Notes under the pieces: model-generated
Told to the model about the DNA's origin: nothing
The model's input: only the letters and a program-made list of their open reading frames with translations
Databases searched by the model: none
Made by a program: the position numbers and the translations under genes
Source of the DNA: Cyclobacteriaceae bacterium
GTDB lineage: Bacteria > Bacteroidota > Bacteroidia > Cytophagales > Cyclobacteriaceae
Assembly (NCBI GenBank): GCA_026003355.1
Contig: BPHC01000005.1
Location: 62,001-126,000, forward strand
Direction of reading: 5' to 3'
DNA length: 64,000 nucleotides
In this document: positions 1-64,000 of the stretch, in pieces
Layout of the letters: each line of letters begins with the position of its first letter
How positions within the stretch are numbered: the stretch's first letter is position 1

Positions 1-2121
1 CACCCAGTTAAACTCAAAGTCATAAAAACTAAAAGGCGCTATTTCGCGAAACTCCGGCCGGTTTAGTGTGCGGCCATACACTGCGCGTACCAACATGTTC
101 TCTTTCAGGTTAACGGTCAGGTTGGCCGAAGGCAGTATTCTTTTTACAGGCACTGACTGGTCGATGGCATCGCCCGTGCGGGTAGCGGTGCCCAGCGACT
201 GCACGTTATCTTCTATGCGCGCCCCGCCGGAAAGGGTAAGCACCTTGCCCAGCGGCAGGCTAACCGAAGTGTAGTACGCCTTCAGGTTGTTGGTAGCCGA
301 ATACGAGTCGCTGCCGTTGGTCTGCTCATCTATAATCAGGCCCGAGCCATCAGGCCGGTAAATATTGTCCGGCTGAAACAGCTCATCAACCGGCAGGTAT
401 TCCAGGTTGGTGTCCCAGCCAAAAGCATTGCGGGCGTACCCGATATTACGGGCCAGAAACCTGCGCTCCTTTTTTTCAAAAAAGATGCCGGCCGATACCA
501 CCGGAAGCAGGTTTTCAGAAAGTTTGAGGGTGTGGTCAATGCTTACCGACCCGGTAAAACTGTCTTCGTCCATATTGCCGTAAAAGCGACCCAGAAAGTA
601 CACCTGCGCAGCGCTAACGGGCACATAGGTACGTTCGGTTCCGTTGGTCAGGTCGCGGTCGCGGCGGTACCTGCGGTTATCGGGCAGGTCGCGGTACGAC
701 TTGCCCATGCCGGCCATCCAGTTGATTGTGGTGCGGTCGGCAAACAGTTTGTGTTTGCCGGTAAGCTGGCCGGCATATACGCCTCGGAAAATTTCCTGAA
801 AGCCACCCCAGGTACCGTAAAAGTTACCTTCAAAGTTCTGGCCTTCGCGATAAATGTATTGGGAGTTGTTAATCTGGTTATAAATGTTCCGGAATTCAAC
901 AACATGGTTTTCGTTAAACCGGAAGGCCCAGTTCATCAGTATGCCGGTTCGGGAGTTCTGATTGTTCTGGTCGTCTGTATAGGCATAGATGGCCGAAGGA
1001 GAATTGCTGATGAAGTCGTACTGGTTAAAATCTTTTCGCTGAACGCTGAAGCGGTTGCGGCTGTTGCTCCAGGTTAGAGCCGTAATGTTTCCTACTTCAA
1101 TATTGCCCAGCCGGAATTTGAAGTTTCCGGTAAGCGAGGCTCCCTGGTCGAAGAAAGAATTTACCGTTTTGGGGAGCCAGTCGTTTTTAAGCGAGAGGGC
1201 GGCATTGCGCAACATTTGTTCATCGGTAACCCCGCGCAGGTCGGCCGGAAATACTGCAGGCAAATCATAGGTGCCGCCGTTAAATCCAAAGTTTTGCACC
1301 AGGTTGCGATCGGACTGATAAAACGTTTTAAACGTACTGCCGGAGCGATAGCCCAAGGTATAGCCAAAGGTCAGTCCGGTTTCATCGGGAATGCTTTTGG
1401 TGGTAATTTTTACCACGCCACCGGCAAAGTCGCCGGGCAGTTCGGGTGCAGGGCTCTTGAAAATAAGCATCTGGTCAATCTGCCCGCTGGGGATAACATC
1501 AAAAGCAAATGCTCTGCGGTCGGCTTCCATACTAGGGGCATAGGCGCCATTGAGCAGGGTAACGTTGTAGCGGTCGCTGGCCCCCCTTATCACAATATAC
1601 CGGCCGCCCATAATGGTTACGCCGGGCACCCGCTTTACCACCTCAGCGGCATCGCGGTCGGGCGATCGGCTTATCATCTCGGCCGAAATGCCGCTTACAA
1701 CCAATTTGCTTTCGCGGATTGCCGCCAGCAAGGTAAAATCAGTATCTACCGACCGGGTTCCGCGCACCACTACCTCATTCAGTTCCGAAACATCTTCGGT
1801 GAGTTGTACTTCTATGGTTATGCGTTTTCCGTTTTCTACCTTTACATTTTCTACCAGATGGGTTTTGTACGTAATGTAGCTTACCTGAAGGTTATAGGTA
1901 CCGGCGGGTACGCTGGAAATCAGGAATTTGCCGTCAATGTCGGTTGATGTACCGGTTTGCGTGCCCTGTAGCATTACATTGGCCCCGATTACCGGCTCAC
2001 CGGTGGCGGCATCTTTAACTGTTCCGGCAATGGAGCCCTGGGCACTGGCCCTGAAGCCAAAACCTACTGCAAGAAGAAAGAATAAAACGAAAAGGCAGGA
2101 GCGCATGGCTGGTATTTTCAT
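1..2121 (-). CDS. TonB-dependent receptor with N-terminal carboxypeptidase-like domain (3' end outside window)
   Basis: Outer-membrane receptor for TonB-driven uptake, substrate unknown. The reading frame stays open from an ATG at 2121 to the window edge, giving 707 residues of an incomplete protein. It has a signal peptide ending in RASAQ, a CarboxypepD_reg-like beta sandwich (about residues 27-105, GSIAGTVKDAATGEPVIGAN), then a plug domain with RVPGVTIMGGRYIVIRGASD and GDFAGGVVKITTKS. The barrel follows and continues past base 1. A second ATG at 2106 would start directly at the signal peptide (MRSCLFVLFF), so the exact start is uncertain. MoxR lies 175 bp upstream on the same strand. The plug resembles the CarboxypepD_reg TonB receptor class rather than a SusC; no SusD partner is visible. 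Confidence 0.88.
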   Translation of the reverse strand, partial: MKIPAMRSCLFVLFFLLAVGFGFRASAQGSIAGTVKDAATGEPVIGANVMLQGTQTGTSTDIDGKFLISSVPAGTYNLQVSYITYKTHLVENVKVENGKRITIEVQLTEDVSELNEVVVRGTRSVDTDFTLLAAIRESKLVVSGISAEMISRSPDRDAAEVVKRVPGVTIMGGRYIVIRGASDRYNVTLLNGAYAPSMEADRRAFAFDVIPSGQIDQMLIFKSPAPELPGDFAGGVVKITTKSIPDETGLTFGYTLGYRSGSTFKTFYQSDRNLVQNFGFNGGTYDLPAVFPADLRGVTDEQMLRNAALSLKNDWLPKTVNSFFDQGASLTGNFKFRLGNIEVGNITALTWSNSRNRFSVQRKDFNQYDFISNSPSAIYAYTDDQNNQNSRTGILMNWAFRFNENHVVEFRNIYNQINNSQYIYREGQNFEGNFYGTWGGFQEIFRGVYAGQLTGKHKLFADRTTINWMAGMGKSYRDLPDNRRYRRDRDLTNGTERTYVPVSAAQVYFLGRFYGNMDEDSFTGSVSIDHTLKLSENLLPVVSAGIFFEKKERRFLARNIGYARNAFGWDTNLEYLPVDELFQPDNIYRPDGSGLIIDEQTNGSDSYSATNNLKAYYTSVSLPLGKVLTLSGGARIEDNVQSLGTATRTGDAIDQSVPVKRILPSANLTVNLKENMLVRAVYGRTLNRPEFREIAPFSFYDFEFNWV

Positions 2122-2296
2122 GCTGCAAAGGTGCAAGGCTCCTATTACCGTACAGGTAAGGCAATGTTATAAAATTGTTAACCCCAGGAGCTGTGTAATT
2201 ATTTGGTTTTCAGGTAATCCAAAAAACCAGCACGGTCGCCGGTTAAGCGGTTGTTAGGTAGTTTAAAATTGTCTTACGGAAATATTAAGCCGCATA

Positions 2297-3271
2297 TTAT
2301 TTTACGATGGACACTTTTTCCAGAATGGTTTTAATAATCTGCCAGGGCTTAACGTTATCAGCTTCTGCCTCGTAATTCAGCAAAATGCGGTGGTTCATTA
2401 CATCTACGGCTACCTCTTTAATGTCTTCGGGCAGAACAAAGTCGCGGCCTTTAATATAGGCCAGTGCCCGGGCGGCCAGATGCAGGTTTATGCTGGCGCG
2501 GGGCGAGGCACCGTACTGAATGTACGGGGCAATGTCGTTTAGCCGGTAATCGAGGGGTTTTCGGGTAGCCCACACCAGCTCAATAATGTACTGTTCAAGC
2601 GATTCGGCTATTTTAATGTTGTTCACTTCTTCGCGTATGGAAAAAATATCTTCTTTGGTGAGCAGCGCATTTACCGAATAGTCGAACCGCAGGTTGGAAA
2701 TTCTACGCATTATTTCCAGTTCCTGTTCTTTGGTAGGATATTCTACAAACACCTTCATCATAAACCGGTCGACCTGTGCCTCGGGCAGGGGGTAGGTTCC
2801 TTCGTTTTCTACCGGATTTTGGGTGGCCAGCACCAGAAAGGGTTTATCGAGCGCAAAGGTGGTTTCGCCAATGGTTACCTGTTTTTCCTGCATGGCTTCC
2901 AGCAGGGCCGATTGTACCTTGGCCGGTGAACGGTTAATTTCATCGGCCAGCACTATGTTGGCAAAGATGGGGCCTTTCTTAACTTCAAACCTTCCTTCTT
3001 TCTGGTTATAAATCATAGTTCCTACCAGGTCGGCCGGCAGCAAATCGGGCGTAAACTGAATGCGCGAGAAATCAAGATGGAGTACGCGGGCCAGTGTGCT
3101 AACCGTTAAGGTTTTGGCCAGTCCGGGCACGCCCTCCAGCAGAATGTGCCCGTTGGTAAACAACCCGATAAGCAGGCGGTTTACCATATATTCCTGCCCC
3201 ACTACCACCTTGCTTACCTCGGTAATAACCTGTTTTATCTTTTCCTGCGTTTCGCTAACGGCCATCTGCAT
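2297..3271 (-). CDS. MoxR family AAA+ ATPase
   Basis: Chaperone-like AAA+ ATPase of the MoxR/RavA group, which usually helps assemble or activate VWA-domain or metalloenzyme partners. Walker A GVPGLAKT at residues 47-54, Walker B with DE at 110-111 (LADEINRSP), sensor 1 LATQNP, and the AAA lid with YGASPRA near the C-terminus are all present. Length 324 residues is normal. The frame is open further upstream to 3376, but that would run into the preceding SemiSWEET gene; the ATG at 3271 (or 3265) matches the family N-terminus (VSETQEKIKQVI). The usual companions (DUF58, VWA/Batl genes) are not adjacent, which is a little unusual for a Bacteroidota moxR. Confidence 0.93.
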   Translation of the reverse strand: MQMAVSETQEKIKQVITEVSKVVVGQEYMVNRLLIGLFTNGHILLEGVPGLAKTLTVSTLARVLHLDFSRIQFTPDLLPADLVGTMIYNQKEGRFEVKKGPIFANIVLADEINRSPAKVQSALLEAMQEKQVTIGETTFALDKPFLVLATQNPVENEGTYPLPEAQVDRFMMKVFVEYPTKEQELEIMRRISNLRFDYSVNALLTKEDIFSIREEVNNIKIAESLEQYIIELVWATRKPLDYRLNDIAPYIQYGASPRASINLHLAARALAYIKGRDFVLPEDIKEVAVDVMNHRILLNYEAEADNVKPWQIIKTILEKVSIVK

Positions 3272-3329
3272 ATTGCGTTTGTTTGTTTTTTGCAAGTTTA
3301 CACAATTGCTGCCTGCCGGAAGGCATATG

Positions 3330-3584
3330 TTATTTAAAAGTAAGTTTGAAATAAACCAGCATAGCGCTGAGTACACAAATTACGGCGTTGCACAGAATTA
3401 CCGGCCAGAGCATAAGCTTTATGCCATAAACCAGCCACACCAGCGTGCTGGTAAAAACAATGAGTATCATGGCCAGGCTCAGGTCGCCTGCACTGCGCGA
3501 CCGCCAGGTTTTATAAACCTGCGGAATAAAGGTAATGCTGCTCAGAAAAGCCCCCGCCAGGCCTGTAAGTTCAATCCAGTTCAT
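3330..3584 (-). CDS. SemiSWEET sugar transporter (PQ-loop repeat)
   Basis: Small three-helix PQ-loop protein of 84 residues. SemiSWEETs dimerise in the inner membrane to make a sugar channel. The diagnostic PQ motif is seen as SITFIPQVYKTWRSRSAGD in the first helix and following loop, with two more hydrophobic helices (LAMILIVFTSTLVWLVYGI and the C-terminal AVICVLSAMLVYF). Length is right for a bacterial SemiSWEET. It lies 58 bp upstream of moxR on the same strand and is divergent from the phosphatase gene, with a 45-bp gap between them. The transported sugar cannot be told from sequence. Confidence 0.88.
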   Translation of the reverse strand: MNWIELTGLAGAFLSSITFIPQVYKTWRSRSAGDLSLAMILIVFTSTLVWLVYGIKLMLWPVILCNAVICVLSAMLVYFKLTFK

Positions 3585-3629
3585 GGTACAAGGTAAATAT
3601 TACCGGCTAATGTATTAATTTGATTGGTC

Positions 3630-4313
3630 ATGCAAACCTTTGTGATGGGCGACATACATGGTGCCCACCGGGCCCTGGTGCAATGCCTGGAGCGGGCGCA
3701 TTTTAATTATGCCACCGACCGGCTTATTGTACTGGGCGATGTGTGTGACGGCTGGCCGGAAACGCGCCAGGCCATTGACGAGTTGCTGAAGATAAAGCAT
3801 TTAATTTACCTGATGGGCAACCACGATTACTGGGTGCTGGAGTGGATGACCCGCAACGACCGCAAGGAGATATGGACAATGCAGGGCGGGGCAGCTACGC
3901 TCCTTTCGTATGACAACAGGCCCGATGCCAGGCACCGGCAGTTTTTAAGCGAAGCATTGCCCTATTATATTCTTGACAACAGCCTGTTTGTACATGGTGG
4001 CTTTGATGTGCACAGGCCCATTGCCGAACAGCCGCCGGAAGTGCTTATATGGCACCGCGATCTGGCCCGTCAGGCCCTTGAATGTTATTTTAAGGGAATC
4101 GACACCAAACTGCATGAATACGATGCCGTGTACCTGGGGCATACGCCCATACCCTTTAATAAACCCCTGTACAGTTGCGGCGTATGGCTTATGGATACCG
4201 GTGCGGGCTGGGAGGGTGTGCTTTCCATGATGAACATTGAAACCGGTGAAGTTTTTACCAGCGATGCCGTGCCCTCGCTCTATCCGGAGGTACCTGGAAG
4301 AGCCCGGACGTAG
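3630..4313 (+). CDS. Calcineurin-type metallophosphatase (PrpA/ApaH-like)
   Basis: Cytosolic di-metal phosphoesterase, a probable serine/threonine protein phosphatase or diadenosine tetraphosphatase relative. Ordered motifs GDIHG (residues 7-11), GDVCDG (36-41), GNHD (63-66), a later FVHGG and GHTP supply the metal and phosphate ligands of the PPP fold. The product is 227 residues. The ATG at 3630 gives an N-terminus starting just before the GDIHG strand; a TTG two codons earlier is less likely. The gene converges with the DnaQ/GIY-YIG gene, leaving 8 bp between stops. Substrate is not determined by sequence. Confidence 0.88.
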   Translation: MQTFVMGDIHGAHRALVQCLERAHFNYATDRLIVLGDVCDGWPETRQAIDELLKIKHLIYLMGNHDYWVLEWMTRNDRKEIWTMQGGAATLLSYDNRPDARHRQFLSEALPYYILDNSLFVHGGFDVHRPIAEQPPEVLIWHRDLARQALECYFKGIDTKLHEYDAVYLGHTPIPFNKPLYSCGVWLMDTGAGWEGVLSMMNIETGEVFTSDAVPSLYPEVPGRART

Positions 4314-4321
4314 CCCGGTTG

Positions 4322-5695
4322 TTACAAAGCTTTTATCTGCATGTCGCGCGGATTAAGCAGGTAGGAATTTACCGCCTGCCATACGGCCGGTATGTCCATA
4401 GCGGCAGTAAGTTTTTTGCGCAGCCGGCCGGGCTGGTTAAGCTTTGCCCGGCAGGAGAGAAAGCCATAATAAACCTGCCGGCCATTTTCAATCATTACCA
4501 CAGCCTGTTCGGCAGATGTACGGCCTTTGCCGGCAAGAATAATGGTATGGCGGGCGGCTTCATCGAGCGATTTGAGCATGTTTTGTACGCGCTTGTTGTA
4601 GGCCCGTGGGGTTTCCCGGCCGGCACACGCCCCGCGGCAAAAGCCCGTCTCTGCTTCGCTGCAGGTATGCACACCCTCCTGCAGGCCGCCCAGCCGCATG
4701 CACAACTCATATTGCTGCACTTTTTGCCACAGAAAATTCCAGGCGTCGCCACGGGTGGCAAAGCACATTACCGGACTAGTGTGGCGACCTACCATGCCAA
4801 TTACCAGCCGCAGGTACCCGTTCCGGTCTTCGTAAACAAAAATGCCCCACTCTTCAACACGGTATTTTTGTGCGCGGTTGTATTTGGGCCAGTTTTTTCG
4901 TATTTCTTCGGCTTCGCGAATAAGGGCCACCAGCTCACATCCGGTGGTTTCAAAAGTTATATGATGGATTTCATTGCGTATGCGCGACTGGCTCCACTGG
5001 CGCGATACGCCAGTAAAATGCCCTGCTACTCTTTTTTTAATATGATGGGCCTTGCCCACGTAGATTATGCGGTTGCGGCTGTCGTGAAAAAAATATATGC
5101 CGGGGGCAGCGGGCAGCCGGTCAAACTCCCAACGGGGCAGATTGGGCGGCAAAATGGTTTCGCCCGAGTTGCGCTTCAGCAACTGTTGAATGTACCCCTC
5201 CTTATCCCGTTGCAGCAGGCGGGTAAAAATATGAGCTGTGGCCTCGGCATCGCCACCGGCACGGTGGCGGTTGTGTACCGGTATGCCCAGGGCCTCGGCC
5301 AGACTGCCCAGGCTGTAGCTGCGCAGACCGGGAACCAGCCTGCGGCTTAGCCGCACCGTACATAGTTTTTTGCTTTGCCAGCTAATGCCCGCGGCTTCAA
5401 ATTCTTTTTTCAAAAAGGAATAGTCAAAGTGGGCATTGTGGGCTACAAATATCCGCCCCTCCAGCAGGCGCAGAATATCTTCGGCCACTTCTTCGAAGGC
5501 CGGAGCATCTTCTACCATAGAAGTGGTAATACCGGTAAGCCCGGTAATAAAGGAGGGAATTTTCCGGCCCGGATTAACCAGCGTGTAAAAGAAATCGGTT
5601 ATCTGCTTTCCGTCATGATGGTAGATGGCTATTTCCGTAATGCGGTGGTACGCGGCATATCCTCCTGTTGTCTCAATGTCAACCACGGCAAACAT
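4322..5695 (-). CDS. DnaQ-like 3'-5' exonuclease fused to GIY-YIG (UvrC/Cho-type) nuclease
   Basis: Two-nuclease fusion of 457 residues. The N-terminal DEDDh exonuclease shows D6/E8 in VVDIETTG, HNAHFD with D91, and H144/D149 in HRAGGDA. After a linker, a GIY-YIG domain begins at G199 (PGIYFFHDSRNRIIYVGKA) with the downstream arginine and REAEEIRKNWPKYN segment seen in UvrC N-termini. The C-terminal third (residues 310-457) is a less conserved UvrC-like extension holding a Cys cluster (C.R..C.G) like that of UvrC/Cho. Fusions of this type are known and are thought to act in DNA repair; this role is inferred. The ATG at 5695 is preferred over a GTG at 5722. Confidence 0.88.
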   Translation of the reverse strand: MFAVVDIETTGGYAAYHRITEIAIYHHDGKQITDFFYTLVNPGRKIPSFITGLTGITTSMVEDAPAFEEVAEDILRLLEGRIFVAHNAHFDYSFLKKEFEAAGISWQSKKLCTVRLSRRLVPGLRSYSLGSLAEALGIPVHNRHRAGGDAEATAHIFTRLLQRDKEGYIQQLLKRNSGETILPPNLPRWEFDRLPAAPGIYFFHDSRNRIIYVGKAHHIKKRVAGHFTGVSRQWSQSRIRNEIHHITFETTGCELVALIREAEEIRKNWPKYNRAQKYRVEEWGIFVYEDRNGYLRLVIGMVGRHTSPVMCFATRGDAWNFLWQKVQQYELCMRLGGLQEGVHTCSEAETGFCRGACAGRETPRAYNKRVQNMLKSLDEAARHTIILAGKGRTSAEQAVVMIENGRQVYYGFLSCRAKLNQPGRLRKKLTAAMDIPAVWQAVNSYLLNPRDMQIKAL

Positions 5696-5882
5696 AGCTG
5701 CAAGTAAAGGCGTTTTTTGCACCTTTTGAATGGCATCACCGGCTGAAGCGATGAAAATTACACTTCAATTTTTAATCAGCTCATATCCGGCTGAAATGTT
5801 GATTTTAAAACGTGGAAAATGGATAAAAAAATTGCGAACCTAAAAATAACCACCGACAGGAACTTATCGGTTAATTTTTTTG

Positions 5883-5912
5883 TGTTTATTTAAGTATTTG
5901 CTTAAATAAACA
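5883..5912. promoter_or_regulatory. Perfect 12-bp inverted repeat, probable ArsR-type operator
   Basis: Arms TGTTTATTTAAG (5883-5894) and CTTAAATAAACA (5901-5912) are exact reverse complements separated by 6 bases. The site overlaps the -33 element and lies upstream of the -7 element of the arsR-like gene, where a dimeric ArsR/SmtB repressor would block transcription. Autoregulation is the usual arrangement in this family; binding here is inferred from position and symmetry. Confidence 0.72.
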
Positions 5913-5927
5913 ATTGGACTAATTTTG
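5897..5927 (+). promoter_or_regulatory. Bacteroidota-type promoter of the arsR-merTP operon
   Basis: TTTG (5897-5900), 19 bases, then TAATTTTG (5920-5927), an exact match to the Bacteroidota TTTG / TAnnTTTG promoter pattern. The arsR ATG at 5932 follows only 4 bases after the -7 box, so the transcript should be leaderless or nearly so. Confidence 0.7.
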
Positions 5928-5931
5928 CCAC

Positions 5932-6306
5932 ATGGACAACAACTCTTGTATTCGGCTCCAAGCCGACATTAAGCAGATAAACCGCTGCAGAGATCGCATT
6001 CTTGCGCTTCATGACACGTTTAACCATCTATCTGCCGGACTGGAACTGGCGGGTAATACCGTTCGACTCAAAATTCTGTATTTGCTATATAAGGAAAGAC
6101 GACTTTGCGTTTGCGACCTCAGTGACATTCTGGGTATGACCATTTCGTCTGTTTCGCAACACCTTAGAAAATTAAAGGACAGGAAAATCATTCAGCATGA
6201 GCGGGAGGCACAAACCATTTTTTATTCGCTGACAAAGCCGTATGAAAAATTCTTTAAACCATTCTTCAAAATATTAGACGAAAACAAAATCTTAGAAACT
6301 GTATGA
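5932..6306 (+). CDS. ArsR/SmtB family metal-sensing repressor
   Basis: Winged-helix metalloregulator of 124 residues, predicted to repress this operon until metal binds. The metal-binding helix carries the classical LCVCDL motif with C59 and C61, followed by the helix-turn-helix LSDILGMTISSVSQHLRKLK and the wing (HEREAQTIFYSL). An N-terminal Cys pair (C6, C19) may add ligands. It overlaps merTP by 4 bases (ATGA), so the two are translationally coupled. Regulation of a Hg-transport gene by an ArsR-type rather than MerR-type protein is the common situation in Bacteroidota mer-like cassettes. Codon use is AT-rich like the rest of the cassette. Confidence 0.9.
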   Translation: MDNNSCIRLQADIKQINRCRDRILALHDTFNHLSAGLELAGNTVRLKILYLLYKERRLCVCDLSDILGMTISSVSQHLRKLKDRKIIQHEREAQTIFYSLTKPYEKFFKPFFKILDENKILETV

Positions 6307-6902
6307 AAACAGACAACAAAGTAATGACCGTTGGCATTTTGACAGCTATTTCAGCATCATTGTGTTGTATTACTCCTGTTCTTGCACTCATTGCTGGGAC
6401 GAGTGGAATTGCTTCAACTTTTTCATGGATTGAGCCTTTCAGACCATATTTTATTGGACTGACAATTTTGGTGCTTGCTTTCGCTTGGTATCAAAAACTA
6501 AAACCTAAAAAACAAATTGACTGCAACTGCAACACGGAAGAAAAACCAAAATTCATTCAGTCAAAAATGTTTTTAGGAATAGTAACCGCATTTGCAATCG
6601 TTATGCTTGCCTTTCCATACTATTCAAGCATTTTTTATCCAAAGACAGAAAAGCAATTCATAGTAGTTGATAAATCCAATATTCAAAAAGTTGAGTTTAC
6701 AATTATCGGAATGACTTGTGCCAGTTGCGAAGAACACGTTAATCACGAAGTGAATAAATTATCAGGCATTATGAAATCAACAGTATCCTATGAAAGCGGA
6801 AATGCTATCGTAGAATTTGACAATTCAAAAACTTCAACTGCCGAAATTGAGAATGCGATTAACTCAACTGGCTATTCAGTAACAGATACAAAGGAGAAAT
6901 AA
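6303..6902 (+). CDS. merTP: MerTP: mercuric ion transporter MerT fused to periplasmic MerP-like HMA domain
   Basis: Inner-membrane Hg(II) importer of 199 residues. Helix 1 holds the vicinal Cys pair C21-C22 (ASLCCITP), the cytosolic loop between helices 2 and 3 has C74/C76 (DCNCN), and a third helix is at about 89-112. A heavy-metal-associated domain follows with GMTCASCEEH (C139, C142), equivalent to MerP, and placed to capture metal and pass it to the membrane Cys pair. The gene overlaps arsR by 4 bases and the next gene by 1. No merA reductase follows in this window, so where the imported metal goes is unexplained. Another thiophilic metal is possible. Confidence 0.88.
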   Translation: MKTDNKVMTVGILTAISASLCCITPVLALIAGTSGIASTFSWIEPFRPYFIGLTILVLAFAWYQKLKPKKQIDCNCNTEEKPKFIQSKMFLGIVTAFAIVMLAFPYYSSIFYPKTEKQFIVVDKSNIQKVEFTIIGMTCASCEEHVNHEVNKLSGIMKSTVSYESGNAIVEFDNSKTSTAEIENAINSTGYSVTDTKEK

Positions 6903-7108
6903 TGGAAATCATCTTACAATCAACAATTACTTGCCCAAACTGCGCACACAAGAAAGAAGAAACTATGCCGACAGATGCCTGCCAATATTTTTACGAATGT
7001 GAAAAGTGCAAAACTGTTCTGAAACCTAAACAAGGCGACTGTTGTGTGTATTGCAGTTATGGCAGTGTTGCTTGTCCGCCAATTCAGAAAAACAAAAAAT
7101 GCTGTTAG
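6902..7108 (+). CDS. GDCCVxC-domain small cysteine-rich protein
   Basis: Product of 68 residues with 11 cysteines. Two CxxC pairs (C11/C14 and C33/C36) suggest a zinc ribbon, and the family signature GDCCVYCSYGSVACPP (residues 45-60) follows; the tail ends in CC. Related proteins are known next to MerT-type transporters and some members use selenocysteine; here the corresponding positions are Cys, with no in-frame TGA. Function is unestablished; a cytosolic acceptor or chaperone for the imported metal is a fair inference. The start codon overlaps the merTP stop (TAATG) and an AAGGAG lies 8 bases upstream, a rare Shine-Dalgarno-like site for this genome. Confidence 0.8.
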   Translation: MEIILQSTITCPNCAHKKEETMPTDACQYFYECEKCKTVLKPKQGDCCVYCSYGSVACPPIQKNKKCC

Positions 7109-7132
7109 CAAACAAGCCCGTTCACTAACAGC
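7101..7132. repeat. 8-bp inverted repeat at the 3' end of the mer-like cassette
   Basis: GCTGTTAG (7101-7108) and CTAACAGC (7125-7132) are exact reverse complements with a 16-base loop. The left arm overlaps the last codon of the GDCCVxC gene (stop TAG). It may be a weak transcription terminator without a T-run or a recombination scar at the cassette boundary; the sequence alone does not decide. Confidence 0.45.
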
Positions 7133-7281
7133 GGCTAAGGTGTAAATAATCCTCTGCTAAATATTTTTCTGCAAACTGGCTTGGTTTTGAATGAGGGTTA
7201 TTTAATTAAATTATCCTATTTTTCCCTTCGTGTAGTGTTCATCACAAAAAGATAAATGTTTGAGCTATCGTATTTTTAACC

Positions 7282-7632
7282 ATGCGCAGCGTGCTTTTGT
7301 TTTTATGTAACGGCCTTTCGGTATTGCTGGCGGCTTATTTGTTGCCCGGTGTTCATGTGCGGCACTACGGCCATGCCCTGCTGGTGGCTGCCCTGCTGGC
7401 CCTTATCAATACCGTTATCCGGCCCGTGTTCATTATCCTTACCATCCCCATTACGCTGGTAACGTTCGGGTTGTTTTTGCTGGTTATCAATGCGTTGATG
7501 ATCCTACTGGCCGACTGGCTTGTGCCAGGTTTTTCGGTGCAGGGGTTCTGGTGGGCGCTTTTGTTTAGTTTGGTGGTTTCGCTCTTTAACAGCCTGTTCA
7601 GCGATTTGGTTAAAGGCGGCTACGAACGCTAA
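7282..7632 (+). CDS. PF04020-type four-helix membrane protein (phage holin family IV name)
   Basis: Integral membrane protein of 116 residues with four hydrophobic segments (about 3-20, 29-48, 52-76, 88-110) and the family's typical ALINTVIRPVFIILTIPITLVTFGLFLLVINA core. The family is named after a mycobacteriophage holin, but most members are chromosomal membrane proteins of unknown function, and no phage genes are nearby. Base composition returns here to the GC-richer chromosomal background after the AT-rich cassette. The stop overlaps the convergent GH16 gene by 4 bases. Confidence 0.85.
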   Translation: MRSVLLFLCNGLSVLLAAYLLPGVHVRHYGHALLVAALLALINTVIRPVFIILTIPITLVTFGLFLLVINALMILLADWLVPGFSVQGFWWALLFSLVVSLFNSLFSDLVKGGYER

Positions 7633-8441
7633 CGTGCAGTTTGCCTTTGGTACACGCGCACATAATCTATTTCTAGCCGCTGCGGCCATATGGATAGGTC
7701 TATGCCTTTCATGCCACCCCAGAAACCTCCAACGGCTATGTTCAGTATGAGGTAAAATTCCTGGTCGAAAGGCCACTCTTTCCAGGTGTCGTTTTCTGAT
7801 TTCTGAACGGTGTAGTAGGGTTTGCCGTCAACCTTAAAAACCACCTGGTTGGCCGTCCAGTCCGCTTCATACACATGAAAGTCCGAAGTAACGCCCTGTA
7901 CCCTAGCAATGCCTTCGCGCTGGGTTTTTTTAATGTGGTTAAACGATTCGGAATGCAGGGTGCCGTGCACAACATCTTCATCAAAGCCCACATGTTCCAT
8001 GATGTCAATCTCTCCGCTGGCGGGCCATCCTCCGTATTTCCATTCGGCCGGCAGCATCCAGATGGCGGGCCAGGTTCCACGGCCTTTGGGCAGGCGGGCT
8101 TTTACTTCAATGCGGCTGTATTTCCATTGTGCTTTTCCGCGCGTTACCAGGCGTGCAGAGGTGAATGCGGAATCGGAAACGCGGTGGGCTTCAATAATGA
8201 GCAAGCCGTTTTCCACGCGCGCATTTTGCGGTTCGCGGGTATAGAACTGCAACTCGTTGTTGCCCCATCCGCAGAGGTTGGGGCAGCCGTTGCCCAGGTC
8301 GTAGGCCCATTTGGTGGTGTCTGGCAGGCCGGTGTACGAAAATTCATCCTGCCAAACCAGTTTTTCGTTTTCCTGTTGGCGGCAGGATATAATAAATCCG
8401 CACATAAGCAGCAATACAGATACTGAAGCGGCTGTGTTCAT
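7629..8441 (-). CDS. Glycoside hydrolase family 16 lipoprotein (beta-glucanase/laminarinase type)
   Basis: Secreted or surface-anchored endo-beta-glucanase of 270 residues. The signal peptide ends in a lipobox (FIISC, Cys about 19), so it is probably a lipoprotein. The GH16 active-site strand is GEIDIMEH, with the two catalytic glutamates and the central aspartate in ExDxxE spacing; upstream WPAIWML and downstream FHVYEADW and YLILNIAVGG are conserved strands of the jelly roll. The ExDxxE bulge and the overall sequence fit the bacterial laminarinase/lichenase group. The longer open frame to 8555 is rejected because the ATG at 8441 begins the signal peptide. Confidence 0.92.
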   Translation of the reverse strand: MNTAASVSVLLLMCGFIISCRQQENEKLVWQDEFSYTGLPDTTKWAYDLGNGCPNLCGWGNNELQFYTREPQNARVENGLLIIEAHRVSDSAFTSARLVTRGKAQWKYSRIEVKARLPKGRGTWPAIWMLPAEWKYGGWPASGEIDIMEHVGFDEDVVHGTLHSESFNHIKKTQREGIARVQGVTSDFHVYEADWTANQVVFKVDGKPYYTVQKSENDTWKEWPFDQEFYLILNIAVGGFWGGMKGIDLSIWPQRLEIDYVRVYQRQTAR

Positions 8442-8964
8442 GAGTGGGTTGTTGTGGATGCGGGGGCGTTTGTCTATTTGCTTATTGCAAAAATAAGCTA
8501 TGACATCAAATACAATCTCCGCCATTTTAATACGATGCCAGTTTTTGGTACCCACCGTGTGGAGGGATGAATTTGTTATTATCTCCGTTGTCTATTTTTC
8601 CTTTTCTACTGTTTCTATCTCCTCTACAACTAAAAACTTGAGCTCGGTCTTTCATCTCCTGATTAGTAATAAAGTTTTTCGATATGCGTTAAAATAGTAC
8701 GTTATTAAAAAAGTGCACCGGTTTCACCATATACCCACGTTAATTTTACACCTGTGTTATAGGCTTTCCTTTGCTTACAGGTTTTCGCTTTTTGCTGTCA
8801 TTCTGCTATGCCGTAGTATTTACCGCCTCATCTATACTTATTACCCCACCCACATCTACCTCACACTTTAGAATTATCTTTCCGCCCTAAACCCAATGCA
8901 CAGCTAGCCCAATATACCAATTGGCACAATTTTTATTACTTTTCCCTTCAGAAACCCAACCTGT
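8442..8964. other. 523-bp intergenic region without a supported gene
   Basis: Lies between the divergent GH16 and LPP20-like genes and so should hold both promoters. The plus strand is notably pyrimidine-rich from about 8570 to 8640 and again from 8760 to 8880. I found no open frame with recognisable protein, no strong hairpin with a T-run, and no known RNA family here. Confidence 0.6.
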
Positions 8965-9519
8965 ATGAACACCCGATTGTTCTTCTATGCCCTCCTCGCC
9001 TTGATTGTGACGTCTGCCTGCTCGTCTGTGCTCGGAACCCGCGTTCGCGAGCCTTTTCAGGGTAACGCCTATATGTCGAACAACCGCTTCTGGCGGGGTA
9101 CCGGCAAGGGCACCAGCTCGCAGGATAACATTGCCCGCGCCAAAGCCGACCTCGATGCCAAAGCCCAACTGGCCGGACAGGTAAACACCACCATGAAGCA
9201 GGTAGCCGACCAATACCTGACCGACACCGGAAACGAACGCGCTGCCGATATTGCCGATAAATTTCAAAGCCTGGTGCGCCAGGTAATGAACACCGACATT
9301 GCCGACCTGCGCAAAATAGGCGAGAAGAAGTACTTCAATAAAAAGTCGGGCGAATACACGGTGTTTATGGCGTACGAAATCAAGAAAAACGCCATGTTGC
9401 GGTTTATGAAGCGCCAGGCCAAACTGGACAATACCCTCAATGAACGCCAGCGGCAGATTATTGAAGAGATAATTGACGAAGAGCTTAAAAAAGCCGAAGC
9501 CGCCGAAGATGGGGATTAA
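8965..9519 (+). CDS. LPP20-like lipoprotein
   Basis: Predicted lipoprotein of 184 residues. The signal peptide ends in the lipobox VTSAC (Cys19). The mature part has the LPP20-type arrangement of a helix that counts alanine/lysine residues (ARAKADLDAKAQLAGQVNTT) followed by a mixed alpha/beta segment ending in YTVFMAYEIKKNAML, and a charged C-terminal helix (EEIIDEELKKAEAAEDGD). Function is unknown in the family; members are outer-membrane-associated. It stands alone, divergent from GH16 and convergent with the amidohydrolase gene. Family assignment rests on pattern, not on alignment. Confidence 0.75.
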   Translation: MNTRLFFYALLALIVTSACSSVLGTRVREPFQGNAYMSNNRFWRGTGKGTSSQDNIARAKADLDAKAQLAGQVNTTMKQVADQYLTDTGNERAADIADKFQSLVRQVMNTDIADLRKIGEKKYFNKKSGEYTVFMAYEIKKNAMLRFMKRQAKLDNTLNERQRQIIEEIIDEELKKAEAAEDGD

Positions 9520-9575
9520 ACCCGTAAAACGGGCCCCACCTTACACCTGCGCTTTGCCCTTTATACAAACAGGGT

Positions 9576-10844
9576 TTACCTTGTCTCCGCTTCATTGCGG
9601 CAGATAACACCGTTTTTCATAACCCATTTTACCTGGCGCAGCCGGCTTATAGCTGTCAGGGGGTTTCCGTCCACCACCACCAGGTCGGCCAGCAATCCCG
9701 GTTTAATACTTCCTATTTCGTTTTCCATGTGCAATGCCCTGGCATTTACCGATGTAACCGCCCGCAGCGCTTCCAGCGCAGGCATACCGTATTCGGTCAT
9801 CAGCTCCAGTTCGTACACATTTTCTCCGTGCGGAAAAACCCCCACATCGCCACCCATGCCAATAGTTACACCGGCATCGAGAGCTATTTTAAAACTTTTC
9901 TTTTTTTGCTGCACGGCCGGCGGGTCAGCCTCATGGCCCTTGCGCCACCCGCGGTAGCGCTGTATAGACTCTACCGCGGCCAGCGTGGGAAAAAACACCA
10001 CACCGTGTTGTTGCATAAGGCGGGCGGTTTCTTCATCCAGATAGTCGCCATGTTCAATGGTTTCGGCCCCGGCCAGAACGGCCCTCCTAATGGCTTCTGC
10101 CGTTTTTGCGTGGCATACCATGTAGCGACCGCTGCTGCGTGCTGTTTCGTTTACCCGTTTTAATTCCTCCAGGGTAAACGAGGGCTGGTCTTCACCGCGC
10201 GGTCCCCAGCGGTAATCGGCATACACCTTGATGAAATCTGCACCCTTGCCAATCTGGTCGCGAACCACCCGAATCAAATCATCACCATCGGCTGCCTCTG
10301 CCCCCAGCATTATTTCAGAGTCGTCATCATATCCTTTGGGTCCGTATGAGCCGGTTGCCACTATAGCCCGACCGGCCACTACCATGCGGGGGCCCGGAAC
10401 AACACCTTCGTTCACGGCGCGCTTCAGGGCCACATCGGCATAGCCTGCTCCTTCCGTGCCCAGATCGCGTACCGTGGTGAAGCCGGCCATCAGGGTGTTA
10501 CGGGCATGAACCGTTGCCCGAACGGTCCGGTAGGCATCGGTTTCCTTGAGTACCTGGGTGTCCCAGTCGGTAATATTATAGGGATACAAAAACAAATGGC
10601 TGTGTCCTTCAATGAGGCCCGGCAGCAGGGTGCCTCCGGGAAACTTCAGAATGCGCGCCTGTGGGGTAGTCTTAACCTGCGATGCCGGCCCGGCCGCAAC
10701 AATACGGCTTCCCTCCACCAACACCACCCAACCTTCGTGCATGTCGTGCCCATCGAAAACGCGGTCGGGTTGCAGGTAATACTGCTGGGCAGAAAGAAGT
10801 AGCGGCAATGCAAGCCAAACCAGTTGAATGAAAATGCTTTTCAT
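9576..10844 (-). CDS. Exported metal-dependent amidohydrolase (imidazolonepropionase/prolidase-like)
   Basis: Periplasmic or exported hydrolase of 422 residues with a signal peptide (MKSIFIQLVWLALPLLLSAQ). It has the amidohydrolase barrel landmarks: GHSH at the end of strand 1, FIKVY with the lysine expected to be carbamylated, CHAKT and IEHGDYLD for the metal/substrate histidines, and GGDVG for the catalytic aspartate, then the N/C-terminal beta-sandwich closing with GLLADLVVVDGNPL. Related enzymes cleave Xaa-Pro or acyl-amino-acid bonds; the substrate cannot be read from the sequence. Divergent from the TolB-like gene across a 126-bp gap. Confidence 0.9.
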   Translation of the reverse strand: MKSIFIQLVWLALPLLLSAQQYYLQPDRVFDGHDMHEGWVVLVEGSRIVAAGPASQVKTTPQARILKFPGGTLLPGLIEGHSHLFLYPYNITDWDTQVLKETDAYRTVRATVHARNTLMAGFTTVRDLGTEGAGYADVALKRAVNEGVVPGPRMVVAGRAIVATGSYGPKGYDDDSEIMLGAEAADGDDLIRVVRDQIGKGADFIKVYADYRWGPRGEDQPSFTLEELKRVNETARSSGRYMVCHAKTAEAIRRAVLAGAETIEHGDYLDEETARLMQQHGVVFFPTLAAVESIQRYRGWRKGHEADPPAVQQKKKSFKIALDAGVTIGMGGDVGVFPHGENVYELELMTEYGMPALEALRAVTSVNARALHMENEIGSIKPGLLADLVVVDGNPLTAISRLRQVKWVMKNGVICRNEAETR

Positions 10845-10955
10845 AATAGATTATCACACTTTCAAAAATACGGATTTACCTCTCCAACCCGAAAAACCTG
10901 CTTCGGGCACCTGTTTTTCTGCATCACTGCGCAACCGCAATATTTACTGTACGCT

Positions 10956-10963
10956 TATATTTG
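10956..10963 (+). promoter_or_regulatory. -7 promoter element TATATTTG
   Basis: Exact TAnnTTTG match 7 bases upstream of the ATG at 10971. No TTTG is found at the expected -33 spacing. Confidence 0.45.
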
Positions 10964-10970
10964 GTGTGCT

Positions 10971-11846
10971 ATGAAAAAGTTTTTTCTGTTGCTTTTATGC
11001 GCCTATAGCCTGCCGCTGTATGCCCAGCAGCCACCTGATACGGATATTTACTTATTCCATGTAAAAAAGCACGGAAAAACCCTGCGCCTTTTGAGTGGAA
11101 AAAACATTACCCAACGCAGGGGCTACGACAACCAACCGTATTTTCACCCCCACTTGCCGCTGCTGTATTATGCGTCGGCAAATGAGGAGGGCCGCACCGA
11201 TATACTGGAATACAATTATCACACAGGCCATACCCGTAAACTTACCCACACCCCAGAACGCGAATACTCGCCCACTGTAACGCCGGATGAGCAGTTTATT
11301 AGCTGCATTATTCAGCACGACAACGGGACGCAGAACCTGGGTAAATACCCGGTTCAAAACGGTGGGCCCGTTATTCTTGTTGATCACCTTACCGTTGGTT
11401 ATCATGCCTGGATAAATAACAATGAGTTAATGTTATTTGTGCTGGGGAAGCCCAACACCCTGAGGCATTACAACATCAAAAACAGAAAAGATACCGTACT
11501 TGCCGAAAACATCGGCAGGTCATTGCAGCGCATCCCGGGCAGTAATGACATTAGTTTTGTTGCGAAACAGGATGAAGGGTGGTTTATTAAAAAATTCGAC
11601 AGTAAAAAGGGAACGATTGAAACCCTTGTACCTACATTGCCCGGCCGGGAAGATTTTGCATGGACAACCGATGGAAGGATTTTAATGAGTGATGGAGCAG
11701 GTCTTTATTTTATCAGACCCGGTGAGGATACGCTGTGGAGGCGTGTGATCATCCCAAAAGAAATTAAGATTAGCGGTATTAACCGATTGGCAATGAATGC
11801 TTCAATGTTAATGATAGCTGTAGTTGCCGATGGGATTAAAGATTAA
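10971..11846 (+). CDS. Exported TolB-like beta-propeller protein
   Basis: Secreted protein of 291 residues with a signal peptide ending in LYAQ (about residue 19). The rest is built of repeated PD40/TolB-like blades, for example NQPYFHPHLPLLYYAS, REYSPTVTPDEQFISCI and REDFAWTTDGRILMS. No catalytic domain follows. Such stand-alone propellers in Bacteroidota are annotated as WD40-like; the role is unknown. The frame is open 49 codons further upstream, but the ATG at 10971 starts the signal peptide and sits just after a TATATTTG promoter element. Codon use becomes more AT-rich toward the 3' end than in its neighbours. Confidence 0.78.
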   Translation: MKKFFLLLLCAYSLPLYAQQPPDTDIYLFHVKKHGKTLRLLSGKNITQRRGYDNQPYFHPHLPLLYYASANEEGRTDILEYNYHTGHTRKLTHTPEREYSPTVTPDEQFISCIIQHDNGTQNLGKYPVQNGGPVILVDHLTVGYHAWINNNELMLFVLGKPNTLRHYNIKNRKDTVLAENIGRSLQRIPGSNDISFVAKQDEGWFIKKFDSKKGTIETLVPTLPGREDFAWTTDGRILMSDGAGLYFIRPGEDTLWRRVIIPKEIKISGINRLAMNASMLMIAVVADGIKD

Positions 11847-12077
11847 ATTGATTGCCTTACTTCATAAAGAAACTTCTTCGCGTTTGTCGAGGGTAAATCA
11901 ACCCACATCCCGGAAAACATTCAAAGCCGGGCGTATTAGCATTTTATATCGAAGTATGTTAAACCATAGTATGCCCCGCCTGCAGCCGACCCGGGCCGAG
12001 ACTGCGACTATAGAAATAATATTCCGGCAATACAACGGAAGTTAAAATAACAAATTTATTGTTAGTGTCAATCCAGC

Positions 12078-12085
12078 TATATTTG
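12078..12085 (+). promoter_or_regulatory. -7 promoter element TATATTTG
   Basis: Exact TAnnTTTG match 9 bases upstream of the deoxynucleoside kinase ATG (12095). The 248-bp gap 11847-12094 upstream otherwise shows no gene. Confidence 0.5.
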
Positions 12086-12094
12086 CCTCCCTCC

Positions 12095-12724
12095 ATGAAA
12101 CAGCTTAAGCACATTGCCATATCGGGCAACATCGGATCGGGTAAAACCACATTGGCCGAAAAGTTGGCCAAACATTATGGCTGGACTCCCCTCTACGAAT
12201 CGGTTGACAAAAATCCATATCTGCGCGATTTCTATCACGACATGCAGCGCTGGGCTTTCCACCTGCAAATCTACTTCCTCAACAGCCGCTTCCGCCAGGT
12301 TAACGAAATACGCAACAGCAGTAAAACCACCGTGCAGGACCGCACTATTTACGAAGATGCCTACATCTTTGCCGCCAACCTGCACGCCAGCGGCTACATT
12401 AACGACCGCGACTACCAAAACTACCTGGAAATATTTAACTCCATGATTGCCTTCGTGCCCCCGCCCGACCTGCTGATTTATCTGCGCAGCGACATCCCCA
12501 AACTGGTGCGGCAAATACAAAAGCGCGGACGCGATTTTGAATATGCCATGCGGCTGGATTACCTGAAAAACCTGAACGAATACTACGAAAGGTGGATAAG
12601 CAGTTACAACCTGGGCCGCCTGCTAATTATCAATGCCAACGACCTGGATTTTGTTGAGCGCGTTGACGACTTTGCCTTTATTGTAAACCGTATTGACCTG
12701 GAACTGAACAACCTGTTCGGATAG
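12095..12724 (+). CDS. Deoxynucleoside kinase
   Basis: Cytosolic enzyme of 209 residues that phosphorylates deoxynucleosides for salvage. P-loop GNIGSGKTT at residues 11-19, the DRTIYED motif (DR[S/T]xxED, catalytic and base-recognition region), and the LID segment with RQIQKRGRDFE all fit the dNK/dGK family. The ATG at 12095 follows a TATATTTG promoter box; an upstream TTG in frame is ignored. Substrate preference (dA/dG versus dC/dT) cannot be assigned from the motifs alone. Stands alone on the plus strand. Confidence 0.92.
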   Translation: MKQLKHIAISGNIGSGKTTLAEKLAKHYGWTPLYESVDKNPYLRDFYHDMQRWAFHLQIYFLNSRFRQVNEIRNSSKTTVQDRTIYEDAYIFAANLHASGYINDRDYQNYLEIFNSMIAFVPPPDLLIYLRSDIPKLVRQIQKRGRDFEYAMRLDYLKNLNEYYERWISSYNLGRLLIINANDLDFVERVDDFAFIVNRIDLELNNLFG

Positions 12725-12842
12725 CCGGAAAAGTGCTGTTGCCCGCAGCCCAAATCAGGTTTTAGCTGCCTGTGTAATTGCACAACAGCTTTACGCACTA
12801 ACCCGTACCGGCAAGCAACTACTTTTGTAACTTCGCTCACAG

Positions 12843-13385
12843 ATGAAACGATTTGCTGCCATTATTCTGCTGCTTGCCATGAGCGTCATGCTTGGCGGCA
12901 TATACGTGTACTTTGCCGTACGGCTGGTGCACCTCCGCCAGTACATGCGCCACCAACTGGCCTCCCTGCCCGAATACCGGCTGGACTGCCTGGAGCTTAA
13001 GTTCGATGAATTTTTAAAAAGCCGGGTCGATGAACACGAGCTTAAAGTAAACGGCCGCATGTTCGACATCGCCCGCGCAGAGATAGACGGCGGGTTTGTG
13101 CGGGTTTACGGCCTTTTTGACAAAGACGAAGACAATCTCCTGGCCTTTCTGAACACCCTGCTGCAACGATTGCTTAAAGACGAACAGCCTGTTCCGGCCT
13201 TGTTGTTTAATCTGCTTGCGGCTGTCTTTATCCTTCCCGACAGCATCCGGCTGTATCGCCCTGTTCGCACCCTGTTAATGGCATTCGAACCCATCTGTTC
13301 GAAGCGTCTGATTTTCTACTTTTCGGTGCCTACTCCTCCTCCTGAAGCTGCCTGTTCGTTCCTTTCGCACAGCCACAGGCTGTAG
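12843..13385 (+). CDS. Unrecognised small membrane protein preceding a TonB receptor
   Basis: Product of 180 residues that I cannot assign to a named family. Residues 4-27 form an N-terminal membrane anchor. A charged middle follows, including HELKVNGRMFDIARAEIDGG (70-89), and a second hydrophobic segment is near 118-138. The C-terminus is rich in Cys and His (CSFLSHSHRL). It ends 37 bases before the haem-type TonB receptor on the same strand, so the two are probably co-transcribed. A small membrane protein directly upstream of a metal-related TonB receptor is a recurring arrangement in Bacteroidota; a role in metal sensing or transport is inference only. Confidence 0.7.
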   Translation: MKRFAAIILLLAMSVMLGGIYVYFAVRLVHLRQYMRHQLASLPEYRLDCLELKFDEFLKSRVDEHELKVNGRMFDIARAEIDGGFVRVYGLFDKDEDNLLAFLNTLLQRLLKDEQPVPALLFNLLAAVFILPDSIRLYRPVRTLLMAFEPICSKRLIFYFSVPTPPPEAACSFLSHSHRL

Positions 13386-13422
13386 AAACTTTTATACATT
13401 AACTTTTAAATTTTCAAAAGGC

Positions 13423-15669
13423 ATGAAAAAAATCCATTACTGTTACAGTATAATATTATCACTATGTTTGTTTTATGTGGTGCGCACCCGCGCACAGGAA
13501 TTGCCGGCTGATACCACCCGCGTGCTCAATGAGGTGGTTGTATCGGCCAACCGTTTTCCCGAAACACGAAGAACCGTTGCCCAGCAGGTAACGGTTATAG
13601 ATAAGCGGATTATCCGCAACTTTAATGCTCAAACCATGGCCGATTTGATTCAAAATACCGGCACGGTTTCCGTGCAAAGAAGCCAGCAGGGCGGAGGAAG
13701 TCCTATTTTGCGCGGCTTCGAAGCCAATAAGGTATTGCTTGTTGTAGACGGTGTACGAATGAACAACCTTATTTACAGAGGCGGACATTTGCAAAATGTC
13801 ATTACGGTAGATAATAACTCATTGGATCGGGTTGAAATTCTTTTTGGTCCTTCATCAACCGTTTACGGAAGCGATGCCCTTGGCGGTGTTATTCACATGT
13901 TTACGCGCAACCCGGTTCTTGCTTCGGGAAACAGTGTCAGATTCAGCGGAAATGCGCTTACCAGATACGCTACTGCAAACCAGGAAAAAACCGGGCATAT
14001 CGACTTTTCTGTGGGCGGAAATAAAATAGCTGCGTTCACTTCATTTACCTACAGCGACTTTGGCGATTTACGAATGGGCGAAAAGATAAACCCCTCGTTC
14101 GGTGCTGCATACGGGTTGCGCAACCAGTACGTAGTACGTGCATCCGACAACCAAAGCGATTTGCTTATAGACAACGCTGATCCTTATGTTCAGAAATTCA
14201 GCGGTTACCGGCAGTGGGACCTGGTTCAGAAAGTCCTCATCAAATCGGGTAACCGGATAAGTCATTTGTTTAATTTTCAATATTCAAACACCGGGAATAT
14301 TCCCCGTTATGACCGGCTTACCGATCCGGGCGGTGGCGGGTCTGGCCTGCGGTTTGCCCAATGGTATTATGGTCCGCAGAAAAGAATAATGGGCAGCTAC
14401 CAGCTGGGCATTGAAAAGACCGGTAACTGGGCCGACAGCATCAATATTTTAGCCAGCTATCAGAATGTAGAAGAAAGCCGGCACGACCGCAGATTTAACA
14501 ACAACACGTTGAACCACCGCATTGAAAAGGTTTATGTGTTGGGCCTCACGGCCGATATTCGTAAAACTATAGGCCAACATACCCTGCGCTATGGTCTGGA
14601 TGGACAATTCAGCTCGGTGAGCAGCACGGCCTACGCCGAAAATATTGTTACCGGTAGCAGGAGCAGCCTTGATACGCGTTATCCCGATGGTGATAATTCG
14701 CTAAGCTCCCTGTCTGTGTTTTCTACGCACACCTATACCATTAAACCTGTCCTCAACATAACCGATGGCTTACGGCTGGGATATGGCTCCCTGCAGTCAA
14801 CCTTTGTGAGTCAGGTGTTTTTCCCTTTTCCGTTTAATTCAATCGATCAGAAAAACTTTGTGGGCAGTGCCAGCTTGGGTGTAAATTACCTGCCCGGTCT
14901 GTGGAAATTTTCTTTGCTTACCAGCAGCGGTTATCGCATCCCGAATGTAGATGACCTGGCCAAAGTATTCGAAACGCAAACCGGAAGTTCGACCAGCAAC
15001 GGAAAGCTTATTGTGCCCAATCCGGATTTAAAGCCGGAAAAAACCCTGAACGGAGAGGTGAATATAACCCGCTTTTTCGGGTCAACCCTTCAAGTAACCG
15101 GCATTGCCTTTGTAACCCGGTTTTACGATGTAATCGTTACGGCTCCTTCACAGTTCAACGGCCAGTCTACCATTATTTATGACGGCTTCCCGGCAGATGT
15201 TTTTTCAAGCCAGAACAGAGACAAGGGCCTGATTTACGGATTTCATCTTTCAGCGCAGGCGCGCTTTGCAAAAAACTTTACTGCCACTGCAGCCTATAAC
15301 TACACCCACGGTGATTATGAGGACAATTCCGGCCAGGTTGTTCCGCTGGACCATATTTCGCCTGTATTCGGCAGAATAGGCGTTCAGTACAATTATTCCG
15401 GCTTTTCGGCAGAGTTATTTTCCAATTTCAATGGATGGAAACGCCTTTCCAGATATAGCCCAAGCGGAGAAGACAACCTGCAGTATGCCACACCCAGGGG
15501 CATGCCTTCGTGGTATACACTCAACTTCAGAAGCACTTTTGTGTTAAACAAGTACCTGGCTGCACAGTTTGGCATAGATAATATTATGGACATGCAGTAC
15601 CGGGTGTTTGCCTCAGGAATAAATGCCCCGGGCCGTAATTTTATAATTGCCCTGCGGGCAACGTTGTAG
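13423..15669 (+). CDS. TonB-dependent receptor of the haemoglobin/transferrin/lactoferrin type
   Basis: Outer-membrane receptor of 748 residues. The signal peptide ends in TRAQ. A near-N-terminal TonB box-like LNEVVVSANR is followed by the plug with GGSPILRGFEANKVLLVVDG and PSSTVYGSDALGGVIH, then the barrel, which includes the NPDLKPEKT box (an NPNL-type motif of haem receptors). The last strand is NFIIALRATL. There is no carboxypeptidase-like N-terminal domain, unlike the receptor at the window start. The small membrane gene upstream and feoAB 345 bp downstream on the same strand place it in an iron-acquisition neighbourhood. Haem or a haem-protein as substrate is inferred from plug and NPNL similarity. 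Confidence 0.9.
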   Translation: MKKIHYCYSIILSLCLFYVVRTRAQELPADTTRVLNEVVVSANRFPETRRTVAQQVTVIDKRIIRNFNAQTMADLIQNTGTVSVQRSQQGGGSPILRGFEANKVLLVVDGVRMNNLIYRGGHLQNVITVDNNSLDRVEILFGPSSTVYGSDALGGVIHMFTRNPVLASGNSVRFSGNALTRYATANQEKTGHIDFSVGGNKIAAFTSFTYSDFGDLRMGEKINPSFGAAYGLRNQYVVRASDNQSDLLIDNADPYVQKFSGYRQWDLVQKVLIKSGNRISHLFNFQYSNTGNIPRYDRLTDPGGGGSGLRFAQWYYGPQKRIMGSYQLGIEKTGNWADSINILASYQNVEESRHDRRFNNNTLNHRIEKVYVLGLTADIRKTIGQHTLRYGLDGQFSSVSSTAYAENIVTGSRSSLDTRYPDGDNSLSSLSVFSTHTYTIKPVLNITDGLRLGYGSLQSTFVSQVFFPFPFNSIDQKNFVGSASLGVNYLPGLWKFSLLTSSGYRIPNVDDLAKVFETQTGSSTSNGKLIVPNPDLKPEKTLNGEVNITRFFGSTLQVTGIAFVTRFYDVIVTAPSQFNGQSTIIYDGFPADVFSSQNRDKGLIYGFHLSAQARFAKNFTATAAYNYTHGDYEDNSGQVVPLDHISPVFGRIGVQYNYSGFSAELFSNFNGWKRLSRYSPSGEDNLQYATPRGMPSWYTLNFRSTFVLNKYLAAQFGIDNIMDMQYRVFASGINAPGRNFIIALRATL

Positions 15670-15693
15670 GATGTCTTTTTTAAATCAAATGAT

Positions 15694-15729
15694 AAAACCT
15701 GTTGGGTGTTATAATACCCGACAGGTTTT
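15694..15729. terminator. Hairpin terminator after the TonB receptor gene
   Basis: Arms AAAACCTGTTGGGT (15694-15707) and ACCCGACAGGTTTT (15716-15729) pair over 14 positions with one G-T, loop of 8 bases. The stem's own 3' T-run serves as the tract on the plus strand. Because it is nearly symmetric, it may also end transcription of the small minus-strand gene at 15755-15913. Confidence 0.7.
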
Positions 15730-15754
15730 ATGCTTTGGCATAACAACCCCCTTC

Positions 15755-15913
15755 CTACCCGCACCCCAGGTTCTTCTTCAGGTCGCGGTCGGGCAATATG
15801 CCATAACCAGGCCTTTCCTGAGTTGAGCTTTCCCTTTCGCCGGTTGCCGGTTTGGCCGGCACCTCCCGACTGTCGGACTTTTTCTTTTTGTTCCTCCTTT
15901 TGCCTGGCTTCAT
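15755..15913 (-). CDS. Small lysine-rich protein ending in LGCG (unannotated-type small gene)
   Basis: Open frame of 53 codons including stop, ATG at 15913. The protein is a short basic tail (KRRNKKKKSDSRE), a Pro/Glu-rich linker, then a compact C-terminus GYGILPDRDLKKNLGCG. I do not recognise the function. The ending looks like a conserved motif, not random translation, and composition is coding-like on this strand, whereas the longer overlapping minus frame through 15393-15956 is a receptor shadow. It lies alone between the TonB receptor and feoA, opposite to both, with the hairpin 15694-15729 placed as its terminator. Confidence 0.5.
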   Translation of the reverse strand: MKPGKRRNKKKKSDSREVPAKPATGERESSTQERPGYGILPDRDLKKNLGCG

Positions 15914-15978
15914 ATTTAAAAATAACAACATTCCGGTTAATACCGGCGTAAATCATTGCTTGTGATAAGAAGAGGGCA

Positions 15979-15986
15979 TATATTTG
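15979..15986 (+). promoter_or_regulatory. -7 promoter element TATATTTG of feoAB
   Basis: Exact TAnnTTTG match 28 bases upstream of the feoA start. No obvious Fur box was found by eye between it and the gene. Confidence 0.5.
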
Positions 15987-16014
15987 CCTTGTTTATAATA
16001 AATCTAAATAAGCA

Positions 16015-16239
16015 TTGATTCGCAATTTAACCCATTTAAAGCCGGGCGAGCAGGGCATCGTTTCAGGGTTTTCGGATGAAGAGCTCTCGGTAAAGCTAAT
16101 GGAAATGGGCTGCCTGCCCGGAGTTACCGTTCGCTACAATTTCTCCGCACCGCTTGGCGACCCCATCTGCATAAGTGTATCGGGCTACGAACTCTCGCTC
16201 AGGCTCGAAGAAGCCGCCACCGTGCATATTGTCCAGTAG
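16015..16239 (+). CDS. feoA: FeoA, ferrous iron transport accessory protein
   Basis: Cytosolic SH3-like domain of 74 residues that partners FeoB. The order HLKPGEQGIVSGF, KLMEMGCLPGVTVRYN and the closing GYELSLRLEEAATVHI is typical FeoA. The start is a TTG at 16015; no ATG is available before the conserved HLKPGE segment. It ends 3 bases before feoB and is clearly co-transcribed with it. Expression probably responds to iron, but no operator is evident. Confidence 0.92.
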   Translation: MIRNLTHLKPGEQGIVSGFSDEELSVKLMEMGCLPGVTVRYNFSAPLGDPICISVSGYELSLRLEEAATVHIVQ

Positions 16240-16242
16240 TCT

Positions 16243-18354
16243 ATGAAGGGCCGGCTTAAAGTGGCGTTGGTGGGTAATCCCAATTCGGGCAAGTCGTCAT
16301 TGTTTAACCGTCTCACAGGCCTTAAACAGCAAACGGCCAACTTCCCCGGTGTTACGGTGGAGCGGCACATTGGCCTGATGCACCTCGCCAACGGCACGCA
16401 GGCCGAAATTACCGACCTGCCCGGCCTGTACAGTTTATATCCGCGCAGCCTGGATGAACGCATCGTTTCCGCCTACCTGCTCAATCATCAATCGCCCAAT
16501 TGCCCCGATGTGGTGGTGGTAGTGGCCGATGCCACCAACCTGAAGCGCAGCCTGTTGCTGCTTACCCAAATTACCGATGTGGGACTGCCCGTGGTGCTGG
16601 CCTTGAATATGATAGATCAGGCAGCCAAAGCCGGCATAAACTACGACATAAACACCCTGCAGAATCTGCTGGGCGTGCGCATTGTGCCAACCAATGCCCG
16701 TACCGGGTATGGCGTAGATGACCTGAAACTTGCCCTGCAAGAAAAACCCATTTCCCGGCAAAAGCCGGTGTACATCCTGCCTGAAGAAGTGGGTGCCGCC
16801 GTGCAAGAGTTCCGCGAAATGACCGGTGTGGACAACGACTACGAGGCCTATCAATTGCTGGAACAGCCTGCAGCGCCATCGTTTTTATCTGAACAACAAA
16901 AGGAAATGATTAACCAGGTGCGCAAAAAGCACCACCTGTTTCCCGGCAAGTACCATGGCGCAGAAACCATACAGCGATACAGTTATATTCAGGACCTGCT
17001 GGACCGCGTTACCATAAGGCAGGCCGATGAAGCGTGGAAAAAATATTCGTACCGCCTGGACCGCGTGCTCACCCATAAGGTGTGGGGGTATGTTATTTTC
17101 TTTGCCATACTGCTGCTTATTTTTCAGTCTATTTTTTCGTGGGCCACTGCCCCCATGGATTGGATTGACAGCCTGTTTGCACAATTAAGCAGTTATCTGA
17201 ATGCCGTTCTTCCGCAGGGTCCTGTGGCCGAACTGCTGGCCAACGGAATCGTTCCCGGCATAGGCGGCATCGTTATGTTTGTTCCGCAAATTGCCCTGTT
17301 GTTTGGGTTTATATCGCTGCTGGAAGAAAGCGGCTATATGGCTCGGGTGGTGTTTATTATGGATAAAATCATGCGACGGTTCGGGCTTAACGGCCGCAGC
17401 GTAGTACCACTTATGTCGGGAGTAGCATGTGCCATACCCGCCATTCTTTCAACCCGCATGATCGACAACCGCAAAGAGCGCCTCATTACCATACTGGTAA
17501 CACCTTTAATGAGTTGTTCGGCCCGTATTCCGGTTTTTACCCTGCTCATCGCACTTGTTATTCCGCAGCGCACTCTTTTTGGTGTGTTTAACCTGCAGGG
17601 ACTCACGCTCATGGCCCTCTACCTGCTGGGCTTTCTGGCGGCTGTTTCAATGGCCTGGATCATGAACAAGCTTATCCGTTCCGGTGACCGAAGCTACCTG
17701 CTGCTGGAGCTTCCCCCCTACCGCCTGCCGCGATGGGGTAACGTAGGTATTACCATACTGGACAAAACGCGCTCCTTTGTGTTTGAGGCGGGTAAAATTA
17801 TTCTGGCCATTTCCATTGTGTTATGGGTACTGGCCAGCTACGGGCCGGCACAAAAAATGGAAGAGGCAGAACAACGGGGTATAAGCCAATCCAGGACGCT
17901 CAGATTGTCCGAAGAAGAAACCCACGACCGCATTGCTGCCATGCAGCTGGAGCAGTCGTATGCCGGCCATATTGGCCGCGCCATGGAACCGGCAATCAGG
18001 CCGCTGGGGTACGACTGGAAAATAGGCATAGCCCTGCTTACTTCTTTTGCCGCCCGCGAAGTTTTTGTGGGCACCATGGCAACCATTTACAGCATTGGCA
18101 GCCGTGCCGATGATGAAAACACCGTTAAAAGCCGCTTGCAGCAGGAAATAAACCCCGAAACCGGCGGACCGCGCTTTACCTTTGCCACCGGCATCTCGCT
18201 GCTTTTGTTCTACACCTTTGCCATGCAGTGCATGAGCACTCTGGCGGTGGTGTACCGCGAAACGCGCACCTGGAAATGGCCTGCCGTACAACTGCTTATT
18301 ATGAGCCTGCTGGCCTACCTGTCGGCATTTGCCGCTTACCAGCTTTTATCGTAG
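16243..18354 (+). CDS. feoB: FeoB, ferrous iron transporter with GTPase domain
   Basis: Inner-membrane Fe(II) permease of 703 residues. The N-terminal G domain has G1 GNPNSGKSS (11-19), G3 DLPG (DLPGLYSLYP) and G4 NMID, followed by the helical GDI-like region. The membrane part starts near residue 280 (WGYVIFFAILLLIFQSIF) and contains two Gate motifs (SGVACAIPAILSTR and the downstream SFAAREVFVGTMATIYSIG region). The conserved cysteines in SGVACAIP and LMSCSARIP lie where they are expected. Length is normal. Forms an operon with feoA. Confidence 0.96.
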   Translation: MKGRLKVALVGNPNSGKSSLFNRLTGLKQQTANFPGVTVERHIGLMHLANGTQAEITDLPGLYSLYPRSLDERIVSAYLLNHQSPNCPDVVVVVADATNLKRSLLLLTQITDVGLPVVLALNMIDQAAKAGINYDINTLQNLLGVRIVPTNARTGYGVDDLKLALQEKPISRQKPVYILPEEVGAAVQEFREMTGVDNDYEAYQLLEQPAAPSFLSEQQKEMINQVRKKHHLFPGKYHGAETIQRYSYIQDLLDRVTIRQADEAWKKYSYRLDRVLTHKVWGYVIFFAILLLIFQSIFSWATAPMDWIDSLFAQLSSYLNAVLPQGPVAELLANGIVPGIGGIVMFVPQIALLFGFISLLEESGYMARVVFIMDKIMRRFGLNGRSVVPLMSGVACAIPAILSTRMIDNRKERLITILVTPLMSCSARIPVFTLLIALVIPQRTLFGVFNLQGLTLMALYLLGFLAAVSMAWIMNKLIRSGDRSYLLLELPPYRLPRWGNVGITILDKTRSFVFEAGKIILAISIVLWVLASYGPAQKMEEAEQRGISQSRTLRLSEEETHDRIAAMQLEQSYAGHIGRAMEPAIRPLGYDWKIGIALLTSFAAREVFVGTMATIYSIGSRADDENTVKSRLQQEINPETGGPRFTFATGISLLLFYTFAMQCMSTLAVVYRETRTWKWPAVQLLIMSLLAYLSAFAAYQLLS

Positions 18355-18393
18355 CCACACCATAAAATTATTATATTTAGGCAAACCTTTGCC

Positions 18394-18771
18394 ATGAATA
18401 CCAATTACCAACTGGGCTTATTGTACCTGGTGCACTTGCTGGTGGGTGTAGACGGGCAGATTGACGATCGCGAACAAAAAGCCATAAACACCCTGCGCCG
18501 GAGCGAAAACATTGATGATGCCCTATACCACAGGTTTGCGGCAGAGGCAGCCCAAAAGTCAGAACGCGAAATTTATCACAGCGGCATCGAATACATGAAC
18601 AACTGCACAGACCAGGAGCGCCTGCGCGCATTTGCCATTCTGTACCGCCTTTCGGAGGCCGACGGCCGCATACATGTAAAAGAGGTAAGGCTGCTGCTTT
18701 ATAGCATTAAAGCTTCAGGCGTGGAGTTTAATGATGTGGTAAAGGAGGCGGAGAAGGTGAATATTTTCTAA
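18394..18771 (+). CDS. TerB-like domain protein
   Basis: All-helical acidic-pocket protein of 125 residues resembling the TerB (tellurite resistance) fold. Two related Asp-rich helix-loop segments, GVDGQIDDREQKAI and EADGRIHVKEVRLL, are the internal duplication typical of the family and probable metal ligands. No other ter genes are nearby, so a tellurite role is not implied; stand-alone TerB proteins are common and poorly understood. It starts 40 bases after feoB and could be the last gene of that transcript. Confidence 0.78.
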   Translation: MNTNYQLGLLYLVHLLVGVDGQIDDREQKAINTLRRSENIDDALYHRFAAEAAQKSEREIYHSGIEYMNNCTDQERLRAFAILYRLSEADGRIHVKEVRLLLYSIKASGVEFNDVVKEAEKVNIF

Positions 18772-18780
18772 AATAAAAAA

Positions 18781-18804
18781 CTCCGTTGTTAGGAAACAAC
18801 GGAG
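18781..18804 (-). terminator. Intrinsic terminator of the uppS-bamA-skp-skp unit
   Basis: Arms CTCCGTTGTT (18781-18790) and AACAACGGAG (18795-18804) pair perfectly over 10 bp with a 4-base loop. Read on the minus strand the stem is followed by TTTTTTATTT (18780-18771), a classical T-tract. It lies between the convergent skp and TerB-like genes and may stop both. Confidence 0.85.
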
Positions 18805-18824
18805 CGTACAATCAGACTTTTAGG

Positions 18825-19367
18825 TTACTTGTTTTCGGTTGCAGGTTTGGGGGTTACGCCCAGCTTCTTCAGCACCAGGTCAGACACATCCAGCTTTTCG
18901 TCACCATAAAGAATAACATCGAGGCCGCTGATCTGGTTGTTAAGAATTATGGAGAATCCGTTTTCTTTGGCCACATCTTCAATAGCCTTCCCCACCTTCT
19001 GGTAAACGGGCTCCATAAGCTGCGTTTGCTTGCGTTGCATTTCGGCCTGTGCATCCTGCTGCAGCTTTTCAATGTTTTCCTGCATTTGCCGCAACTCGCG
19101 TTCAGTGTTCTGACGCACTGCCTCCGGAACGTTTGCACCGAATTGCTGATATTCGGCTAATTTTTTCTGGAAGTCGGCCACCTTCGCATCAATTTGTTTT
19201 TTGAGCTGAGCCTGCAATGCCTGAAGTTCTGATTCAATGGTTTTTGATTCGGGCATCTGGCTGAAAATGTATTCTACATCGGCAAACCCTACTTTTACAG
19301 CGGGCGTCTGAGCCTGAGATAATAGCGCAGTAAACAAAACAAGCGCTAAGGCAGAAAGATGTTTCAT
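18825..19367 (-). CDS. OmpH/Skp family periplasmic chaperone (copy 2)
   Basis: Holdase of 180 residues for unfolded outer-membrane proteins. Signal peptide ends in LLSQAQ. The body is the Skp layout: VKVGFADVEYIFSQMPE strand-helix start, a long charged coiled coil (about 40-125) and the C-terminal return strand SIILNNQISGLDVILYGDE. It is one of two adjacent Skp paralogues downstream of bamA and probably the last gene of the operon. Length and charge pattern match Bacteroidota OmpH proteins. Confidence 0.92.
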   Translation of the reverse strand: MKHLSALALVLFTALLSQAQTPAVKVGFADVEYIFSQMPESKTIESELQALQAQLKKQIDAKVADFQKKLAEYQQFGANVPEAVRQNTERELRQMQENIEKLQQDAQAEMQRKQTQLMEPVYQKVGKAIEDVAKENGFSIILNNQISGLDVILYGDEKLDVSDLVLKKLGVTPKPATENK

Positions 19368-19404
19368 TGTATGATTGGGTTAAATGAATTACTGATTCAG
19401 GGAT

Positions 19405-19941
19405 TTAACGTTTTAACTGGTCGTTGGGGTCGCCCAGGCCCAGTTCTTCCAGTACAAAATCGGTGTAGTCGTACCGGGGGTCGGTATAAACCATCACCAG
19501 CTCTCCGGCTTTATCGAATACTATGGCCAGGTTGTTCTTTTTGGCTACCCGGTCCACGGCATCCCATATCTTGTCCTGCACGGGTTTAATCAGTTCTTCT
19601 TTTTTCAGAAAGTACAGGCCTCCTGCTCCAAACACCTTGCGCTGGTACTCCTTCAGTTCATCTTCTTTACGGGCAATGGCGTCCAAACGTTCCCTGCGCA
19701 TCTCTTCGGTAAGCAATACCTGCTCTGCCTGAAGGCTTCTGTACATGGACTCAATGTTTTTGGACATGTTCATAATTTCTTTTTCCCACAGTTCAGACAG
19801 CCGGTTAATTTCCTCCTGAGCCTTTTTGTATTCGGACATGCGGCTGAGAATAAACTCAGAGTCAATGTAGCCGAACCTCTGTGCATGGACAAAATTCGGG
19901 CCGAAAATGAGAAAAAATATGATAAAAGCGTAAAACCGCAT
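19405..19941 (-). CDS. OmpH/Skp family periplasmic chaperone (copy 1)
   Basis: Second Skp-like chaperone, 178 residues, with a signal peptide ending in FVHAQ. RFGYIDSEFILSRMSEYKKA opens the fold, a long coiled coil spans about 35-120, and NLAIVFDKAGELVMVYTD is the closing strand. It starts 4 bases after the bamA stop and is followed by its paralogue after 37 bases. The two copies are quite divergent in sequence, so each may favour different clients or form separate trimers. Confidence 0.92.
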   Translation of the reverse strand: MRFYAFIIFFLIFGPNFVHAQRFGYIDSEFILSRMSEYKKAQEEINRLSELWEKEIMNMSKNIESMYRSLQAEQVLLTEEMRRERLDAIARKEDELKEYQRKVFGAGGLYFLKKEELIKPVQDKIWDAVDRVAKKNNLAIVFDKAGELVMVYTDPRYDYTDFVLEELGLGDPNDQLKR

Positions 19942-19945
19942 GAAA

Positions 19946-22642
19946 TTAACGGATTTGCTGGCCGATGGTAAACTGAAAGCGGGCCCCTCCGATGGGGTTG
20001 TCCGATCCCAGCGGGAAGGGGTCGAGCGGCAGCCCCCAGTTTAATCCTATGAGTCCGAAAGCCGGCATAAAAATGCGCACGCCAAAGCCAACGGTTTTGT
20101 AGAGGTTAAACGGATTAAAGTCGCGGTAATTGTTCCAGTTGTTGCCGGCTTCGGTAAACAGGAAGCCGTAAATGGTGGCCGCGTTGCCGGTGGTTACGGG
20201 GTAGCGCAACTCCAGGCCGAATTTGTTATAGACTATCCCTCCGCGAACCGACTGGTCCAGGCGGCTGTAAGGAGGGGTTATCTGGTTGTCGTCATACCCG
20301 CGTAAGCCAATGATGTCCTGCCCCAGCACAAATGCACCGAATCCGCCGGCCAAACCCGCACCTCCCAGGAAGAAACGTTCGAAAGGCGTGTAATCCAGTG
20401 AGCGTGTGTAGCGGCCTATGAACCCGAAGTGGGCCTTGGCCTCGAACACCAGTTTATTTTTGCGGTCCAACGGCATGTAGTATTTGGCATCGAACATTAT
20501 TTTGTAATACTCCACCCACTTGTACAGTTCTTCCGGAGAGGCCGTTTCAGGATTCAATTTGCGCCACAGCGAAAAGGGAGGTGTAAAGGTTCCGCTCAAC
20601 GATACGGTCGATCCGCTGCTGGGGTACATAAAATTATCCACGCTGTTGCGCGCAAGGGTGGTGTTGAACGTAACCGAATTGGAACGGCAGCTTATGCAAC
20701 CCGGTATGTAGTTGGGAGCGTTGCGCAGGTCGTATTCGGTAAACGAAAGCGAATTGGTGAGGGTAAAAAAGTTGTCGGGCCAGTTCAGCACGCGGCCCAG
20801 ACCCACGGTAACGTTGCTTACGCCTATGCGCGATTCTATGTCGCTGATAAAACCCAGCGAGTCGGTTTGGCTGTACAGTTGCCGCGAAACCGATTTGTTG
20901 GCACTTACGGTAAACGACTGGGGCTTGCGGCCTCCCAGCCAGGGCTCGGTAAACGAAATGCTGTAGTTCTGGAATCTGCGTCCATTTGCCTGTATGCGCA
21001 GCGACAGGCGTTGCCCATCGCCCACCGGCAGGGGGCGCCACTGCGAGAAGTTGGTAATGTTGCGCGCAGAAAAGTTGTTAAAAGTAAGGCCCAGCGTGCC
21101 CACAAACCCAAAGGCTCCGCCCCAGCCTCCCGACAGTTCAATCTGGTCGTTGGATTGTTCTTCAAGCTGCCATTCAATATCAACCGTTCCGTTGGCCGGG
21201 TTGGGCACCAGGTTTGGGTTGATTTTCTGCGGATTAAAGAAGCCCAGCTGCCCCAGTTTTTGTTGCGTACGGATGATGTCGGCTCTTCTGAACTTTTGCC
21301 CCGGAATGGTATATAGCTCGCGCCTGATTACATGGTCGCTGGTGCGTTCATTTCCCGAAAAGGTTACTTCGTTAATGGTGGCCTGCTCACCTTCATAGAT
21401 GCGCATTTCCACATCTATCGAGTCTTTCCCCACCACATACTCCACCGGCGTTACCCTGAAGAACAGGTAGCCGTCATCCATATACAGGCCGGTTATGTCT
21501 GCCCCTTTGGGGTTAAAGGTTATTTTTTTGTCAATCAGGTCGCGGTTATACACATCGCCTTTTTGAATGCCCAGTATGGCGTTAAGTGTACTGGCCGTGT
21601 GCACATAGTTGCCCGTCCAGTATATGTTGCGGAAATAGTATTTGTATCCTTCGTTTACACGGATGTCGATATTGATGCTTTTTTTGTTTTGCGCATAAAC
21701 GGTGTCGGCCAGTATTTCGGCATCTCTGTAGCCTTTTGTGTTGTAGAATGCTATTACCTTTTGTTTGTCTTCTTCAAAATCGGCAGCAATGAATTTTGAG
21801 CCTTTAAATATGTTAAGCTGTATGTTTTCGCTTAGCGCTTCACGAAACTCATGCCAGCTAACCGTGTAGGTGGTATCGAACCAGGCTTTCACCTTTTGGG
21901 GCTTCAGGCCAAGAAGTTTGCTTATAACCGTGCGGTGCAGTGCAATGCGGGGATATTCGGCCGTTTTTTTCATTTTGGCTTTAAGCGTATTGTCTGCAAA
22001 CACTTTGTTACCGATAAACCTGATTTTATGGATTTTAACCTTCGACCCGGTGTTTACGGCTATGCGCAGGCGAATACCTTCTGAAAGGGTGTCGCGCTCC
22101 TGCAGAATTTTAACCTGGGTGTTGAGGTAACCCTTTTTAACGAAAAACTTCTTTACGCTAAGCTCGGTGTTGCGCAGCATGGCATCGTTTACAATTTTGC
22201 CGCGGATAAGTTTCAGCTCTTCCTTCAGCGAAGACTCCTGCGATTTATTGATGCCCGTAAAGTAAAAATTGGTAAGACGCGGACGCTCAGCCAGGGTTAT
22301 GAGAAGCCACACCTGGTTTTCTTCAATGCGCTGAACAGAAATGGTAACATCGCCAATAAGGCCGTGTTTCCACAGTTTGCGTATGGCCCCGGATATGGCA
22401 TCACCGGGTATTTTGATTTTATCGCCAACCCGCAGGCCGGTTAAGGAAACCATGGCGTTTTTATCCAGAATATTTAAACCGGCCACATCAATACCGGCAA
22501 TAATATATTCAGCGGGATTGGCGTAATTCAAATTGTTATCAACAGCCGAGGCACGTTCGCGCGACCGCCTGAACTGCGCATGGGCATCGGTAATCACCAT
22601 AGTCATGAGCCACAGAACCAGAAGCAGTGATGGCGTTCGCAT
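19946..22642 (-). CDS. bamA: BamA, outer-membrane protein assembly factor (Omp85)
   Basis: Core of the beta-barrel assembly machine, 898 residues. Signal peptide to about residue 22, then POTRA repeats (for example IIAGIDVAGLNILDKNAM, RLTNFYFTGINKSQESSL, KIHKIRFIGNKVFADNTL, EVTFSGNERTSDHVIRREL). POTRA 3 carries the extended insertion usual in Bacteroidota. The barrel has the L6 motif in GLRGYDDNQ and ends GGARFQFTIGQQIR. The operon order uppS-bamA-skp-skp, next to PorG-type barrels, is the arrangement known from Porphyromonas and relatives. Confidence 0.96.
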   Translation of the reverse strand: MRTPSLLLVLWLMTMVITDAHAQFRRSRERASAVDNNLNYANPAEYIIAGIDVAGLNILDKNAMVSLTGLRVGDKIKIPGDAISGAIRKLWKHGLIGDVTISVQRIEENQVWLLITLAERPRLTNFYFTGINKSQESSLKEELKLIRGKIVNDAMLRNTELSVKKFFVKKGYLNTQVKILQERDTLSEGIRLRIAVNTGSKVKIHKIRFIGNKVFADNTLKAKMKKTAEYPRIALHRTVISKLLGLKPQKVKAWFDTTYTVSWHEFREALSENIQLNIFKGSKFIAADFEEDKQKVIAFYNTKGYRDAEILADTVYAQNKKSINIDIRVNEGYKYYFRNIYWTGNYVHTASTLNAILGIQKGDVYNRDLIDKKITFNPKGADITGLYMDDGYLFFRVTPVEYVVGKDSIDVEMRIYEGEQATINEVTFSGNERTSDHVIRRELYTIPGQKFRRADIIRTQQKLGQLGFFNPQKINPNLVPNPANGTVDIEWQLEEQSNDQIELSGGWGGAFGFVGTLGLTFNNFSARNITNFSQWRPLPVGDGQRLSLRIQANGRRFQNYSISFTEPWLGGRKPQSFTVSANKSVSRQLYSQTDSLGFISDIESRIGVSNVTVGLGRVLNWPDNFFTLTNSLSFTEYDLRNAPNYIPGCISCRSNSVTFNTTLARNSVDNFMYPSSGSTVSLSGTFTPPFSLWRKLNPETASPEELYKWVEYYKIMFDAKYYMPLDRKNKLVFEAKAHFGFIGRYTRSLDYTPFERFFLGGAGLAGGFGAFVLGQDIIGLRGYDDNQITPPYSRLDQSVRGGIVYNKFGLELRYPVTTGNAATIYGFLFTEAGNNWNNYRDFNPFNLYKTVGFGVRIFMPAFGLIGLNWGLPLDPFPLGSDNPIGGARFQFTIGQQIR

Positions 22643-22644
22643 GG

Positions 22645-23397
22645 TTAGTTAACGGGGTTTAATTGTTCACTGGTTTTGCCAAATCTTCGCTCGCGCTGCT
22701 GATAGGCCCATATGGCTTCATAAAGATTTTCCTTTCTGAAATCGGGCCAGAGGGTGGGGGTAATGTAAAGTTCGGTGTAGGCAATTTGCCAAAGCAAAAA
22801 GTTGCTTACGCGCATTTCGCCACTGGTTCGTATCAGCAGTTCGGGGTCGGGGATGCCCGCCGTGGCAAGGTACCGCTCTATGGTTTCTTCGGTAATGTAG
22901 GCGGGGTTTATTTTTCCGCTCTCCACATCGCGGGCAATGGCCTTAACAGCCTGTGTCATTTCCCAGCGGCCGCTGTAGCTTAAAGCCAGAATAAGCGTAA
23001 CCCCTTTGTTGTCTTTGGTTTTATCGATTGCCCATTGAATGTTTTCCTGGCATTGGGGCGGAAGCTGTGCGATGTCGCCAATGGTTACCAGCTTTATCTG
23101 GTTTTCCAGCAAGGTGTTTATTTCCTGCCGCAGGGTATGCACCAGCAGTTCCATAAGCCCGTCTACCTCTTCTTTGGGCCTTCCCCAGTTTTCGGTTGAA
23201 AAAGCATACAGGGTAAGGTAGGGAATGCCCAGCTCTGCACAGCCTTCGGTTACTTCGCGAACAGACTGTACGGCATTGCGGTGCCCGAATATGCGCATGG
23301 CACCCTTTTTCCTGGCCCAGCGCCCGTTGCCATCCATGATTATGGCAATATGCCGGGGCAGGCGGTTAAAGTCTATATGTTCCCTGAATGAAGCCAC
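22645..23397 (-). CDS. uppS: Isoprenyl transferase, undecaprenyl diphosphate synthase
   Basis: Cytosolic cis-prenyltransferase making the C55 lipid carrier for peptidoglycan and O-antigen, 250 residues. IAIIMDGNGRWARKKG near the N-terminus holds the catalytic Asp and diphosphate-binding Arg; STENWGRPKEEV, LALSYSGRWEM and LLIRTSGEMRVSNFLLWQ are the further conserved blocks. First gene of the unit with bamA (2-base gap); its ATG lies 7 bases after a TAATTTTG promoter box. Confidence 0.96.
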   Translation of the reverse strand: MASFREHIDFNRLPRHIAIIMDGNGRWARKKGAMRIFGHRNAVQSVREVTEGCAELGIPYLTLYAFSTENWGRPKEEVDGLMELLVHTLRQEINTLLENQIKLVTIGDIAQLPPQCQENIQWAIDKTKDNKGVTLILALSYSGRWEMTQAVKAIARDVESGKINPAYITEETIERYLATAGIPDPELLIRTSGEMRVSNFLLWQIAYTELYITPTLWPDFRKENLYEAIWAYQQRERRFGKTSEQLNPVN

Positions 23398-23404
23398 AAG
23401 CGGG

Positions 23405-23412
23405 CAAAATTA
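23405..23412 (-). promoter_or_regulatory. -7 promoter element TAATTTTG of uppS-bamA
   Basis: Exact TAnnTTTG match on the minus strand, 7 bases upstream of the uppS ATG. Suggests a separate promoter for the assembly operon, downstream of the PorG-type genes. No matching TTTG at -33 spacing was seen. Confidence 0.5.
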
Positions 23413-23445
23413 AGGTATTTTATGTTCTGCCCGAACGCACCGGCA

Positions 23446-24123
23446 TTACCGGTACGGGTTGGCAGGGCAGGGAATGTCGTAAAAAGTACGGGTAAGCGTA
23501 AGGCCAACAAAAAAATAATTGTCGAAATCGTTGGGATTACCATATCCGAAGTTTTTGCGGGTAACGTCTCCGTCAGAAATATTATCTAGATAATCGAAAA
23601 AAGTTTTGCGTATTCCCGTTTCGAAGGCGATGTACATTTTGGGGTTGAGGATGTATTTAAACCCGCCCCCGAAAGGAATGGCCGCCTGTACGTTGCTGTA
23701 GGCTTCGGGTTTATTCTGGTAGCCCGATATGCCAAACAGGCCAAAGCCTGCAAAAAGGTAGGGGGTGTACCGCATGGGGCGCTTGCTGTCGCGCCAGTCC
23801 AGAAAATGATATTCAAAAGCCAGCGCCGCTTCAAAAAGCGATATAGAAAACGAAGCATTGCGTTGTACGGCAGCGGCATCGAGCGGCAGTTCGCGGGCTG
23901 CCAGTGTGCCGGCCGTAACCGATGCGCGGAAGCTCACCACTTTGCTCAGGTTGTTGCGGTAAAAGGCAGTGCCGGCCGGGGTGCTGTAGGCAAGGTGGTA
24001 TGTCCGTACCAGGTCGCCGGTGTAGTTAAATGTGCCTAACCCGAAACCCACTTCCGAGCGTTGTGCAGAGGCAAAACCCCCTGAGAGTACTAAAAGGAGT
24101 AAAACAAAAGCCGCAGGGCGCAT
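23446..24123 (-). CDS. DUF6089/PorG-type outer-membrane beta-barrel protein (copy 2)
   Basis: Predicted small outer-membrane barrel of 225 residues with a signal peptide ending in FASAQ. Features typical of the DUF6089 group are EVGFGLGTFNYTGDLVRTY at the start, ALAFEYHFLDWRD, YTPYLFAGFGLFGIS, KMYIAFETGIRKTFFDYLD and the final DNYFFVGLTLTRTFYDIPCP. In Porphyromonas gingivalis the DUF6089 protein PorG is a type IX secretion component encoded beside uppS and bamA, the same neighbourhood as here. The ATG overlaps the stop of the upstream paralogue (TAATG), so the pair is translationally coupled. Confidence 0.85.
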   Translation of the reverse strand: MRPAAFVLLLLVLSGGFASAQRSEVGFGLGTFNYTGDLVRTYHLAYSTPAGTAFYRNNLSKVVSFRASVTAGTLAARELPLDAAAVQRNASFSISLFEAALAFEYHFLDWRDSKRPMRYTPYLFAGFGLFGISGYQNKPEAYSNVQAAIPFGGGFKYILNPKMYIAFETGIRKTFFDYLDNISDGDVTRKNFGYGNPNDFDNYFFVGLTLTRTFYDIPCPANPYR

Positions 24124-25181
24124 TATCTGAACTTGGCGCGATGGAATGTTTTGCCAAGAATGTAGGTAAGGCGCACCGAGGTTACCATAAAGATGTCGCG
24201 GTTGTTGCGGTTGCCCCGCAGGTTATCGGGATATTCGGAGCCATAACCGCTCAGCACGTTGTAGTTTACGCCATCCCGCCCGGTATAGGTAGAGTTGGGT
24301 GTGGCTACTTCGTTGGTGCGGTACGACATGGCCCTTGCCAGGTGGTTGTTGCCAAACACGCCCAGGTCAACATAATTGCCGCTTACATCGTCCAGGTAAT
24401 CGGTAAAGGTGTACCTAAAACCCCATTCCACGGCTACGTCCATCACTTCGTTTATTCTAAAACGCGCCCCGATGCCCATTGGTATGGCCGGCTGGATTAA
24501 TTTGTAGGGTTTTATGCCGTAGTTAGCATCACCGGGCTGGAGGTCAGCATACTGTCCTTCGGTGCCCAGGGGCTGAAGGTCCACCCACTGCCCGCCCTTG
24601 CCTGTTGGGTTCCCGGCCGCGTCGGTATCGGGTGCTTTGGCCTGCGGATTATGGTGAAATACCGCAATACCGGCATAAATGTAGGGCGTCCACTGTACGC
24701 GGCTGATGTAGGTGGCCATATTTTCCCATAAGTCAAGCTGGGCAACAACCGAAAGCTCCTTTATCCGGTTGCGGAAAGACAGGTTGCGGTTGTAGCGGTA
24801 GATGCCGTTCTGGGTATCGCCCTGGTCGGCCGATTCGGTATCAGCGCCCCGAATGCCGCCATAGGTAAAGGCTGCCTGCAGTTGGTAGCGCGGACCAAAC
24901 CGGTGGGTAAACGACAGGCCCACGGCCGGACGGGTAAAGCCCAGGTCGGTGCTGAGTCGTTTGGGTGTGGGCGAAAGGTCGCCAAAATAGTTGAGCGAAT
25001 TAAGGGAAATGCCCAGCATGTTGTAGGTTTTGTCTTTGCTGAAGTGGGACTTTCGCCCGCGGTAACTGGCAATGCGCTTGTTGTTTTTCTTAATGTTTTT
25101 GCGGTTCATCTGGGCAGACGCATCCCAGGAAAGCCCGCTAAGGATTATAACAGCCAACAGAAAATAGACAGTTTTTTTCAT
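24123..25181 (-). CDS. DUF6089/PorG-type outer-membrane beta-barrel protein (copy 1)
   Basis: Larger DUF6089-like barrel of 352 residues. Signal peptide ends in WDASAQ, followed by a basic stretch (NRKNIKKNNKRIASYRGRK), then MLGISLNSLNYFGDLSPTP, SFTHRFGPRYQLQAAFTYG, WTPYIYAGIAVFHHNP, VAVEWGFRYTFTDYLDDVSG and MVTSVRLTYILGKTF. The same blocks occur in copy 2, so the genes are an old tandem duplication. The start is the ATG at 25181, not the in-frame TTG at 25205. Which copy corresponds functionally to PorG is not decided by sequence. Confidence 0.85.
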   Translation of the reverse strand: MKKTVYFLLAVIILSGLSWDASAQMNRKNIKKNNKRIASYRGRKSHFSKDKTYNMLGISLNSLNYFGDLSPTPKRLSTDLGFTRPAVGLSFTHRFGPRYQLQAAFTYGGIRGADTESADQGDTQNGIYRYNRNLSFRNRIKELSVVAQLDLWENMATYISRVQWTPYIYAGIAVFHHNPQAKAPDTDAAGNPTGKGGQWVDLQPLGTEGQYADLQPGDANYGIKPYKLIQPAIPMGIGARFRINEVMDVAVEWGFRYTFTDYLDDVSGNYVDLGVFGNNHLARAMSYRTNEVATPNSTYTGRDGVNYNVLSGYGSEYPDNLRGNRNNRDIFMVTSVRLTYILGKTFHRAKFR

Positions 25182-25228
25182 TGCCGGTAACCGTTTAATA
25201 GCCAATGAACTACAAAGGTAATTAAAAA

Positions 25229-26104
25229 TTAATTTCGGATATCGAGCCCCCAGTTTAGTTTCTGACGCAGGGTTTTAAAGTAATGCTGCCCCTCCAGCTG
25301 TACAAGGTGCGCACGAAAGGGAGCCCGGGTAATGGTAAGGCGGGCATGGCGGCTTATTTCGGTAAAGCGCGAATCGAGGGTGACCAGAAAAGTGTTGGTG
25401 CGGCCTTCGGCCTGCACGGTTATGCGTGCCGAATCGGAGACCACGATGGGGCGGGCCGTAAGGTTGTGCGGGCTTACCGGAGTTATGACAAAGTTGCCGC
25501 TGTGCGGAAACACCAGTGGTCCGCCGCAGCTCAGCGAGTAACCGGTAGAGCCGGTTGGCGTAGCTACAATAAGGCCGTCGGCCCAGTAGGCGTTCAGGAA
25601 CTCGCCATCGATGTAGGTGTTTACGGTAATCATTGACGAAGATCCTTTTTTCATCAGGGTAAAGTCGTTCAGGGCAAAGTTCAGGCGGCCAAACACTTTG
25701 GCTTCGCCCGATACCTGCAGCAGGGTTCGCTGGTCGGTTTGGTAGTTGCCTTTCAGTACGGCCTCAACAGCCCATTCGGTTTCTTCCTTGCCAATGGTGG
25801 CCAGAAAGCCCAGCCGGCCGGTGTTAATGCCCATTACGGGTATTTCTGCAGGACCTATGTGTGTTATGGTTTCGAGCAATGTGCCGTCACCGCCCAGGCT
25901 TAGAAACAAATCGAAGGCGGGCAGCTTTTTGCCCGCACGGTAGGGCTGCCAGCGTACATTGGGCAGTTTATATCTGCTTATGGATTTCCCGAAAGCTTCG
26001 GAAAGATATAGGCGCACATTATGCCTGGTAAGTAAGTCCAGCACCTGGCGCACAAAATCCACTTCTTTGCGGTTCAGGTCTTTTCCATGAATAGCTACTT
26101 TCAT
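25229..26104 (-). CDS. nadK: NAD kinase
   Basis: Cytosolic ATP-dependent enzyme making NADP from NAD, 291 residues. LSLGGDGTLLETI is the GGDG motif, NTGRLGFLATI the NE/D-type region and ATPTGSTGYSLSCGGP the conserved glycine-rich loop. The ATG at 26104 begins at the first strand MKVAIHG; the upstream extension to 26209 is not supported. It follows the CBS gene by 58 bases on the same strand. Confidence 0.96.
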   Translation of the reverse strand: MKVAIHGKDLNRKEVDFVRQVLDLLTRHNVRLYLSEAFGKSISRYKLPNVRWQPYRAGKKLPAFDLFLSLGGDGTLLETITHIGPAEIPVMGINTGRLGFLATIGKEETEWAVEAVLKGNYQTDQRTLLQVSGEAKVFGRLNFALNDFTLMKKGSSSMITVNTYIDGEFLNAYWADGLIVATPTGSTGYSLSCGGPLVFPHSGNFVITPVSPHNLTARPIVVSDSARITVQAEGRTNTFLVTLDSRFTEISRHARLTITRAPFRAHLVQLEGQHYFKTLRQKLNWGLDIRN

Positions 26105-26162
26105 CCGGTGGTAAGGTGCTTTTCGGAATGAAGATACAAATTGCAGGCGGTGGGCGAAAATT

Positions 26163-26828
26163 TTAAATATCGAGGTAGCGAAGCAGCATGTCGAGGCGTT
26201 CTTTTTCACTGCCCAGGGGCTGGCTTTCCTGGTACCGCCCGATGATTTTATACCCGAAGCGTTCCAGGGTGGCCACCGTACGCGACAGGTCGGTTTCGTT
26301 GAGTTTCAGGGTAAGGCGTATTTTGCCTGGTTCGATGGGGTCTTCTTTTACAATGCTGCTCAGTATTTTAACACGGTTTTCTTCTATGAGGCGGCTTATT
26401 TCGGCCAGCGAGTAGTCGGAGAAGTTCATGTATAACACCAGTATTCCGCCCGGCATTTGCACGGCAGCCGAGTGGGCAAAGAAGGCCATGGCATCGTGCA
26501 CGGTTATAACACCATGATATTGCCCGGCTTTATCGGCTACTGCCACCAGCTGCAGTTTGTATTCGGCAGCTGTTTTAAGCACATCGTAGAGGTGGCTGTT
26601 CAATCCCACAACACAGGTGGTGCCGGTAAGGGCAAAGTCGCCTACTTTGCGATCGATGTTGTTGCCTTCCAGTATGGTTGCCTCGGTGATGAAGCCCAGA
26701 AAGCGCAGCTCATGTACCACAGGCAGGTGCGGGCAATGGAATTCATCCATCCACACCAGCGCTTTGTGGGCGTCATCATCCGCCCGGAGCGGGGGAATCA
26801 TCTGGTTAATCATTTCACCGGCGGTCAC
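26163..26828 (-). CDS. CBS-pair domain protein with ACT-like C-terminus
   Basis: Cytosolic protein of 221 residues. Two CBS motifs cover about 1-60 (AGEMINQMIPPLRADDDA) and 70-135 (GLNSHLYDVLKTAAEYKLQLVAV), which usually bind adenine nucleotides. The last 85 residues form an ACT-like regulatory fold (GILVLYMNFSDYSLAEISRLIEEN and IRLTLKLNETDLSRTVATLE). The architecture resembles AcuB-like proteins; no acetoin genes are near. It sits just upstream of nadK, a neighbourhood seen repeatedly in Bacteroidota, so an energy-sensing link to NAD phosphorylation is a plausible guess. Confidence 0.85.
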   Translation of the reverse strand: MTAGEMINQMIPPLRADDDAHKALVWMDEFHCPHLPVVHELRFLGFITEATILEGNNIDRKVGDFALTGTTCVVGLNSHLYDVLKTAAEYKLQLVAVADKAGQYHGVITVHDAMAFFAHSAAVQMPGGILVLYMNFSDYSLAEISRLIEENRVKILSSIVKEDPIEPGKIRLTLKLNETDLSRTVATLERFGYKIIGRYQESQPLGSEKERLDMLLRYLDI

Positions 26829-26855
26829 GGCGCACTCGTTTTTTTGCTATATACG

Positions 26856-27608
26856 TTAATCTTTCAGAAAGTCGCTTACCAGATCATTAAATTTTTCCGG
26901 ATGTTCCATCATGGGAGCATGACAGCAGCGGTCAATAAAGCGCAATGTGGAGTTGGGGATTAAACGGTGAAACTCCCAGGCTGCCATGGGCGGGGTAATG
27001 GTGTCGTTTAGCCCCCAGATGAGCAGGGTGGGTGCCTTTATGCGGGGAATATCACCAGCCATGTTGTGCCGCTGGGCCGACTTGGCAATGGCTACTATGC
27101 GCATGGCTTTCGGAATGCTGTTGGTGGTTTCAAACACTTCGTCTACCAGCTCTTTGGTGGCCACGCTGGGGTCGTAAAAGGTGTACTCTACCCGCTCTTT
27201 TATGTAGGCATAGTTGCCCCGCTTGGGGTAGGAGCCGCCCATGGAGTCTTCAAAGAGGCCTGAACTGCCGGTAAGCACCAGCTTTTTTACCTTGTCTTCG
27301 TTTCGCAGGGTGTACAGCAGCGCAATGTGCCCGCCCAGGCTGTTGCCCATAATAATCATGTTGTTCAGGCTGAGGAATGCCACAAACTGCTCCACAAAAC
27401 GGCACAGTCCTTCCAGACCGGCTTCCTTAAGCGACATTTCATAAATGGGCAACATGGGGATAACTACACGGTAATCACGGCTAAAGCGGTTTACCACGCC
27501 CTGCCAGTTGCTCAGGGCACCGAATAACCCATGCAACAGCAGCAGCACAGGCCCTTGCCCTTCGTCAACATATTTAAAACCCCCTGCTTCTTTAACCTGC
27601 AAATCCAT
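26856..27608 (-). CDS. Alpha/beta hydrolase
   Basis: Serine hydrolase of 250 residues, probably cytosolic (no signal peptide). HGLFG oxyanion region (LLLLHGLFGALSNW), nucleophile elbow GNSLGG, acid in IWGLNDTITPP, and catalytic His in RCCHAPMMEHPEKF. Similarity is to the esterase/epoxide-hydrolase-like group, substrate unknown. It is the first gene of the run hydrolase-CBS-nadK on the minus strand. The segment 27609-27895 upstream holds no recognisable gene. Confidence 0.9.
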   Translation of the reverse strand: MDLQVKEAGGFKYVDEGQGPVLLLLHGLFGALSNWQGVVNRFSRDYRVVIPMLPIYEMSLKEAGLEGLCRFVEQFVAFLSLNNMIIMGNSLGGHIALLYTLRNEDKVKKLVLTGSSGLFEDSMGGSYPKRGNYAYIKERVEYTFYDPSVATKELVDEVFETTNSIPKAMRIVAIAKSAQRHNMAGDIPRIKAPTLLIWGLNDTITPPMAAWEFHRLIPNSTLRFIDRCCHAPMMEHPEKFNDLVSDFLKD

Positions 27609-27895
27609 CTGGAGATTGCCTAAAAATTACAACATTTTTATTAAACCTATAGCAAGTCCAAATATGCAAAAGAAATGAAAATTACTCATCTTAACCCGGC
27701 TGCCTTTCCTGGCTTTAACATTGAACACGGCATGATCGCCCTTCCTTCAGGGCAGCGAGCCTGGCGCAAAATTTTTTTATGCCGTGCATTGCAGACACCG
27801 TGCAATAGCCTTACCCGTAAGATTTCGTGTTGCTTCCAGGTATCCGGAATATCAGCTAACCCGTACACCCCGTAATTAAGATGCGTTAAGTGCCA
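27609..27895. other. 287-bp gap without a supported gene
   Basis: Between the hydrolase start and the TPR gene stop, so it should contain the hydrolase promoter. Short frames on both strands show no recognisable protein, and I saw no strong hairpin terminator. Confidence 0.6.
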
Positions 27896-29842
27896 TCAAA
27901 ACTTTTCCGCACCAAAGTCGCCACGAAGGCGGCGGTAGCGTTTGCGGGCTTCGGCAGCATGCACGCTGCCCGGAAACCGGTTTATAAATTCCAGGTACAG
28001 TTCGCGTGCCACTTCTGCCTGTTGAAGGTGCATTTCATAAATCTCTGCTTTTTTAAACCAGGCATCATCGCACAGCACATCATCGGCATAATCCTGTATT
28101 ATCCGGTTCAACATTTCAATGCTTTTATCGAAGCGCTTTTGTTTTACATATACCCCGGCTTCCAGCCAGTATACTTCATCCAGTATGGCGTAATTCGGAA
28201 AGGTAGTCCAGGCGGTATCTTCCGGGTTTTTGATTCGCCCTTCTTTTATTTGTTCCATAAGCTTCAGGGCCTCATTTGTTTGGTTTTGTTTAAGCAGCAG
28301 CTCAGCCTTGGCCAGTGCCTTCAGGGCCATTCCTGATGAGTCCATAGCCAGGTTTTCTTTTATACGGATGCTGAGTTCCATGGCATCGTTGGCTATGGTG
28401 CGCGATGTGGCTTCCTTGAGCACATCCAGATGTTCGGCTGCCAGCCTGAAGTCGCCCCGGTAGTACCACAGCTGCGCATTGCGCAGTTTGGCTTCATAAC
28501 CGGGTTCGGTTTCTTTCATGCTTTTTTCCACCTGCGAATACAACAGTGTAGCTTCCCACCATTCGCCGGTAAGTGTGTAGATTTCTGCCAGGTTAAGTTT
28601 GGCCCGGGCCATCAGGTTATCGGGTACATGGCGCATGCGAATTACCTCTTGCAGCAGTTGCACGGCCTGGTCGTGCTGCTGCAGCCACTGGCTGTACAGC
28701 AGGGCCAGGTCGCTTTGGGCTTCGAGGGCTACCGGATCCGGAAGGTTTTCGGCAATAAACTGCTTGTAGTCGGCTACGAGGCTTAGCACCGAGTCGCGGG
28801 GTATAGGATAGTGCTGCCGGAATGCCGCTTCGCGCGTTTGAATAAGCCCGCGTCGGGCTTCAACGTAATATGGCCCCTTCGGGTAAGTTCGCAACAGCCA
28901 CTGATAGGCCATCCGGGCTGCTTCGTAGTCGCCATTGTTTACGGCCAGCCGCGCCACTTCGGCTGTTTGCTCGCCATAAGTGCCGGTTCGCCTGTCGAGT
29001 GCGCGTGCCTGCACCAGCGCACCGAAAAAATTCTTTTGCTGTACATACAACCAGATGAGCAAATCGGTGTACACGGCGCGATTGGGATTGGCTTGAACAT
29101 GTTCCAGCAGCTTGGCTTCGAGCACATCCATATCGGCCGGCTCCAGCAACACCTGCAATACATTTTTCACATACTGCAGGTTGTAGTTATCCTGGGTTAC
29201 ATAGGCCAGGTATTCATCGACCATCTGTTCTTTTTGTCCCCGCACCCGGTACAGCATGGCCAGCTCCAGGCAAAAAACTGTGTTATTTTTATAAACCCTG
29301 CGCACTTCCTTATAAGCCTGAATGGCATATTCATGCAGCGATCGGGAAGTAAGATAATCGGCCAGTAATTTTATGTGCCCCATGTTGTGCGCATTCGCCT
29401 CAATGAGTTCGCGAATGGTTTTTTCGGCACGTGCCATATCGCCCGAACGGAAATACATCCAGGCCATGTCGCCCTGATAATTAATGTTTTCCGGATATTT
29501 TTTAACCAGCCGTGCCAGGTACTTCTGTGCCTCTTCATAGAGGGCGAGGTCGACCAGGGTGTTAAGGTAATTGTTGTGAATGTGGGGAATATTTGCATCT
29601 GACCGCGCCGCTTCGCGAAACAGTTCTACAGCCTTTTGTTTTTCGCCTTTCAGGTAATACTCATTGGCCAGTTGAACGAGTTGATTATCAGATTGTGCAT
29701 AAACTGATACAGTTATAAAAAATAATACTGTATTTAAGTATTTGTAATTGTTATTAACCGGCGTGGAATTGTGCGCAACCCAATTCCGGAATAAACGGAA
29801 AGCCGTTGTGCATATCTGGTGGATTGTAATGAACTGATTCAT
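27896..29842 (-). CDS. Exported tetratricopeptide-repeat protein
   Basis: All-helical TPR protein of about 648 residues from the ATG at 29842. Successive 34-residue repeats run through most of it, for example NQLVQLANEYYLKGEKQKAVELFREAA, YQGDMAWMYFRSGDMARAEK, ARAKLNLAEIYTLTGEWWEAT and the final DAWFKKAEIYEMHLQQ; no catalytic domain is present. The likely signal peptide (LNTVLFFITVSVYAQ) begins about 33 residues in, so the annotated ATG may not be the true start and a non-ATG codon nearer to it cannot be excluded. The 5' end is in an unusually AT-rich stretch (29703-29757). Role unknown. Confidence 0.85.
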   Translation of the reverse strand: MNQFITIHQICTTAFRLFRNWVAHNSTPVNNNYKYLNTVLFFITVSVYAQSDNQLVQLANEYYLKGEKQKAVELFREAARSDANIPHIHNNYLNTLVDLALYEEAQKYLARLVKKYPENINYQGDMAWMYFRSGDMARAEKTIRELIEANAHNMGHIKLLADYLTSRSLHEYAIQAYKEVRRVYKNNTVFCLELAMLYRVRGQKEQMVDEYLAYVTQDNYNLQYVKNVLQVLLEPADMDVLEAKLLEHVQANPNRAVYTDLLIWLYVQQKNFFGALVQARALDRRTGTYGEQTAEVARLAVNNGDYEAARMAYQWLLRTYPKGPYYVEARRGLIQTREAAFRQHYPIPRDSVLSLVADYKQFIAENLPDPVALEAQSDLALLYSQWLQQHDQAVQLLQEVIRMRHVPDNLMARAKLNLAEIYTLTGEWWEATLLYSQVEKSMKETEPGYEAKLRNAQLWYYRGDFRLAAEHLDVLKEATSRTIANDAMELSIRIKENLAMDSSGMALKALAKAELLLKQNQTNEALKLMEQIKEGRIKNPEDTAWTTFPNYAILDEVYWLEAGVYVKQKRFDKSIEMLNRIIQDYADDVLCDDAWFKKAEIYEMHLQQAEVARELYLEFINRFPGSVHAAEARKRYRRLRGDFGAEKF

Positions 29843-30027
29843 AGCGCGCAAAACCATTAACCAACAATACAACGCCTGGTGTTAATGAAAAGTTGTGGGT
29901 AAGTGGCACCTGATAAATTGTGAATAAGCAGCTTTTTATCAACAGACAAAAACGCATAGCTGGTTTTGGGACTTAACCGGTTATGGATGGTTTTACTTAT
30001 CCACATCTTTTGGTGGCCTTATCCACA
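29694..30027. other. Cluster of DnaA boxes with AT-rich element: candidate replication origin
   Basis: Exact TTATNCACA 9-mers are TTATGCACA (29694-29702, minus), TTATTCACA (29919-29927, minus), TTATCCACA (29997-30005, plus) and TTATCCACA (30019-30027, plus). One-mismatch boxes are TTACCCACA (29894-29902, minus) and TTATCAACA (29936-29944, plus). By count, 29700-29757 has 9 G/C in 58 bases (84% AT), a possible unwinding element. The span covers the 5' end of the TPR gene, the 150-bp gap and the last codons of the Big_5 lipoprotein gene. A fixed 8-base pattern on both strands is expected about once per 32 kb by chance. Confidence 0.6.
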
Positions 30028-31705
30028 GAGGTCCAACTTCCCAGTTGGCTTTTGCGGGTATATCGAACGTATTGTTTTCATAGTAAAACCAAACGGGCTC
30101 CGGCTCCTGTTTGAGGTAAAAGTTACCCCAGTCCCATTTGCCGTTTTCGTTGGTGTCAATAAAAGCCTTTAAGCGGTACGTGTCCGGTGGCAATTCGCTG
30201 AAGCGTCCACTATGGCCCGTACTGCTGGCAACCAGTTTGTTTTTACCGGTTACCTGTACAATGCACAGGTTGTTGGTTTCTACCTCATAGAGCAGTGTTG
30301 AAAATTCTTCAGGCTTTAAAAGTTTAATCTGACTTGTAAGCATGGCAGAAGAATCATTATCTGCAGATATGAATGCGCCTTTCGCAATTATGATGTGATT
30401 AAGCAGATGCCTGTAGTCGGGTGCAGCTTTTGCCAGTCCTCCTCCCTGCCGCGCAATGGCGGCTGGCTTTCGTTGTTGTTTCTGTTCAAAATTTAATGGC
30501 ACGGGCAGGTGCTTGCTGAAGGCAGCCTCGGTTCGGGTCTCGTTCCATGTGAAATCGCTGCTTTCAAATCGTATGCTTTGGGTTGTATCGGCATGGATGA
30601 AAATGCTGTCGGCAATGGTGCGTACAACCGGTTTGCTAAAATTTATCTTACCGATAATCATATTTTTTGTGTCGTAATACCGCACACCGTTTACAGTCAG
30701 TTCAAACTTATCGGTCATGATGCCCTGTCTGGCAAATTTTATATAAAGCAGGGTATCTATCTTATTGCCAATGCTGTCGTTGCAGGTAAGTTGTGCCGCC
30801 AGGCTGTCGGTAAGGTTAAAGGTGTTGTACAGATTAATAACAGATGGTTCCGGAAAGGAATAATACAACGTAACCAATGTATCGGCTGGTTTTAATTTTA
30901 CATCCAGAAATCCTTTATTGAGCCTTATTAAAAACACATTGCCCACCGGACGTGCCGCCAAAAGCTTTAATGGTCGCATGTCTAATTTAAGCACAGAGAG
31001 GTTGATGTCCAGATTTTGATGGATTAATTCCACGGGCTGGCTTTTAAATCCGAATATTTCTGACTGGCTGTCGACAAGAAGATTTTTATTTTTGTCGAGA
31101 AAAGCATAAACAAGGTATTTGCCTTTTTTAATATTGTCCAGCTGATAATTCCCCGCCTTATCGCTCAGAGTAAAATACCGGGGTTTATGTTTGAAAATGT
31201 CGGTTGTATCCGTTGCATGGGCCAGCGCCACTATGCAATTTTCAACAGGCTCACCGGTTAGGTGATGTACCACCCTGCCCCTGATAATAAGCGTATCGAT
31301 ATGCGGACCTGTACTGAAAGCCAGTTTCAGATTATGCGCCGGATTTCGTTCGGTAATATCCTGCACGGCTTCGCGGAAATTAATGGTATAGGTGGTGGTG
31401 TCCTGCAGGGGCTGATTGAAGCGGATGTAAATTTTATTGCGCCGTGCGGTAACCTCCAGTTTTTTGTTGTCGATCGGGGGTATTACGATAAGCTGCTCCC
31501 TGGGATTGTTCAGCTGTACATATTCGTTAAAAGTAAGCACCACCTGGTTACCTTTGAATGAAGTTTGCCGGTTGGCGGGAGTAGCTTCCACCAGCCCGGG
31601 AGGTGTCGTGTCTTTTTCGCCCCCGGTGGGCATGCCTTGCTGTGCACAGGAACCGAGCAGTAGCGCAATACATCCGAAGTATAATGATTTTACAGAAAGG
31701 CTCAT
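29993..31705 (-). CDS. Big_5 (Ig-like) domain lipoprotein
   Basis: Lipoprotein of 570 residues with lipobox LLLGSC (Cys about 20). GGEKDTTPPGLVEATPANRQ opens an Ig-like Big_5 (SbsA-type) domain (about 30-135) of the kind common in Bacteroidota surface proteins. A carboxypeptidase-regulatory-like fold follows (IIRGRVVHHLTGEPVENCIV through KGKYLVYAFLDKNKN, about 140-215), and a second one may be near the end (YRLKAFIDTNENGKWDWGNF). Function is unknown. It starts 3 bases after the methyltransferase stop, within the mnmG gene series, and its final codons encode the two tandem DnaA boxes. Confidence 0.88.
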   Translation of the reverse strand: MSLSVKSLYFGCIALLLGSCAQQGMPTGGEKDTTPPGLVEATPANRQTSFKGNQVVLTFNEYVQLNNPREQLIVIPPIDNKKLEVTARRNKIYIRFNQPLQDTTTYTINFREAVQDITERNPAHNLKLAFSTGPHIDTLIIRGRVVHHLTGEPVENCIVALAHATDTTDIFKHKPRYFTLSDKAGNYQLDNIKKGKYLVYAFLDKNKNLLVDSQSEIFGFKSQPVELIHQNLDINLSVLKLDMRPLKLLAARPVGNVFLIRLNKGFLDVKLKPADTLVTLYYSFPEPSVINLYNTFNLTDSLAAQLTCNDSIGNKIDTLLYIKFARQGIMTDKFELTVNGVRYYDTKNMIIGKINFSKPVVRTIADSIFIHADTTQSIRFESSDFTWNETRTEAAFSKHLPVPLNFEQKQQRKPAAIARQGGGLAKAAPDYRHLLNHIIIAKGAFISADNDSSAMLTSQIKLLKPEEFSTLLYEVETNNLCIVQVTGKNKLVASSTGHSGRFSELPPDTYRLKAFIDTNENGKWDWGNFYLKQEPEPVWFYYENNTFDIPAKANWEVGPLWIRPPKDVDK

Positions 31706-31708
31706 CAG

Positions 31709-32593
31709 TTATTTCATGGCAAGGTAAAGCAAACTGGAGTATGCACCTGTTTTTCGTGCATGCAGGTTGCTTTTAAGTGCTGTGAAAAAGCCTTTCAGGA
31801 AGCGCGCCGGCAAATTTTGGTTCTTTCTGCAGGCTTCGCTTAACAGGCTAACATAATAGGCGTCCCAGGGCATGGGCAAAATCTGATGCAGGGTAAAACC
31901 CTGTTGGTTTAACAGCGTTTTCATGGCTTGTCTGGTAAAATGCCACAGGTGGCGGGGAACATCAAAACCTGCCCAGTGTTGCCGGTAGTGAAGGGCATCG
32001 AAACTGTCAGGGTTGGGCACCGCAATAACCAGCAAACCACCCGGCTCAAGTAATTCGCGGCATCTCTTAAGGGTGGTGTCCGGCCGGTGCAGGTGTTCGA
32101 GCACGTGCCACAGGGTGATAACCCGGTAAGACTTTTGCGGTAATTCATCAAGACGGGTAAACAGCCTTTGGTTGAGTATGTTTTCTGCCTGCCGTCTTGC
32201 GATATTGGCTGGCTCCACTCCGGTTACTTCCCAGCCGCTACGCTTCATTTCATGCAAAAACGCACCGGTCCCGCATCCTAAATCGAGCAAACTTCCTTTA
32301 GGATATTTTTTTTCAATGAGCTTTCGCTTGCCTGTAAGGGCGATACGTCTTACGGCAAGGTAAAGCAATTTTAGCATGCGATTATCATGTTTACCGGTAT
32401 GCGATATGTAATTGGATGAGGCGTAATACCGTCCGATTTGATCTTCATCTGGCTGCGGAATGGTAGCCAGCAAGCCGCACTGCGTGCAACGGTATAGATT
32501 AAATGGTTCACGGGTTACGCCGAAATCCTGCGTGGCCAGATAATATTCAAACTGCGCATTGTGGCACGCAGGGCAGCTAAGGGTTACGTTCAT
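31709..32593 (-). CDS. Class I SAM-dependent methyltransferase with N-terminal zinc ribbon
   Basis: Protein of 294 residues. N-terminal CPACHNAQ and CTQCGLL supply two CxxC pairs for a zinc ribbon, then the Rossmann methyltransferase starts at about residue 100 with LLDLGCGTGAFLHEM (SAM motif I), VEPANIA, and LWHVLEHLHRPD. This layout is common in sugar- or lipid-carrier-related methyltransferases of Bacteroidota, acceptor unknown. The start codon overlaps the mnmG stop (TGATG), so it is translationally coupled to mnmG. Confidence 0.9.
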   Translation of the reverse strand: MNVTLSCPACHNAQFEYYLATQDFGVTREPFNLYRCTQCGLLATIPQPDEDQIGRYYASSNYISHTGKHDNRMLKLLYLAVRRIALTGKRKLIEKKYPKGSLLDLGCGTGAFLHEMKRSGWEVTGVEPANIARRQAENILNQRLFTRLDELPQKSYRVITLWHVLEHLHRPDTTLKRCRELLEPGGLLVIAVPNPDSFDALHYRQHWAGFDVPRHLWHFTRQAMKTLLNQQGFTLHQILPMPWDAYYVSLLSEACRKNQNLPARFLKGFFTALKSNLHARKTGAYSSLLYLAMK

Positions 32594-34458
32594 CAGCGCC
32601 CAAGATAAATGGTAAGAACCGAAATATCAGCAGGGCTAACACCGCTTATGCGGCTTGCCTGGCCGATGGTTCGCGGACGGATGCGTTTTAGTTTTTCCCT
32701 CCCTTCGGCCGAAAGTGCCTTTACCCTGTCGTAGTCAAAATCCGGACGTATGGAAAAGGCTTCCAGACTGTTCATTTTTTCTACCATCTTTTGCTCGCGC
32801 TCAATATAGGTTTGGTACTTCACGGCTATTTCGGCCTGCTCCACGACTTCGTTTTCATAGTTGCTTAGCGTGCGGTCTATTTCCGGATGGAGGTTGCGCA
32901 AGGCTTCGGCTGTTATTTCGGGCCGGCGCAGCAGGGTTGCCAGGTTTATTTTATCGCGTATTGTTGCCGAACGCATTGCTTCCAGGGCATTGTTTACCTG
33001 GTCGGCATGTACCCGAATGGTTTCCAGCCTTTGTACCAGATCGGCCACCTGCTGTTTTTTGTGCCGTACCCGTTCTGCCCTTTCGGCCGAAGCCAGGCCC
33101 AGTTCATGTCCTTTTTCCGTCAGGCGGATGTCGGCATTGTCCTGTCTGAGTAGGATGCGGTATTCTGCCCGGCTGGTAAACATTCTGTATGGTTCCTGGG
33201 TGCCTTTGGTAATGAGGTCGTCAATCAGCACCCCGATGTAGGCTTCTGAGCGTTCCAGGATAAACGGGGCCTTGCCGTGTACTTTGTTGTGGGCATTGAT
33301 GCCCGCCATAAGGCCCTGGCAGGCCGCTTCTTCGTATCCGGTTGTACCGTTTATTTGGCCAGCAAAATACAGATTATCAATTAGTTGCGTTTCCAACGTT
33401 GCTTTTAGCTGCGTAGGAGGAAAGAAATCATATTCTATGGCATAGCCCGGGCGAAACATTTTGGCATTTTCAAAGCCAGGTATCTTTTTAAGGGCTTTGT
33501 ACTGTATATCTTCCGGAAGGGAGGTAGAGAAGCCGTTCACATAGATTTCAATGGTTTTCCATCCTTCGGGTTCTACAAAAATCTGATGGCGCTCCCTTTC
33601 GGCAAACCGGTTTATTTTATCTTCTATCGAGGGGCAATAGCGCGGACCCAGGCCCTGGATGCGTCCGGAGAACATGGGCGATTTGTCAAACCCCTGTTTA
33701 AGGACATCGTGTACGGCCTGATTGGTGTAGGTAATCCAGCAGCTTAATTGCCGCGACAGGGGTTGGGTTTCGGTGCCGAAGGAGAACTTTCCGGGTTTTT
33801 CGTCTCCTTTTTGTTCTTCCATTCTGGAGTAATCCAGGGTACGGCCATCGATTCGGGGTGGGGTACCTGTTTTCATTCTTCCCGATTCGAAGCCAAGGCT
33901 TTTTAGTTGTTCGGTTAACCCGGTAGCGGCACGTTCACCTGCCCTTCCGCCGCCAAACTGTTTTTCGCCAATATGGATAATGCCATTCAGAAAGGTGCCG
34001 TTGGTAAGCACCACGGCCTTTGCGGGTATTTCAATGCCCAGCGAGGTACGTATTCCGGTTACGCGCTGGTCTTTTATCAGCAGGGCGCTGACCATTTCCT
34101 GCCACATGTCGAGATTTGGGATGCCCTCCAGTGCGAGGCGCCACTCTTCTGCAAAGCGCATGCGGTCGTTTTGGGTTCTGGGGCTCCACATGGCCGGGCC
34201 TTTGGAGCGGTTAAGCATCCGGAATTGAACCATGGATTTATCGGATACAATCCCGGAGAGTCCGCCCAGTGCATCAATTTCGCGCACAATTTGCCCCTTT
34301 GCCACCCCGCCCATTGCGGGATTGCACGACATGTGGGCGATGGTGGCCATGTTCATGGTTACCAGTAAAACCTTGGAGCCCATTTTGGCGGCCGCTGCCG
34401 CTGCTTCGCATCCGGCATGCCCCCCTCCTACAACGATAATATCGTATTCCGGAAACAT
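32593..34458 (-). CDS. mnmG: MnmG (GidA), tRNA U34 carboxymethylaminomethyl modification enzyme
   Basis: FAD-dependent tRNA-modifying enzyme, 621 residues, acting with MnmE on wobble U34. N-terminal FAD-binding [19 protein letters not shown], then [31 protein letters not shown] and [28 protein letters not shown] signatures; the C-terminal helical tRNA-binding domain closes with [17 protein letters not shown]. Length is normal. Upstream is a 93-bp gap to ybeY holding two parS-type palindromes. In many bacteria mnmG lies near oriC, which fits the DnaA-box cluster 2.6 kb beyond its 3' end. Confidence 0.97.
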
Positions 34459-34469
34459 AACTGCTATTT

Positions 34470-34485
34470 GGTTTCACGTGAAACC
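34470..34485. other. parS-type 16-bp palindrome (site 1)
   Basis: GGTTTCACGTGAAACC is fully self-complementary and contains GTTTCACGTGAAAC, the inner 14 bases of the widely conserved chromosomal parS consensus (TGTTTCACGTGAAACA) bound by ParB/Spo0J. Located 12 bases upstream of the mnmG start. Confidence 0.8.
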
Positions 34486-34521
34486 CAAAAAATGCACAAA
34501 TCAACAACCGATTTCCACATT

Positions 34522-34530
34522 TGTGGATAA
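34522..34530 (-). other. DnaA box TTATCCACA between the two parS-type sites
   Basis: The minus strand reads TTATCCACA exactly. A half-similar TTTCCACA lies just left of it on the plus strand, making a loose inverted pair (TCCACA-TT-TGTGGA at 34515-34528). Confidence 0.5.
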
Positions 34531-34537
34531 ACCAGAA

Positions 34538-34553
34538 AGTTCCACGTGGAACT
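34538..34553. other. parS-like 16-bp palindrome (site 2, variant)
   Basis: AGTTCCACGTGGAACT is perfectly self-complementary and differs from site 1 symmetrically (C/G in place of T/A next to the CACGTG core). It overlaps the end of ybeY by two bases. A second symmetric copy 68 bp from site 1 argues for a ParB-binding pair, though variant ParB boxes can also be bound weakly or by paralogues. Confidence 0.65.
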
Positions 34554-34974
34554 ACCGCAAAGATAGGCAGGCCTCTTCTTTTTTTCGCATGTATTCCTTT
34601 TCCCCGGGTTTTTTGTCGCCATATCCCATCAGATGAAGCAAACCGTGCGCCATTACCCGGTGCAGTTCGTCAGTAAATGAACACCGGTATTTGCGGGCAT
34701 TTTCGCGAACCCGGGGAATGCTGATAAACACATCCCCTTCAATGTCCTCTCCTTCTGTATGATATTGAAAGGTAATAATGTCAGTCAGGGTACGGTGATT
34801 CAGGTGGGCTATATTCAGGCGAAGCAGGTATCGGTCGGAACAGAATATGTAGTTTAAATTGCCAATTTCCTTGCCCTCCTGTCTGGCGGCCTTTAACAGC
34901 CACCTTTTTGTTTTAAGCGGGTTTGGCAGCCTAAACTGTGTGCCTTCGTAGAAATAACGAATTGGCAGGCCCAT
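34552..34974 (-). CDS. ybeY: YbeY, rRNA maturation endoribonuclease
   Basis: Zinc-dependent RNase for 16S rRNA 3'-end processing and ribosome quality control, 140 residues. The catalytic HRVMAHGLLHLMGYGD carries the HGxLHLxGY motif; the usual third metal His is replaced by Asp (GYGD), as in other Bacteroidota YbeY proteins. The upstream TDIITFQY strand is also conserved. The ATG overlaps the stop of the GHKL ATPase gene (TGATG), so it is translationally coupled to it. 93 bp separates it from mnmG. Confidence 0.92.
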   Translation of the reverse strand: MGLPIRYFYEGTQFRLPNPLKTKRWLLKAARQEGKEIGNLNYIFCSDRYLLRLNIAHLNHRTLTDIITFQYHTEGEDIEGDVFISIPRVRENARKYRCSFTDELHRVMAHGLLHLMGYGDKKPGEKEYMRKKEEACLSLR

Positions 34975-35378
34975 CAGGAATCAATGTAGAAAATCAGTTC
35001 AACCAGCCTTCCTCCCTCACGAAAAACCACTTCATCGGCCAGGTGCTTCATTAAAAAAATACCTCTGCCGCTGGGTTTTTCAAGGTTTTCGGGCAATGTG
35101 GGGTCGGGCAGGTTTCGGTAGTCAAAACCATTGCCCTCGTCTTTTATGGTAAACCGAAGGGTGTTGTTGTCCAGGTGAAGGCTCAGGTACACATTTTTTT
35201 TGTTATTGTGTGCGTTTCCGTGCTTAATGGCGTTGTTAACCGCTTCCGTTACGGCAATCATAATATTTCCGTACATGTCTTCGCTTAAATGAAAGCGATC
35301 TTTGGCATTATCAATGAAACTCTCAATTATTCTGATGTTTTCTGGAATGGAAGGAATTTGAATGCTAATGTTGTTCAT
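34974..35378 (-). CDS. RsbW-like GHKL ATPase / anti-sigma-type kinase
   Basis: Single HATPase_c domain of 134 residues. N box EAVNNAIKHGN, G1 DEGNGFD and G2 GRGIFLMKHLAD identify a GHKL ATP-binding protein of the RsbW/SpoIIAB group, which phosphorylates an anti-anti-sigma factor or binds sigma. No STAS antagonist or sigma gene is adjacent, so the partner must be elsewhere or the role is different. It starts 3 bases after the DUF4175 gene and overlaps ybeY by one base. Confidence 0.88.
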   Translation of the reverse strand: MNNISIQIPSIPENIRIIESFIDNAKDRFHLSEDMYGNIMIAVTEAVNNAIKHGNAHNNKKNVYLSLHLDNNTLRFTIKDEGNGFDYRNLPDPTLPENLEKPSGRGIFLMKHLADEVVFREGGRLVELIFYIDS

Positions 35379-35381
35379 TTC

Positions 35382-38300
35382 TTATTGGTTTTCCCTGAGG
35401 CGCTTTAAATATTCATTTATCTCGCGTTGGTAATAGGGAGAGAGTCTGGGAGGCAAGGTGCGCAACAGTTCGGTTTCTTTGGCTTTTTCTTTCAGGTATT
35501 GTTCAATGGCTTTGGGCATGATTTTGTCGTAATCGCGGGCCGTTTCGCCTTTGCGCTCTTCGTCAAAATCCTGTTCTCTGGCCGATTTCTCGGCTTCCAG
35601 CAAGCGGGTTAAAATCTGGCGCTGGCGCCGGATAAGTTCATCGGTGAGCTGTTTGTTCACCAAATCCATTTCGGTTTCTTCCATTTGTTGCTGCAGCTCA
35701 TCTCCTACTCCTTTTCCGCCCTGCTTTTTTAAATTCTCCTCAAATTCTTTTAATGCCTTGCGTATGCGTTCCTGTTCGGCCGCCAGGCGGGCCAGCTCTT
35801 CCGACAGGTCGCGGCCCTGCCTGCCACTGTTTTTCAGTTCTTCAATTTTTTGATTGAGCTGTTGCTGCAGCTCCGAGAGTTTCGCATTGCCCTTATTGTT
35901 GCGCGAACGCGATGGCCGCGCGTTGGCCATCATTTGCATGAGGGCATCATAATGGCTGTCTAACATAAGCGCCAGGTTATTTACGGAGGTCATGCTTAAC
36001 TGCATGGCGTTAAGAGCCGGGCCCCGCCTCTTTTCGTTGTTGGCTTCTATGGCCTTTTGCAGGTTGTCGTCCAGCTCGGTGATTTCGCGCGTAACAAACG
36101 AACCCATCATGGGGTCGCGCGAAGCAAGCGCTAACAGGCTGTCTTCCAGTACTTTAACATCGTCTTTCAATTTTATTTGCCGTTGGGCCAGTTCGTTAAA
36201 CCGGGGGTCGCTGCCCGGTAGGGAGCGCATAACGGTAAGTATCTCTTCCTGTTCGTGCGAAATTTTGATGAGCCCGTGCAGGATATGCCGCAACGACTCC
36301 AGGTTTTTCATATCGATTTCCATCATCGCGCCCTGCATTTCCTGGTTCATTTGCCGGCTCATCTCCTTCATTTTTTCTACGGCCTTTTGCTGGGGTTCGC
36401 GGGCATCGGCCGGGCGGTCCTGTTCCAGGTTTTGTCGGCTTTTGTCCATTTCTTCTGCCGCATCATTGATATCGCTTTCCTGCGGCAAATCAGGTTTCTC
36501 CCCCGTTTCTTCGCCCAGCTTCCGGATTTCCTGCAGTTCTTCTTTTATTTTTTCCAGTTGTTGTTTAATGTTGGTCTGCTTTTCGGCCAAATCGCGGGTT
36601 TGCGTTGCCGGGCCCTGCTTTTGCCGGGAGGTTTCTTCTGTTTCTTTCAGCAGTTCTTCCTGTTTTTGTACCAGCTCGTCCAGGTTTTTGGCCGTTTGTT
36701 CAAGCTGAAACTCCATTTGATGACGTTTCATCAGTTCGTAAGCCCGTTCCAGTTCCTTTTCCAGGTTGCGGGCATCGCGGTTAAGCTGTTCGAGCAATTT
36801 CTGCACATCCTGGGTTCGGGCGTTTTCCTGGAGCAGGCGCTGTAACTCTTCCAGCAGTTTGCGGGTTTCGTCATCCAGCAGCTCGTCTATTAGCTTCTGC
36901 AGTTGCCGGGCTTTTTCAATGAGGCGTTCGTCCTGTTCGGTAAAGCCTTGCTTTTTGTTTTCCAGGTTTTTGTTTTGTTCATTGAGTTGCTGAAGGAACT
37001 GGTCCAGCGACTTGCGCTTTTCAACCAGATCCTGCAGGCGTTTTTTTTCCTGCCAGTCAAGCGACTGCTTTCCCTTTAGCTTTTGCTGAAGTTCATCCAG
37101 TTCATTTTTAAAATTTCGCGACTGGTCAACTCCTTCGCGGAAATTCTCCAGGGTTTGCCGTGCCGAACGCGCAATATCGGCCTGCACGTGCTCCTTGTCC
37201 GGCAGGCGCAGGGTGTATACGGCCGAACGTGTGCTTTTGCGTCCGTTTACGCCATCGTTGTCAAATACTTCCAGGTAGTAGCTTAATTCATCACCGGGTT
37301 TGAGGCGCAGGGTATCCAGCGGCCAATAGTAATAGAAGCTTTGCCGCGGCAAGCCGGCATTAAAGGGCACATGGAGTGCTTTGCCGGGCAGGTCTTTTCC
37401 GTCTGTTTTCATGTGAAACACCAGCCGCAGGTCAGTTATTCCGTAATCATCCGATACCACTCCGCCGGCAACCAGGTGTTTGTAAAAAACCGAATCCGGG
37501 ATATGGGTGACGGATATTTCGGGGTATTCGTCAGGTATTACTTCAATTGGATAACGCAGCGTTTCGCTGTTGCTGCCGAATTCATTGTGGAGGCGGATTT
37601 CGTACTGCCCGGATTGCAGCAGCACAGACGAATATTTAAAAGTCTGATTATCAGACCATTGCATGTCATTCCATTCCGCTTTATTGATTTGTATGGTAGC
37701 CCTGGAGGCGTGGTTGCTGCGGGCCGAAAAGTTTACACGGGTGCCTTGGGGCACGCGCAGGGGGCCGGCGTTTTGGAGGCTTTCGGGTTTACGGCCGGTG
37801 TAACCGGGATAGCGGAGGTCTATGCGAAGCGCCTGCAGTTCGGGCCGCTCGGCCAGCTGTAGCTTGTAGGCAGGCGATGGGAAACCGGCGGCCTCAAACC
37901 AGAATGTAACAGGATGTTGTACCTTCTCAAACAGAAAGCTGAAATGTCCGTGGTCCCTGCGTTGCATAAGGTAACGGCTGTTGCCGGTTATGAGGTAAAC
38001 CTGTTCGGGCAGTGCCACTCCGGTAAGCGCAAGCTTCAGCTCAAAATCTTCGTTGCGAAAAGCCAGCAGGTTGGGGTTTTCCAGGTTAAAAGCAAAGGGC
38101 GCTTCGGGTGCAAAAGGTTGCCTGAAGTGAACAATGCGGTAGGTGCTGCGCGTAAGAACCGAGGCGTTTACAAGCAGCAACACAGCCATGATGCCGAGGG
38201 GGATAAGGAGATAGGGCAGGTAGCGTTTGTTTTGGCGCAGATCAACGCTTTGTTCAAAAGGCAGCGGCTCGAGTGCCCGGGCTTTTTGTGCCAGGCCGGC

Positions 38301-38690
38301 CTGAGCCAGCAGGGAATTGTGCATGCGCGAAAGCTGAAGCACGTTAAGCAATTTATCCCGGATGCCGGGAAACATCTGCCCGATGTAACGCGCAGCCTGC
38401 TCATCAGTCATGCCCCGGCTGCGCAGATAATACAGCAAAGGTTGCTGAAGGAACACATAAAGGCATGCCACCACAATGAACACAAACAATATGATGATGA
38501 AAAGACGCAGGGAAGTAGAAAGCCAGAAGAAATATTCAAGGAGAGCCGCCAGCAGATAATACCCCAGCACACTGCCGGTTGTAAGCAACAGCCCGCGGAA
38601 CAGCAGCGACAGGTAATACCTTTTTTTAAAGGCGCTGATTTTTTTTTCAATACTCTCTAGGGCATCCATACTATACTGAAAAACGGGCAT
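35382..38690 (-). CDS. DUF4175 family large membrane/coiled-coil protein
   Basis: Protein of 1102 residues (possibly 1095, from ATG 38669). Two adjacent N-terminal membrane segments (about 30-55 and 60-85) and a third near 155-175 anchor a large periplasmic-type region of beta-rich Ig-like segments. The C-terminal half (about 500-1000) is a very long Glu/Lys/Gln-rich coiled coil, e.g. ELDELQQKLKGKQSL and EKIKEELQEIRKL. This architecture is the DUF4175 family, common in Bacteroidota and of unknown function. It heads the operon with the GHKL ATPase and ybeY. Shadow frames opposite the coiled coil are long but not genes. Confidence 0.9.
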   Translation of the reverse strand: MPVFQYSMDALESIEKKISAFKKRYYLSLLFRGLLLTTGSVLGYYLLAALLEYFFWLSTSLRLFIIILFVFIVVACLYVFLQQPLLYYLRSRGMTDEQAARYIGQMFPGIRDKLLNVLQLSRMHNSLLAQAGLAQKARALEPLPFEQSVDLRQNKRYLPYLLIPLGIMAVLLLVNASVLTRSTYRIVHFRQPFAPEAPFAFNLENPNLLAFRNEDFELKLALTGVALPEQVYLITGNSRYLMQRRDHGHFSFLFEKVQHPVTFWFEAAGFPSPAYKLQLAERPELQALRIDLRYPGYTGRKPESLQNAGPLRVPQGTRVNFSARSNHASRATIQINKAEWNDMQWSDNQTFKYSSVLLQSGQYEIRLHNEFGSNSETLRYPIEVIPDEYPEISVTHIPDSVFYKHLVAGGVVSDDYGITDLRLVFHMKTDGKDLPGKALHVPFNAGLPRQSFYYYWPLDTLRLKPGDELSYYLEVFDNDGVNGRKSTRSAVYTLRLPDKEHVQADIARSARQTLENFREGVDQSRNFKNELDELQQKLKGKQSLDWQEKKRLQDLVEKRKSLDQFLQQLNEQNKNLENKKQGFTEQDERLIEKARQLQKLIDELLDDETRKLLEELQRLLQENARTQDVQKLLEQLNRDARNLEKELERAYELMKRHQMEFQLEQTAKNLDELVQKQEELLKETEETSRQKQGPATQTRDLAEKQTNIKQQLEKIKEELQEIRKLGEETGEKPDLPQESDINDAAEEMDKSRQNLEQDRPADAREPQQKAVEKMKEMSRQMNQEMQGAMMEIDMKNLESLRHILHGLIKISHEQEEILTVMRSLPGSDPRFNELAQRQIKLKDDVKVLEDSLLALASRDPMMGSFVTREITELDDNLQKAIEANNEKRRGPALNAMQLSMTSVNNLALMLDSHYDALMQMMANARPSRSRNNKGNAKLSELQQQLNQKIEELKNSGRQGRDLSEELARLAAEQERIRKALKEFEENLKKQGGKGVGDELQQQMEETEMDLVNKQLTDELIRRQRQILTRLLEAEKSAREQDFDEERKGETARDYDKIMPKAIEQYLKEKAKETELLRTLPPRLSPYYQREINEYLKRLRENQ

Positions 38691-38744
38691 TGAGCAGCAA
38701 AGTTACCGCCATGCTAAATATACGGCTATAGTTGCGTATTGCAA

Positions 38745-39137
38745 TTACAGGTTTGGGGCCTCCTGATCTTCTCCGGCCGGAAAGGACCAATTGTATTCCT
38801 GCTCGAAGTATTCTAGGATGTGCATCTTAAGGAGCTTTTCCTGTTCACCCAGAGAGAAAGAGGGCAACTTTTTTACGTTTTGCCAATGGGGCCATCCCTC
38901 CTGGTCCAGGCCTTCCAGTCGGTAATAACCAGACAGGCTCAGCACTTTGCAGGTGGCAATATGCATAAGGTCCTGTTTTTCTTCTTTGGTAAACTTCCGG
39001 CTTCCCTGTCCCAGTTCCTGTACGCCTATAAGAAACAAAACAGCGTTCAGGTCGGCTGGCCTTTTGCCAATGGCTGCTTCCAGGCGTTGCAGCAGCCTGT
39101 GCCATTGCCGCTCCAGGTCCAGGTCGCGTTTATACAT
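38745..39137 (-). CDS. Conserved hypothetical protein, 130 residues
   Basis: Soluble, helix-rich product without signal peptide or membrane segment. Pattern such as KRPADLNAVLFLIGVQELGQG and FTKEEKQDLMHIATCKVLSLSGYYRLEGLDQEGWPHW looks evolutionarily maintained (Trp/Tyr-rich, no low complexity), but I do not recognise a named family. It overlaps the start of the AhpD-like gene's 3' end by 8 bases, so both are transcribed together on the minus strand. Function unknown. Confidence 0.72.
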   Translation of the reverse strand: MYKRDLDLERQWHRLLQRLEAAIGKRPADLNAVLFLIGVQELGQGSRKFTKEEKQDLMHIATCKVLSLSGYYRLEGLDQEGWPHWQNVKKLPSFSLGEQEKLLKMHILEYFEQEYNWSFPAGEDQEAPNL

Positions 39138-39471
39138 GGTTTAGTTCTTCCCAGTATTCAAAGGCGCGTCGCAGGTGCGGAATTACAATGGTTCCACCAA
39201 TAAGGGTAGCTATGCCCATGGCCTCGTTTACCTGTTCGGTGGTAAGGCCGGCTTCATGGCATTTGCCCAGGTGGTACTTTACGCAGTCATCGCAGCGCAG
39301 CACCAGCGAACAGGTTAAACCAATAAGCTCCTTGGTACGCACATCCAGAACGCCATTGGTATACGCATGGGTATCAAGGTTGAAGATGCGCTTCAGCAGC
39401 AGGTTGTCGCTGGAAAATATGCGCTCATTCATTTTGGCGCGGTACCGGTTAAAGTCTTCTACCAATGACAT
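39130..39471 (-). CDS. Carboxymuconolactone decarboxylase/AhpD-like protein
   Basis: Small helical AhpD-fold protein of 113 residues. RCDDCVKYHLGKCHEAGLT contains the CxxC redox pair and downstream His characteristic of the CMD/AhpD family, preceded by LDVRTKELIGL and followed by EAMGIATLIGGTIVIPHLRRA. The CxxCxxxH form points to a peroxidase/thiol-reductase role rather than a decarboxylase. Overlaps the conserved unknown gene downstream by 8 bases. Confidence 0.9.
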   Translation of the reverse strand: MSLVEDFNRYRAKMNERIFSSDNLLLKRIFNLDTHAYTNGVLDVRTKELIGLTCSLVLRCDDCVKYHLGKCHEAGLTTEQVNEAMGIATLIGGTIVIPHLRRAFEYWEELNHV

Positions 39472-39508
39472 GGCTGTGGTATTTTAGCAGGGTACAAATA
39501 TATTGGTA

Positions 39509-40210
39509 ATGCGTGTGCCTTTTGGGTCTTTCCTGTCCGATTTCCTTCATCTTCTGTATCCGCCGTACTGCGTGGCCTGTGCCGGTCCGCTGGTGAAAGG
39601 CGAAGACTGGATTTGCACCTCTTGCTTAATGCAGCTGCCCCGGCCCGGGTATCATCTTTACCGGGAAAATCCGGTTTTTCTCAGGTTGGTTGGCAGGCTT
39701 CCGCTTGATTTCGCAGCGGCATTTCTGCTTTTTACCCGTGGCGGAAGGGTGCAGCATATTTTACATGCCCTGAAATACCACAATGTTCCTGCCCTGGCGG
39801 TTTATCTGGGAAAAATTTTTGGCGGAGATTTAAAGGAAGCAGGGCTTGGCAGCAAAGCAGACATGATTGTGCCGGTGCCGCTTCATCCTGCGCGGCAGCG
39901 GAAGCGTGGCTATAACCAGAGTGCTGAATTTGCCAGGGGGCTTTCGGCCGCCATAAACGTTCCACTCAACACCAGCATACTCGTACGCGCACGTGCAACC
40001 GAAACACAAACACGTAAGAACCGCCTTATGCGCTGGCAGAATGTAGAGAATGCCTTTGCGCTGAAGCAGGCTGAGGCCGTTAAAGGCAGGCGCATCCTTT
40101 TGGTGGATGATGTCATTACCACAGGAGCAACCCTGGAGGCCTGCGGACAAATATTGGTAAAGGCGGGGGCGGCCTCATTGAGCGTGGCCGGCATTGCCTA
40201 TGCGGGATAA
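39509..40210 (+). CDS. comF: ComF family phosphoribosyltransferase-like protein
   Basis: ComF-type protein of 233 residues, usually involved in natural transformation or DNA uptake. N-terminal zinc-binding Cys pairs CVAC and CTSC, then PVPLHPARQRKRGYNQSAEFARG, and the PRPP-binding loop RILLVDDVITTGATLEACG. The start is the ATG at 39509 rather than a TTG two codons earlier. It converges with the GldJ-like gene, with a hairpin in between. No com operon neighbours are visible. Confidence 0.93.
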   Translation: MRVPFGSFLSDFLHLLYPPYCVACAGPLVKGEDWICTSCLMQLPRPGYHLYRENPVFLRLVGRLPLDFAAAFLLFTRGGRVQHILHALKYHNVPALAVYLGKIFGGDLKEAGLGSKADMIVPVPLHPARQRKRGYNQSAEFARGLSAAINVPLNTSILVRARATETQTRKNRLMRWQNVENAFALKQAEAVKGRRILLVDDVITTGATLEACGQILVKAGAASLSVAGIAYAG

Positions 40211-40212
40211 AA

Positions 40213-40234
40213 AACCCTGCCGCGGGGCAGGGTT
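40213..40234. terminator. Hairpin between convergent comF and gldJ-like genes
   Basis: Arms AACCCTGCC (40213-40221) and GGCAGGGTT (40226-40234) pair perfectly over 9 bp with loop GCGG. On the minus strand the stem is followed by a run of Ts (complement of 40209-40214), so it ends the gldJ-like transcript; on the plus strand the T-tract is weak. Confidence 0.8.
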
Positions 40235-40260
40235 GTGGTAAACAGGCGCAATGATGAATT

Positions 40261-41499
40261 TCAGTAATTCGATCCGGCTCTAATCATGGCGCACCGGAAG
40301 CCGATGGTTGCCGTGGCGCTGTCCTGGTCGAGGTAGCGGCGCGTACCCGGTGACATCCAGTAGGCCACATCTTTCCAGCTTCCGCCTTTGTACACCCGGG
40401 CGCGGTCGGTAATGAGCGATGTGTAGCTTGCAGGGTTACGGTCTTTGTTGTTATACAGGTTCCCTTCCTGTTCGGTTCCCGAAGCCTTGTCCAGGAAACC
40501 ATCTCTGCGTATGGGGTTCAGGTCATCAAAGTCCTGGAACGACATGGGGCGGTACACATCCTGTACCCACTCGCTCACGTTGCCGGCCATATTATAGAGC
40601 CCGTAATCGTTGGGAGGAAACTCATAGATGTAAGAGGTAATGAGCGCGCCATCGTTCAGGCGTCCGGCAATACCGGCATAGTCGCCGCGGCCGCGTTTAA
40701 AATTGGCCAGCATAAAGCCCATTTGTTTTCCGTAAGGGTTGCGCACTGCATGGCCGTCCCACGGATAAATACGCTGATGTGTTTGCATTTCCTCCAGCCA
40801 TTGGGTGCCAATCATAGCCTGAGCGGCATATTCCCATTCGGCTTCGGTGGGCAGCCGGTAGGCGGGTACCACAATACCCGACTCCAGCGGTATGCGGCCA
40901 TCGGTTTCGGCATATTCGGTTCCTGCTTTTTTCGCAAGGCTTATGTTTACGGCACGGGTACGCCACACGGCATAGGCATTGGCCTGCGTCCAGCTTACGC
41001 CTACCACAGGGAAATAACGGAAGCCGGGATAGCGAAGGTAATGTTCAACGTAAGGGTCGTTAAAGGCCAGCTTGCCTACCCATACGGTGGTATCGGGGAG
41101 GGCGGCCTGATACACTTCCTGCGAAGAGTCGCGGGCCAGGTAGTGCAGGTATTCCAGCCAGTGGATGTTGGCTATTTCGGTTTCATCCATATAAAAAGAA
41201 GCCACCGAAACGGTGCGCTCCAAATTGTCGCGCGAAGCCATTACATCTTCTTCGTATGAGCCCATTACCGCGCGGCCGCCTTCTATGAAGACCATGTTCG
41301 GGGCATCGGGTTGCCCTTCAAAGGGTTTTACCGTAAAGCCCCCCTCATCTTCATCGTTATACGCCAGGCCGGTAGCCGTGCTTATTTGGCCGGGGTTTTG
41401 CGCAGTAGGTTTTCCCTTGCCCCGGTTAAACAAACTGCAGGCAGAAAGCAAAGCCGAGGCGGCAACTGCAAAAAATAGAACCTTGGTAAGCCGAATCAT
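40261..41499 (-). CDS. gldJ: GldJ-like gliding motility lipoprotein (SUMF1/FGE fold)
   Basis: Lipoprotein of 412 residues (lipobox LLSAC) with a formylglycine-generating-enzyme-like domain: MVFIEGGRAVMGSYEED, SFYMDETEIANIHWLEYL, YRLPTEAEWEYAA, GLYNMAGNVSEWVQDVYRP, VYKGGSWKDVAYWMSPGTRR and GFRCAM. ATGLAYNDEDEGGF near the N-terminus fits GldJ better than GldK, and no gldL/M/N follow. In gliding Bacteroidota GldJ is needed for motility and stabilises GldK of the type IX system. The catalytic Cys of true FGE is not seen, so enzyme activity is unlikely. GldK-type assignment remains possible. Confidence 0.8.
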   Translation of the reverse strand: MIRLTKVLFFAVAASALLSACSLFNRGKGKPTAQNPGQISTATGLAYNDEDEGGFTVKPFEGQPDAPNMVFIEGGRAVMGSYEEDVMASRDNLERTVSVASFYMDETEIANIHWLEYLHYLARDSSQEVYQAALPDTTVWVGKLAFNDPYVEHYLRYPGFRYFPVVGVSWTQANAYAVWRTRAVNISLAKKAGTEYAETDGRIPLESGIVVPAYRLPTEAEWEYAAQAMIGTQWLEEMQTHQRIYPWDGHAVRNPYGKQMGFMLANFKRGRGDYAGIAGRLNDGALITSYIYEFPPNDYGLYNMAGNVSEWVQDVYRPMSFQDFDDLNPIRRDGFLDKASGTEQEGNLYNNKDRNPASYTSLITDRARVYKGGSWKDVAYWMSPGTRRYLDQDSATATIGFRCAMIRAGSNY

Positions 41500-41633
41500 G
41501 ACTGGTTTGGTTAAAAGCAAACGCTAATATATGGACATAATGATGTGTTTTCCAAGTTGTACCCTGTAATTCATAAATTAAAGGTATAAATCAACCTGCT
41601 TTGGGTATGAAACGCCGGAAGGGTGTTTTTATT

Positions 41634-44600
41634 TTAATTGCGTACAGCGGTCTCCACACCGGTTTCGAGCATTTGCCTTAAAACCGCAATGGCCTGGCGT
41701 ACATGGGCAATGCTTTCGATAATAACCATGGCCTTACCGTTCTGGTCGCGCAGGCGGCATGTACGGGGATGGGCCTGGATATAGCGCAGAATTTTTCCAA
41801 AAACCGGTGAGTTGAAATAGTCGGGTCGGGAGGAGGTAAAGTGCCCTTTAAAACTACCGTTTTTGAGGGCTATTTTTTCAAAACCAGCTTCCTCGCCCAG
41901 CCAGCGCAGCCGTACGGAGTGGATCAGTTCATGAACAGGTTCGGGTATTTCGCCAAACCGGTCGAGCAGTTCGGTGGTAAAAGCGTTAAGCTCGTTTTCG
42001 TTTTTAATGTTGTCCAGCCGGGCGTAGAGCTGCAGGCGTTCGGTAATGCTGGAAACGTACCATTCGGGAATAAGAATTTCCAGGTCGGTTTCTACGGTGC
42101 AATCCTGTACCAGCAGTTTTGCTTTTTGTGCCAGTTCGGAGGCGAACAGCTCTTTGAACTCGGTTTCCTTAAGTTCCTGGATGGCATCGTCCAGTATTTT
42201 GTGGTAGGTATCAAAACCCAGGTCGTTGATGAAGCCGCTTTGTTCGGCACCCAGCAGGTTGCCGGCACCGCGGATGTCGAGGTCGCGCATGGCTACTTTA
42301 AATCCATCGCCCAGGTCAGAAAATTCTTCCAGTGCGGCAAGGCGCTTGCGTGAGTCGGCCGTGAGCAGCGATGCGGGAGGGGTAAGCAGGTAGCAGAAGG
42401 CCTTTTTATTGGAGCGACCCACGCGGCCGCGCATCTGGTGCAGGTCGGACAATCCGAACATATGGGCCTGGTTTATAATCATGGTGTTGGCGTTGGGTAT
42501 ATCCAGCCCCGATTCAATGATGTTGGTAGAAACCAGCACATCGTATTCGCCATTTATAAACTTCAGCATGGTTTTTTCAAGCTGGTCGCCGTTCATTTGT
42601 CCGTGTGCCACCGCAATGCGTGCATCGGGCACCAAACGAAACACCAGGTGGGCTACTTCATCAATATCGCTTATGCGGTTATGCACAAAAAACACCTGTC
42701 CGCCCCGGCGCAGCTCAAAGCTTATGGCATCGCGTATTATGGTTTCATGAAAGGTATGCAGTTCGGTGGTTACCGGCTGGCGGTTGGGTGGTGGTGTGGC
42801 AATAATGCTCAGGTCGCGGGCGCCCATGAGTGAGAAGTGCAGGGTTCGTGGAATGGGCGTAGCCGTGAGGGTTAGCACATCAACGTTAACTTTAAATTCC
42901 TTGAGCTTTTCCTTAACCTTTACGCCAAACTTCTGTTCTTCATCTACTATCAGCAGGCCCAGGTCTTTAAACTGTACGTCCTTGCTTACTATTCTGTGGG
43001 TGCCAATAAGTATATCCAGTTTTCCTTCGCGTACCTTTGAGAGGATGGATTTTACTTCGGCTGTGGTACGGAAGCGTGATACATAGTCGATGGTTACCGG
43101 CAACCCCTGAAGCCGTTCGGTAAAAGTGCGGTAATGCTGAAATGCCAGTATGGTGGTGGGCACTAGCACGGCCACTTGTTTGCCATCGGTAACGGCTTTA
43201 AAGGCGGCACGAATGGCCACTTCGGTCTTACCAAAGCCCACGTCACCGCAAATCAGCCGGTCCATAGGATGTGGCGCTTCCATATCTCTTTTTACTTCTT
43301 CGGTAGCGCGGGCCTGGTCGGGCGTGTCTTCATATATGAATGAAGACTCCAGCTCGGCCTGAAGGTAGCTGTCGGGCGAAAAGGCATAACCGGGTGAAGA
43401 CTTGCGTTTGGCATACAGGCGGATGAGGTCTTTGGCAATATCCTGAACCTTCTTTTTAACGCGTGCTTTTTTCTGTTCCCATTCCTGGGTGCCCAGCTTG
43501 CTTATTACCGGTGGCGTGCCCTCTTTGCCCGTGTATTTTGAAATTTTATGAAGCGCATGAATGCTTACATACAATACGTCATCATCGCGGTACACCAGCC
43601 TGATTAGTTCCTGCTGGCGCCCGTTTATTTCTTTTTTTTCAAGGCCGGCAAACTTGGCTATACCGTAATCGATGTGCGTAACAAAGTCACCGGGTTTGAG
43701 CGTTTGCAGTTCGCGCAGGGTTAGGGCTTTCGACTTGCTGAATTTTTCGCGGGCATGATAGCGATGAAAACGCTCGAAGATCTGGTGGTCGGTATAACAG
43801 GCTGTTTTGAGCAGATGATCAACAAACCCCTGCCGAAGCGGAAAAGAAAGCGGAATAAACGTAAGGCCGGGGCGTATTTCTTCGAAAATGCGCGCAAGCC
43901 TGTCGTGCTGCCGCGGCATTTCGGCTGCAATAAAGCACCGGTATCCCTTTTGGCCGAGCTCATCGAGGTTGGCAGCCAGCAATTCGAAATTTTTTTGAAA
44001 ACCGGGCTGGCCAGCCGACTGCCAGGTGAATACCTGCGCTTCGCTGGCCGCAAAGCGCTGGCCAAATTCAATTTGCCTGAACCGCACGGCGGCCCCGTTA
44101 AAGGAAGAAAGTGTTTCAAAAAGGTGTTCGGGTGGCAACGCGGTGGCGGCGCCGGAAGAGCTGCTCTTCAGCTTTTCGAAGACAGCGCCCACTTTTTCGA
44201 ACTGACGGGCCAGCACATCTTCGGTGAGCCGGATGTCTTTAAACCATAACAGGGTGTTTTCCGGAATGAACTCCAGAAAAGACTGCCGGTCTTCGTGCAC
44301 AAAGCGGGTTTGAATGTTGGGAACAAGGTTTATCTGTTCGTGATTTTCGACCGACAGTTGCGAGGCGGGATCAAATGAACGCAGGCTTTCTACCTCATTA
44401 CCGGCCAGTTCAATTCGGTAAGGCAATTCGTGGGCAAAAGAAAATACATCAATTATGCCCCCACGCACGGCAAACTGGCCGGCCTCATACACAAAATCGG
44501 TCTTTTCAAAGCCGCAGGTATGGAGAAATTCTTCCAGAAAAGAAACATTTAACTCATGTCCTCTGCGCACGGCAAAGGTGCTGGCGGTTAGGGAGCGCCG

Positions 44601-45011
44601 GTGTATAACTTTTTCGCTCAGCGCTTCGGGATACGAAACAATAACCGGGAGGGAATGATCCGACATGATGTGGTTCAGCACCCCGGTGCGCATCAGCACG
44701 TTGGCATTTTCTATCTCTTCGTATTCATAAGGCCGTTTGTACGACATGGGGAAAAAGAGCACCTCCTGCTCAAGCAGGTTTTGCAGATCGTTCTGAAAAT
44801 AGGCTGCTTCTTCCCTGTCGTGCAGCACAAACAGGGCCGGTTGCTGCAGGTTGCGGACTACAGCAGCGGCTATCAGGGCATCGAGGCTGCCCGACAGGCC
44901 CTTTATTTGAACACGCCGGGACGTACGAATGCTTTCGCTGAGCGTCTGTACCCAGCTGTCGTGCCGGTAGAGGTGTAAAAGTTCGTGCGGCCTCAAAACG
45001 AAATGGGGCAC
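41634..45011 (-). CDS. mfd: Mfd, transcription-repair coupling factor
   Basis: ATP-dependent translocase removing stalled RNA polymerase and recruiting UvrA, about 1125 residues. UvrB-homology region in the first 350, the CarD/RID RNA-polymerase-interacting domain near 430-500 (FVTHIDYGIAKFAGLEKKEI), helicase Walker A GDVGFGKTEVA near 590, DEEQKFG near 690 and the TRG/D7 C-terminus. The longest frame starts at a GTG (45011), but a TATCTTTG -7 element ends exactly on its first base, so the TTG at 44996, five codons on and just before PHELLHLYRHD, may be the true start. Confidence 0.95.
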   Translation of the reverse strand: MPHFVLRPHELLHLYRHDSWVQTLSESIRTSRRVQIKGLSGSLDALIAAAVVRNLQQPALFVLHDREEAAYFQNDLQNLLEQEVLFFPMSYKRPYEYEEIENANVLMRTGVLNHIMSDHSLPVIVSYPEALSEKVIHRRSLTASTFAVRRGHELNVSFLEEFLHTCGFEKTDFVYEAGQFAVRGGIIDVFSFAHELPYRIELAGNEVESLRSFDPASQLSVENHEQINLVPNIQTRFVHEDRQSFLEFIPENTLLWFKDIRLTEDVLARQFEKVGAVFEKLKSSSSGAATALPPEHLFETLSSFNGAAVRFRQIEFGQRFAASEAQVFTWQSAGQPGFQKNFELLAANLDELGQKGYRCFIAAEMPRQHDRLARIFEEIRPGLTFIPLSFPLRQGFVDHLLKTACYTDHQIFERFHRYHAREKFSKSKALTLRELQTLKPGDFVTHIDYGIAKFAGLEKKEINGRQQELIRLVYRDDDVLYVSIHALHKISKYTGKEGTPPVISKLGTQEWEQKKARVKKKVQDIAKDLIRLYAKRKSSPGYAFSPDSYLQAELESSFIYEDTPDQARATEEVKRDMEAPHPMDRLICGDVGFGKTEVAIRAAFKAVTDGKQVAVLVPTTILAFQHYRTFTERLQGLPVTIDYVSRFRTTAEVKSILSKVREGKLDILIGTHRIVSKDVQFKDLGLLIVDEEQKFGVKVKEKLKEFKVNVDVLTLTATPIPRTLHFSLMGARDLSIIATPPPNRQPVTTELHTFHETIIRDAISFELRRGGQVFFVHNRISDIDEVAHLVFRLVPDARIAVAHGQMNGDQLEKTMLKFINGEYDVLVSTNIIESGLDIPNANTMIINQAHMFGLSDLHQMRGRVGRSNKKAFCYLLTPPASLLTADSRKRLAALEEFSDLGDGFKVAMRDLDIRGAGNLLGAEQSGFINDLGFDTYHKILDDAIQELKETEFKELFASELAQKAKLLVQDCTVETDLEILIPEWYVSSITERLQLYARLDNIKNENELNAFTTELLDRFGEIPEPVHELIHSVRLRWLGEEAGFEKIALKNGSFKGHFTSSRPDYFNSPVFGKILRYIQAHPRTCRLRDQNGKAMVIIESIAHVRQAIAVLRQMLETGVETAVRN

Positions 45012-45018
45012 AAAGATA
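45011..45018 (-). promoter_or_regulatory. -7 promoter element TATCTTTG of mfd
   Basis: Exact TAnnTTTG match on the minus strand, overlapping the GTG used as the longest possible mfd start. Favours a start codon slightly further downstream. Confidence 0.4.
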
Positions 45019-45078
45019 AAAACGGAAGCCGATAACAGGGTTTAATGAAAAATGTATATTTCGAACAAGGTGCCGGAT

Positions 45079-45270
45079 ATGGAACAGGTAAAGCTTTTTA
45101 TTCTTCTGGTTCTGGCTGCAGCGTTGCTGTTTATGCTGCTGGGGCTTTACCGGCCGCGCCTGGTGTTGTGGTGGGAAGATGTGCAGAACCGAAGAAAAAT
45201 TTTACGCGTTTACGGATCCGTTGCAGCTGTGGCATTCCTTATTTATCTGCTGCTGCATTTGCTTATTTGA
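45079..45270 (+). CDS. Small two-helix membrane protein
   Basis: Product of 63 residues from the ATG at 45079 (72 if from 45052). Two hydrophobic helices (LFILLVLAAALLFMLLGLY and the C-terminal VAAVAFLIYLLLHLLI) flank a short basic loop with RPRLVLWWEDVQNRRKILR. Divergent from mfd and overlapping the 3' end of the methyltransferase gene by 8 bases on the other strand. Composition is that of a genuine membrane protein and not of an antisense shadow, because it lies mostly in the gap between mfd and the methyltransferase. Function unknown. Confidence 0.6.
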   Translation: MEQVKLFILLVLAAALLFMLLGLYRPRLVLWWEDVQNRRKILRVYGSVAAVAFLIYLLLHLLI

Positions 45271-46468
45271 TGCGTTTGGTGAGCAGCAGGTGCTTTCCGC
45301 TTACAGAGGTGCAGGCAATAAGGTAATCTTCGCCTGCGGCAGTGAGGTGATATTTTAAAGCCAGCCGGTTGGCGGCTACCGGGTAGTTGCGTACCAGCAC
45401 ATGTGCCCTGGCGCCATAAAGATTTTTTAAGGCATGTCCCGGCTTTAGCCCCGCCTCCACCCGGAACATTCTGCCCGGAAAATTTTCTATAGGACTATGG
45501 CTTGTGTACAGGTGGGTGTTGGGATGCAGTTTCAGCAACCCGAATCGGCCTGCTGCCAGTTTAAAGGCGCCGGCCTTCATTATGGCCAGGTTGGGTTCGT
45601 AAAGCCAGGTTAACGGAGCAGCGTATTGAACTTCTGCCTGCTGTTCTTCGGCAAAGGTAAAGGCAAACTCCATGCGGTTTCCGTTTTGAAAGTTTACCGT
45701 TTTTATGACCGGCTGTTGGGATAAGAAAGGCGTTGCCAGGAAAAGCAGTTCCTTTACTTCGTTGTTAACTGCCACCACGTGCACTTCGGTAGTTTGGGGC
45801 AGTTGCCGCAGGCCTTCGCTTATATCGAGCAGGGGCGATGTTTTTAGCAGAAAGTTGGGCGAGGAGGCGAATATCAGGTTTTGCAGGGCCGTAATATCGG
45901 GTGAACAATCCTGCAACCGTATGGCTTTGCTGCCCCGCGAAGATTTGCGCGAAGGGTCGGCATAGACCAAATCGAATTTTCCAAGGTTCTGTTTCAGAAA
46001 ATCGTGCGCTGTTAAAGCATGATAATGAATATTTTTTGCACCCAACACCTGGTGGTTATGCCGGCTTATTTCCAGCAGCGAAGCATCGGGCTCTACATAC
46101 GCTACTTCCTGAAAAAGGGTGCTCAGGTAAAAAGTATCCACACCCATGCCACCGGTAAGGTCGGCAGCCTGCGCGGGGTTTTGACCAACAAAGGGCATAA
46201 TCAGCCCGGTTTTGTAACGGGCCGTGATTTCGGACGAACACTGTTCAAGAGCAACCGCAGGGGGATAAACAATGCCTGGCGTTTGATACCAAAGGGGCAG
46301 CTTTTCTTTGGCTTTTCTTCTTCCCTTAAGCTGCCGGGCAAGCAGGCGGGTGGGCAAGCCCAGGAGCGTATCGTGTTTCAGCAAAAGCTCCTGTTCGTCC
46401 AGACCTGCATTTTCCTGAATAAACCGGATAACTTCGGGAGAAGATAATTTTTCAATCCAGGGGGGCAT
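45263..46468 (-). CDS. Class I methyltransferase with THUMP-like domain
   Basis: RNA-methyltransferase-like protein of 401 residues. N-terminal helical region, then Rossmann fold with AADLTGGMGVDTFYLS (SAM motif I), VEPDASLLEISRHN, DLVYADPSRKSSRGSKAI (catalytic-type DPSRK), and a C-terminal THUMP-like segment with LWYQTPG-type upstream and GHALKNLYGARAHVLVRNYP near the end. This family is typical of Bacteroidota; the RNA target is not established. The ATG at 46468 is used, not an upstream TTG. It lies 49 bp downstream of asd. Confidence 0.85.
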   Translation of the reverse strand: MPPWIEKLSSPEVIRFIQENAGLDEQELLLKHDTLLGLPTRLLARQLKGRRKAKEKLPLWYQTPGIVYPPAVALEQCSSEITARYKTGLIMPFVGQNPAQAADLTGGMGVDTFYLSTLFQEVAYVEPDASLLEISRHNHQVLGAKNIHYHALTAHDFLKQNLGKFDLVYADPSRKSSRGSKAIRLQDCSPDITALQNLIFASSPNFLLKTSPLLDISEGLRQLPQTTEVHVVAVNNEVKELLFLATPFLSQQPVIKTVNFQNGNRMEFAFTFAEEQQAEVQYAAPLTWLYEPNLAIMKAGAFKLAAGRFGLLKLHPNTHLYTSHSPIENFPGRMFRVEAGLKPGHALKNLYGARAHVLVRNYPVAANRLALKYHLTAAGEDYLIACTSVSGKHLLLTKRIK

Positions 46469-46517
46469 ACTTCCGCGCAATAAAGGTAAGCAGCAATTGC
46501 CCGGAAGAAAGCGGGTT

Positions 46518-47510
46518 TTAATACACCAGGCTGCGCTCCATCATAAACTCGGCTATTTGTACGGCATTGGTGGCTGCGCCCTTGCGCAGGTTGTCGGCCA
46601 CAATCCACAGGTTAACCGTATTGGGCTGGGACTCGTCACGCCTGATGCGCCCCACAAACACCTCATCGCGGCCACGGCTGTTTACTGGCATGGGATAGAT
46701 GTTGTTTTTGGGGTCATCCTGAACAATAATGCCCGGCGTGCTGGCCAGAATGCACCGGATTTCGCTGCAGGTAAAGTCGTGATAAAACTCTGCATTAACC
46801 GATTCGGCATGGCCACCCAGCGTGGGCACCCGAACGGCCGTAGCCGTAATGCCTATGGTGGGGTCGCTTAAAATTTTGCGCGTTTCGTTTACAATTTTCA
46901 TCTCCTCTTTGGTGTATCCGTTATCCAGAAAGGAGTCGATATGCGGCAGGGTATTGAGATCGATGGCGTGCGGATACACCTTCGGGCCGGCAACGCCCTT
47001 GCGTTCGTTAAGGAGTTGCTCCACGGCATCTTTGCCCGTTCCGGTTACAGCCTGATAGGTCGAAACCACTATGCGTTTTAGTTTGAATTTTACATGCAGG
47101 GACGCCAGCACCATAACCATTTGAATGGTAGAGCAATTCGGGTTGGCGATAATGCGGTCGTCAATGGTAAGTTCATGCCCGTTGATTTCCGGAACGATAA
47201 GCTTCTTACCGGGATCCATGCGCCAGGCCGAGGAGTTATCAATAACGATGCATCCCTTTTCGGCATAACGGGGGGCCCACTCCAGCGAAGTGCCTGCACC
47301 GGCCGAGAAGATCGCTAAGTCGGGCGCAAGGTTACAAACTTCTTCAATGGAGCGTATGGGATACTCCTTTCCTTTAAAGGGCACTACCTGACCAACCGAC
47401 TTTTCAGAAGCAACCAGATACAATTCATCGAATGGAAAATTGCGCTCCTGGAGCACGGTTAAGATTTCCTGACCCACCAAACCGGTGGCGCCCACAACTG
47501 CTAACTTCAT
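46518..47510 (-). CDS. asd: Aspartate-semialdehyde dehydrogenase
   Basis: Cytosolic NADPH-dependent enzyme of the lysine/threonine/methionine and diaminopimelate branch, 330 residues. NADP-binding GATGLVGQEIL at the N-terminus, catalytic Cys in ANPNCSTIQ, and the GGHAESVNAEF active-site His. Start at ATG 47510 (MKLAVVGATG) rather than the longer frame. No other lysine-pathway gene is adjacent. Its promoter region is back-to-back with that of the divergent LTD-protein gene. Confidence 0.97.
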   Translation of the reverse strand: MKLAVVGATGLVGQEILTVLQERNFPFDELYLVASEKSVGQVVPFKGKEYPIRSIEEVCNLAPDLAIFSAGAGTSLEWAPRYAEKGCIVIDNSSAWRMDPGKKLIVPEINGHELTIDDRIIANPNCSTIQMVMVLASLHVKFKLKRIVVSTYQAVTGTGKDAVEQLLNERKGVAGPKVYPHAIDLNTLPHIDSFLDNGYTKEEMKIVNETRKILSDPTIGITATAVRVPTLGGHAESVNAEFYHDFTCSEIRCILASTPGIIVQDDPKNNIYPMPVNSRGRDEVFVGRIRRDESQPNTVNLWIVADNLRKGAATNAVQIAEFMMERSLVY

Positions 47511-47528
47511 GTTCTTTTTACGATTAAC

Positions 47529-47542
47529 AGCCCGCACGGGCT
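47529..47542. other. GC-rich hairpin in the asd leader
   Basis: AGCCCG and CGGGCT (47529-47534 and 47537-47542) flank a 2-base loop, followed by TTTT on the plus strand. In the asd 5' untranslated leader it could attenuate or only shield the start; too small for a riboswitch. Confidence 0.35.
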
Positions 47543-47564
47543 TTTACCAACTGTAAACCGGGCG

Positions 47565-47581
47565 CAAAAATACTATTTTTG
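47565..47581. promoter_or_regulatory. Palindromic back-to-back -7 elements of the divergent asd / LTD genes
   Basis: CAAAAATA-C-TATTTTTG is a perfect palindrome with one central base. Read left it gives TATTTTTG (47572-47565) for asd; read right, TATTTTTG (47574-47581) for the LTD gene. Both match TAnnTTTG exactly, so two polymerases could not occupy them at the same time. Confidence 0.6.
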
Positions 47582-47621
47582 GATAAGCCAAAATTTCTAC
47601 TACGGATATTTTAGTTGAAAG

Positions 47622-49925
47622 ATGCACCCGTTTCTGAAAATTTTTTCGGCTTTACTAACGACTGTTATGTTCGGAACCGTTTGCGCCCAGCTTACCGATG
47701 ATTTTTCAGACGGTGATTTTACCGCCAACCCGCCATGGAGCGGAAGCACCGCCAAATTTGCTGTTGATGCCCAGCGCCTGCGGCTCATGGCCCCTGCCAC
47801 TACCGATGTGGCCTGGCTTGCAACGCCTTCTGCGGCCATTGAAGATGCCGTGTGGGAATGCCGGGTACGCATGGAGTTTAACCCGTCATCAAGCAATTTT
47901 GTGCGCCTATACCTTACGTCCTCCCAGGAAGACCTTTCCGGCCCGCTTAACGGATATTTCGTTCTGATTGGCGGCACCGATGATGAAATTAGTTTGTTCC
48001 GCCAAACCGGTACAACCAGAACGAAAATCATTGACGGACTTAACGGGCGTGTTAATGCCGATCCGGTAGATGTTCGAGTCCGCGTTACCCGTTCGGCCGG
48101 GGGCGTGTGGCAGTTGTTTTCGGATGTGGGCCTTACCGGAAGTTTTGTGCAGGAAGGAATGGAAACCGACTTCACTCACCCGGCCGCTGAATGGTTCGGG
48201 GTGTTTTGCAGTTATACCGCCACCCGCTCCACTCTGTTTTACTTTGACGACTTTGTTGTTTCGGGCAATGCCTATGTTCCTCCTCCCCCGGCACAATACA
48301 AACAGGTTGTTTTTACCGAGCTTTTCCCCGACCCCGATCCCTCCATTGGTTTGCCGGCAGCAGAATTTGCAGAGCTGTATAACCGCTCGGGCACAGCGAT
48401 TAATCTGGCCGGCTGGAAGCTTTCCGATGCCACCTCATCTGCAATGCTGCCGCCTTTTAACCTGTTGCCGGGCAGGTATGTAATACTGGCACCCGATGCT
48501 GCGGCTTCGGCCTATCAGGCTTTTGGCGATGTAATTGGAATAAGTGCATTTCCCACCCTCAACAACAGTGCTGATAACCTGCAGCTGCGCGATGCCTATA
48601 ACAACCTGATTGATGAAGTAAAATACACCGATGCCTGGTACAGGGATGCAGATAAGAAAAACGGTGGATGGACGCTTGAGCTTATTGACGAAAACAACAT
48701 CTGTGCCGAAGAAGACAACTGGGCCGCTTCCGAACATGTCTCGGGGGGCACACCCGGTCGCGAAAACTCCATACGGGGCAGTAATCCCGATGTCTTCGGG
48801 CCGAAGTTGCTGTCGGCTTTCCCCGAAAGTCCTGAGCTGCTTAAACTGACCTTTGATGAAAAAATGAATGCGGCACTGCCCCCGCCTGAAAGTTTCAGCA
48901 TAACACCGGCATTGGGCATAAGTACGGTAAGCTTTGGAACCTCCATGCGCGAAATGGCGCTGCAGCTTACCGGCAGCCTCCAGCCCCAAACCGAATATAC
49001 CATTGTTGCAAACCAGGTCTATGATTGCGCCGGAAACCCCATACAGGAAAACTTTAGCAGCGCAAAGTTTGGACTGCCCGGGCGGGCCCTGCCTGGCGAA
49101 GTGGTTATACATGAACTGTTGTTTAACCCGCGACCATTTGGCGTTGACTTTGTTGAAGTGTATAACCGGTCGTCCAAATACCTTAATCTTATAAACTGGA
49201 AGGTGGGCAATTACAACGGTTATGCGTTTACCAACCCTCAAACCATTACTTCAGACAACCTTTTGTTACCGCCCGGTGGTATCATGGCATTTACTACCGA
49301 TCCGCTTACCCTGCAGGCGCACTATCCGCGGGCTGCTTCGGGAATGATAATAAAAGTGCCGGCCCTTCCTGATTTTCCTGATGACGAAGGATCGGTAAGC
49401 ATTCTGACTGATAATAACGAGCTGTCTGATTATTTTATCTACAACCGGAACTATCATTCGGTTTTTTTACGCAACACGGAGGGTGTTTCGTTGGAGCGTA
49501 TTGATGCGCAGGCCGAAACCAACAGTGCGCACAACTGGAAATCGGCCGCCACCGCTGCCGGCTATGCAACACCGGGGCTTCCCAACTCAAATGCCGTGGT
49601 TGCCGGGGTGGCTTCGGGGCGCGTAGAGGTTGTTCCGCAGGTATTTGTACCACATTATAGTTACCCCGATTTTGCCGAGATACGATATGCCTTTGAAACA
49701 GGAGGCAAGGTAGCCAATGTTAAAATTTTGGATCAGCAGGGGCGGGAGATAAAAGTTGTTGCCAGCAACGAGCTTTTGGGCACGGAAGGCTTTTTCAGGT
49801 GGGATGGCGATCGAACAGACGGAACCAAAGCCAGGCCCGGCTATTACGTGGTGTGGTTTGAAGTGTTCGACCAGTCTGGACGAACGGAAACATTCCGCAA
49901 ACGCGTAGTTGTTGGCGTGCAGTAG
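47622..49925 (+). CDS. Secreted protein with two lamin-tail domains and T9SS-like C-terminus
   Basis: Extracellular protein of 767 residues with signal peptide (to about 22). Residues 23-215 form a beta-rich lectin/LamG-like sandwich, then LTD 1 (about 225-375, QVVFTELFPDPDPSIGLPA and WKLSDA), a Big_5-like Ig domain (about 385-480, PELLKLTFDEKMNAALPPPE), LTD 2 (about 490-640, VVIHELLFNPRPFGVDFVE), and a C-terminal FlgD-like Ig (about 668-767, ending PGYYVVWFEVFDQSG). Such C-termini often act as type IX cargo signals, fitting the porG/porE/gldJ genes in this window. Substrate or partner unknown. Confidence 0.82.
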   Translation: MHPFLKIFSALLTTVMFGTVCAQLTDDFSDGDFTANPPWSGSTAKFAVDAQRLRLMAPATTDVAWLATPSAAIEDAVWECRVRMEFNPSSSNFVRLYLTSSQEDLSGPLNGYFVLIGGTDDEISLFRQTGTTRTKIIDGLNGRVNADPVDVRVRVTRSAGGVWQLFSDVGLTGSFVQEGMETDFTHPAAEWFGVFCSYTATRSTLFYFDDFVVSGNAYVPPPPAQYKQVVFTELFPDPDPSIGLPAAEFAELYNRSGTAINLAGWKLSDATSSAMLPPFNLLPGRYVILAPDAAASAYQAFGDVIGISAFPTLNNSADNLQLRDAYNNLIDEVKYTDAWYRDADKKNGGWTLELIDENNICAEEDNWAASEHVSGGTPGRENSIRGSNPDVFGPKLLSAFPESPELLKLTFDEKMNAALPPPESFSITPALGISTVSFGTSMREMALQLTGSLQPQTEYTIVANQVYDCAGNPIQENFSSAKFGLPGRALPGEVVIHELLFNPRPFGVDFVEVYNRSSKYLNLINWKVGNYNGYAFTNPQTITSDNLLLPPGGIMAFTTDPLTLQAHYPRAASGMIIKVPALPDFPDDEGSVSILTDNNELSDYFIYNRNYHSVFLRNTEGVSLERIDAQAETNSAHNWKSAATAAGYATPGLPNSNAVVAGVASGRVEVVPQVFVPHYSYPDFAEIRYAFETGGKVANVKILDQQGREIKVVASNELLGTEGFFRWDGDRTDGTKARPGYYVVWFEVFDQSGRTETFRKRVVVGVQ

Positions 49926-49942
49926 CAAGGGGGTGTGCGTGT

Positions 49943-51655
49943 TTACCTGCCGTAAAACCGCCACTGTGTGCTGAAATTGCGCGATAGGGGCGCGTTGGTT
50001 AACAGGGCCCGGAGCAATTCCACAGGCATGCTGTTTTCGGCCATTACGGCATCATGAAACTGTTTATAGGTCATCTTGCCGCTGTCTACCAGTTCTTTTT
50101 TTAAGGCGTAAAACTGCAGGGCGCCCATCATATACGCCAGCTGGTAAAGGGGGCCATAGCGCCCGGTGAACGACCGGCGTACTTCGCCCTCGGCATTAGC
50201 CCGTTCGTGTCCTACGCGGTCCACCAGAAAATCAATGCACTGCCGGGGCGTCCACACGCCCAGATGGTAATTCAGCGAGAAGATAATGCGCGCACAACGG
50301 TGCATCCGCCAGAACAGCATGCCGATGCGGTCTTCGGCATTGCGCGGAAAATTCATATCCCATAAAATCATCTCCCAGTACAGGGCCCAGCCTTCCGTCC
50401 AGAAGGGTGTGCGGAAATTGCGGTATGCCTTGTTTCGGTTGTTCATAAACTGTTGCAGGTGGTGGCCGGCAATGAGTTCATGATGTACCGTGGCGCGCGA
50501 AAAGTGGGGGTTGTTGCCGCGCATGCTCATCAGCTTGTCTTCATGGTCCATGCTTTGGGTGGGGTAGGAAATCTGGAAAAGTTCACCGCCCAGAAAGAAG
50601 GGGCTAACAAGTTGTTGTTCCGGGGTCATCATGCGCATGCGCCAGGTTTCTTCTGCCAGCGGCGGAATGGTTATCAGGTCGTTCTTTTTCAGAAAATCAA
50701 CCGATTGGTTGTACAGGTCCAGCATGGCTTCGGGCTGGCGACCGGGCGGAACGAAACTCTGCTTGACTTTTTCGAGGGCCTTTTTCCAGTCGTTACCAAA
50801 GCCCAGCTCGGCACTGGCTTTCAGCATTTCGCGGTCACACCAGGCAAATTCCTTTTGGGCAATATCAATAAGCTCTTCGGGAGTATAAGGAATAAATTCC
50901 AGCCTGAGCTGGCGGATGATTTCATCGCGCCCGATGGGCTGGCCGATTATGCCGCTTCCGTCATCTTTTGGAAGGCGTGCCATATCTGTTTTTTTCTTCA
51001 GGGCTTGTGCATAGGCGCCTAACAGGGTATCCAGTTGCTGACAGGGCTTTTGTACCCACCAGGTGAATAACGGGTCATACTGATTGTAAAAACCGTAAAC
51101 ACTGCGCAGGGCGTTTTTCAGGCCGCCAACCGTTTCTACGGCACGGTTAATGATTTCGGGAGGCAGGCTGGGCTGCCGGGACAGTTGTTGCATGGCCTCT
51201 TCCATCTGCCTGCGTACCTGGTTAAGGGTTTGGGCTACTTCTTCGCTGTTTAAGGTGTAGCCTCTTCTGCGCTTTTTTTCCAGCTCATATAGGGGGTCGG
51301 CCATGGCCACATACTTTCTTATCTGGTTGTATTCTTTTTCTTCTACCGACAGCTGATACAGCGCGTCTTCCAGGTTTCTTTTAAAGAGGATGTAATCTAC
51401 CTTACCCCCCTGCGAAAAGGTTTCAAACGGCAGTTCTTCAAGTTGCTTCAGGTAACTGGTATAAAATTCTTTAAGCCGTTCTCGGCGTTCGGGCGAGTTG
51501 GCAATGGTGTAAAACCGCATGAGGCTGCCGCGATCGGCCTCGAAGTTTACCATCAGATGATGCACTTCGCTGGTTTGCCGGAACAACAGGCCGGTTTGGG
51601 CAACACCGGTTAACCCGGCCGGCAGAAGCAACAAGCAGAGGAGATGTTTTTTCAT
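49943..51655 (-). CDS. DUF885 exported metallopeptidase-like protein
   Basis: Protein of 570 residues with signal peptide ending in GVAQ. The motif VHHELIAGHHLQQF near residue 392 is the HExxxHH-type zinc site of DUF885, a mostly helical family related to M32-like peptidases; the further FWTEGWALYWEMILWD motif supplies the distal glutamate. Length is normal. Convergent with the LTD gene (17-bp gap) and 9 bp downstream of the penicillin acylase gene, so the two hydrolases are probably one transcript. Confidence 0.88.
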   Translation of the reverse strand: MKKHLLCLLLLPAGLTGVAQTGLLFRQTSEVHHLMVNFEADRGSLMRFYTIANSPERRERLKEFYTSYLKQLEELPFETFSQGGKVDYILFKRNLEDALYQLSVEEKEYNQIRKYVAMADPLYELEKKRRRGYTLNSEEVAQTLNQVRRQMEEAMQQLSRQPSLPPEIINRAVETVGGLKNALRSVYGFYNQYDPLFTWWVQKPCQQLDTLLGAYAQALKKKTDMARLPKDDGSGIIGQPIGRDEIIRQLRLEFIPYTPEELIDIAQKEFAWCDREMLKASAELGFGNDWKKALEKVKQSFVPPGRQPEAMLDLYNQSVDFLKKNDLITIPPLAEETWRMRMMTPEQQLVSPFFLGGELFQISYPTQSMDHEDKLMSMRGNNPHFSRATVHHELIAGHHLQQFMNNRNKAYRNFRTPFWTEGWALYWEMILWDMNFPRNAEDRIGMLFWRMHRCARIIFSLNYHLGVWTPRQCIDFLVDRVGHERANAEGEVRRSFTGRYGPLYQLAYMMGALQFYALKKELVDSGKMTYKQFHDAVMAENSMPVELLRALLTNAPLSRNFSTQWRFYGR

Positions 51656-51664
51656 AGGTAATGA

Positions 51665-53845
51665 TTATGGTTGTTTACCCGGATGATATTTTTTTTCAGC
51701 ACGCTTGATCACATCTTCGCGGTAAAAAGCCACGTCTTTAAACTGCGCATCAACGTATCGCCTCGCCTGGTCCATAAAATGCGGTGAGGCCGGGTCTGAG
51801 CTTTGTCCGCCTGCCAGCAGACTTTTGGCGTATACCCTGTTGCCAAACGCCACTACGGCAACAAAACTGTTGCCATAGGTGCCATACAGCTTTTTGGTGC
51901 CGGTATTGCTCCGTACACCAAACGAAGCCAGCGCACCCCAGTTGCCCGATGCCATGCCCACGGCAAGGCTGGGCCGGGAGTCATCAAAAAATTGTTCAAT
52001 ATCACCGGTTAGCCGCTGAAACCGGTTTACTTCACCCCACGGCAGGGCCCATGTGCCAAAGTCGGCTTCCAGTTTTTTAATGGTGGCGTCCAGCATGCGC
52101 AGCCTTTCTGCCGGCGGGGTGCCGGTGCCCAGGTAATTTATCCGCTCCATGGGTGTTAGTTCCCGGGGCAGGGGCAAATCCTGTAAACAGGATGTGGTAA
52201 AAAAATGAGCTATGGTCATGGCTACCGAGTTTTTCGAAACGCGAAGGTTCCATTTGCTTAAGGTGTCTACTACAGGTTTTAGGTGCGGATACCTGCGGGG
52301 TAGTTCGGCAAAAGCCTGAACCACGCCGGGTATTACCTTTTCAAAAGCCGGCAGCTGCGGGTCGTAGGCCAGCTCAATAAGCCTGTCCAGGGTTATGTCC
52401 TTCTGTCCGGCAAGCACCCTAACAGCATGTATGCCTCTGAAATTTTCAGGATCGGGGGCCATGTAGGCCGGGTACTTTTCCTTATCCGGGCTGAACTGCA
52501 GTGCACAGGTAAAGGGTGTGGAGTTGCAGTTCTGTATCCAGCCGTTGGGAGGGTTTATGAGGTGCACCGTTTCGGCAACGGGGTGCGTACCCTGCCAGTC
52601 GGTGGCCGGGTTGCTGCCGTCAACCGGCCGGGTAAAATCAAAGGCAGCATTTCGCCTGGGAATAAAGTTACCATGAAAATAGGCAATGTTGCCTTCTGCA
52701 TCGGCATATACGGTGTTGTTCGATGAGTTGGTGCGCAGATCGAGCACCTGCATAAATTCTTTAAGCGAGGAGGTCTTCATGCGCCGGTACGACTGCTCGA
52801 GTGCGCGGACGGGGTCCCAAAGCATGGCCGTAGCAATCCAGGCCGAATCGTTTGCGTGCGTTATGGGGCCATGATGCGTCCGGTAAATATCCAGGGTTTT
52901 TTCCTTCAGCGAGTCGCCAGCAGCATATTTTAAGGTGATGGTTTTACGGATTACGGGCCGCCATTCGCTTCCGTATTGATAGAACAGGTTGTTGTTTCGC
53001 TTTTCAATACGTTCAATGTATTCGTCCATTACATCGGTAGCCGAGCTGGTGTGCATCCATCCGTTTTTTTCGTTAAAGCCCTGGTAAATGAAAAACTGAC
53101 CCCAGGTAACGGCCCCGTAGGCATTCAAACCTTCCTGGCTTACCATGTGTATTTCGCCCCGGAAATAAAACGAGGTGTGCGGGTTAATGAGCAACATGGC
53201 TTTGCCCGACCGGGTAACCTTTCCGGAGAGGGCAAAGCCGTTGCTGCCGGCAGGTTCTTCCGCAATGCGGTCATTGCCGGGAAGGGTTGCCGCCAGCGAG
53301 GTGTTTTCATAAAAATCCTTTAGCCGGCTAACAGAAATGGATTCGATGTTGCCGCCAATGGAGCCTTCGGTGAAATACAGTACCATCCACGGCTCAAAAT
53401 GTTTCAGCAGCCTGGGTTTTACTTCCGTATGCGTGTGCAGATAATAGTTAATGCCATCGGCCCAGGCCTGGCACAATTCCTTTAGCCACGGGGGTGTTCG
53501 CTCAAACAGTTCCTGTGCCTCTTCAAAAGTCATAAACAGGCGGGCGCGCACATCGTGATAGAGGTATTTTTCCCCCTCAACTTCGGCCAGCCGCCCCAGG
53601 GCGGCCAGGTAGTTGCGCTCCACACGTTTGAAGTCGTCTTCGCATTGGGCGTATATCATCCCAAAAACGGCATCTGCATCGGTTTTACCGTACACATGCG
53701 GTACGCCAAAATCATCGCGCAGAATTTCTGTTTGGGCAGCCCGTTTTTCCCACCGGTCTGTTTCGTTTTCGGAGCAGGCAGGCAGCAGCGCCCAGGCAAT
53801 AAGCGCAAAAAAGATTTTTGTCGAAAGGCGTTGAAAGAAAAGCAT
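51665..53845 (-). CDS. Penicillin acylase family (Ntn hydrolase) lipoprotein
   Basis: Self-processing acylase of about 726 residues. Signal peptide with lipobox LLPAC, then the alpha-chain (FGVPHVYGKTDADAVFGMIYAQCEDDF) typical of aculeacin/penicillin G acylases. The autocatalytic cleavage exposes the beta-chain Ser, here in AGSNGFALSG (Ser near residue 201). Later NSSNNTVYADAEGNIAYFHGN and the C-terminal GGQSSDPASPHFMDQ are conserved. Start ATG 53845, not the longer frame to 53914. Substrate may be an N-acyl homoserine lactone, lipopeptide or amide; unknown. Confidence 0.9.
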   Translation of the reverse strand: MLFFQRLSTKIFFALIAWALLPACSENETDRWEKRAAQTEILRDDFGVPHVYGKTDADAVFGMIYAQCEDDFKRVERNYLAALGRLAEVEGEKYLYHDVRARLFMTFEEAQELFERTPPWLKELCQAWADGINYYLHTHTEVKPRLLKHFEPWMVLYFTEGSIGGNIESISVSRLKDFYENTSLAATLPGNDRIAEEPAGSNGFALSGKVTRSGKAMLLINPHTSFYFRGEIHMVSQEGLNAYGAVTWGQFFIYQGFNEKNGWMHTSSATDVMDEYIERIEKRNNNLFYQYGSEWRPVIRKTITLKYAAGDSLKEKTLDIYRTHHGPITHANDSAWIATAMLWDPVRALEQSYRRMKTSSLKEFMQVLDLRTNSSNNTVYADAEGNIAYFHGNFIPRRNAAFDFTRPVDGSNPATDWQGTHPVAETVHLINPPNGWIQNCNSTPFTCALQFSPDKEKYPAYMAPDPENFRGIHAVRVLAGQKDITLDRLIELAYDPQLPAFEKVIPGVVQAFAELPRRYPHLKPVVDTLSKWNLRVSKNSVAMTIAHFFTTSCLQDLPLPRELTPMERINYLGTGTPPAERLRMLDATIKKLEADFGTWALPWGEVNRFQRLTGDIEQFFDDSRPSLAVGMASGNWGALASFGVRSNTGTKKLYGTYGNSFVAVVAFGNRVYAKSLLAGGQSSDPASPHFMDQARRYVDAQFKDVAFYREDVIKRAEKKYHPGKQP

Positions 53846-53901
53846 ATTGGGCAGCAGCACGCAATTAAAAACCTTTATTTTTTGTTTTAGCACCGTCCAC
53901 G

Positions 53902-53909
53902 TATTTTTG
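53902..53909 (+). promoter_or_regulatory. -7 promoter element TATTTTTG of the dksA-like gene
   Basis: Exact TAnnTTTG match 24 bases upstream of the ATG at 53934. TTTG at 53881-53884 lies 17 bases before it, slightly short of the usual spacing. Confidence 0.5.
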
Positions 53910-53933
53910 CCCATTCTTTACGGGAGGGACACT

Positions 53934-54575
53934 ATGGCAAAAGCAAAAAAAACCACAAAGAAAGCAGCCAAAAAAAGCGCTAAAAAGGCTGCCAAAACCA
54001 AACCGGCAGCAAGGAAAGGCACAGCCAGAAAAGAAACCCCGGCCAGGAGTGCGGCAGCCCGCACGGGTAAAGCAACCGGTAAAAAAACTTCTTCCCGTAA
54101 GCAGGAAACCCGCCCCTCCCAACCCGTGGGTACTTTTCCCAACACCCCCGTACAGCGGCCGGTGGCGTATCCTTCAAAAACGGCATCTGCAACTGAAGAT
54201 AAAAAACGGTATTCTGCTGATGAGCTGAAAGAGTTTGAGCAACTGATTCTGGAAAAGCTGGAAAAGGCACGGGCCGAATACCGCATTCTTAAAGAAACGC
54301 TAAACCGCAACAATGACGAAGGCACCGATGCCACCTCAGGAGGCAACACCAAGGTGCTGGAAGACGGAGCCGAAACAGCCGAAAAAGAAAATCTGAGCCA
54401 GCTGGCCGCCCGGCAGCAAAAGTACATCATGAATCTGGAGAACGCCCTGGTGCGTATCAAAAACGGAACCTACGGTATTTGTACCGTTACCGGAAAACTT
54501 ATTCCAAAAGAGCGCCTGCTGGCCGTGCCGCATACCACCCAGTCGATAGAAGCCAAAATGATGCAAACCGACTAA
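53934..54575 (+). CDS. TraR/DksA-like protein with histone H1-like lysine/alanine-rich N-terminus
   Basis: Protein of 213 residues. Residues 1-75 are almost only Lys, Ala, Arg, Thr, Pro and Ser (KKTTKKAAKKSAKKAAK), like histone H1 tails, and should bind DNA. Residues 90-155 form a coiled coil (DELKEFEQLILEKLEKARAE), then the DksA-type tail TYGICTVTGKLIPKERLLAV. Only one of the four zinc-finger cysteines remains, so the zinc site is lost. Related proteins with this layout are known in Bacteroidota. Transcriptional or nucleoid role is inferred. It starts 11 bases upstream of scpB. Confidence 0.85.
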   Translation: MAKAKKTTKKAAKKSAKKAAKTKPAARKGTARKETPARSAAARTGKATGKKTSSRKQETRPSQPVGTFPNTPVQRPVAYPSKTASATEDKKRYSADELKEFEQLILEKLEKARAEYRILKETLNRNNDEGTDATSGGNTKVLEDGAETAEKENLSQLAARQQKYIMNLENALVRIKNGTYGICTVTGKLIPKERLLAVPHTTQSIEAKMMQTD

Positions 54576-54586
54576 CAGAACCGGTA

Positions 54587-55171
54587 ATGGATTTTTTACA
54601 GAACCATATAGAGGCTTTGATCTTCTGCTCGCCCGTACCAATAAAACTGGCGGACATCAAAAGCTGTTTGTCGGAAATGTTCAATGCCGATGTGCCTGAA
54701 GAAGATATTATAAACGCCATCAGGCGCATAGAAGAAAAATATCAGGCTGAAGACTATGCCTTTCAGCTTTATAGAGCGGCCGGGGGGTATCAGTTTTTAA
54801 CCAAGCCGGCCTACCAGGCCAGCATCAGCATATTGCTCAAGCAGCAATCCCGTAAACGGCTCTCTACCTCGGCCATGGAAACCCTGTCGATCATTGCATA
54901 CAAGCAGCCCATTTCCAAGCCCGAAATAGAGGCTATTCGCGGGGTAAACTGCGATTATGCCATTCATAAATTGCTGGAAAAAGGGTTGATAGAAATTATC
55001 GGCAAGTCCGACAGCATTGGCCGCCCGATGCTGTACGGCACCTCGGTAAAATTTATGGAATATTTTGGCATAAACGATCTGTCGGAACTGCCCGTACCCA
55101 AAGACTTCAGCCAGGAAATAAACACCATAGGCGAAGATGCCGATTTGAAAGAGCCCGATGCCCAAGCGTAG
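54587..55171 (+). CDS. scpB: ScpB, SMC-Scp condensin subunit
   Basis: Winged-helix kleisin-partner of bacterial condensin, 194 residues. FLQNHIEALIFCSPVPIKLADI opens the first winged helix, KRLSTSAMETLSIIAYKQPISKPEIEAIRGVNCDYAIHKLLEKGLI is the highly conserved middle, and GRPMLYGTSVKFMEYFGI the second winged helix. Acts in chromosome organisation and segregation, so its presence in the same 64-kb window as the parS sites is of interest. scpA is not adjacent. The gene overlaps the pseudouridine synthase gene by 14 bases. Confidence 0.94.
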   Translation: MDFLQNHIEALIFCSPVPIKLADIKSCLSEMFNADVPEEDIINAIRRIEEKYQAEDYAFQLYRAAGGYQFLTKPAYQASISILLKQQSRKRLSTSAMETLSIIAYKQPISKPEIEAIRGVNCDYAIHKLLEKGLIEIIGKSDSIGRPMLYGTSVKFMEYFGINDLSELPVPKDFSQEINTIGEDADLKEPDAQA

Positions 55172-55988
55172 TACCCGTTCACGCGTCAGGGCTTCCGGCA
55201 GCGTACCTGCAAAGCCTTTGCACAAAGGCAAAGCGCCCAAAAAAGCCGGTCCCGAAACTTCTGCGCCTGCGGCCCCGGAAACTATTCGTCTGAACCGGTA
55301 CATTGCCAACAGCGGAATATGCTCCAGGCGGGAAGCCGATAAGCGCATTGCCATGGGTCTGGTTTCGGTTAACGGCCAGGTAATTACCGAAATGGGCTAC
55401 AAAGTAAAGCCGGGCGATGTGGTTCGGTATGAAAACCGCGTGGTTCGTGCCGAAAAACCCGTGTACATATTGTTGAATAAACCCAAAGGGTACCTCACCA
55501 CCACCAACGACCCGCAGGAGCGCAAAACCGTTATGCAATTAATAGGCACGGCGGTAAAAGAGCGCGTTTACCCGGTGGGCCGGCTGGACCGCAACACCAC
55601 AGGCCTCCTGCTGCTTACCAACGATGGCATGCTGGCCGAAAAACTTTCGCACCCTTCGTATAAGGTTAAAAAAGTATATAAGGTGCAATTGAACCGGCCC
55701 CTTACCAAAGCCGATGCCGAACGTATTGCACAAGGTGTTGTGCTGGAAGAAGGAAAGGCCATTCCGGACAACCTGGCCATTCTGTCGGATGACCGCAAAA
55801 CCATAGGCATCGAACTGCACATAGGCTGGAACCGCGTAGTGCGAAGAATATTTGAGGCATTGGATTACGAAGTGGTTAAGCTGGACCGCACCCTCTATGC
55901 CGGCCTGGACAAAAAAGACCTGCCCCGTGGCAAATGGCGATTTTTAACTCGGGAAGAAATTATAAAACTTAAGCACTTCCGGCAGTGA
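55158..55988 (+). CDS. RluB/RsuA family 23S/16S pseudouridine synthase
   Basis: rRNA-modifying enzyme of 276 residues. Lys/Arg-rich N-terminal extension (1-40), S4 RNA-binding domain (about 43-100, RLNRYIANSGICSRREADKRI), and the RsuA/RluB catalytic core with GRLDRNTTGLLLLTNDG (catalytic Asp in RLDR). C-terminal LHIGWNRVVRRIFEALDYEVVKLDR matches RluB. Overlaps scpB by 14 bases; scpB-rluB coupling is a widespread arrangement. tRNA-Phe lies on the other strand just after it. Confidence 0.93.
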   Translation: MPKRSTRSRVRASGSVPAKPLHKGKAPKKAGPETSAPAAPETIRLNRYIANSGICSRREADKRIAMGLVSVNGQVITEMGYKVKPGDVVRYENRVVRAEKPVYILLNKPKGYLTTTNDPQERKTVMQLIGTAVKERVYPVGRLDRNTTGLLLLTNDGMLAEKLSHPSYKVKKVYKVQLNRPLTKADAERIAQGVVLEEGKAIPDNLAILSDDRKTIGIELHIGWNRVVRRIFEALDYEVVKLDRTLYAGLDKKDLPRGKWRFLTREEIIKLKHFRQ

Positions 55989-55999
55989 AGGGGAGGGAG

Positions 56000-56072
56000 T
56001 GGTGACGGGCAGAATCGAACTGCCGACACAAGGATTTTCAGTCCTTTGCTCTACCAACTGAGCTACGTCACC
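56000..56072 (-). tRNA. tRNA-Phe (GAA)
   Basis: The minus strand folds as a full cloverleaf: acceptor GGTGACG pairing with CGTCACC, D-arm with GCTCAGTTGGTAGAGC, anticodon arm AGGACTGAAAATCCTT with anticodon GAA, T-arm with GCAGTTCGATTCTGC, discriminator A. The CCA end is not encoded (next bases CTC), as is common in Bacteroidota. Confidence 0.96.
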
Positions 56073-56175
56073 AAAAACGGCCCTGCCGCATGCAGGGGGC
56101 ACAAAAGTAGATAAATTTATTATCGGTGCAAAACAGCACGCTTGGCCTCACCGGCAGGAAAATGTATTTTTAGGC

Positions 56176-57480
56176 ATGATACAGCAATTACTTTTTGTAC
56201 TCACCCTGCTGGTATTCGGATATTTTCTGCGCAGGCGCATCCTGCAAATCCGCAACACCATTCGGCTGGGCCGGCAGGTGCCTGTAACCGGGCCTGTTGC
56301 CCAACGCCTGCGAAACATGCTGCTGGTGGCTTTCGGCCAGAAAAAAATGTTTGCGCGGTTTATTCCCGCCTTTCTTCATCTCCTTATCTATATTGGCTTT
56401 ATTGTAATTAACCTCGAAGTACTTGAATTCGTGATCGATGGCCTGGCGGGCACCCACCGCATTTTCGCTCCCTTTCTTGGCAGCCTGTATTCCGTACTGA
56501 TGAATGTTTTTGAGTTTCTGGCCGTTGGTGTGCTGGTGGCCTGTGCCGTATTTCTTGTGCGCAGAAACGTGCTCAGGCTTCCCCGCTTCTGGTCGGCCGA
56601 AATGACCTCCTGGCCCCGCCTCGATGCCAACATAATTCTCATAACCGAAATGGTGCTTATGCTGGCCATACTCAAAATGAATGCAGCCGACCAGATATTG
56701 CAACAACGCGATGCCCACTACACCCCTACCGGTAAACTGTTTTTCAGCAGTCTTTTTATTCCGTTGCTGGAAGACTACTCCACTCCCTTCCTGATTTTTG
56801 TGGAACGCTTTGCATGGTGGTTTCATATAACAGGCATACTGGGCTTTGCCATATACATAACCTATTCCAAACACCTGCATATTTTCATGGCTTTTCCTAA
56901 CACCTATTATGCGCGACTGGAGCCCGCAGGCTATATAAGCAACATGCCGGTAGTTACCCGAGAAGTAAAAACCATGCTGGGCCTGCAGGCCGAAGGGACC
57001 CCGGCTGAAGACGTACCGGCGCACTTCGGGGCCAAAGACATAAACGACCTGCCCCGCACCAGCCTTATGGCCGCCTATGCCTGTACCGAATGCGGGCGGT
57101 GCACCTCCGAATGCCCGGCCAACCTTACCGGTAAAAAACTTTCACCCCGCAAAATTATGATGGATGTGCGCGACCGGCTGGAAGAAGCAGGCCGGAACCT
57201 AAGAGCCGGAACCAAAGGGCTGGATGATGGTAAAACCCTGTTAGACCATTACATTACCCGCGAGGAGATAAATGCCTGCACCACCTGCAACGCCTGCGCA
57301 GAGGCATGCCCCGTGCTGATAAACCCCATGGAAATAATTATAGAACTGCGCCGGTATGTGGCCATGGAAGAATCGGGCGCACCGCCCGCATGGAATGCCA
57401 TGTTCCAGAACCTGGAAACCAACTTTGCACCCTGGAAGTTTCCCGCAGCCGACCGGTTTAACTGGGCTAAGGAAAATTAA
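56176..57480 (+). CDS. Membrane Fe-S oxidoreductase (HdrE/D-like, two 4Fe-4S clusters)
   Basis: Inner-membrane electron-transfer protein of 434 residues. Five to six hydrophobic segments in the first 260 residues (from LLFVLTLLVFGYFLRRRIL to FAWWFHITGILGFAIYITY) form the membrane part with a His-rich helix end, then a cytosolic ferredoxin domain with CTECGRCTSECP and CTTCNACAEACP binding two [4Fe-4S] clusters. Architecture resembles the NarI-HdrD fusion-type subunits. Followed after 12 bases by its CCG-domain partner. Likely a quinone-linked oxidoreductase; substrate unknown. Confidence 0.9.
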   Translation: MIQQLLFVLTLLVFGYFLRRRILQIRNTIRLGRQVPVTGPVAQRLRNMLLVAFGQKKMFARFIPAFLHLLIYIGFIVINLEVLEFVIDGLAGTHRIFAPFLGSLYSVLMNVFEFLAVGVLVACAVFLVRRNVLRLPRFWSAEMTSWPRLDANIILITEMVLMLAILKMNAADQILQQRDAHYTPTGKLFFSSLFIPLLEDYSTPFLIFVERFAWWFHITGILGFAIYITYSKHLHIFMAFPNTYYARLEPAGYISNMPVVTREVKTMLGLQAEGTPAEDVPAHFGAKDINDLPRTSLMAAYACTECGRCTSECPANLTGKKLSPRKIMMDVRDRLEEAGRNLRAGTKGLDDGKTLLDHYITREEINACTTCNACAEACPVLINPMEIIIELRRYVAMEESGAPPAWNAMFQNLETNFAPWKFPAADRFNWAKEN

Positions 57481-57492
57481 ATACAAACCTGC

Positions 57493-58278
57493 ATGAAAAT
57501 ACCCACACTCAGCGAACTTACCGCAAAAGGCCAATCCCCCGACATCCTGTTTTGGGTAGGCTGTGCCGGTTCGTATGACGAACGCTACAAACGCGTAACC
57601 CGGGCCTTTGCCCGGATACTGCTGGCTGCCGAAATAAAGTTTGCCGTACTCGGAACGGAAGAAACCTGCACCGGTGATCCGGCCCGCAGAGCCGGAAACG
57701 AATTCCTGTTCCAGATGCAGGCCCTTAACAACATACAACTGCTTAATGGTTACGGTGTAAAGAAAATTGTTACAGCATGCCCGCACTGCTTCAACACCCT
57801 TAAAAACGAATACCCCGTGCTGGGCGGCCATTACGAAGTGCTGCACCACAGCCAGTTTTTACAGCAACTCATAAACGAAGGTCGTATTAAACTAACCGAT
57901 GCCAACCACTATCAGGGCAGGAAAATCACCTATCACGATTCCTGCTATCTCGGCCGGGCAAACGGCGTGTACCATGCTCCGCGTGCCGTGCTGCAGGCCC
58001 TGGAGGCCGACCTCGTGGAAATGAAACGGTGCAAATCGCGGGGCCTTTGCTGTGGCGCCGGTGGGGCACAAATGTTTAAAGATGCCGAAAAAGGCAACAA
58101 GGAAATAAACCACGAACGCACTGAAGAAGCACTAAGCACAGGGGCAACAACCATTGCAGTAGCCTGCCCCTTTTGCATGACCATGATAACCGATGGGGTG
58201 AAGGCAAAAGAAAAAGAACAGGAAGTAAAGGTTAAAGACCTGGCCGAACTAATAGCCGAAGCACAAGGTTTAACGTAA
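57493..58278 (+). CDS. CCG-domain Fe-S protein (HdrB/GlpC-like)
   Basis: Soluble partner of 261 residues with two CCG-type cysteine motifs: GCAGSYDERYKRVTRAFA with TEETCTGDPARRAGN, and the second half with TACPHCFNTLKNEYP, YHDSCYLGRANGVY, CCGAGGAQMFK and VACPFCMTMI. In heterodisulfide reductase and GlpC/LutA families this domain carries a noncubane Fe-S centre. It lies 12 bases after the membrane subunit and forms a two-gene oxidoreductase with it. A third, flavin-containing partner is not adjacent. Confidence 0.92.
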   Translation: MKIPTLSELTAKGQSPDILFWVGCAGSYDERYKRVTRAFARILLAAEIKFAVLGTEETCTGDPARRAGNEFLFQMQALNNIQLLNGYGVKKIVTACPHCFNTLKNEYPVLGGHYEVLHHSQFLQQLINEGRIKLTDANHYQGRKITYHDSCYLGRANGVYHAPRAVLQALEADLVEMKRCKSRGLCCGAGGAQMFKDAEKGNKEINHERTEEALSTGATTIAVACPFCMTMITDGVKAKEKEQEVKVKDLAELIAEAQGLT

Positions 58279-58293
58279 TGATAAACTACCCAT

Positions 58294-58785
58294 ATGTTTG
58301 TTCCGTTCGATGAACTTCCGGCAAACAGCCGGGTCTGGATATACCCGCTAAACCGCCCGCTGCCGAACACCCGGGAAAAAGAAACTGAGGCGGCACTGGT
58401 GGAGTTTATCCGCCAATGGCAGGCGCACGGACAACACCTCAAAGCCTCGTGCTGCATTGCCCTTCACCGCTTTATTGTTCTGGCGACCGATGAAACCTTT
58501 TGTGCCCCGAGCGGATGTGCCATAGACCGCTCTGTGCAGGCCGTAAACCAAATTGCCCGTAACGCAGGGCTTGAAATCATGGACCGGGGCCATATATTTT
58601 TTGTGCTGAACAATACCATCCTGCCCGTTCCCGTTCAGGAAATAAAAAAGAGCCTTGAAAATGGTATATGGAATGCCGAAACCCCGGTGTTTGATACCAC
58701 AGTAACCACGCGCCAGGAATTTATGAATAACCCCCTGCCTGCCCGAAATACCTGGCTAAACAGGTACCTGAAAGTTTCGGTTTGA
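58294..58785 (+). CDS. Conserved hypothetical protein, 163 residues
   Basis: Soluble product without signal peptide, helix/strand mix, with regularly spaced blocks RVWIYPLNRPLPN, ALVEFIRQWQAHGQHLKAS, RFIVLATDETFCAPSGCAIDRS and FVLNNTILPVPVQEIKKS. Homologues in Bacteroidota are widely labelled ABC transporter ATPase, but no Walker motifs are present, so that name is misleading. It follows the Fe-S gene pair by 15 bases and may be translated from the same transcript. Two Cys residues in CAPSGC could hold a metal. Function unknown. Confidence 0.8.
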   Translation: MFVPFDELPANSRVWIYPLNRPLPNTREKETEAALVEFIRQWQAHGQHLKASCCIALHRFIVLATDETFCAPSGCAIDRSVQAVNQIARNAGLEIMDRGHIFFVLNNTILPVPVQEIKKSLENGIWNAETPVFDTTVTTRQEFMNNPLPARNTWLNRYLKVSV

Positions 58786-58816
58786 TTTTCGTAGCTTTAA
58801 AGGATTTTTCAGCGCC

Positions 58817-60808
58817 ATGCGGTTTTTCACTTTTTTATGTCTGGCTGTGCTGGCAGCCTGCAGCACCGAAAGAAAGGTGCAAAAAGCTTTTCTGCGCGGA
58901 GAATACCAGAACGTAATCGAGGTCCTGTCCACCAAAAAAATTTCCGATGCCGGCAAGGCCAATTACCTCATAGCCGAATCGTACCGGCTGTCTAACCGCA
59001 TTAAACAGGCCGAGCCTTTTTATGCCAAAGCTGGCGGCCGCAGCATTGATCGCGACTCGGTTCAGTTTTTCTATGCCCAGTCGTTAAAAGCCAACGAAAA
59101 ATACGATGAAGCCCGCAAACAGCTGGACGAGCTCATTAAACGCACCGCCAACGAAGCGCTGCGCAACCGGGCACAACTGGAATACAACGGCCTGGCCTAT
59201 CTGGAAAAACTGCGCGAAAATCCCAGCTACTATCGGGTAAAAAACCTGGAAGCCCTCAATTCGTCATACAGCGAATACAACCCGGTATACCTTAACAACG
59301 AACTGTACTTTACTTCTTCGCGCGGCAATGGCAAAATATATGCTGCCACCGGAACCCCCTTTACCAGCATTTACAAGGTGGCCAGCAGGGGGGCCATTGT
59401 GGATATGGCAACGGTATCACCCCTGCCCGGCTTTATCAATGTGCAAAATGTAAACAACGGATGCATTACCTTTAGCCCCGATGGGCGCATCATGGTGTTT
59501 GCCAGAGGTAATACCGGAAAACGCAAAGATTCCGATGACGTTGACCTGTACATTTCGCGTTTTCGCAACGGCGTGTGGACGGAACCCCAGATAATTACCG
59601 GAGGCGTAAACACACCCGACTCCTGGGACTCCACACCGGCCTTTAGCCCGGATGGCCGAATGCTGTATTTTGCCTCCAACCGCAAAGGAGGATTTGGCGG
59701 CACCGACCTGTATGCAGCCCAGATGGATTCGCGCGGAAGGTTTTCGCGCGTACGAAACCTGGGCCCCGAAATCAACACACCCGGCAATGAAATGTTTCCC
59801 TTTATGGCCGAAGACGGAAAGCTTTACTTTGCCTCCGATGGGCATCCGGGCTTTGGTGGCCTTGACCTGTTTGTGGTAAAACGTTCTGCCGGCAAAACCC
59901 AGGTTGAAAACCTGGGCGAACCCATGAACTCCTCAGGAGATGACTTTGGTATTTTCCTGTTCCGGCCCGACCGCGGATTCTTTACTTCCAACCGCGAAGG
60001 CGGAAAGGGCGATGACGATATCTACACCTTCGTAAACGAAGACCCAAACCTGAAAGTAGTAAACTATTATCTGGCAGGAATAACCTATACCCCCGACAAA
60101 GAAGGCAAACTGCAATTGCTTACCGGCACCAAAGTATCACTGGTTGACAGCGAAGGCGACATTTTGCAGGATTATGTTACCGGCAATGATGGAAAATTTC
60201 TTTTCAGGGTTTATGAAAATGAAGACTACACCCTGATTGGCGAGGCCGAAGGATACCTTACCCGGCGCCAGCCCTGGAGCAGCAAAGGAAAAAGCGTTGA
60301 TCCTGCTACGCTTAAAGAACTTGTTACCAACATAACCTTCGACACCATAGTGGTGCTCGACAAAATTGAAATCAACAAAATTTTCGTGCTGGAAAATATC
60401 TATTACGACTTCAACAAATACGACATCAATCCGGCTGCCGCCCGTGAGCTCGACAAGCTGGCACAGATACTCACCGATAATCCTGAAATTAAAATAGAAC
60501 TCAGCTCGCATACCGACAGCGTTGACACCGAAGAATACAACATGTGGCTATCGCAAAAACGGGCCGAATCGGCTGTGAACTACCTCATTAAAAAAGGCAT
60601 TTCGCCCGACCGCATGATTGCCCGCGGCTATGGCGAATCGCGCCCCATTGCCCGAAACACCAACCCCGATGGAACCGACAACCCCGAAGGGCGCGCCCGA
60701 AACCGCAGAACAGAATTTAAAATCCTGGAAGTAGGCGTATTGCCCAAGCCGCTGGAAGAAGAAGAATTTGACGAAGACAAATACTTCAGGAAAAAAGACG
60801 GACAGTAA
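58817..60808 (+). CDS. PorE-like lipoprotein: TPR, beta-propeller, CTD-like and OmpA domains
   Basis: Outer-membrane-anchored periplasmic protein of 663 residues. Lipobox VLAAC (Cys15), TPR-like helices (about 20-140, QKAFLRGEYQNVIEVL), a PD40/WD40-like propeller (about 150-410, ITFSPDGRIMVFARG and AFSPDGRMLYFASNRKGGFGG), a carboxypeptidase-regulatory-like domain (about 420-510), and an OmpA peptidoglycan-binding domain (about 530-640, IYYDFNKYDINPAAARELD and RMIARGYGESRPI). This exact order is that of PorE, the type IX secretion component that ties the apparatus to peptidoglycan. Orthology is inferred from architecture. Confidence 0.85.
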   Translation: MRFFTFLCLAVLAACSTERKVQKAFLRGEYQNVIEVLSTKKISDAGKANYLIAESYRLSNRIKQAEPFYAKAGGRSIDRDSVQFFYAQSLKANEKYDEARKQLDELIKRTANEALRNRAQLEYNGLAYLEKLRENPSYYRVKNLEALNSSYSEYNPVYLNNELYFTSSRGNGKIYAATGTPFTSIYKVASRGAIVDMATVSPLPGFINVQNVNNGCITFSPDGRIMVFARGNTGKRKDSDDVDLYISRFRNGVWTEPQIITGGVNTPDSWDSTPAFSPDGRMLYFASNRKGGFGGTDLYAAQMDSRGRFSRVRNLGPEINTPGNEMFPFMAEDGKLYFASDGHPGFGGLDLFVVKRSAGKTQVENLGEPMNSSGDDFGIFLFRPDRGFFTSNREGGKGDDDIYTFVNEDPNLKVVNYYLAGITYTPDKEGKLQLLTGTKVSLVDSEGDILQDYVTGNDGKFLFRVYENEDYTLIGEAEGYLTRRQPWSSKGKSVDPATLKELVTNITFDTIVVLDKIEINKIFVLENIYYDFNKYDINPAAARELDKLAQILTDNPEIKIELSSHTDSVDTEEYNMWLSQKRAESAVNYLIKKGISPDRMIARGYGESRPIARNTNPDGTDNPEGRARNRRTEFKILEVGVLPKPLEEEEFDEDKYFRKKDGQ

Positions 60809-60845
60809 AACGCAGAGCCGCATTTAATCCGGCCGGTTTCTTTTC

Positions 60846-60853
60846 TAATTTTG
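60846..60853 (+). promoter_or_regulatory. -7 promoter element TAATTTTG of fumC
   Basis: Exact TAnnTTTG match 32 bases upstream of the fumC ATG, in the 77-bp gap after the PorE-like gene. Confidence 0.45.
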
Positions 60854-60885
60854 ACCGCTTCACCATACCATAAATCATTTACATC

Positions 60886-62286
60886 ATGAATTTCAGAATA
60901 GAAAAAGACACCATGGGCGAAGTACAGGTGCCTGCCGAAAAATACTGGGGCGCCCAAACCGAGCGTTCGCGCAACAACTTTAAAATAGGTCCGGAAGGAA
61001 CCATGCCGCGCGAAATCATCTACGCCTTTGCCTACCTGAAAAAAGCTGCTGCACTGGCTAACCACCAGCTGGGGGTATTGCCGGCAGAAAAAAAAGACCT
61101 GATAGCAAAAGTTTGCGATGAGATTCTGGCCGGCCGGCTGGACGACCAGTTTCCTCTGGTAATCTGGCAAACGGGGTCGGGCACACAAAGCAATATGAAC
61201 GTAAACGAAGTGATTGCCTACCGCGCCCACGTGCTCAGCGGAGGTAAACTTACCGATGAAAAGAAAATTCTTCACCCCAACGATGATGTAAACAAATCGC
61301 AATCATCGAACGATACCTTTCCCACCGCCATGCACATTGCGGCCTATAAAATGGTAATGGAAGTTACCCTGCCGGGCATGCAATTGTTGCGCGATACGCT
61401 GGCCCGTAAATCGAAGGAATTTTCGGGCATTGTTAAAACCGGACGCACACACTTTATGGATGCCACCCCCCTTACACTCGGGCAGGAATTTTCCGGCTAT
61501 GTACAACAGCTTGATAACAGCATGCGTGCCATACGCAACGCCCTCGAAATGGTAAGCGAACTCGCACTGGGCGGCACAGCCGTGGGCACCGGCCTCAATG
61601 CCCCGAAAGGTTACGATGTACTGGTAGCCGAAAAAATTTCTGAACTAACCGGCTATCCGTTTAAAACTGCACCCAACAAGTTCGAAGCACTGGCGGCGCA
61701 CGATGCCATGGTTGAACTTTCGGGCGCACTGAAACGGGCAGCAGTAGCCCTGATGAAAATAGGTAACGACATTCGCATGCTCAGCTCCGGTCCACGCTCG
61801 GGTATTGGCGAAATTTTAATTCCTGACAACGAACCCGGCTCATCCATTATGCCCGGAAAGGTTAACCCCACCCAGCCCGAAGCCCTTACCATGGTATGCG
61901 CCCAGGTTATGGGAAATGACGTGGCCGTGAGCATCGGAGGTTCCAACGGCCACTTCGAACTGAATGTATTCAAGCCCCTTATTGCCGCAAACGTGCTGCA
62001 GTCGGCACGGCTGCTGGGCGACGCCTGTGTATCATTTAACAACAAATGCGCCGAAGGCATTGCGCCCAACCTGCCCGTAATCAAGCGCCACCTGGAAAAC
62101 TCGCTTATGCTGGTTACCGCTTTAAATCCCCATATTGGCTACGAAAAAGCTGCCCAGATTGCCAAAAAAGCGCATAAAGAAAACAAAACCCTGCGCGAAG
62201 CAGCCGTTGAACTGGGCCTGCTTACCAGCGAACAGTTTGATGCCTGGGTCCGGCCCGAGAAAATGGTGGGCAACCTGGAAGATTGA
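60886..62286 (+). CDS. fumC: Class II fumarate hydratase
   Basis: Cytosolic TCA-cycle enzyme of 466 residues that hydrates fumarate to malate without an Fe-S cluster. [46 protein letters not shown] and the [19 protein letters not shown] signature (fumarase/aspartase loop) are present, then a C-terminal domain ending [16 protein letters not shown]. Length is right for FumC. Monocistronic, with its own -7 element. Confidence 0.97.
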
Positions 62287-62332
62287 ATTTGTAAATAATT
62301 TGTACTTTTATTCAACTTTTTGAACTATAACC

Positions 62333-62974
62333 ATGAAAGCAACCGTCCAACTCCTATGTCTGGCTTTACTTTTTGCGGGCACCTCTGCTTTCGCCCAGCT
62401 GTCCAAGCAGGAGAAAAAAGAGTGGAAGAAGAAAGCCAAAGAATACGCCAAAAATCCCGCTAACCTCAAGCAGTTCACGGAAGAAAAACAATCGGCCGAG
62501 AACCAGGTTAACACCTTGAACAAAAAAATTACCGAGATGCAAAGCGCCTTAAGCACCAAAGACGCGCGCATTGCCGAGCTGGAAGACCAGCTTTCGCAGT
62601 TGCGCGGGCAGCTGGCTCAGGCGCGGGCCGAAATTCAGCAACTCAAGGAAACACCCGTGGTTAACCCCATGGACTTTTCCAAAGGCATTGTTTTTAAAGT
62701 ACAGGTGGGGGCCTTCAAAAACAAAGACCTCTCCAAATACTTCGACAATAATCCTAACTTTGGTGGCGAAGTGCGCGAAAACGAACCCCAGCGCATAACC
62801 ATCGGCATCTTCCGCGACTACTGGGAAGCCGACCAGTTTAAAAAGTACATGCGCGAAATGGGCGTAAAAGATGCCTGGATTGTACCCTATAAAGACGGTC
62901 AGCGCACCGACATAAAAGAGGTACTCGAAGGGGTTATAAGCGACAAACCCGACACCAAAAAATCTGACCAGTAA
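62333..62974 (+). CDS. Exported coiled-coil protein with SPOR-like domain
   Basis: Protein of 213 residues. Signal peptide ending in SAFAQ, then a highly charged helix (KQEKKEWKKKAKEYAKNPA), a coiled coil (about 45-105, KKITEMQSALSTKDARIAEL), and a SPOR-like domain (about 118-195, GIVFKVQVGAFKNKDLSKYF and GIFRDYWEADQFKKYMREM) that could bind denuded peptidoglycan. The layout is known in Bacteroidota, often misnamed ezrin/radixin/moesin family. Ends before a strong hairpin terminator. Confidence 0.85.
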   Translation: MKATVQLLCLALLFAGTSAFAQLSKQEKKEWKKKAKEYAKNPANLKQFTEEKQSAENQVNTLNKKITEMQSALSTKDARIAELEDQLSQLRGQLAQARAEIQQLKETPVVNPMDFSKGIVFKVQVGAFKNKDLSKYFDNNPNFGGEVRENEPQRITIGIFRDYWEADQFKKYMREMGVKDAWIVPYKDGQRTDIKEVLEGVISDKPDTKKSDQ

Positions 62975-62992
62975 CCCGTTGAAACTTTACCC

Positions 62993-63030
62993 AAACGCAG
63001 TGGCTCAAACGGTCACTGCGTTTTATTTTT
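62993..63030 (+). terminator. Rho-independent terminator after the SPOR-like gene
   Basis: AAACGCAGTG (62993-63002) pairs perfectly with CACTGCGTTT (63014-63023), 10 bp, followed by the T-tract TTTTATTTTT ending at 63030. Confidence 0.85.
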
Positions 63031-63057
63031 ACATAGCCTGCCCTTACTCAAAGGCAC

Positions 63058-63840
63058 ATGAACCGAGTATTAACCATTGTGTTTTTGTTTTCTTGCGCTG
63101 CACTGCAGGCGCAGATGAGGTACACACGCCTCGTGCTGCAGCCCAAACAAAAGCTTGCTTTCGAGGCACAGTCGGATATTCTTGTGGCTGACACCCTGAT
63201 ATTAAAAGACTCGGCCGTAATACAACTTAACAACCTGCGCACCGAAAACTTTATACGCACCCGCGTACTTCGCGTAGAAGGCACCGCATTCATTATGGGA
63301 GGCGGGGCCTTCGGCCAGCCCGGCAGGCCTGGCAGGCCCGGGGCATCCGGGCAGGGCCCCTGCCAGCACGGACAGAACGGCCAGCCCGGGCAAAACGGTC
63401 TGCCGGGTGTAAGCGGTGTTAATCTTGCCCTTTACTCCGATGAGGTTATTATTGATAAACATCTTGTTATAAACCTCTCCGGAGGAAACGGAGGCAGCGG
63501 GGGCAAAGGCGGCAGAGGTGGTGACGGCAGCACCGGCACCATACACTGCAACGGCGGCAACGGCGGTAACGGCGGCATGGGAGGCAAGGGCGGTGATGGC
63601 GGCAACGGTGGCAACTTTATCTTTCAGGGCGCCAGAGCCCTTGTATTGCGCGAGTGGACGGGCAGCAAGATCATTATACGCAACGATGGCGGGCAGCCGG
63701 GTTCCGGCGGTAAGGGCGGCTTGCCGGGATTGGGAGGCCCTGGCCCCAACCGCAGGTATGGCCGAAACGGCTTTACCGGCCCCGACGGACCAGCCGGCTT
63801 ACATGGAAAACCCGGAACGATTACCTTCCGCACCAACTAA
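63058..63840 (+). CDS. Secreted glycine-rich protein with collagen-like repeats
   Basis: Exported protein of 260 residues (signal peptide ending in ALQAQ). After an 80-residue beta-rich head (VLVADTLILKDSAVIQLNNLR resembles a parallel-beta repeat entry), there are collagen-like Gly-X-Y runs (about 82-120, QPGRPGRPGASGQGP), a GGNGG-type run (about 140-180) and a third Gly-rich run (about 210-250). The intervening strands LALYSDEVIIDKHLVINLSG and RALVLREWTGSKIIIRNDGG look like parallel-beta rungs, so the Gly-rich parts may be loops and not a triple helix. It overlaps recJ by one base (TAATG). Function unknown. Confidence 0.78.
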   Translation: MNRVLTIVFLFSCAALQAQMRYTRLVLQPKQKLAFEAQSDILVADTLILKDSAVIQLNNLRTENFIRTRVLRVEGTAFIMGGGAFGQPGRPGRPGASGQGPCQHGQNGQPGQNGLPGVSGVNLALYSDEVIIDKHLVINLSGGNGGSGGKGGRGGDGSTGTIHCNGGNGGNGGMGGKGGDGGNGGNFIFQGARALVLREWTGSKIIIRNDGGQPGSGGKGGLPGLGGPGPNRRYGRNGFTGPDGPAGLHGKPGTITFRTN

Positions 63841-64000
63841 TGAATAAGCGCTGGATATATAAACCCCTGCCCAATGAGGCACAGATTTCGCACCTGAGCC
63901 GTACCATTAACGTTAACCCATACCTTACGGCGGTTTTGCTACAGCGCGGTATAGACAGCTTCGAAAAAGCACGCCGGTTTTTCCGCCCCTCGCTGGCTGA
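63840..64000 (+). CDS. recJ: RecJ, single-stranded-DNA exonuclease (5' end only)
   Basis: The first 53 codons of an open frame that runs off the window: RWIYKPLPNEAQISHLSRTI and PYLTAVLLQRGIDSFEKARRFFRPSL match the N-terminus of Bacteroidota RecJ. The DHH catalytic motifs lie outside the window. The ATG overlaps the stop of the glycine-rich gene (TAATG), so the two are coupled. RecJ identity rests only on this N-terminal segment. Confidence 0.82.
   Translation, partial: MNKRWIYKPLPNEAQISHLSRTINVNPYLTAVLLQRGIDSFEKARRFFRPSLA

Follow-up and report, generated by a model that had tools for sequence, protein, structure and literature searches.

The stretch at 29.69–30.03 kb of the window, around the gap between a gene for a TPR protein and a gene for a Big_5 lipoprotein, is very probably the chromosomal replication origin (oriC) of this Cyclobacteriaceae bacterium, with parS sites nearby. 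The window is the whole stretch of 64,000 nucleotides that was analysed; it equals C5:62001–126000 (the C5 coordinate minus 62000 gives the window position) in a draft genome that comprises 15 contigs and 2.76 Mb. Computed from the sequences are a cluster of DnaA boxes, its rarity and recurrence, a pair of parS sites, and a turn of GC skew in relatives. The skew turn and the recurrence of the cluster at the orthologous gap lend support to the original prediction, which had named this site a candidate replication origin.

The box cluster and the adjoining genes

Features of the locus, with window coordinates and strand:

27896–29872, minus: gene for a TPR protein, left edge of the gap; longest frame, true start uncertain; an ortholog lies beside the gap in relatives
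29694–29702, minus: DnaA box TTATGCACA (box 1), exact, in the TPR coding sequence
29700–29757, no strand: AT-richest 58 bp of the window (9 G/C of 58), candidate DNA unwinding element
29894–29902, minus: one-mismatch DnaA box TTACCCACA (C5:91894)
29919–29927, minus: DnaA box TTATTCACA, exact
29936–29944, plus: one-mismatch DnaA box TTATCAACA (C5:91936)
29993–31705, minus: gene for a Big_5 (Ig-like) protein, probably a lipoprotein, right edge of the gap; its last codons hold the tandem pair
29997–30005, plus: DnaA box TTATCCACA, first member of the tandem pair, exact; the pair spacing recurs in relatives
30019–30027, plus: DnaA box TTATCCACA, second member, 22 bp on, exact; the spacing recurs in relatives
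31709–32593, minus: methyltransferase gene, a frequent neighbour
32593–34458, minus: mnmG (gidA), GIDA E 3.9e-165
34471–34484, no strand: parS site 1 (GTTTCACGTGAAAC), one of two exact matches
34522–34530, minus: DnaA box TTATCCACA between both parS sites, exact
34539–34552, no strand: parS site 2 (GTTCCACGTGGAAC), the second exact match
34552–34974, minus: ybeY, closing the parS gap, YbeY E 1.1e-24

Four exact TTATNCACA boxes within 334 bp (29694–30027), two one-mismatch boxes among them, and a tandem TTATCCACA pair 22 bp apart (29997 and 30019, plus strand) had been claimed from the letters alone, and all were confirmed at their positions. The cluster is beyond chance. None of 300 dinucleotide shuffles contained at least four boxes per 334 bp, and the largest shuffled cluster, of two boxes, arose in 2 of the 300. 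Exact boxes number 8 in the whole window against a mean of 1.96 expected, a count that 0 of 100 shuffles reached. Along 226 kb of its own contig the cluster scored 8 and the runner-up 3. All 15 contigs together contain 42 TTATCCACA sites versus 14 for the reversed motif, and the tandem pair comprises the sole two of these 42 that are less than 100 bp apart.

The 84% AT segment adjoining box 1 (29700–29757) was likewise found as described. Just 2 of the 63,943 58-mers in the window are as AT-rich, both located at the cluster. No clear or convincing DnaA-trio was seen at the cluster by eye.

Part of the cluster had been said to lie inside coding sequence, and this is borne out. Box 1 is positioned in the TPR coding sequence, within what appears from the translation to be a signal peptide, and exact boxes 3 and 4 (the tandem pair) are within the last codons of the lipoprotein gene, while the remaining sites between them all fall in the gap. 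Because its codons also fix its sequence, box 1 is the weakest case among the boxes. An ATG start pattern for the TPR gene near a DnaA box was seen in 11 of 13 genus relatives (L041–L054). This pattern is absent in the window (29690–29872), L045 and L050, and is doubtful by eye in L054.

Rightward of the lipoprotein gene are found the methyltransferase gene, mnmG, and the mnmG–ybeY gap with the parS pair and a further box. Among the 80 best matches to the MnmG of the window, the best named ones are from Cyclobacteriaceae, Flammeovirgaceae and other Cytophagales.

Recurrence of the cluster in relatives

The 20 relatives first examined were picked via parS; parS is located between mnmG and ybeY in all 20, and matches to the TPR, lipoprotein, methyltransferase, mnmG and ybeY genes were all found in 15. 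For the survey of the gap, 101 loci were reduced to 89 by the removal of 5 duplicates and 7 loci that were too short or had no lipoprotein match. At each locus the 600-bp stretch beside the lipoprotein stop codon was searched for near-boxes, meaning TTATNCACA-type sites with at most one mismatch. Conservation of the boxes had been proposed as a check, and at least three near-boxes were indeed present at the orthologous gap in 73 of the 89 loci, with the reversed motif giving 0 of 89; because some of them are closely related to one another (Larkinella, Dyadobacter, Algoriphagus), the 89 are not independent. Near-boxes average 6.12 per locus, whereas the reversed motif averages 0.26 and other parts of these loci 0.24, and at 75 of the 89 loci the count is above that of every other 600-bp stretch of the same locus. 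Over all 89 loci, the two bins that span 500 bp leftward from where the lipoprotein alignment ends contain 516 near-boxes versus 19 reversed. AT content over the same loci peaks at 71% in the bin 250–300 bp left of the lipoprotein stop codon, and is about 59% outside. Named loci with the cluster include Algoriphagus, Cyclobacterium, Fulvivirga, Roseivirga, Marinoscillum, Dyadobacter, Larkinella and Runella. The Algoriphagus loci gave no TPR match in tblastn searches at E 1e-5, where an absent match may reflect divergence, and still carry the box cluster.

Fewer than three near-boxes were present in the tested 600 bp at 16 of the 89 loci. Five loci with long gaps (L058, L059, L145, L147 and L177) contain 7, 8, 8, 5 and 9 near-boxes, respectively, further into the gap; counting these, 78 of the 89 loci have the cluster and 11 do not. 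The 11 consist of L049, L129 and nine loci from Pontibacter, Rufibacter, Adhaeribacter and Botryobacter. Ten loci from these four genera (L141, L144, L146, L157, L168, L170, L172, L176, L178 and L180) have no TPR match, and 9 of the 10 have fewer than three near-boxes; in these genera the origin may have moved or may use other boxes.

Twenty loci from other orders, taken from the parS places listed and not by random draw, were analyzed as well. Only 1 of these 20 had a strong TTATCCACA cluster less than 10 kb from parS; we accordingly make no claim for the class, and a class-wide box cluster was rejected.

Same-direction box pairs 20–23 bp apart are present at 44 of the 89 loci. Within 50 bp of the lipoprotein stop codon 106 boxes are oriented one way versus 13 the other, and same-direction plus-strand spacings of 20–23 bp number 61 against about 10 expected from random placement only. 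Within the genus, 6 of 14 loci (own included) contain such a pair, whose start lies −15 to +13 from the stop codon and whose members are 22–23 bp apart; a pair 20–23 bp apart at one mismatch is missing in the other 8 of the 14. That the genus pair shifts with respect to the stop codon while its spacing is kept suggests that selection acts on the DNA rather than on the protein. In an alignment of 10 of the 14 genus loci with the gap, own included, the invariant positions are TTnTnnACA in the first box and nnATnnACA in the second, and the sequence between the two boxes is gap-free.

We tentatively suggest, as a possibility somewhat short of probable, that an oriC common to much of the Cytophagales has its working parts partly in protein-coding sequence, with the final codons of the lipoprotein gene containing tandem boxes spaced by about two helical turns, and the AT-rich, Asn-rich first codons of the TPR gene containing an opening element. 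If this were so, DNA replication would constrain the ends of two proteins, the lipoprotein and the TPR protein.

parS sites, GC skew and alternative readings

Two parS-type sites and mnmG had been reported near the cluster, and this proved correct, the sites being located in the mnmG–ybeY gap at a distance of 4.4 kb. Exact parS (GTTYCACGTGRAAC) occurs only twice in the 15 contigs, both times at 34.5 kb. All 17 genomes of the genus and 33 of 37 from the family have exactly two such sites, own genome counted in both, and at least one parS is present in 53 of 59 genomes of the genus, family and order and in 130 of 149 across the class. We infer that the pair is an origin-proximal centromere bound by ParB; the genome has a single ParB_N match (C2:226603–226884). 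One Bacteroidia genome (G091, C24:13203–13809) has seven tandem parS sites about 99 bp apart and twelve in all. A two-mismatch parS was present 29–35 bp upstream of the mnmG start in 12 of the 17 loci examined for such a site. It consists of TGTTCCACGTGGAA followed by AC, AT or TG, and is found in Larkinella and Dyadobacter loci (L148–L152, L169, L137, L140, L142, L153, L159 and L161), where it perhaps represents a changed ParB target.

The absence of dnaA from the window was also correctly noted: the single Bac_DnaA match in the genome is on another contig (C2:69027–69512, E 9.6e-64). This dnaA locus (L001, 3.5 kb) was considered as a rival origin and contains three near-boxes, two of them adjoining.

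A minimum of cumulative GC skew had been anticipated near the cluster, an expectation that held in relatives; the own genome is a draft, and its contig gave no clear minimum. Three relatives with a chromosome-sized parS contig were sampled in 20-kb stretches (G014, n = 40; G004 and G028, n = 20 each), and in all three the skew turns from negative to positive near the orthologous locus. The parS position is inside the range of within-10% step fits in 3 of 3, and permutations fitting equally well numbered 0 of 60 in each. For G014 the five best fits are at 862–912 kb and the within-10% fits at 777–929 kb, with parS at 922 kb; for G004 these values are 223–243 kb, 20–405 kb and 219 kb, and for G028 1.65–1.70 Mb, 1.65–1.89 Mb and 1.754 Mb. 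In a contiguous 225-kb stretch of G014, cumulative skew is lowest in the bin 910–915 kb, on a rather flat floor, 7–16 kb from both parS (921.8 kb) and the TPR/lipoprotein gap (about 926.4 kb). Third-position skew turns at the same place, in G014 only. The precision of the skew in relatives is tens to hundreds of kb, and 7–16 kb in G014 alone.

Raw cumulative skew of the own contig has no clear minimum at the cluster, its minima being located at about C5:75–85 kb and 155–160 kb, and the two arms differ slightly in raw skew (−0.0065 left, +0.0072 right). Fourfold-site skew is +0.052 on the left and −0.010 on the right, opposite in sign to the expectation for an origin, and apparently follows gene direction. 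Between 35001 and 38000 of the window a negative AT skew, down to −0.36, extends across a 1102-aa DUF4175 gene and is probably due to its coding sequence.

The start site could instead be the mnmG–ybeY gap, with its two parS sites and one DnaA box, in which case the TPR-side cluster would be an accessory DnaA site. The 4.4 kb that separate the two places are below the resolution of the skew minimum; parS is near mnmG in 19 of the 20 loci from other orders, which were picked via parS, and 12 of 13 genus relatives have a near-box in the mnmG–ybeY gap. However, only 8 of 66 other loci have a near-box there, whereas the TPR-side cluster is kept in most. Additionally, the 14 loci of Dyadobacter, Larkinella and Runella have no exact parS, yet harbor the largest clusters, with 11–18 near-boxes. 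We therefore consider a start in the mnmG–ybeY gap improbable.

Box clusters can be regulatory, and the boxes extend into the start of the TPR gene. The cluster could accordingly be a DnaA-titrating or reactivating site (datA/DARS-like), or a DnaA-controlled TPR promoter, and no origin. Against this, it is the strongest in its own contig and, for G004 and G028, in the 420 kb sampled per genome, although in G014 it is weak and ties with others; the one-mismatch scan covered the own contig and the sampled stretches of relatives, and a second cluster elsewhere is possible. The cluster also has parS nearby and falls in the region where the skew of relatives turns, and a purely regulatory site seems to us more improbable still. 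That the cluster arose by chance in AT-rich DNA, with codons fixing part of it as the location of box 1 and the tandem pair might suggest, can practically be dismissed, since no shuffle matched the cluster and its recurrence at the orthologous loci, set against the reversed motif, refutes chance computationally.

With the TPR/lipoprotein gap taken as oriC, known protein families suggest how it would work. DnaA, made from its gene elsewhere in the genome, would bind the boxes of the gap, and the same-direction pair 22 bp apart, about two helical turns, together with the boxes to its left, would seed DnaA assembly. The adjacent AT-rich stretch would then open, allowing helicase to load in both directions, while ParB would bind the two parS sites 4.4 kb off and sort the newly copied origins.

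Comparison with known origins

An E. coli-type oriC has a cluster of TTATNCACA-type boxes and an AT-rich stretch, with dnaA located elsewhere. The present locus is alike in its boxes, its AT-rich stretch, its mnmG neighbourhood and the distant dnaA. The E. coli-type origin is placed between gidA (mnmG) and mioC (PMC10225481, Ori-Finder 2022). Here, in contrast, methyltransferase and lipoprotein genes separate the boxes from mnmG, and parS is on the far side of mnmG.

Nearer to the present bacterium, the oriC of Cytophaga hutchinsonii was reportedly used by Xu et al. in 2012 in replicative oriC plasmids. The species belongs to the same broad bacterial group, and a piece of its oriC carries plasmids; whether or not the two origins share a place, the likeness drawn here is one of group. 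Published plasmid tables list oriC (PMC5288383, PMC5891637).

Within the Flavobacteriaceae, oriC was predicted beside mnmG with Ori-Finder 2022, in agreement with GC skew, for Mariniflexile litorale (PMC11278836) and Algorimicrobium (PMC12843772). In M. litorale the position of dnaA disagreed with the skew, and a figure legend of the same paper labels mnmG as ter, contrary to its own text (PMC11278836). These predictions share with the present locus the phylum Bacteroidota and an origin by mnmG, and differ from it in order. The oriC passages of these accounts name mnmG only, and describe no TPR/lipoprotein gap, 22-bp box pair or parS. For gut Bacteroidetes, parS clusters and GC skew are given as marking ori, backed by read coverage, with dnaA an unreliable marker (PMC10197239). 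The parS sites and skew at ori are in common with the present locus, though these are other bacteria and the relevant section gives no box-level description. For Melioribacter, which represents a deeper lineage, the position given for oriC is between dnaA and dnaN (PMC3534657).

Because mnmG-side origins, and origins marked by parS, skew and coverage, have been published, the kind of origin proposed here is already known. Within the openly accessible literature covered by our search, PMC13342612 included, no description of an oriC at the TPR/lipoprotein gap in Cytophagales was found. For Cytophagales, whose origin dnaA fails to mark, the locus would offer an oriC that is both precise and testable, of use for growth-rate estimates from metagenome read depth, for assembly rotation and for replicating plasmids for Cytophagales; the recurring 20–23 bp box spacing and the coding overlap pose questions open to bench work. 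To the systems above the present analysis adds the TPR/lipoprotein gap, found again across much of the order, together with paired boxes that are spaced by about two helical turns and overlap two gene ends.
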